A stretch of DNA of 29,369 nt from Cochliopodium minus (lineage: Eukaryota; Discosea; Himatismenida; Cochliopodiidae): contig JAMYWO010000306.1 in the NCBI GenBank assembly GCA_024220525.1, positions 1 through 29,369 on the forward strand, written 5' to 3'. The number at the start of each line of letters is the position of its first letter. Within the stretch, counting starts at the first letter, position 1. Under the pieces are notes generated by a model. That model was not told where the DNA came from. It worked only from the letters and a program-made list of their open reading frames with translations, and made no database searches. Of the stretch, positions 1 through 29,369 are shown in pieces. Made by a program: the position numbers and the translations under genes.

Positions 1-95
1 AATAAAAAATAAAAAATAAAAAATAAAAAATAAAAAATAAAAAATAAAAAATAAAAAATAAAAAATAAAAAAAAGGAAAAAGGAAAAAGGAAAAA
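1..95. repeat. 7-bp AT microsatellite (TAAAAAA)n then (GGAAAAA)n
   Basis: About nine copies of TAAAAAA fill roughly the first 66 bases. They are followed by about three copies of GGAAAAA that keep the same 7-bp period. On the minus strand the tract is T-rich, like intron or flanking sequence elsewhere here, so it may be the 3' flank or an intron of the minus-strand gene that follows. Confidence 0.9.
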
Positions 96-120
96 TTAAT
101 CACCAAGCTTATTTTCTGCA

Positions 121-1032
121 TCAAGAATGGACAAAGGATAAGGACTTTGTTTTTAAAAAAAAAAAATTGGCAGTTAAAAAATTTTCTTTTTTTTTTTCTT
201 CATTTTTATACCCATATTCATAAATGGCCTGACAAACAAGGATATTATGAAGCAACAAAAACAAAAGGAATTTCTCCTCAGAATCAAAAAGGGAGATTTT
301 AAATGCCCTGAGCTGAACCAAATCGCTGCAGAAACGATGGTATTGCTCCGTCAATTTGGGCCTGGAGGGGGTATCCTTGGGATCTTTGGGATCTTTGGAG
401 ATCTTTTGGAATTTGGAGAGATGGATCAATTGCTGGGAGATGGAGGTTAATAGGGAGTACAAATTCAAATAAGGATAATTATTATCTCTTATCTTCTCCT
501 TCAATTTGATGGAGACATTCCTTCTTTTATTGAGGATATAGGGCGTCAAGGATTGGACGATGGCATATCGCGTTTTATTGTCGATGATCGAGATACTCTC
601 CCTGAATTCTGGCTTGACCACTATATCAGAGTTCTTCCTCTTTGGCTCTTCATTATTGTACATATTTCCATCTTCAGTCATGGAATGTCTCTCCGTGATC
701 TTCTTCAAGCTCATTATGCATTCTGCTTTGATCATCATCTCCAATATTTTCTCTTCATCCTTGGTTGTCTCTATTTTCTCATTTATTAGCTTGGATATCC
801 ATATCAATAAGGTCTTTTGTTTTATCAATAGAATTTCTTTTGAGGTCACTATTTTTGTTTCTGTACTTATTTCTGAATTCTCTATAGCCCTCAATAAAGA
901 GGAGAATACCATCTCTATCAATTCATCATCATCCTCTATTTTCAATGGCATTGATAATTTTTCGATCATGGAGAGTGAATTACTCGGCATGCTGCTCCTC
1001 TTGTTGTAGGACCTATATTTGAATCTTTTCAT
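121..1032 (-). CDS. Unidentified protein with a weak DUF547-like C-terminus
   Basis: An uninterrupted 303-codon frame starts at the ATG at 1032-1030, directly preceded by a run of about twelve A on the coding strand, which is the usual start context in this window. The protein is charged and helical, with no signal peptide or membrane segment. Near the C-terminus, residues of the type S-D-L-V-Q-L followed by E-E-K-F-L-L-F and L-H-N-I-L resemble the ELQ...EEKLAFWxNxYNAL core of DUF547, a domain of unknown function, but only its first part is present. A splice donor at 211/210 (GTATAA) and an acceptor ending at 116 would change the tail to a short Gly-Lys end with a stop at 109-111. Alternatively the gene continues through the microsatellite and off the left edge. 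I do not assign a function. That this is a gene is fairly sure; the family match is weak. Confidence 0.6.
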   Translation of the reverse strand: MKRFKYRSYNKRSSMPSNSLSMIEKLSMPLKIEDDDELIEMVFSSLLRAIENSEISTETKIVTSKEILLIKQKTLLIWISKLINEKIETTKDEEKILEMMIKAECIMSLKKITERHSMTEDGNMYNNEEPKRKNSDIVVKPEFRESISIIDNKTRYAIVQSLTPYILNKRRNVSIKLKEKIRDNNYPYLNLYSLLTSISQQLIHLSKFQKISKDPKDPKDTPSRPKLTEQYHRFCSDLVQLRAFKISLFDSEEKFLLFLLLHNILVCQAIYEYGYKNEEKKKENFLTANFFFLKTKSLSFVHS

Positions 1033-1312
1033 TTTTTTTTTTTAATTTTGACTTCAATTTAAATTCATAGAAAATTACTTTTTGTTCCAAACAAACCAAT
1101 GCAATAAAGATGATTAAAAAAACTTTTACTCAAATAACTTTGAATTGAAGAAATAATTGTTAGGAATGCTGTTTTCTTGTAAGGTGTTGGAAATTCTTCT
1201 TAAATGTCAAAAATAAGAAATTTGTATTAGGAATTGTTAATCGAAGTAAAGAAGAATGTGATTAAAAAAGCTGAAAATGAAAAAAAATAAAAAACCAAAA
1301 AAAAATTATTAA

Positions 1313-2651
1313 TTAAATATTAAACTTTAATCCATCAAGAGCTAAAAAAGCAGAACCCAATTTTCCACTTTCAAGCTGTTGTTGCAAGTTTGTCTGCAAA
1401 AACTGATTTCCATTAGAATTGGTCAAAGTGCAAGACATCCCCACAAACAACAGCCGACCAATGGTGACATCTCTCTCAATCAGTTTTTTGACAATATTGA
1501 TGCTGTCAAGAAGCGAAGCATGGGAAAAGTGAGTAAGTTCAAGATATAAAGAATCTAAAACCAAAACATCCACTTTTTTTTTATTAACAACATATTCGAA
1601 AGTCTCCTCAGGAATTGAATCAAAATCAGAAAAATAGAAAAAAGAATTTTCGTTGTTAAAAAGAAACTCAAAACCCAAACAAACATAATCCCCTCCATGA
1701 AGCAACTTTAGAGGAGTCATTTCGAAGTTGTCTTCCAACAAAATTTTTTGGTTGAGATGAATCTCGTTTAAGTTTATTTTGGAGACTTTTCTTAGAGAGG
1801 AGTCGTTTTGGAAAAGATAGCTAAATCTGGTTTTGATTGTTTCGATTGTACTTTGGTTTGTAAATAGTTCGATCGGTTTTGGAGGAACTTTATCGTAAAC
1901 TTCATCCGTTTGAAAATCTCTCAAATCTATTTTATAAAATCAAAAATTTTAATTAAAATAAAAAAAAAAAATGAGTTTAATTCAAAAAATTTTCCGTACC
2001 ATCTATTCCACCACTCGAATCCTTCAAGAAATAAAAGAACTGTAAAACCAATACTTGGTTAAATATTTTTAAAAATGTTACCATATGATCATGAGTAATG
2101 ATTACTTGTTAAAGTTAGGATCAAAATAAATTTAATAAAGATGATTTTTTTTTACCTCTATCCATTCTCTTTACCTAGAAAAAATTTTAAATTAAAAAAT
2201 TATTAATAAAAATTGAAGATTTTTTTGATTACATTGTTTGGAAGTATATTTTTCAAACATGATTGTCTAAATGTCTTTCCACAATCTATCAATGTATTGG
2301 TCGACTTGGATTTAATTAAGATGGAGGGATTTAATCTGTTGGCGGAAGATTTTGGATTTTCATATGCTTCCTTGCATTGACATTCATAATCTTTCTTTTC
2401 TGTATTCAAACCTGATCAGAAATAAATTAATTGAAAAAAAAAATGATCTAAATATAGTTTGACATACATTTGATACTTGGGGTTGACGAACTAATATGAT
2501 TTGGGATTTAGAAGAAATAAATTCAATAAATTTTTTTTTTTGAATACCTCGATCCAGTTCCTTGAATTTAGTTAAATAATTAAATAACCTTACAAATGAA
2601 TCGAAAATTACCCAAAAAAATGATTTCAAATGATCCTTTTTCAATTTCCAT
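1313..2651 (-). CDS. PhnP-like metallo-beta-lactamase-fold hydrolase, eight exons
   Basis: Exons on the minus strand are 2651-2612, 2560-2548, 2490-2468, 2411-2233, 2174-2156, 2104-2082, 2021-2000 and 1926-1313. All introns are GT-AG and 51-73 nt long. The total is 933 nt, giving 310 residues. The spliced protein carries the family landmarks in order: F-L-G-T-G-S-S-S-S-T-P near residues 12-22 (split over three exons), Cys pairs, L-I-D-C-G, then T-H-D-H-M-D-S-S-G-G-I-D-D-L-R at 95-109 (split over three exons), H-G-G, Y-F-S-D-F-D, and D-S-L...THFSH. This is the PhnP-like branch (phosphodiesterase-like metallohydrolases). Fungi and plants encode similar proteins of unknown substrate. The HxHxD metal site is intact and the next His position is Ser. 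An 18-nt-upstream acceptor (TTTACAG) before exon 7 would insert six residues. Confident in family, not in substrate. Confidence 0.88.
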
Positions 2652-2654
2652 TTT

Positions 2655-2677
2655 CTTTTTTTTTTTTTTTTTTTTTT
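2655..2677 (-). promoter_or_regulatory. Oligo(A) leader before the PhnP-like gene
   Basis: On the coding (minus) strand a run of about 22 A ends a few bases before the ATG at 2651-2649. The same arrangement recurs before several other genes here, so it probably belongs to the 5' untranslated leader or the core promoter. Confidence 0.5.
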
Positions 2678-2899
2678 ATTTGTGATTTATTTTGGATAGA
2701 CAATAGACATGATACAGTTTGATTTCAAATATATTTCCCAAAATGATTTGGATAGATTCAATTTTTAGCTGAGAATAATGTTTCATTTAAAAAAAATTTA
2801 ATAAATAAAAAGGGTTTAATATCTTTCATATCTTGATGAAACTTTGACAAACTCATGATGTTGCACTTTCGAATGGATAAGATTGGAAAGGATAAACTA

Positions 2900-3713
2900 T
2901 TAAAAATTGTTGACAATTTTAAAGTTAGATTCCAACATAAAATATCCATCTTCTGATAAATGTCCTTCAACTGGAGAATAATCTTGAATTGAAAACATGG
3001 CTTGAAAAGGCTTTCCCATATTCTGAATGAGGATATTAAAAAATTAAATAAGAAACAGAATTTGTCATTTTTTTTGTTTACATTCCCGAATGCGATCATA
3101 TTCATTTCCACCTTTATGATGGTATCATCTTTCTTTTTGAAAAAAGAGCTTACTTTCATCAAAGTTGTTTCAGGGAATTTGACATATTTCAATTTCTGGA
3201 AATTGAAATTTAGGGTGAAAAATATTATTTATTTATTATGTTATAATAAATTTATTCATCCTCAAAACATTTTTTTTTTACCATTGCCAAATTGTTTTGG
3301 ATATCAGGGTGAAATGAAGGATAGATTTTGGAATATTGTTCTCCAACAATCTCATTAGGCGAATATCCGAGCATCATTGATGAAGCCTCATTGAAATGTA
3401 AAACTTGCATCAATTTGGGCAAAAAAGACCATTCATTCGGAATATTGACCACATAAAAAAAATTCTTAGTAGCCTCATTTGGATAATACAATAATGGAAC
3501 CCCTCCAATAACTTTGTTAGAATCTTTGTTTTCTTCTTTCATCTTTATTTTTTTCAATTCTTTCAGTTCTCTCATTAGTTCATCATTTTTTTTCTTCAAT
3601 TTAATGTTCTTCACGCATAATTTGATTAATTCATCTTTATCAGATACTTTTTCTATAAATAATTCATCTTCATCATCATCATTCTCTAGACTTGAAGAAT
3701 CTCTCTTTCTCAT
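2900..3713 (-). CDS. Small PAS-domain protein
   Basis: Three exons, 3713-3282, 3195-3082 and 3022-2900, are joined by GT-AG introns of 86 and 59 nt, all in phase 0. They give 222 residues. The N-terminus is acidic (E-N-D-D-D-E-D-E-L), followed by a Lys/Glu-rich helix (about residues 25-65) likely to form a coiled coil. A PAS fold follows: V-V-N-I-P-N, F-N-E-A-S-S-M-M-L-G-Y-S-P-N-E-I-V-G, a Y-P-S-F-H-P segment, then K-K-K-D-D-T-I-I-K-V-E, which corresponds to the usual 'kkDGs...v' strand. PAS domains sense ligands or mediate dimerisation. No output domain is visible and the coil lacks a clear basic bZIP region, so it may be a stand-alone PAS partner or a remnant regulator. The gene is head-to-head with the secreted-protein gene. 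The stop at 2900 depends on the third exon, which is inferred from phase and acceptor. Confidence 0.72.
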
Positions 3714-4112
3714 TCAATTTTTTTTTTTTTTTTTTTTACTGATGACAATTGTTCAAAAGGGATTTTCAGTTTCCGCTCTTTCCTCAAAAAAAAAAATTTT
3801 TCTAAAGTTAATTCACATGAATTTGGAAAAAAGTTCATACTCTCTTAATCATAGGTCTTAAAAATCTGTTTATAATGAAGCGGAAAAACTGAGGATGTAT
3901 CAAAAAAATTCCTCAAGAGTCTACGTTTTTTCAAATTTTTAACTTTTTTGGTTCTTTTTATTACCATTAATTATTTGAAAGGTTTTTTCATTCAAACTCA
4001 TTTGATGATTTGATATAAGAATTATATTTGACAAATATGTAAATTTAGAAAACATATTTAAAAATGTGTCAAAAAAAAAAAAAAAAATTGTTTCCATTCT
4101 CAATAAAAGCAC
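3714..4112. promoter_or_regulatory. Divergent intergenic region
   Basis: These 399 bases separate two diverging genes (PAS protein, minus; secreted protein, plus) and so hold both promoters. A run of about 20 T at 3718-3737 reads as oligo(A) just before the minus-strand start, and about 17 A at 4071-4087 lie 25 bases before the plus-strand start. I see no other motif, RNA gene or coding sequence. Confidence 0.5.
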
Positions 4113-4847
4113 ATGAAACTTTGTAGGATTAGTTTGGTATTTCTTATATTGTTTCTTTCAATAGGATATGGGAGTGTATTAGTAAAGAGAATAGGAAAAA
4201 GAGACTTGAGAACAGAATCATATGCATTGCAATTAGAATATCTTGGTTCCTGCAAACAATTTGAAGAAATACGACCATCTATCAAAGTTAGTAGCTTCAA
4301 GAATGGAAATTGTCTCCCAATAATTAATGGGACTGGTTCATCTGACGCTAATGATTTAAAGTAACAAAAAAGTTTCTTTTTTTTTTTTTGTTAGTTTATA
4401 ACAATAGATTCAACGTAAATATAAAAAAGTACACATGCATTTTGTACTGATAGTGATAGAGGAAAATCAGAAATTACATTCACCGATGCATTTCATGCAG
4501 ATCAAGATATCACTGTATCCAAATTCATTTTGAGCTTTATACCAAATAGACCATTCAAATCATTGAATGGATTTTCATATTTGAGGAGACCATCTTGCTC
4601 TGCATCAGATAGATATTGTCATAATTGTGAAAGTAATGATGTTCTCTTCGATAATCACTATGTTATTTCCAAAGATTTGATATATATCATCCCTCCACAT
4701 TCTAATATCAATACTTGCAAAAAATCTGATGGATCTTGTTGCGAATATATTGATTATGAAAAATTTTGCCCAAATAATCCAAGGAGAATTATAATGAGCA
4801 TTCATGGAAATAACCATGATAATGATCAACATCCGAATCATAATTAA
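4113..4847 (+). CDS. Secreted Cys-rich protein of unknown family
   Basis: Two exons, 4113-4360 and 4430-4847, are joined in phase 2 through a GT-AG intron of 69 nt, giving 221 residues. The second exon start is set by an in-frame stop just upstream of 4430. Residues 1-20 form a classic signal peptide: K-L-C-R, then a hydrophobic core L-V-F-L-I-L-F-L-S-I, then G-Y-G. The mature part has no further membrane segment and about ten Cys, including C-H-N-C and S-C-C, suggesting a disulphide-bonded exported or surface protein. The C-terminus ends in an Asn/His/Asp tail (H-G-N-N-H-D-N-D-Q-H-P-N-H-N). I do not recognise the family. The next gene on the same strand starts only 71 bases downstream. Confidence 0.7.
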
Positions 4848-4918
4848 ATCTTTGATTCTATTCCTATCATCATAAATTTCATTATATTTTTGAGAAAATA
4901 AGAATAAATTAAAAAAAA

Positions 4919-5756
4919 ATGCAAAAGATGAAAAATTTACCAAAGTTATTTAAAAACAAGAATGTTGTTCCAAAGATTGGAGAAAAAATCCTCAACACAA
5001 CCTTATTTTCAATAAATCACAACAACAATTTATCAATGAAAAGAAATTATGCAAAACAACCAAAAAAACTTGCTCCAACTCTTGTAAACGTTTTGAAAGA
5101 GGAAATTAAACATGCAGAAGAAGAAACCAATGATGATTATATTCAAAGATTAGAAGAAATTGGATGGAAAGTAAGGAATTTTATAAAAAAAAAAATTTTA
5201 TAATTCTCTTATTTTTTTTTGGAACATTCTTATCTAGATCGAAAAAGAAGATGATGGAAGCTTTGTTTATTTGAAGACTACCACCGAAAAGGGAATCAGT
5301 GCAACTTTGAGAATCGATATCAACAGAGAAGCACAAGAAACCTACAATGAAAATGAAGAAGAAGAAGAAGAGGGACAATCTGAAAATGAGGAAGAAGGAA
5401 AAAATGAAGTAGAGATCGAAGCAGATTTGTATTTGCATCCTAAAAAGGGAGATGGAATTTTGTTCTCCTTTGCTATTTCCTCCGAAGGACAATTAAATAT
5501 CATCAGTTTGAATCACTTACCTCCTCATCTTGCTTTCCCTAATGATGTCAACAATGATTTGAAAAATGCGCAAAGATTTGCTGGTGTCTCCTTCAGTCAA
5601 CTTGATGAAGCATTGCAAGAACCTTTGTACAATTATTTCCAAGAATTTGTCACTGAAGATTTGACCAATGTCCTCCTCGATGTTTATTTTGGAGAAGAAA
5701 ACAAGGAATACACTAAAACTTTGGTTGCTTTGAAAAATTTTGTTGAGAATCACTAA
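4919..5756 (+). CDS. Mitochondrial p32 / MAM33 acidic matrix protein
   Basis: Exons 4919-5170 and 5238-5756 are joined by a GT-AG intron of 67 nt in phase 0 and encode 256 residues. The first 45 or so residues are basic, Asn-rich and poor in acids, as in a mitochondrial targeting presequence (K-R-N-Y-A-K-Q-P near its end). The body follows the MAM33/p32 (gC1qBP) fold: a helix with L-K-E-E-I-K-H-A-E-E-E, beta strands including F-V-Y-L-K-T, a very acidic loop (E-E-E-E-E-E-G) at about residues 120-140, L-Y-L-H-P-K-K-G-D, and a C-terminal helical part Q-L-D-E-A-L-Q-E...F-V-T-E-D-L. Family members are trimeric, negatively charged matrix proteins linked to mitochondrial translation and respiration. 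It is a strong marker that the organism has a mitochondrion-derived organelle. Confidence 0.9.
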
Positions 5757-5916
5757 ATTCCGACATTTTTTAATAAAAAAAAATTAAAAATTATTTAATT
5801 CCTCAATCTTTTTCCTCTTTATCAATAACTCCATTCTGGCTTTTTTCTCTGTTCAATGTGAGCCAAAAATTTTTTTTTTTATAAAATATTTCAAAAAAAA
5901 TTGAAAACGAAGAAAG

Positions 5917-6629
5917 ATGAAAAAGAATAATAAGAATTCTTCGAACAGCAATACTTCTTCAGCTACATTATATTTTGCTATTATGGTTGGTTTTCCAGGT
6001 AATTCTTTCTCGATACAATTAATTCTTCAAATTAATCACCACACATCAGGCTCTGGAAAATCTACCATTTCAAAGAAGATGGAATCTTTTTCATTCGTTA
6101 GGGTGAATCAGGATGATTTGGGATCATCTGAATTATGTAAACAAGAGATCAAAAAAAATTTGAAAGCACAGAATAATATTGTTTTGGATAGATGCAATGT
6201 GCACGCGAAAGGTATATAATTTGTTTTTCCAAAGAATATTGATTTGTTTACAAGAATAATTTGATCAGATAGAAAGATGTGGGTCAATTATGTCGATTCT
6301 GTAGTTAAAACTGAAATAAAAAAAACAACGATAAATGTGAAATATATATTAATTCATGTGAATACTTCAGTAGAAGAATGCAAAAAAAGAGCCAAAGAAA
6401 GAAAAATACATCCAACATTAGATGTGGAAAAGGCTGATGGTAAATTAAATTTTTTCTTTTTTTTCTTTAATCTTCGTTTTAAAACGAAGAGGTGATTGAC
6501 ATGTTTGCTAAAGGTTTTAGACCTCCTGAAGTTTGGGAAATAAAGCCTAAAGATTACACTAAAATGTATACAGTAGAAACTTATGAAGAGATCGATGATT
6601 TGTTAAAAGAGCTAAAAAATCTGGATTAA
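5917..6629 (+). CDS. P-loop kinase of the AAA_33 / polynucleotide-kinase-like type
   Basis: Four exons, 5917-5998, 6050-6211, 6269-6439 and 6490-6629, have GT-AG introns of 49-57 nt, all in phase 1, giving 184 residues. Splicing builds the Walker A motif G-F-P-G-S-G-K-S-T, which is interrupted in the DNA by intron 1. Further landmarks are V-N-Q-D-D-L-G, then I-V-L-D-R-C-N (Walker B-like strand) followed by D-R-K-M-W, a V-N-T-S-V-E-E-C...R lid and I-H-P-T-L. This set matches the small nucleotide or polynucleotide kinases related to the kinase modules of some aprataxin-like and tRNA-ligase proteins. Here the kinase stands alone. It probably phosphorylates a nucleic acid end or small substrate, but the substrate cannot be read from sequence. 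It ends 92 bases from a convergent gene. Confidence 0.82.
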
Positions 6630-6721
6630 AAAAAAAAGAAATTTGTTTCACAAAAAAAAAAAAAATCTCATTTAATTTTTATTTCTACAATATTTTTTTT
6701 TTAATGTATTATTATTATTTT

Positions 6722-6962
6722 TTAAACATCAAATGTGTATTTGTTTTTGGTCAACCCATCTTCGTTTTGTGAGTAAATGGTTGGGGAGACATTAGATTTC
6801 CTTGAAGGAGTGCAGCTTGGAGGATTTTCTCCAGAGAACCAATTTTTGACAGTGTCGTTGACTTCTCTCTCCTTTTCTTTTTCAAAGATTTGTTGTTGTT
6901 CCAAGTCTAAATTATAGTGGAGAATATTTTCGAGGATATCATAAATCTCATCAAAAGGAGGT
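6722..6962 (-). CDS. Last exon of an otherwise missing minus-strand gene
   Basis: An open exon of about 80 codons ends in TAA at 6724-6722. It is preceded on the coding strand by a good acceptor (GGTTTTAG before 6962) and by T-rich, intron-like microsatellite. The predicted end is R-P-P-F-D-E-I-Y-D-I-L-E-N, a Glu/Lys-rich helix (Q-Q-Q-I-F-E-K-E-K-E-R-E), then a polar tail. No upstream exon can be found: beyond the microsatellite lie an ambiguous base and a LINE on the other strand, then a plus-strand gene. The gene is therefore truncated by rearrangement or by an assembly join. Family not recognised. Confidence 0.45.
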
Positions 6963-6970
6963 CTAAAACC

Positions 6971-7046
6971 AAATAAATAAAATAAATAAAATAAATAAAA
7001 TAAATAAAATAAATAAAATAAATAAAATAAATAAAATAAATAAAAT
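6971..7046. repeat. 9-bp microsatellite (AAATAAAAT)n
   Basis: About 8.4 copies of alternating AAAT and AAAAT form a clean 9-bp period. Read on the minus strand it gives a meaningless Phe-Tyr-Leu repeat. It ends exactly at the ambiguous base at 7047. Confidence 0.9.
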
Positions 7047-7047
7047 N
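7047..7047. other. Ambiguous base (N) at a repeat/LINE junction
   Basis: This is the only non-ACGT base in the window. It sits between the 9-bp microsatellite and the first base of the LINE fragment, which is where an assembler would struggle. The joined flanks may not be contiguous in the genome. Confidence 0.85.
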
Positions 7048-8340
7048 CCAATACCCTCGAAAAGAATATACACCTCAACAAAGTGATCATTGCAGGTGAT
7101 TTCAATGAATACATGGACACAGAAAGCGACTACAAAAGACTTGACAAAAAAGTACTCAAAGAAGACACAATCTTGGAAAAAAAACCTAGAGCAAATTCTT
7201 TCAAGAAACTCATGATTGATTGTAATCTTTCTTGTGAAGAAGGACATGACTTGTATACTTTCAATCGGAATGCGGTCGGCAGCAAATAACCCAAAAGAAT
7301 TGATTGGATTCACTCCTCAAATTTCTTCAAGAATAACTCAAACAAATTCCAAGTATTGGACCCTGACTTCTCTACAGACCGCAGAGCAGTTAAGCAAGTA
7401 TTCTCTATTCTGCTTAACTCAGAGTTGGCCAAGGAGATAACCATAGAAAAGCGAATCTTTCAAATTCCTGAAAAATACTTCAATGATTCTATTTTCATTT
7501 CTAATCTAAATGAAAGACTCAATAATCAAAGAAGAAACATGGATCCTATCAAGACAAATTGCAGTATAATGATTGACAAAGCAAACGAAACTGCAAAAGA
7601 ACATAAAAGAGAAATAAAGTCAAAACTGCAAAAAAAGATGAGAAAAATTTGGAAGAAAGTTGAAAAGGTGAAAAAGGAAAAAGAGGGGAAAAAACAAAAA
7701 GTAGATCTTGAATCTTCACAAAGTTATGATTCAACTGAAACATCAGAAAATAAGGTTGACAATTTTGAAGAAGAAATGTCAGAACTGTCAAAACAAATTG
7801 ATGATGTTTTCTGGAAAGAAATTGAAGAATTAAAGTGGAAGAAAAATATTGATTTTGAAAAGATAAAAGGAGCAAACAAGATCTACTCAATGCACCTAAA
7901 GTTCAAAACTTTAATCAAATCAAAACTTGAGTATCTCCAAAGGAGGATTGCAAAAAGATGAAAGGAATGAATACTGCAAACCTTGCAAAAGAAGTGTATG
8001 TTGAAATATACTAGAACGAAATGATAGACAAGGAGTGTTTCGAAAATCTTGATCATGGTGAGAAGTTCGACTTGGAAACAAAGAAAACTTTGAACAAACT
8101 GAGAAAGAAATAAGACAAGCAATCAAGAAAACTCCAAACAAAGCACCTAGACCTTCAGGAGTGAGAATAACTCTTTTTAGAAAGTTTATTGATCACTTTG
8201 CACCAATTCTCACAAAAGTTGCAAATGAATCTCTTCTTACTGGAATTACAAGTGAATCGATGTTGAAAGGAAAAATCACTCTCATCCCAAAGAAAGAAGA
8301 CAGCAATTATGTGAAAGACCTCAGACCAATTACACTTCTC
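7048..8340 (+). mobile_element. Degenerate non-LTR retrotransposon (LINE) fragment, endonuclease to early RT
   Basis: The fragment opens inside an APE-type endonuclease: I-I-A-G-D-F-N-E-Y near 7087-7113 (the GDFN motif), K-R-I-D-W-I (the S/R-I-D-x-I motif) near 7294, and F-S-T-D-R-R-A-V near 7363-7386 in place of the usual S-D-H-R. One in-frame stop (7287-7289) lies within this part. A Lys/Glu-rich linker follows to about 7961. Then, in another frame, come P-N-K-A-P-R-P-S-G-V (usually K-S-P-G-P-D-G), L-I-P-K-K, and D-L-R-P-I-T-L-L ending at 8340, which are the first reverse-transcriptase motifs. The RT catalytic core, the 3' end and any 3' tail are absent, as is the 5' part. Clade is not resolved (L1-like or another APE lineage). 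Plain decayed LINE copy, same strand as the next gene. Confidence 0.85.
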
Positions 8341-8364
8341 AAAAAGAAAATAAAAAAAAAAAAT
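8341..8364 (+). promoter_or_regulatory. A-rich leader before the NO VEIN-like gene
   Basis: A nearly pure A tract, with 12 A at 8352-8363, abuts the ATG at 8365, as at other genes here. It starts immediately after the last recognisable LINE codon, so the LINE remnant forms the proximal upstream region of this gene. Confidence 0.5.
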
Positions 8365-11300
8365 ATGTCAAGAGATTTTGCAAAATGGCTTAATTCAAAT
8401 TTCTATATCATCTTTTCTGCGAAAGAAACCAATTCAAGAAAATTTATCAAGGAATACTACAAGGATCTTTTGACAACAATAAATGGAGACTTTATTTTTA
8501 TAGATAATAAAAAAAAGAAAGATTTGAAGGAAGGTGTTAAGTGGACAGAGTCTGAATATTATGATTGGGACAATTATAGAAATCAAATCGAAAAAATCTT
8601 TCAAGAAAGCCCACACAAAAAAGTTTTTGGATTGATCCAGATAATAGATAAAGAGATTTATGAATCCTTATTTCAACATGGAAAAATTCTAATATTTTTA
8701 TGTGAAGGAGAATTAATGATTCAATTTTGTTTGGAAAATAGATCGAACGAAGCAATCGAAGAGATACAGACAAATTATTGGGTCAACCATAGGAAATCAC
8801 TAAAGTTGTTCAAAGGGAAAAAAGTGTTGGTGGAAAATGAATTGAAAGATAAATCTTATCAAAATATTTTAAATTCTTTTTTCTCTGATAATCCCCCAAA
8901 AGATAAAGAAATCATTTTGAAAGAACTATCTTGTGATCCACTAAAACCTACATCAGCAAAGTTTATTCATTTGGATAAAAGAAATATTATACAAGCATTT
9001 CAAGAAATTCCATTAGAATCAAAAAAGGATGCTCAAATAATGGTTGAATTTCTCAATAAATTTTTTGCCATATGCACCAAAGAAACCAAAAAAGAATTGT
9101 TAAGGCAAATTATCCACTACAAATATGATAATTTGATAGTAAAATCTTTTCGCAAAGAAATAAGAGAAAAAGAATTAGAGAAAGGAATGATATTCGATTT
9201 TTATTATTGTTGCAAGAACATAATTTTGAACAAAAATTTCATTTTCAAATTTATTAAAAACTCTCAAATAGACAAACTCATAATTGAAATGATGGATTCG
9301 GATCATCCTTTCATATGGAGTCTTGGAAACAATCTTTTAAGTTATCTCCTAAACTCAAAAGATTTTATTAAATTGAGGCTGAAACAAATTCTCCCAACCC
9401 AAGATGAATGTATTGAAAATTTTTTGATGAAATCGTTTCACAAATCTTCTTCTTTCCTACTGTTCTTTACTTTCCAAAAATTAAAAAATTCTCTTCATTT
9501 ACCTCACTTCTTTTCTTCTAAAATAGAAAGAATGAAAAAAGAATTAAAGTCAGATCCTTTAAATGTTGAGTTCTTTAACGAAAAAAGATTATCTGATTTC
9601 TGGATCTTTATGAAAAAAACACCAACCAATTGCTCTTTAATTTTCAAGTATCACAACATCTTTGATATAAATAAAGTAACGAGTGAAGATATTGAAAATA
9701 TCATTGTTTATATCATTATTAGCTTACCAATTGACGAAAATCTTTCTTTTTTTTACTTTGACTTTTTGAATCTAATATTAGAAAATCATAATAATTTGCC
9801 TTCTATTCTCTCCACTCATTTTCCTTATCTTTTTAATTTAATCCTAAATACTTTTCTTAACCCACTTTATAAAAATAAAGAAAATAATTTCATTTACAAA
9901 TCTCTTCTTATCTTGTTGATTGATTTTCACAAAAATTATACAAGTAGAAACAATCTTATTGAAAAAGTTGTTGGAGAAGAATTTAATGTTGAAGATAATT
10001 ATCACAAAAATGAAGAAATAAGAGACAATAATTATCAAGAAATTCTTGATACAAATCTATTTACAAAACAAACAAATAATTTTAATCTTGATGATTTGGA
10101 AATGAAAATTTGGAAAAAAAATTTGAAAATAAAATTGAATTTAAATAATGAGACTTCTGCTCTCAATGAAGTTTTTTCACTAAAAAAAAAACTTGAATCG
10201 AATCACCAATCGCACAATCTCATCATTTCAAACTATGAATCGGAGAAGAAAAGTTTACAACAACAATTACAAGAGAAAAATGAACAAATTAAAACTTTGA
10301 AAGATAAGATCCTCCAAAAAAGTAATTTTGAAAAAAAAAAGAGGGAACATGGAAAATACTCTTTCTTTTTCTAACCCCAATGAATTAGAGAAGCAAATCA
10401 TATCAATGAAAGAAAACAAAGATGTAAATATTGATGAAATGAAATGCAAGGAATACATAGAATTGGTGAGACAATTTTGGAAGAGTTTTATTTCTTTGCA
10501 CAGAGACATTTTTTGTGAGACAACCAAAAATTTGGGAAGAATACAGTATTCTGATGCCGAGTCTTCTTTCTTAAAAGAAATTCTACAAAACATCCACGAC
10601 AGTTTCAAAGAACAAAGAAATGGAGAAATATTTATCAAAATTGATTTTGTTTCTGATGAAAACAATCCCTATCTTTTGTTTTGCAGTAATGAAGAGGGAT
10701 TTTCCCCTTCTGATGTTTTCAGTATATGCTCTATATCTTCTTCTAATAAGAAAAGAGATACTCATATTGGGCATAAAGGGATTGGTAATAGATTTTACTC
10801 TAAAATATGCAAAATAAAATAATTGGGTAAAAATTAATCAATTTTTTCTACTTTTAGGATTCAAATCAGTTTTTGTATGTACGAGCAATCCACATATAAT
10901 TAGTGGTTCTTGGTGTTTCAAATTTGAAGCTAACAACGATGACCCAATAAATTCATACATTCTTCCACATTGGGTTAGTGATCTTCCTATCGAAGTGACA
11001 AGTGACTTGAAGGTTAAATATAAAACTATTTTTTATCTTCCTTTGTTACCCAAGTTGTTGAAAGAGGAAAGTTTTATCACTGGGTTGGAATTAGTAGAAG
11101 ACCCCTCTCTTTATCTTTCTCTCTTCAAATTTGAAAAGATCATTATTGATGCTAAACTTTCTCAAAAAAAAATAATCTCAAGAAACTTTGTGAGAGAACA
11201 AAAGTTGATAGAAAACAAAAAAAGCTATTCTCTTTCTCATCTATTTTTTCAAACAGATGAGAAATTTAAAAAAGAATATTATTTCTTCTCTAAAATCGTG

Positions 11301-14300
11301 CCACTTCAATTAAATGATAATCTCCAGAAGACAAATATTACTCTTGCTTTCTCTCTTGGCGATAAAAAAGAGATTTCAAAAGAGTTTGTATACTCTGGTA
11401 AATATTTTATTTTACTTTGATTAATTTTTTCATGAGAAAATTAATAATTTTTTTTTTATAATCATATTTTTTTTTTTATATTCGGATTTAAAAATTTTTA
11501 ATAAAAATTTATTTCAAGGATTACCAATCTACAGTTTGGGATTCAAGTTTATGATTGATGCAAATTTTATTGTGACATCAAATAGAGAAAGTATCATTAA
11601 AAATGAACAGTGGAATATAGGAATAAGAGATTATTTAGTAGATTTTTTTGTTGATTTGTGTTCCAATGAACAATTTGTTAAAAATAATTTAGAGTTATTT
11701 TTTCCTGGAAAAGTTGAAAACAATTTTTGGAACATTTTCGTTCACGAAGTCAGAAAGAAAATATCTGAACAGGATGATAGAAAGTATTTCTTTTCTGGTT
11801 CTTTTGATGAAAATATTATAAATTTTGATATACTTGCCAAATTGAAAATGATTGTTGTAGAAAATGAAAATAAATCCAACGAAAATAGGCCTTTTTTTGT
11901 CAAAAAAGTTTTAACTTGTTATGATCTCTTAGTACAAATGGCGGAAAAGAACATTACCAATTTAATTTTAAATTATGAAAAGTTTTTTTCAATTTTGGAA
12001 GAAGAATATTCGGAAAGAAACGAAGAAGACAAAAGTTTGATGAAAAAATGGTTTCTGAAATCTCCCATCTTTTTATGTTCTACAGAAAACATAAGAAAGA
12101 AGATTCCCAATTATTTAATCAAAAGCAGCAAGATGTACGTTCTTTCAAGCAAAATAAAATATTGGAGAAACAGTTTTGATGATCATCCCAACTCATTGTT
12201 TTTTGATTTCTCATCCAATCCTGAAAAAAGGTTTCTTTCTAAAATCTTTGGGAAGTTATCTGCTAAAAAATTTTGCGATTTTATTTTGAATCTTCATCTT
12301 GAGAACCAAAAAAAGAAAAAGAGACTGGGGAACAAAGAACAAATATGGAAAGACCTTTTCTTTTTATGCGAAAATTTAAAACAAACAAAGGGACAAATAA
12401 AAACTATCATGGTCTTTTTACCTATCTCATTTGAAAACAATAACTTTCTTGATTCTCTTTCTAAATGTTATACTCCTTCTTTATTTGGCGTGGATTTGTT
12501 AACTGATCCCAAAAAAAAAACCATCTCTTATCCTTCAAATTTGTCTTACAAACAAAAATTAAAATTGGAAGTGTTTTTTATTAGATCTGGTGCAATGGTT
12601 CCTCCTTGTAAAAATCTTTGCTTGGAGGAAAACTTGGAGAAAAAATTTGAAGAAAAACAAAATTTTGATCTTTCTTTGGAACTAGTGAAACTCTTAAAAG
12701 GAAGATCTATTTTGTCTCAAATTTTCTTTAAAACTGAATCTGGCCAAAAAATAAAGTTAAAATCTTATTTTGCAAAAATTGAATTAGGATCTGATAATCA
12801 ATTAATTTCCCCTTCTTTCTCTGAACTTGAAGAAAAAAATGTTGTGCATGTTTTTGACTCTCTTTCTTCTTTTTGTGAAAACGAAAACAAAGATTTGAAG
12901 CAATATCTCTTGGAATTTGATAAACTCCTTTCTCCTAATTACGTAATTAATGTAAAGGAGTACAAAAAAAAAATTTTTTTAATTGAAGACAACTTTTATT
13001 CTCTGGATGATGTCATTTTTGTCAAAAACAAAGACCTTAGGAATTTTGAAGGAGAAAGAGTGGATTCGTTATGCAAATTTTTGAAAAAAATAGTAATAAG
13101 TGAAAAACAAAACGGCCAATATTACAAGTACTCCAAATTCTTTACAAAAAACATCAAATCCAATCAACTTAATTTTGAAATCCTTTTTTCTTCCTATTCT
13201 CAACTTAAAAATACATTTTCTAATAGATTATTGAATGATGAAAATCACAAGACTCTTTCAAACATTCTCAATCTTACAGAAAATATGATTAGAAATTTAT
13301 TTTACGAATCTCATAACAAAAATTTTGAAAAAATTATCGAAAAAGAAAAGATCACTGGTATGATAAATTACTCTTTTAGAAATGAATTGGGTCGTTCACT
13401 TTTCGAAGAGGCAAACTTTCAAAGTTTAAAAGAAAAATTGAAAAAAGAAATCATCTTCCCTTCTCAAAATGGAAAAATAATCGATTTTCCCTTTCACAAT
13501 TTTTTAGCAAACTCTTGCCATTATTTTGAACAAAAATCAGTGTATGAATTTGTGGAGTCGGAGATAGTTGACAGTTGTCCTTTTTTGCTTGCTTTGTTGA
13601 ATATAGAGTATTATGAAATGAATTGCAATATAAATTTTAAACTCCATCTTTCTCAACAACCAAAAAAAGAAATAGTATTGACAGAAATCTTCAAAAAGTA
13701 CTTGTCAGAAGAAAATTTGATTGTTGTTAGCTTGTCTCTTTTGAATATTTCTTTTGATCTTTCTTTCAAAGATACATCTCAAAAAATTATTGATGGAGAT
13801 ATAGAATATGTTAGAATTAAAGATCATATTTTCATAAATATTGGCCACATTCCAGAGGAATACAAAGTAGATCGAAATGAAAGGATAAGGAGGGTTTTGG
13901 CTTCTCTAATTCAACAAAAAAATGAGATTTCTCCAATAGAGACCCGAACTCTCCAAATTTTTGAAGAAATAAACTACCAAGAGAGAAAAGATGATTTATA
14001 TAATTTCAACTTTCCCACTGAATACACTTTCAATGAAATTTCTTTTCCTAACAAAACTTTTCTCAGAGAATTCTCTTCTTCTAACAAAAAACATAAAAAA
14101 AAGGTTAATATTTTTTATCTTGATAAATTAAAAACGAAAGGAGAACAAATTGACTATAAGATAACTCCCAGATTGGAAAATCAATACTTTCAGAGCAACA
14201 ACTCCATTCCAAACAAAAACATAGGCTCAAGAGCAGAAATCATATTTTATTTTTCTTTGTTGAAATACTACAACCAAGAAATAAAGTGGGTAAGCTCTAT

Positions 14301-14949
14301 TTCTACATCTTTCTTAAAAAATCGAGAAGTGAATGATGGGGCTGGATATGATTTTGAATTGAATGATCATAGATTTATATTTCTGAAAGATAATCAACTT
14401 CAAAACACTCAATGTTTCTTCGAGGTAAAGGGATGCACTGGTAAATGGGATGGTTCTTTTTTTATGTCTCAAAATGAGTACAATGTTGCAAAAAATAATG
14501 AGAATTACTTTATCATTGTTTTTGAAAATGTAGAAAATGATGAAATGATTAATCTTTCGACCATCATCAGATTTAATGAATGTTGTGTTTTTTTAGATTC
14601 TTACCAAAATGGTGTGGCCTGGGGAAATCCAAAAAGTAATTTCAAGATGCTTTTTTCACCAAAATCCTATGAAGTACATTTTCAAACCAACGAGAAATTC
14701 TCCTCACAATACCAAAAATCAGATCAGAGCTATCACAATTCAAAGTACACTTCGAACTACAAAATTTTTGATAGAAATAAAGATTATAACAGTAGATCTC
14801 TGAACAATAAGGTCAGAAATTGGGATAATTTTAAAGATCCAAATTTCCTGAAAAATAATGATAAAAAAGATATTGACAAAACCAACAACAGAGACCATAT
14901 AAATAAAAAAGATAACGAAAGGAGAAGATTTAAAAACAAAGAAAATTGA
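8365..14949 (+). CDS. NO VEIN-type protein: GHKL ATPase fold plus NOV_C (DUF3883), one frame break
   Basis: The start is ATG 8365 (M-S-R-D-F-A-K-W-L) after the A-rich leader; the frame is open upstream only through LINE sequence. Exons are 8365-10784, 10858-11397 and 11519-14949, with GT-AG introns of 73 and 121 nt. Within exon 1 the frame changes at ten A (10331-10340); one fewer A would make it continuous, so this is probably a sequencing indel, though a real lesion or two genes is possible. The first 655 residues are helical, unrecognised, and end in a coiled coil (Q-Q-Q-L-Q-E-K-N-E-Q). A Bergerat ATPase follows: N-box E-I-L-Q-N-I-H-D (10577-10600), N-E-E-G-F-S (from 10688) and, across intron 1, I-G-H-K-G-I-G-F-K-S-V-F. 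Then I-L-P-H-W-V and, across intron 2, the ...G-F-K-F-M-I-D-A-N-F...S-N-R-E-S strand typical of NO VEIN/sacsin-like proteins. NOV_C lies near 14220-14580 with G-Y-D and F-E-V-K-G. The tail is basic and Asn-rich. Total about 2,130 residues. Confidence 0.85.
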
Positions 14950-15040
14950 ATTAATTAAAAAAATACTACTTTAATACATTTTTTTGATAAGTTTAATGAA
15001 ACATTGTTTTTCTTTTGTAAAATACGTGGCTTTTTTATTT

Positions 15041-16100
15041 TCAACAAGAAAAATGGAATAAAACATTAAAACCTTCTCGATAAACACCAAAACCAAAACC
15101 TTCTTTTAAAACCATGTATTCAACAAAAAGAGAGGTGAGTTCTGGAAACTTTTTTTTGAAAGAATCAAGATTACCATCACCATACTGTTTAGAAAGTTGT
15201 TCTTCATCTTCTTTTTTAGGGTTTGATTGTATTATTGATATTTTTGTAAATTCTGTTTCCGTAAAACAAATTGAAAGAATTAATTCCATCTTTTCATTTG
15301 ATTGAAGTATTTTCATTGCTTGTGTTGGTATTGGTGGGAATTGGAGAAACTCAAATGCATCTAATCAAAATTTTTAGTTTTTTTTTTTCAAATTATCAAA
15401 TAAATACCAATTTATTTTATTTTCTACTATATATATATTTTATCTTATTTTTTATCTTTTTTATTTATTTACATTTATTTTATTTTTATTTATAAATATT
15501 ATTCTTTCGTTTCTTTATTTAATAATTTAATTAATCAAATATAATTTAATCAAATATAATTTAATCAAATAAAGATTAATTAATTAATTAAATTTTTTTA
15601 CATAAAGAGGATTCGAGCTGATGATTCACATCACCAGAGAGATTAAATCTGATTTCAGTTTGAGGGATTTTAGAACCGAGATCTTTAGAAAAATAAAGGC
15701 AAGTGAGAATACTGTGTTTATCAATCCATTCTTTTAATTTGAAAGAAATTTCCTCAGGAAGAAAAGTAAGAAGAGAAGTAGGAGAAAAATTGAGATTGAA
15801 AAAGAAACCTCCATCAAGAACATCCAATGTTTTTGATTGATTTGAAGGATTTTTAGGATAATTCTTCTCATTACTTATTTCTATCCAATTCCCTATTATT
15901 TTTGGTTTTAATACACTCCCCTTTTCATTTATTTCTTTAATTTCTTTTTCACTTGCTCCCACCGTGTAAAAAAAATCAAACAGATTCTGTATTATTCTAT
16001 TTTGGACACAACCTAATTCAAAAAAAAAAAAAAAAAAAAATTTATTAAAAGTGAGAAATTTGATCTTAGCCATTTTAATTTTCTCAAGAATTTTGACCAT
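15041..16100 (-). CDS. Unidentified two-exon gene
   Basis: Exons 16100-15602 and 15360-15041 are joined by a GT-AG intron of 241 nt in phase 1. The junction yields a smooth hydrophobic stretch S-L-Y-A-F-E-F-L-Q-F-P-P-I-P. The predicted protein is about 272 residues with alternating beta-like hydrophobic segments (L-N-F-S-P-T-S-L-L-T-F-L-P-E-E), a helix ending L-F-V-E-Y-M-V-L, and no signal peptide or membrane segment. The N-terminus is doubtful: a run of about 21 T on the coding strand followed by GAATTAG looks like the 3' end of an intron, but no convincing GT donor lies between it and the ATG at 16100. The true first exon may therefore be elsewhere in 16101-16539. I do not recognise the family. 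It converges with the NO VEIN-type gene, 91 bases apart. Confidence 0.6.
15526..15590. repeat. 15-bp tandem repeat plus (TAAT)n inside an intron
   Basis: About 2.6 copies of ATAATTTAATCAAAT are followed by AAAG and several TTAA/TAAT units. It lies within the intron of the unidentified gene. No coding potential. Confidence 0.7.
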
Positions 16101-16539
16101 TTAAATTTATTTTTATCTCTCCAAATTATTTTGATCAATTGGATCTCAATTATCCATAAGGGGAAATTTTTTTTTCTTTTTTAATATGTGTCTGAACCTC
16201 CAGACACATATTTTTAACACAATAAAAAATCATTCATCTCTATATTGGAGATATAACTTCTAATATACAATTGATATTACAGTGTATGGTGATTCGCATA
16301 ATTATGCAAATTATTTTTCCTTATGATCTTAAATCATTTATATTTTATGGATGTTTGATTATTGATTATTGATATCCTATTATGGATCATTCAAATTTTA
16401 AAAAAAACCAACATGATGATCATTATGAATTTATAAATTGTTGAAAATATATCAAAATTATACATAGATTTATAACTAGAATTATAAATTTAGTTCGAAT
16501 ATATCAGTATTTTATATAAATTCAACGAATATATCAGAA
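16101..16539. other. Intergenic region with one strong hairpin
   Basis: This separates two minus-strand genes. It holds the hairpin at 16183-16212, a 12-bp palindrome GCATAATTATGC near 16302, and two copies of CGAATATATCAG (16496 and 16526). I see no gene, but it should contain the promoter and perhaps an unplaced first exon of the downstream minus-strand gene. Confidence 0.4.
16183..16212. other. Perfect 12-bp inverted repeat with 6-nt loop
   Basis: The arm AATATGTGTCTG (16183-16194) is the exact reverse complement of CAGACACATATT (16201-16212), around the loop AACCTC. A T-rich run precedes it on the plus strand and TTT follows. In such AT-rich DNA a stem with this GC content stands out. 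It could be a 3'-end or structured RNA element, or a factor-binding palindrome. Confidence 0.6.
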
Positions 16540-17293
16540 TTAGAAATTAATTAAACTGTATCCGTCGAATATATTAAAGATTTGAAAAAGGTTACTTGAT
16601 TTGAAGCAGAATCTATTAGAATAAGAATCGATGGTTAATTCCAATTTGATATCTTCAATTCCACTGAACATTTCAAACCAAATATTCCAAAAATTATTCA
16701 AAATTAATTTTTCATTTCTCCATTCTAAAGATTGATAAATGAGAGGAATCAATTCTTTTGATGTTCTCGGCTCTTTATTTTTATCTTCAATTATTTCTTT
16801 ATCATAAATCAAAGGATGCAATTTTTGTAAAATTAAAGAGATTTCTTTCATCCATTTTTTAGTATCTCCTCCATCATCTGTAAAAATTGGATATTCTCTT
16901 TTTTTATGACATAAAGTGAATCCATCAAATGTTTCTTTTTTGTATGTGTGTTTTTCCATTTTAATTTCAGTCACTTCCACCAAATCTATAACACCCTTTT
17001 GGGATTTATCCTTTTTTTATGGGAGGAATAGACAAAAATATATTTTATATTCCATTTTTTTGAAAAAAGAATAAAAAAATAAATATTTTTTACTGTATTT
17101 TTCTTGTAATAAAATAGATTATTATCTGACAAAATCATCCATCTATTCTTCCAAGTTTTAAAAGTCCCTCCACGTTTCCAAACATATCCTTGGAAAATTA
17201 TATTCTTGTGTTCATCTGCTGCTTTTTTCTTAAATCATTAATTTTAAGTATTAATTTATATATTCAAATTATAATGGGTACTTGATTCGACAT
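16540..17293 (-). CDS. PH-domain protein
   Basis: Three exons, 17293-17282 (M-S-N-Q), 17204-17094 and 17010-16540, are all in phase 0, with GT-AG introns of 77 and 83 nt, giving 197 residues. The spliced N-terminal half is a clear pleckstrin-homology domain, about residues 5-105: I-I-F-Q-G-Y-V-W-K-R-G-G, T-F-K-T-W-K-N-R-W-M-I-L (the typical basic and Trp-rich strands), L-F-Y-Y-K-K, K-G-V-I-D-L, F-D-G-F-T-L and the final helix K-K-W-M-K-E-I. The K-R...K..K-R spacing in the first strands would suit phosphoinositide binding. The C-terminal 90 residues are helical with no recognised domain. The 12-nt first exon is inferred from phase and a short divergent promoter; the rest is well supported. Confidence 0.78.
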
Positions 17294-17373
17294 CTTTTGA
17301 TCAAAGAAATTTTATATTTATATTTTTGATCTTTTTCAAATATATTAATTAAAAAATAAAAAAAAAAATATAT
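17294..17373. promoter_or_regulatory. 80-bp bidirectional promoter region
   Basis: Only 80 bases separate the predicted start codons of the PH-domain gene (minus) and the RhoGAP-MORN gene (plus). The segment is almost wholly A and T, with an A-rich run before the plus-strand ATG and a GATC pair (GATCAAAG, GATCTTTT). Shared regulation is an inference. Confidence 0.5.
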
Positions 17374-20300
17374 ATGCAAAAATTGGAAAAGACAAGGGGA
17401 ATAAATCCCTTCACCAGAACTCTACCTGTATTGTTTGAGACATTGGTTAATTATCTTGAAAAAGAGGGTAAAATTTATAAATGATGTGCAATAAATGTAT
17501 GGTTTAAATAATGAGTGAATTTTAATTTGCATTTTAAATATATTTAGCAATTGAGAAACCTGGGCTATTTATACAAAAATTGAATCCCAAAGAAATTAAT
17601 CAATTAAAAAGTCACATTTTGGAAACTGGTTTAAATGCAGAGCTCAAAAATGTTACTTATCAAGCTGCAGAGATTTTGAAACAATATTTAAGTACCCTTC
17701 CTTCTCCAGTATTGACATTTGAATTTCATGATGTGGTTGCTTATTGTTTGGGTAATAAAAACTGAATTAAAAATTTCTTAAAATACTTGTTAATCTTTAA
17801 ATTTATTTATTATTGATCCTATTTGTTCTTCTTTGATCTTTTTATTGTTTGATCTTTTTAATTAATTTTAAATTTGATTTGTTAAATATATTTTTAATTT
17901 TTGATAAATCTTCAATTCCTCAAATGGATTTATCACCCAATCCAATTTAAAACTTGAATATCAAGAAAAAGGAATGAACATCAAAAATAAAAACAAAAAA
18001 AAGGATGTTTATAATAAATTATACTGAAATAATCATCCAACATAAATTGATCCGAAATTAGATCTTATCTTGAAATATAAAAATTGATCCAAACTATATC
18101 GAGCAATTCAATCAAAATTGTAAAAATGATCGTTTAATATTAAACAACAATACAATTGATAATTTGGATCACCATTGATGGGATCTTTGTAATGCAAAAA
18201 ATTTTATATTATAATTTAATTTTAATTTAATTTAAAAATTCAAAAAAAAAAAATTTTAAGAATAACAATAATAATTTAATTAATTTTAATAATAATTTTT
18301 AATTGAATTGATTTTAATAATATTTATATTTTTATTTTATAAAAAAAAAAAAGGAAAGAGTGGAGAAATACAAACAGAAATGTTGAGAAGAGTGATTCAT
18401 TCACTTCCACAAGGAAACAAATTGTTTTTGGTGAGATTAACAAAGTATTTGGTGTTATTGAAAAATGCATCAAAAGGAAATCAAATAGAAATAAACACTT
18501 TACAAGATGTTTTTGCAAAATCTATTTTTTCTCAACAAAATCAATCTTCTTCCTCCTCCCCTTCTTCTCTCTCTATCTCCTTTTTCAAAATTCTCCTTCA
18601 ATCTTATTCCCTCATCTTCAAGGTTTTTCCCCCTATTTTTTCTTTTTTTTTTTTTTTAATTTTATAATTTATTTACATTTATTTATATTTATTTACATTT
18701 ATTTATATTTATTTATATTTATTTATATTTATTTATATTTATTATATATTTATTTACATTTATTTATATTTATTTATATTTATTTATATTTATTTATATT
18801 TATTTATTTATTTGTATTTATTTATATTTATTTATATTTATTTATATTTATTTATATTTATTATATATTTATTTATATTTATTTATATTTATTTATATTT
18901 ATTTATATTTATTTGTATTTATTTATATTTATTATATTATTTATATTTATTTATATTTATTTATATTTATTTATATTTATTTGTATATTATATATTTATT
19001 TACATTTATTTATATTTATTTATATTTATTTATATTTATTGTATTTATTATATATTTATTTACATTTATATTTATTTATATTTATTTATATTTATTTATA
19101 TTTATATTTATTTACATTTATTTATTTATTTTATTTATATTTATTTATATTTATTTATATTTATTTATATTATTTATTATATTTATTTATATTTATTTAT
19201 ATTTATTTGTTATATTTTTATATTTATTTATATTTATTTATATTATTTATTTATTTATTTTTATACATTTATTTATATTTATTTATATTTATTTATATTT
19301 ATTTTATTATTTCATTTATTTTGGAATAATTTTTTTTTTTGATTATTTATTCATTTTTCTTGAATTTTTATGAAATTGAATATTTTATTAAACATTATTA
19401 TTTTATTTTTTTTATAATGTATTTTTTGTTTATTTTTATATTTATTTTTATATTTTTATTTTATTTTCATTTATATTTTTATTTTTATATTTTTATTTTT
19501 ATATTTATATTTTATTTTTATATTTTATTTTATATAATTATTTTTTTATTTTATTTTACATTTTATTTATTTGTTATTGGATGAATTGTAGAAAATAGGA
19601 GATGTGAATGAGGTGAAGATAGAGGATAGCGGGTTTACAGAAAAGTTAAAGGGAGCAAGTAATAATTTGGCAAATGCAATATTAAATCAATGTTTGGTAC
19701 AAGAACAAGTGACGAGATCAAGTAGAAATTCAGTGAAAGGATGGGATGACGTTTTTGGAATGTTAGAAGAAAATGATAACGAAGATGAAAAAAAACAAGA
19801 CAAATTTTACACTGAAAGTACTGACCTTGGCAAACTCATCTTCTCTGGCAAACTCGTACCTCCTTTTTTTTATTTTAAATTTTTAATTTATTTTTATTAT
19901 TTTTTAATTATATTTTATTTTTTAATTTATTTTTAATTTATTTTTAATTTATTTTTAATTTATTTTTAATTTATTTTTAATTTATTTTTAATTTATTTTT
20001 TAATTTTATTTTATTTATTTTATTTTTTAATTTTATTTTATTTATTTTTATTAAGCTCTTTAATTATTTCTTTTATTCAAATCATTTATATTTTCTTTTA
20101 AATTATTATTAATAAACTTTTAAAAGGATGAAGCTAAACAATACGTGGAGGAAGTAATATCAAAGAAAAACAAAAAGGGAATAGAAAACATTTTAGATGA
20201 AGATGGTGTTTACACTGGTGATTATTCCAACAGTAAACCTCACGGAAAAGGTCCCTTTTTTTAAAAAAATTATTCATTTTATTCAATTTATTTATATTAT

Positions 20301-21070
20301 ATTTTATTTCATATTATATTCATTTTATTATATTTTATTCAATTTATTTATATTTTATTTTATTCAATATATTATTCATTTTATTATATTTTATTATTTT
20401 TATTTTATTATTTTATTATATTTTATTTTATTTTATTTATTATATTTATTTTATTTTATTTATTATATCTTTTTTTCTTTTATTATTTTAATTTATTTCA
20501 TTTCATTTTATTAAATAAAAAAGGAGTGTTCAAATTTAAAAATGGAGACGTGTACACAGGAGAATTTGTAGAAGGGAGAAGAGAGGGGAATGGAAAATTG
20601 GTGTTGAATGATGCTTCTGTTTATGTTGGTCAATTCAAAAATGGTAAACCTCATGGTAACGGAAAATTTGACTATTCCAATGGTGACAGTTATGAAGGAG
20701 AATTTGAAAATGATAATTACCATGGAAAAGGTTTTTTTATTTCAAAAAAATTTTTTTTTACTTAATATTTTTTTTTTATTATTCAATAGGAGTTTACTTA
20801 TCACCATCCAACGGTACAAAGTATGAAGGACAATTTCACGAGGGAATGAGACATGGAAAAGGAAAGTTTAAAACAAAAAGAGGGCACATCTATTATGGTC
20901 AATACGAAAATGATCAGATGAGTGGTGTTGGTATTTACAGTTATGCCAATGGTGATACTTATAAAGGTGAATTTTCTAATGGTAAATTCAATGGAAAAGG
21001 TATTTACTCATTTGCCAACAACAGCCAAAAGATGGAGGGTGTTTTTAAAGATGGAAAATTTGTTGGTTAA
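17374..21070 (+). CDS. RhoGAP-MORN protein, seven exons, arginine finger absent
   Basis: Exons are 17374-17467, 17548-17751, 18354-18622, 19592-19855, 20127-20250, 20524-20730 and 20790-21070, summing to 1,443 nt and 480 residues. Residues about 14-175 form a RhoGAP domain: L-P-V-L-F-E-T-L-V-N-Y-L, P-G-L-F-I-Q-K-L, L-K-Q-Y-L-S-T-L-P-S-P-V-L, then L-R-R-V-I-H-S-L-P-Q-G-N-K-L and the I-N-T-L-Q-D-V-F-A-K-S-I helix. The catalytic Arg of the usual G-I-F-R motif is Ile40, so GTPase stimulation may be lost. An acidic linker (190-277) leads to seven or eight MORN repeats (about 300-480), such as Y-T-G-E-F-V-E-G-R-R-E-G-N-G-K and Y-E-G-E-F-E-N-D-N-Y-H-G-K-G. MORN arrays bind membranes or scaffold proteins. 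Four introns are 271-969 nt and filled with AT repeats, unlike other genes here. The gene converges with the RhoGEF gene, 144 bp apart. Confidence 0.87.
17752..18353 (+). other. 602-nt intron of the RhoGAP-MORN gene
   Basis: AT-rich sequence between GTAATA and a run of twelve A ending in AG. It splits the RhoGAP domain after its first half. A short GATCTTTTTA-type motif recurs (17836, 17861 region). No open frame or RNA gene is evident. Confidence 0.6.
18664..19320. repeat. About 650 bp of ATTTATTTAT satellite within an intron
   Basis: A 10-bp unit ATTTATTTAT is repeated some 60 times with T-to-C and T-to-G variants and occasional shortened units. It fills most of the 969-nt intron (18623-19591). 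Because the unit contains no TAA, TAG or TGA in any plus-strand frame, long spurious reading frames arise in all three frames. These are rejected as genes. Confidence 0.9.
19924..20000. repeat. 11-bp repeat (AATTTATTTTT)n within an intron
   Basis: Seven head-to-tail copies lie in the intron 19856-20126 of the RhoGAP-MORN gene. The following intron (20251-20523) is a looser mix of TTTTATT units. The unit differs from that of the neighbouring long intron, so each intron has expanded a different AT unit. Confidence 0.75.
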
Positions 21071-21214
21071 AAAGAAAAGAATCCTTTTAATAAATTTTTT
21101 TTAAAAATCAATATTGAATTTTTGTAAAAAATTATCACAATATATAAAAATTAATTTAATTTAAACAATCAAATATTTGACAAAAACTCTTTTTCAAAAA
21201 AAAAAAATGGAACA

Positions 21215-24200
21215 TCATTCAAAATCTTCCAAAAGAATGTTTGAATTTTGAGAAATTATGTTTTCGAGAGAAGATTGAAGTTCACTCAAAAGTTGTTTGA
21301 GAGTGTTTTCTTCAATCATTTCTTCATTATGAAAATCAACCTTCTTTTTGGTGATGGGATCAAGAATATCTTCTTTACTATTTTTTGATCTGAATGGGAT
21401 GTTTTTGGATATCTCTGCTTTCTTTTGGAAGTTGATTAATAAAGTAAACAATTGTTTGGATTTGATTTCAATCAAAGGGACGATCTGGATGCCTTGTTGT
21501 TGAATAAAGAGGTGAAGAGGTTTGAGGTTTTTGTAGAGATTAAACGGATTGGTTTGTAAAATTTCAAAATTAAAGAGAGCTTGTTCTGTTTTTTGCCAGA
21601 GATTGAGAGAGTTTTCAGATCCTTTTTTTCTAAACAAGAGAAGAATAGAGAGACGTTGGTTAGAATCAGAGATAAAACTAAGAAGAGATTCGTGAGTTTC
21701 GTTCATAAGCTTTTCTATTTTCGTTTTCTCTGCAGTCATTTGTTGATACTCACTAGAAGATTTGAAGCTAGAATAGCACTCTTTCATTTGTTTTTCCACT
21801 TCTGTTTGAGATTTATTGAAAATATTTTGATAAGAAACAACAAAGATGCTTTGTTCTTTTTTAGACTGGGCATTTTCTTCGAAAACATCAAACAACTCTT
21901 CATAATTTTCTTTACAAAGAAAGATTCTTCCAGAAGGAAGATGGACAGAAAAGTATTTTTGAAAGATTTTTTTGGCAGTTTTTTTGGCAACTTTGATTCC
22001 TCGGACTGACTTTAATTGTTCACTTTCTTCCCAAAATTCGTACAAGTTTATTTTGGAGATGTTTTTGAGGTAATTGGAGAAATAGTGAAAAGTTCTGGAT
22101 TTTTGTTTGAGAAGATGAAGGTTAAACTCTTCGCCACTTTCCTCTCCACTTTGGAGTTCACTTCTTTTGAATATTTTGTTGAAAGCGTCTTTGTTGTGAA
22201 AGTCAATCCCCTCTGACTTTCTTCCCATTGTCCCAGTCAACGTGCCACTCATCGCCAACAAGCCGGATTCTTTAGAAGTAGAGGGGGAAAGAGGGGGAGT
22301 GTTGGAATTTTTATTGTTTAAAAAAAGCTGAAAAAGATGAGGTTGGACATTCCGTATTTTACTTCCATTGTTGTTATTGTTAATATTATTATTGTTATTA
22401 TTGTTATTATTGTTATTGTTGTTATTATTGTTATTATTGTTTCCACTGTTGTTTTTACCTTGAATGAGAGATTGAGAAAAGAGGAATTGGTTGTCATGTT
22501 GTTTGGAGAGAGGTTCAAGTTTGTTCAAATCAGACAAACTTCCGATACTTCTCCTGTTTTGCCTTTGTTGTTGCATTTTTGCTTTGTAGTTGGTTTTGGT
22601 ATGCGAAGTGTTTCCATTGGTGGCACTGGAGGTGTTAGCGGTGTGGTCGTTGCTTTTGTAATCAGTAATGTTGCTGGTGTGTTTGTCTTTGTTATTAAAA
22701 TCAGTGATACCTTTCACACGCACAGTGCTCATTGTTAAATTTCTTCTTTTAGGAGAATCTATGAAAAAGTCAAGGTTATTACCATTATTATTATTACCAT
22801 TGTTATTACTATTATTACTATTACTATTACTATTATTATTATTATTGTTATTATTATTATTATCAAACTTTTTATTGTTAGTATGAAAGCTATTGTCACT
22901 ACAATTTAGATTATTTTCTACATTTCCTCCTTTTTTCTCATCACCAGTGCTGTTATTGGAGAGGGGACCAGAAGAGGAGACAGAAAAGTTGCTGTTTCTT
23001 CTCCCCAAATTACTCCAGACATTCAAAAACTCCTCCCCTTCTTTCTCTATCCTCGTTCCTCCTCTACGAGGTGAAATCGTTATTTTCGGTTTTGTCTTCA
23101 GGGTAATGCCATTACCACTGTTACTGTTACTGTTACTTTCACTGTGACTATTGTTGTTGTTGATGTTAGAGTTTTCAGTAGAGTTGTAGAGGGGACTTTT
23201 TTCAATGTTTTTGTTGTTGTTGCTGGTGTTGTTGATCATGTGCTCATTATTGGAGAGGAGGATTTCATCGTGAACGGAGAAAGGATTTTCATCAGAGAAA
23301 TTGAGTTGGATCTGATCAAAAATGTTGTTACTTCCATTTTCTTCATCATTCATGTTGAAAGAGGGAGGGAAGAAAAGATTGTTGCTGTTTCTGTCTATGT
23401 TGCTGCTGCTCCTATCTATCGTACTGTTGTTGACATTTGACCCTCCACTGTTTCCAGTATAAGAAAGAATAGGATTAAAATGATTAGAATTGTTATTAAA
23501 GGGATTAGGATGAAGAAGATTGGAAGGATTAGAAGAAGGATGATTAAGAATCACAAAATTTCCGCTGTTTCTATCAGTGCTTCTTTTTTCATTCTTGCTT
23601 TCGAAGTGATCAGAGAGGGGAGAGGAAGTGGTGGGAGAGGATTTGGGAGAATTGTTGTTGGAATTTGAAAAAGATTTTCTTATGGGCCTTCCACCACTTT
23701 TATTGGAATGGTTGGGTTCAATGGATTCATTGTTGACCAAAAGATGAAGGGGATTTCCTTTCGAAAGAGATCCCTTTGGAGAAAAAGAAAGAGAGGAAGA
23801 GAGTGGAGAATGAGGAGAATGAGGAGAGTGGGGAGAATGAGGAGAATGAGGAGAATCTATGTTGGTAGAAGAGGAGGAAGATTTGTGATCATCTTCAAAG
23901 AAATGGAAGAATTCAGGGAGAGAAAAGATTTGAGGGAGATTGAGGAGAGCTTCAAAGTAAAGGGTGAGTTGTGGAGAAAAATCTTCTTGTTTTCCCCCCA
24001 AAAACAACTTACGGATGGAAATGAATGCTTTTTTGGAAAAGGGGAGGATGGGGAGAACAGCCTGATCGTAAATCGTTTTGAGACTTTCGTGAAAAAAAGC
24101 AATTTGTTCAGTAGATTTAAGAACCGAGATGGTCTGATCAAACTTGGTAATCTTTATCTGATAAGCGACCTCTTCCACACCTTTTTTGTTTTTGATTATT

Positions 24201-27200
24201 TTGCTATTTATGATGATCTTGGTTTTTTCGGTGGTTTTTCTTTTGCTGTTTTGGATGGACTGCTGTTTGAGGGTCTCCCAATCGAAAATGGCCTTTTGAA
24301 ACTTTTGAAGTGCATCCAAACACTTTTCTGCGCTTTCAAATTTGAAGGAATAGTTGCTTCCATCACTCTTTGAATTTTTCAACATAAAGGAGGTCTCTTC
24401 TTTTTCACTTTTTAATACTTCCGCTTTTTCTTCAAGAGGAGGAGGAGACAACCATCTCACCAATTCTACCATCTCCAATCCTTCATTCATACCTCCACTG
24501 GTGCTCCCATTAAAGTTGTTCGTACTCAACATTCCGTTACTGTTGTTGTTGACATCGTTGTTGAAAGGAACTGTAATCAACAAACCATCGTTAAAAAGAA
24601 ATACTATCCCCTTTTTTGTGTCCACCTTGTTTCCTTTCACTCCGATGCTATACTCTTCTATCAACTTTCTCCCCTCTTTTTTTTTTTGTAAAATTTTTAA
24701 AAAAAATAAATTGTAAAAACATAAAAATTTATTAAAATACCTTTAATGATAGAAGGAGGTTTGATGGGAATTTCACAATTTGGACAAACTTTAACGTGAC
24801 AATGAGTATGACACATAAATGAACAAGACAAACACTTGTAAGCATTTCCTACCGAATTAAAAAAATGATTGAAAAAAAATATTTAAAATGATAAAATAAA
24901 AATGAAAAAATAAAACTTACCTTGTTTGATGACTTCCAAACAAAAGTTACAAGTGGAGATTTTGTTGAAAAGGAAAAGTTTGAACTGATGAGGTTTTCCT
25001 TCAATGTATTCGTGAAGATCGGAGATATTTCCCTTCGTGTTCAAAATTTCAGAAATTTCACCCAACCTTTTCAAACCAATGATGTCATTTTTAGTTTTAT
25101 CAATGCACACTGTCACATCCGTTACTGCCACCAATGCTTTGTTCAAGTTTTCATAGTCCGTGTGCTCTTTCTCTGTGTACTTTAATATTTGTTGAAGAAG
25201 CAACACATATCTAGGAATCTATTTAATTAAATTAATTAAAAATTTTTTAATAATTAAACATTTATATTAAATTTTCAAATTATACATATGATTTATTCTT
25301 TTATTTAAAATAAAAAGGTTACTCTTTGAATGGGAGTGATTCTGAGTGTCTTTATTGCGAAAACTCCTTTTTGGGAAGCACTCTTGGAAACTTTTTGGAT
25401 TTGAATGTTGTTGAGGATTTTGAAAAAGGAAGGATTCTTCAAAAGAGTGTTCAAAAGATTTGTTGAATCATCATATCTATTCACATATTCCATGTACAAT
25501 TTGAAATATGGGGTCATTTGAGCCACTATTGCTCCTATATAATATAAATAATCATTTAATTTAAAGAAAAAGTTTAAAATTGAAGAGATATGATAATAAT
25601 GGATAGTATATTTTTTTACCAATTAGAGGATCTTCCTTTCTTGATTTTGTTTGTTTATCGAAAAGAGCGCTTTCAAGATCAGAGAGCAAATTTTTATGGA
25701 GCATACGCAATACCTTGATGTTCAAGAAAATTCCATTGAGCTGATTATCAGTAATCACATTTTCTTTTTTGATTGAATCATAAAAATGTTGGATATCATC
25801 CAATTGGGAAACATAACTTTTCTCTGTATCCAATAATTCTTCAATAAGCTTTATTCTTTTCTCTTTTTTACTCAATTCCTTCCCTTCGCCTTCTTTCTTT
25901 TCCTTCACTTCTTCCATTATTTCCACAGTTTTTTCTTGAATTTTTAATTCCTTATTATTCTCATTCTCTACTATAATCTCTTCAATTTTCTTATTTTCTT
26001 CAATAACTTTTTCTTCTTCCCAATTCTCTTGTTTATTCTCGATTATATTCTCTTCTATTCTTTCATTCTCCACAATTATCTTTTTCTCCTCTTCATTATT
26101 CTCTTTATTTTTCTCTAATGTATTCTCTCCATCATTCTTATTCTCTTCTTCCTTATTCTCTTCATTTTCTTTAATCTCTTTTTCATTTTCTATACTTTTT
26201 TTCTCATCTATATTCTTTTCCTCTTTATTTTCTTTCTCTTTTTGATTATTCTCTTTTTCGATATTGTTATTAATAGTTTTATTCACTTTATTTTGAGATG
26301 GGGATGAATTGACTTGATCTAATTTCTCAATGTTGCCATCATTTTTATTGCCATTAAGATAGGGAAGATTGTAAATGAAATTTTTATCTCCTATTTCCTC
26401 TTTTTGTATTTCATCACTAGAAATATCCAAGCTTGATTCTGTAGTATCAGTGTTGGTTCTTTTGAGCTTTCCATTACTATTTTTGACTTTTACTATTCTC
26501 TTTTTCTTTTTGAGCTTTCTTTTTATTTTTTTCTTTGCTGGGTTCTTCCCATCTTCTTTGTTGGTTGAATTCTTTATTTCTTTGGTATATGATTCCTGGA
26601 TAGAACCATCTGATGTATTGATAGAATTTTCATCTTGATCTAAATCTTGTGAACTATTGATTCCAAAATCGTTGTTTTCTGATGTATTGAGATCTTTATT
26701 TGATGAATCAAGATCTTTGTTTGATGAATCGAGATCTTTATTTGATGAATTTTGTTCTGTTGATTTTAAAGCTATATCTGATGGATCTAGAAAATCACCA
26801 TTCATAGGTTTCTCCAATTTATCTGAAGAGGAATTATTTTCTTCAATGTTTTCTTGTTTTGTACTGGAATCTCGTTCTAATTTTAGAGACTCCTTATTAA
26901 AGGAAATAGGCCCATTATAAGGAGCAACATAATTTGAAGGGAATTTCCCCAAAGTCATCTCGTTATTTTCACTTGTATTTGTGCACAAATAACCTCTATA
27001 TATTCAATAATTACTTTCTAATATAAATTACTTATTTTAATCTCACCTCCACCAACCCGTTTTTTTTCTCTCTGCCAATTTAATTATATCACCTTTTTTG
27101 ATATCCAAATAACCAATTTTTTTGTCGATTTCAGGTGTAAAATCATATAAAACCAAATAATAGTTGTTCCCATTTAAATTTATTGCTTCTGGTTTTTTCA

Positions 27201-27273
27201 ATTCACTCTTCTTCCTTGGCTTTTTAACTGTTGTTTGAGATCTTGTTAATTTCTTTGGAGGAGTGTTATCCAT
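21215..27273 (-). CDS. Multidomain RhoGEF: SH3-DH-C1-PH-PX-RGS
   Basis: Six exons, 27273-27047, 26995-25620, 25534-25323, 25218-24921, 24848-24741 and 24675-21215, sum to 5,682 nt and 1,893 residues. SH3 (37-101): L-Y-D-F, G-W-W-R-G-Y spanning intron 1, G-K-F-P-S-N-Y-V. A Glu/Lys/Asn linker follows to 450. DH/RhoGEF (about 452-675): L-D-T-E-K-S-Y-V-S-Q-L, then I-T-P-I-Q-R-I-P-R-Y-V-L-L-L across an intron. C1 zinc finger (682-729) has every ligand in place: H-x12-C-x2-C-x11-C-x2-C-x4-H-x2-C-x7-C. PH (about 741-874): F-L-F-N-D-G-L-L, with an Asn-rich insertion. PX (about 891-1002): Y-Q-I-K-I, L-P-I-L-P-F. An Asn/Ser-rich region follows. RGS (about 1600-1715): L-Y-E-F-W-E-E, K-K-I-F-Q-K-Y-F. The expected role is Rho-family nucleotide exchange at membranes with diacylglycerol, phosphoinositide and G-alpha inputs. 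The order is unusual. Each domain call is strong except RGS, which is good. Confidence 0.9.
22368..22441. repeat. Trinucleotide repeat coding poly-Asn
   Basis: ATT/GTT repeats on the plus strand encode a run of more than 20 Asn in the disordered region of the RhoGEF, upstream of its RGS domain. Confidence 0.85.
22777..22863. repeat. Second trinucleotide repeat coding poly-Asn/Ser
   Basis: ATT/ACT repeats on the plus strand encode Asn and Ser runs in the same disordered region. Such codon-period repeats are typical of dictyostelid and other AT-rich amoeba coding DNA. Confidence 0.85.
23802..23856. repeat. 9-bp coding repeat (Ser-Pro-His)n
   Basis: About five to six copies of GGAGAATGA on the plus strand encode Ser-Pro-His repeats just after the PX domain of the RhoGEF. 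Confidence 0.8.
26689..26751. repeat. 21-bp coding repeat (S-S-N-K-D-L-D)x3
   Basis: Three copies with exact 21-bp spacing (GATC at 26691, 26712 and 26733) encode the S-S-N-K-D-L-D heptapeptide in the linker between SH3 and DH domains. Near-identity suggests recent duplication. Confidence 0.85.
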
Positions 27274-27471
27274 TATTGGAGTTTGATGATGAAAATAAAA
27301 TTTTCAATTTTTATTTTTATTTTTTCAAAAATAACGTTATCAAACAATCATATATGCCTTTACTGCTAAAAGGAAATAATTTTTTTTTATTGTTTATGTG
27401 AGTATAGAAATTAAGATAATTTGTTTGCAATAATGGTTGCATATAAATAATAAAAAATCTCTTTATTATGA

Positions 27472-29369
27472 TCAAAATTGATTCTTTTTTAAAAGAGGAG
27501 GATCCTGAAATGAAACGGATTTGTGGTTTTGAAGGTTTCTATTTTTGAAAGGAGGCTCGTTTTTCCCTCTTGGAGAAGGTTTATCTCTTTCATCTTCAAT
27601 TGAAAGTACAGATGACTCTGGGATTTTTTGGGATAGTCTTTTTTTGTTTGGATTTTTTTCTTTGGGAGGATCAGGTATCAAAAGAAAAACACCTTTTTGA
27701 CCATTTTTTTCTCGGTTGGTATTCCATTCTTCCCAATCTCTCAGTTTAACAGAATCTCGGTTAATTGGAGTTTCGTTTGTATAATCTGGAAAATTTACGA
27801 AAGAATTATCGAGATGATTGAATTCATTGCTTGAATTAATTGGATCATCAGAAACTGTTTCTTTGCTCACTTCCTTCTTAAAAGAAATAATTTTGGACAT
27901 TCTTCTTTGTTTTATTTCATTGGCAATGGAAGAAGGATCCTTGAGGAGTGGTTGTTTACTGATGATTTCAGAGACAGAAGGGGTCCTGGTGGGTGGTTTT
28001 ATTTTTCTTTTTACAGGAGAGTTGGTGGTTCCATTGTGAGAGACATTGTTAGTAGTACCATTACCTTGTTCTTTTGGGATATCTGTATTGTTTTGTTGTG
28101 GTTGATCTTTTTTCTCTTCCACATTTTTTTTGGATTCTTTATTTTCTTGAGAAATGAGTTGTACTGTCTTTTGGAAAGATACATGATCACCTTTGGAACT
28201 TGGGTTGACATCATCCAGCTGAACAGAAGAAGAATAATAGTTTTCGTCGCTCACTGAGTATCTTATTATGTTATCGTTCAGTACTTGTGGAGGTTGATCA
28301 GTAACATTTAGCAAATCATTAATCAAATCTTCTTCGCTATTGTTTTCTTTGAAATATCTCATTAGTGGTTTCTTTGTAGAAGGTGAATCTGTTTTGTTGG
28401 TAGAGGAATCATCCAATACAGGGGAAGATTTTTGATTGTCGACATTTTTGGAAGGAGAAGAAGGGAGAGGATTAGGTGGATCTTTATGTTGAGTATTGTT
28501 GATCTTTTGGGAAGAAGGAGAAGAGGTTTCTGTTTTAATTTTCACAAAATCATCAAATTGCAGAACTTTTTTTTTGGGTGTTTCCTTTTTGGGTGTTTCT
28601 TTGGTGGGTGTTTCTTTGGTGGGTATATCTTTGGTGTTCTCTTTGCTGGGTGTTTCTTTTTTAGCATTCTCTTTGTTGATTTTTTGGATCTCTTTTGTCT
28701 CTTTGGTTTCATTATTTAGAGGAGAAGGAGAAGAAGGTTTAGAAATGGAAGAAGAATGAGATTTAAATTGTGTGGGAATCAGTTTTTTGAGATCTTTTAA
28801 AGGAGTGGATCCGACCCACATCCCCAATTTCTTGGTACTTTCTGTTTTACAAAAATATTTCAATCTCTTTTGATTTGAATCGGATGTTTGAATGTTATCT
28901 GAATTTCTTTCGAGTATTTTTTCATTTTGTTTGATATTTCTTATTTTGAGGTTTTTCTTTTCTTTGATAATCTTTGTATTTTCATTATTGGTATTCTTTA
29001 TATATTCATCAGTATTTTTATTTGGAGTAGAGTGACTGCTATTCTCATTTAATTCATTGAGGTCTTCTATTTCGAAGATTTGAAGAAGAGAATTTTCTCT
29101 GGGTTTCTTTGAGGATTTCAAATTTGTGATTTCTTGATCTGTATTCTGAAGGTGAATTGGTTTTTCTGCTCTTCTTGAGGGAAGCGTTTTTGAATGGGCT
29201 CTCTTGGGATCCTTTGAATGCATTCTGGGAGATTTCTTTCTTAGTTTGGAATTCTTATTTGTGTTATTTCTTAGAATTTCATCTTCTTCTTTGGAAGAGG
29301 AAGAATAATTCTCTCTTGATTTCAATCTTCTATGTCGTCTTTTTTCTATATTCTCTGTTGCATTAGGTG
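27472..29369 (-). CDS. C-terminal part of a large disordered protein
   Basis: The minus-strand frame is open from the right edge to a TGA at 27474-27472, giving 631 residues in the window; the start lies outside. The chain is Ser, Lys, Asn, Glu and Pro rich and predicted disordered, with no signal peptide, membrane segment or catalytic motif. It has a tandem T-K-E-T-P / K-K-E-T-P pentapeptide block, many S-P and T-P sites, K-V-L-Q-F-D-D-F-V-K-I-K and, near the end, L-R-D-W-E-E-W-N and S-V-S-F-Q-D-P-P. These look like phosphorylation and docking sites of a scaffold or cytoskeletal regulator, but that is inference. It lies on the same strand as the RhoGEF gene and its stop is 198 bases upstream of that gene's ATG. 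I do not recognise a family. Confidence 0.7.
   Translation of the reverse strand, partial: PNATENIEKRRHRRLKSRENYSSSSKEEDEILRNNTNKNSKLRKKSPRMHSKDPKRAHSKTLPSRRAEKPIHLQNTDQEITNLKSSKKPRENSLLQIFEIEDLNELNENSSHSTPNKNTDEYIKNTNNENTKIIKEKKNLKIRNIKQNEKILERNSDNIQTSDSNQKRLKYFCKTESTKKLGMWVGSTPLKDLKKLIPTQFKSHSSSISKPSSPSPLNNETKETKEIQKINKENAKKETPSKENTKDIPTKETPTKETPKKETPKKKVLQFDDFVKIKTETSSPSSQKINNTQHKDPPNPLPSSPSKNVDNQKSSPVLDDSSTNKTDSPSTKKPLMRYFKENNSEEDLINDLLNVTDQPPQVLNDNIIRYSVSDENYYSSSVQLDDVNPSSKGDHVSFQKTVQLISQENKESKKNVEEKKDQPQQNNTDIPKEQGNGTTNNVSHNGTTNSPVKRKIKPPTRTPSVSEIISKQPLLKDPSSIANEIKQRRMSKIISFKKEVSKETVSDDPINSSNEFNHLDNSFVNFPDYTNETPINRDSVKLRDWEEWNTNREKNGQKGVFLLIPDPPKEKNPNKKRLSQKIPESSVLSIEDERDKPSPRGKNEPPFKNRNLQNHKSVSFQDPPLLKKNQF
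28574..28660. repeat. 15-bp coding repeat (T-K-E-T-P)n
   Basis: Four to six imperfect copies of GGGTGTTTCTTTGGT on the plus strand encode T-K-E-T-P and K-K-E-T-P pentapeptides in the disordered protein. Confidence 0.8.

Follow-up and report, generated by a model that had tools for sequence, protein, structure and literature searches.

An SH3-DH-C1-PH-PX-RGS domain order in a predicted Rho exchange factor gene of Cochliopodium minus

The window analysed here is a stretch of 29,369 nucleotides from Cochliopodium minus, on whose minus strand six exons and five GT-AG introns can be read between positions 27273 and 21215 in a single frame encoding 1893 amino acids. The frame starts with an ATG at 27273 and ends with a TGA at 21215, and the span proposed in an earlier sequence-only reading is thus the exact coding span. 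The introns have lengths of 51, 85, 104, 72 and 65 nt. The genome from which the gene originates is AT-rich. A diverged second gene of this genome, located on contig C76, shares with the window gene the order SH3-DH-C1-PH-PX-RGS and a C-terminal stretch, and its SH3, DH, C1 and RGS domains all score above the respective Pfam cut-offs. The 3' half of its gene model was taken from a second scaffold copy adjoining a 27-kb run of N. A 9523 aa open frame at C76, which at face value would encode a giant protein, was rejected since it consists mostly of this run (C76:122928-150110). Three of the five introns of the window gene recur in the C76 gene at the same codon and in the same phase. As read from the DNA, the window locus is one predicted protein-coding gene with the order SH3-DH-C1-PH-PX-RGS followed by a conserved C-terminal stretch, whose features are listed in Table 1.

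Table 1. Exons and domains of the predicted gene; positions refer to the window, residue numbers (aa) to the translated product.
Feature	Positions	Strand	Remarks
Exon 1	27047..27273	-	Start codon and first part of SH3; GT-AG intron 26996-27046
Exon 2	25620..26995	-	SH3 end, 351-aa E/K/N-rich linker, first part of DH
Exon 3	25323..25534	-	Middle of DH; 3' splice junction PIQR|IPRY, phase 0, also in C76 gene
Exon 4	24921..25218	-	End of DH and first half of C1; 3' junction (phase 1) common to C76 gene
Exon 5	24741..24848	-	Second half of C1; 3' junction (phase 1) common to C76 gene
Exon 6	21215..24675	-	PH, PX, low-complexity linker, RGS, C-terminal stretch, stop codon
SH3 domain (aa 36-102)	26917..27168	-	Split by intron 1; Pfam SH3_2 4.3e-5, above cut-off
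DH (RhoGEF) domain (aa 460-644)	25102..25845	-	Split by two introns; Pfam RhoGEF 2e-37
C1 domain (aa 682-730)	24772..24990	-	Between DH and PH; Pfam C1_1 1.3e-4, below cut-off
PH-type domain (aa 741-876)	24269..24675	-	N/G/S-rich insert; match to relatives C453 and C142
PX domain (aa 892-1003; Pfam 922-1002)	23888..24223	-	Pfam PX 0.033, below cut-off
Low-complexity linker, about 587 aa	22127..23887	-	N/S-rich; mostly missing from C76 gene
RGS domain (aa 1591-1720; Pfam 1595-1720)	21737..22126	-	Pfam RGS 7.2e-7, above cut-off
C-terminal stretch (aa 1721-1893)	21218..21736	-	Aligns with C76 gene to about aa 1810

Exon 6 is long enough that it could in principle be transcribed alone, in which case an SH3-DH-C1 protein encoded by exons 1–5 and a PX-RGS protein encoded by exon 6 would have been joined only by our reading. 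We regard such a division into two genes or transcripts as highly improbable, because the same domain order and common introns are found in the second gene, where the junction between exons 5 and 6 is conserved in position and phase. Moreover, the PH stretch that RhoGEFs carry behind DH stands at the very start of exon 6, where no in-frame ATG occurs until the first conserved PH strands have passed.

The claim that six signalling domains can be read in one spliced frame was confirmed. SH3, DH and RGS exceed their Pfam cut-offs, whereas C1 and PX remain below theirs and PH was recognized through relatives. The SH3 domain scores 23.6 bits against a cut-off of 21.8, and its counterpart at C76 34.2 bits (2.1e-8). 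The DH domain covers positions 2-179 of the 180 of the Pfam RhoGEF profile, as expected for a member of the Dbl family, and finds among PDB sequences ARHGEF4 (4.3e-16), collybistin (9.3e-16) and Vav (1.3e-15). For C1, the 22.2 bits of the window gene fall short of the cut-off of 26.5, while the C76 counterpart exceeds it (34.8 bits, 1.5e-8). All eight zinc-ligand positions, two histidines and six cysteines, are kept in the window sequence with the pattern H-X12-C-X2-C-X11-C-X2-C-X4-H-X2-C-X7-C. The middle spacing of C1 domains usually amounts to 13-14 residues and is with 11 short in this case, which makes binding of diacylglycerol by the predicted domain doubtful. DH, PH, C1 and SH3 occur together in RhoGEFs of the Vav type. 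In Vav the order is DH-PH-C1 with SH3 behind, whereas the predicted order of the window gene has SH3 at the N-terminus and C1 separating DH from PH.

The two domains following C1 become apparent by comparison with other genes of the same genome. No direct Pfam match to PH was obtained in the window product, and the C76 counterpart reaches 0.0026, which is below the cut-off. In profile comparisons, the PH stretch of the window gene matches the corresponding stretches at C453 (1.6e-8), itself a weak PH-type match (0.023), and at C142 (8.9e-6), and the latter passes the Pfam PH-type model SOS1_NGEF_PH with 1.2e-6. We thus infer a PH domain through these two relatives. Searching PDB sequences with the window and C76 pair of PH stretches gave no significant match and a single, unrelated row. 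Similarly, the PX domain scores 15.2 bits in the window gene and 11.6 bits (0.44) at C76, both below the Pfam cut-off of 21.6. The PX domain at C453, which passes Pfam (23.7 bits, 7.1e-5), matches the profile of the window and C76 pair with 2.3e-9, and it is through this relative that a PX domain is predicted in the window gene. Against PDB sequences, the window PX alone retrieved nothing significant (three unrelated rows) and the pair likewise gave no significant match: PX domains made up 3 of 12 rows, and the best of them (0.067) ranked below an unrelated row (0.03). The (K/R)R(Y/H) motif commonly associated with phosphoinositides is lost in the PX domains of both genes. Of five further PX domains linked to DH, four retain it, the exception being the PX domain at C453, which passes Pfam without a basic-aromatic motif. 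The structure predictions that had been suggested as a check proved useless: single-sequence AlphaFold models have a mean pLDDT of 36.0 for PH and PX, whose order of strands and helices is compatible with such domains but carries no evidential weight, and of 38.2 for RGS and the C-terminus.

In contrast to PX, the RGS domain was confirmed by Pfam in both genes, with 30.0 bits in the window gene and 37.9 bits (2.7e-9) at C76 against a cut-off of 23.9, and the window RGS was also recovered in a six-frame search of the genome (1.2e-7). RGS and DH thus reside in one chain in both genes, with the RGS of the window product C-terminal to its DH domain, and the same order at C76. The residues aligned to Asn88, Asn128 and Arg167 of RGS4, positions commonly regarded as Galpha contacts, are Leu, Phe and Ser in the window gene and Leu, Ile and Asp at C76. 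Most of the eight other RGS domains compared retain these positions where they are covered, although Asn is also missing from the Asn88 position in three of the seven covering it. Judged by their sequences, neither of the two RGS domains has a canonical Galpha interface. The proposal that the protein would couple membrane lipids, Galpha and Rho in one chain consequently lacks support in its original form, with the Galpha-contact positions lost in both RGS domains and the (K/R)R(Y/H) motif in both PX domains.

It would still be conceivable that the RGS domain is a working Galpha binder and that the protein is a Galpha effector in which the active G protein turns on exchange by DH. The genome contains 78 G-alpha matches, counted per exon and with the weaker ones mostly under the family cut-off, and a G-protein partner should therefore be available. 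Besides the Pfam scores, a precedent in amoeboid protists speaks for this possibility: the RGS-RhoGEFs of Entamoeba histolytica (EhRGS-RhoGEF) and Naegleria fowleri (Nf RGS-RhoGEF), which combine RGS with DH-PH in one protein, as the window gene is predicted to do, are reported to bind activated Galpha (PMC3499586, PMC9283941). However, these proteins are described as having a canonical interface, whereas the three contact positions are gone in both genes studied here. In addition, a candidate RhoGEF at C213 in the same genome, in which RGS comes first, retains two of these positions, with the third uncovered. We thus consider a conventional Galpha effector rather unlikely.

The neighbourhood of PX and RGS suggests another source of the tail. 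Sorting nexins of the SNX-PXA-RGS-PXC type also contain PX and RGS in one chain. In a PDB search with the two-gene RGS profile, SNX25 chains take the two top positions (E-values of 0.002 and 0.0046), followed by RGS4 (0.033), and the RGS domain of SNX14 has been reported to bind Galpha-s while lacking GAP activity (PMC7956473). A cassette from a nexin of the SNX13/14/25 kind might thus serve to localize the exchange factor at endosomes or at the ER, with RGS acting as a binder rather than a GAP. Yet SNX25 is ahead of RGS4 by only about 4 bits, and with the window RGS alone no PDB match was significant (SNX25 reached 0.088 and ranked below an unrelated row with 0.071). The domain order disagrees as well. 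SNX13, SNX14 and SNX25 are described with the arrangement PXA-RGS-PX-PXC after transmembrane helices (PMC7956473), in agreement with the earlier statement that RGS precedes PX in such nexins, while in the window gene PX comes before RGS and a RhoGEF unit is placed in front. No PXA or Nexin_C (PXC) model matched the window product in Pfam up to an E-value of 10, a search in which the HMMER filters drop most very weak matches. Together with other DH-PX genes of the genome, which suggest that PX joined DH without RGS, these observations make an origin from a sorting nexin unlikely.

The loss of the usual key residues in PX and RGS, and the insertion of about 587 residues of low complexity between them, could also be signs of a functionless tail decaying on an ordinary DH-C1-PH exchange factor. 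This appears distinctly unlikely, as exon 6, containing PH and the entire tail, is open across its full 3458 nt (expected by chance with a probability of about 1e-35 given its base composition) and, when the two genes are compared, the tail and PH show a similar degree of conservation, with identities of 50% for PX and of 43% for both PH and RGS with the C-terminal stretch. Conservation even extends into the stretch following RGS, which finds no match in Pfam.

In other genes of this genome, a PX domain follows closely downstream of DH at C26, C82, C142 and C194, with the order DH-C1-PX at C142 and C194, and no RGS was found behind PX at any of the four. At C453, where DH and PX both pass Pfam, a partly similar, helical-looking stretch behind PX was considered as RGS and rejected, as it was supported neither by Pfam nor by profile comparison and shares 20% identity with the window sequence in a forced alignment. 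The genome is rich in RhoGEF shuffles, and the origin of the window gene probably lies in a larger local set of DH-(C1)-PH-PX exchange factors. Beyond this genome, a scan of viral contigs contained no relatives of the gene, and no DH-PX-RGS protein was found among the literature matches listed, as judged by title or the start of the abstract. A survey from 2010 describes the co-occurrence of RhoGEF and PX as rare (PMC2837644).

What is unusual in the window gene is the placement of PX and then RGS behind DH-C1-PH, as noted before, and its recurrence with common introns at C76 supports that this order is real. In the metazoan RGS-RhoGEFs p115-RhoGEF, LARG and PDZ-RhoGEF, the RGS-like domain is N-terminal to DH-PH, and it also precedes DH-PH in the proteins of Entamoeba and Naegleria. 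The latter two are described as having an RGS and a DH-PH unit of canonical type. The window RGS instead is C-terminal to DH-C1-PH-PX. The RGS-first order stated in the sequence-only reading has its local example at C213. The Naegleria protein carries N-terminal leucine-rich repeats, and the text of its description mentions neither an SH3 nor a C1 domain (PMC9283941).

Considering these features together, we slightly favor the view that the gene encodes an exchange factor for Rho-family GTPases with a non-canonical PX-RGS tail for docking or regulation. Its DH domain, matched strongly and over full length, would load GTP onto a Rho or Rac GTPase, the C1 domain between DH and PH may act as structural clamp as in Vav rather than as diacylglycerol sensor, and SH3 with the charged linker could recruit partners or keep the enzyme inactive. 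The tail would serve as regulatory docking unit devoid of the usual residues for lipid binding and Galpha contacts. In what is the weakest step of this mechanism, it might bind a G protein, a receptor or a membrane partner via another surface and in this way place or release the exchange factor. A non-canonical surface of the tail may couple to Galpha or lipids, and the case cautions that binding of either cannot be read from domain names alone. Going further, and only as a tentative proposal, Rho exchange factors linked to G proteins may have been built a second time in this protist lineage, apart from the RGS-first RhoGEFs. In this second kind, the PX-RGS cassette at the C-terminus, equipped with a remodelled RGS surface and a conserved extension of its own, would sense a Galpha or receptor complex at the membrane and control the DH-C1-PH core from behind, and both kinds (C213 on the one hand, the window gene and C76 on the other) would be present in one genome. 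If the tail works, the coupling between heterotrimeric G proteins and Rho would have been wired more than once, with RGS placed either in front of a common catalytic core or after it. Both arrangements can be compared directly within this genome, with RGS in front and two usual residues kept at C213, RGS behind and these residues lost in the window gene and at C76, and DH-PX genes without detected RGS. The Entamoeba protein EhFP4 is another amoebal RhoGEF described with a domain of a phosphoinositide-binding type, in that case FYVE instead of PX (PMC13327543).

As far as DNA can show, the SH3-DH-C1-PH-PX-RGS architecture of the RhoGEF gene is real. Six exons on the minus strand of the contig, which belongs to a genome assembly of 44.65 Mb in 598 contigs, join into a frame of 1893 residues extending from an ATG at 27273 to a TGA at 21215, which are, base for base, the limits of the coding span proposed in the sequence-only reading. 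The five intervening introns measure 51–104 nt, are all bounded by GT-AG and show a pooled G+C content of 12%. The suggested succession of six domains in one frame is borne out by this spliced product, which was searched with Pfam profiles, and by the same order in a second gene on contig C76. RGS was recognized by its Pfam model, PX stayed below the curated cut-off, and no Pfam PH model matched the product.

Features of the window gene, its relatives and its neighbours
Feature	Location	Strand	Basis
SH3_2, window product	aa 38-101		Pfam 4.3e-5
E/K/N-rich linker	SH3-to-DH interval, 351 aa
RhoGEF (DH), window product	aa 460-644		Pfam 2e-37
C1_1, window product	aa 682-730		Pfam 1.3e-4, below cut-off
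PH-like stretch	aa 741-876		by appearance
PX, window product	aa 922-1002		Pfam 0.033, below cut-off
N- and S-rich linker	PX-to-RGS interval, ~590 residues
RGS, window product	aa 1595-1720		Pfam 7.2e-7
C-terminal stretch	directly after RGS, 173 aa		no known family
C76 gene	starts 104104	minus
RhoGEF, C76 product			Pfam 2.8e-35, above cut-off
RGS, C76 product			Pfam 2.7e-9, above cut-off
C1_1, C76 product			Pfam 1.5e-8, above cut-off
SH3_2, C76 product			Pfam 2.1e-8, above cut-off
PX, C76 product			Pfam 0.44
Third gene, C453	10.2-13.2 kb		Pfam DH 5.8e-40, PX 7.1e-5 above cut-off
RGS-first RhoGEF candidate, C213 (L033)	9.3-12.5 kb	minus	RGS 8.5e-15
MORN-repeat protein, two open frames	20560-21067	+	Pfam MORN 1.9e-19, 5.1e-20
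Open frame with NO VEIN C-terminal domain	11425-14946, 1174 codons	+	NOV_C 3.3e-9

The strongest evidence for the domain order comes from the C76 gene, the one further place where protein searches of the same genome found PX, RGS and the C-terminal stretch together. Its 3' half is represented twice on the scaffold (L027/L029 pair), with a noisy copy containing many small gaps at 101.7–99.7 kb and a clean copy at 122.9–120.3 kb adjoining a 27-kb run of N. Because both are 90% identical over 2069 columns and differ by 168 gaps versus 38 mismatches, we have taken them as one locus, probably read twice as an artefact of assembly. The gene model takes the first copy for its 5' half and the second for its 3' half, leaving its very end undefined, and comprises eleven exons and ten GT-AG introns encoding 1045 residues. 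Its domain order is identical to that of the window gene, and three of the five window introns are common to both in codon and phase (one following PIQR, one within C1 and one ahead of PH). The two proteins share 43% identity in RGS with the C-terminal stretch, 50% in PX and 43% in PH; in the C76 product PX and RGS are 47 residues apart and the N-rich linker is absent. Queried with the window protein in tblastn, the noisy copy alone contains pieces of SH3, DH, C1, PH, PX and RGS in order, the RGS piece being weak (24 aa, E 0.064).

PX and PH were further approached through profiles built from both genes. The PX of the C453 gene matches the two-gene PX profile with 2.3e-9 and the stretch in its PH position the corresponding PH profile with 1.6e-8. 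The PH of a RhoGEF locus on C142, itself above the cut-off of a Pfam PH-type model (1.2e-6), matches the two-gene PH profile with 8.9e-6. Searches of the PDB with the PX and PH pairs gave no significant matches. For RGS, the window sequence alone found no significant match among PDB sequences; the best match of the two-gene profile is SNX25 (0.002), and RGS-type chains, SNX25 and axin among them, account for 19 of the 20 rows up to E 5.

The DH core is most likely functional, as predicted from its sequence. For RGS, we aligned both domains with RGS4 and eight others from the genome (best eight of 34 matches) and inspected Asn88, Asn128 and Arg167 of RGS4, which, with their numbering, we take to be Gα-contact positions. 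Position 128 holds Asn in seven of the eight others and Asp in one, Phe in the window and Ile in C76; position 88 is Leu in both genes, against Asn in four of the seven others that are not gapped at this point and Glu, Lys and Gly in the remaining three; position 167 holds Arg in five of six covering sequences and Lys in one, Ser in the window and Asp in C76. Of the five further PX domains linked to DH, four (C26, C82, C142 and C194) carry a (K/R)R(Y/H) motif, which serves phosphoinositide binding, and C453 has KNF; at this place the window gene has KST and the C76 gene RSC. With the usual contact residues and motif lost, a coupled switch for lipids and Gα, as initially envisaged, exceeds the evidence in its plain form. 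The PX-RGS tail would most likely serve a docking or regulatory role through a non-canonical surface. The tail may nevertheless bind Gα despite these losses, since the RGS domain of SNX14 is reported to bind Gαs without GAP activity (PMC7956473).

Six-frame profile searches of the genome, with exons counted apart and the best candidates alone scored, gave totals that do not equal gene counts: 34 matches for RGS (E up to 0.001), 41 for PX (E up to 1), at least 164 for RhoGEF (E up to 0.01; 150 of 235 candidates scored), 19 for C1 and 107 for SH3_2 (both E up to 0.1). In 14 prokaryotic control genomes, none of the RGS, PX, RhoGEF, C1, SH3 or G-alpha models matched above cut-off; at the same E-values, matches occurred in five for C1, two for SH3, one for G-alpha and none for RGS, PX and RhoGEF. 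Among the matches listed, DH closely followed by PX on the same strand was found by eye at C26, C82, C142, C194 and C453 besides the window, with DH-C1-PX at C142, C194 and possibly C113. No RGS match lies behind PX at C26, C82, C142 or C194, the last contig ending shortly past PX. The C213 candidate has its RGS ahead of DH in the same orientation; by eye, an IQ-like stretch separates the two and a PH-like one follows DH. Two of the usual contact positions are retained in this RGS, and the third is not covered. Against this background, we regard the window gene as a product of domain shuffling among the genome's numerous RhoGEFs. Three tandem G-alpha matches, out of at least 78 across the genome, are found at C5:226867-230626.

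The gene varies an already known type of protein. A SMART search reported in 2012 found RGS with DH-PH in metazoans and amoebozoans only (PMC3499586), a 2022 paper attributes to Naegleria fowleri one RGS-RhoGEF that joins DH-PH to a canonical RGS and putative leucine-rich repeats (PMC9283941), and a 2010 survey describes co-occurrence of RhoGEF and PX as rare (PMC2837644). Sorting nexins of the SNX14 kind are described with the order PXA-RGS-PX-PXC (PMC7956473), where RGS precedes PX, whereas it follows PX in the window gene. Among the matches listed in a search of titles and beginnings of abstracts, none had a DH-PX-RGS protein as its subject, a result that covers the literature alone and by which we claim no novelty.

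Within the window, the MORN-repeat gene is convergent with the 3' end of the RhoGEF gene. At 7290-8400 (+), the translation resembles by eye a broken non-LTR reverse transcriptase continuing into another frame; Pfam found no reverse transcriptase in 7290-7958 and 8062-10371. A long T/A-rich low-complexity tract at 18660-19370 (+) leaves all three forward frames open, with G+C falling to 12–15%.
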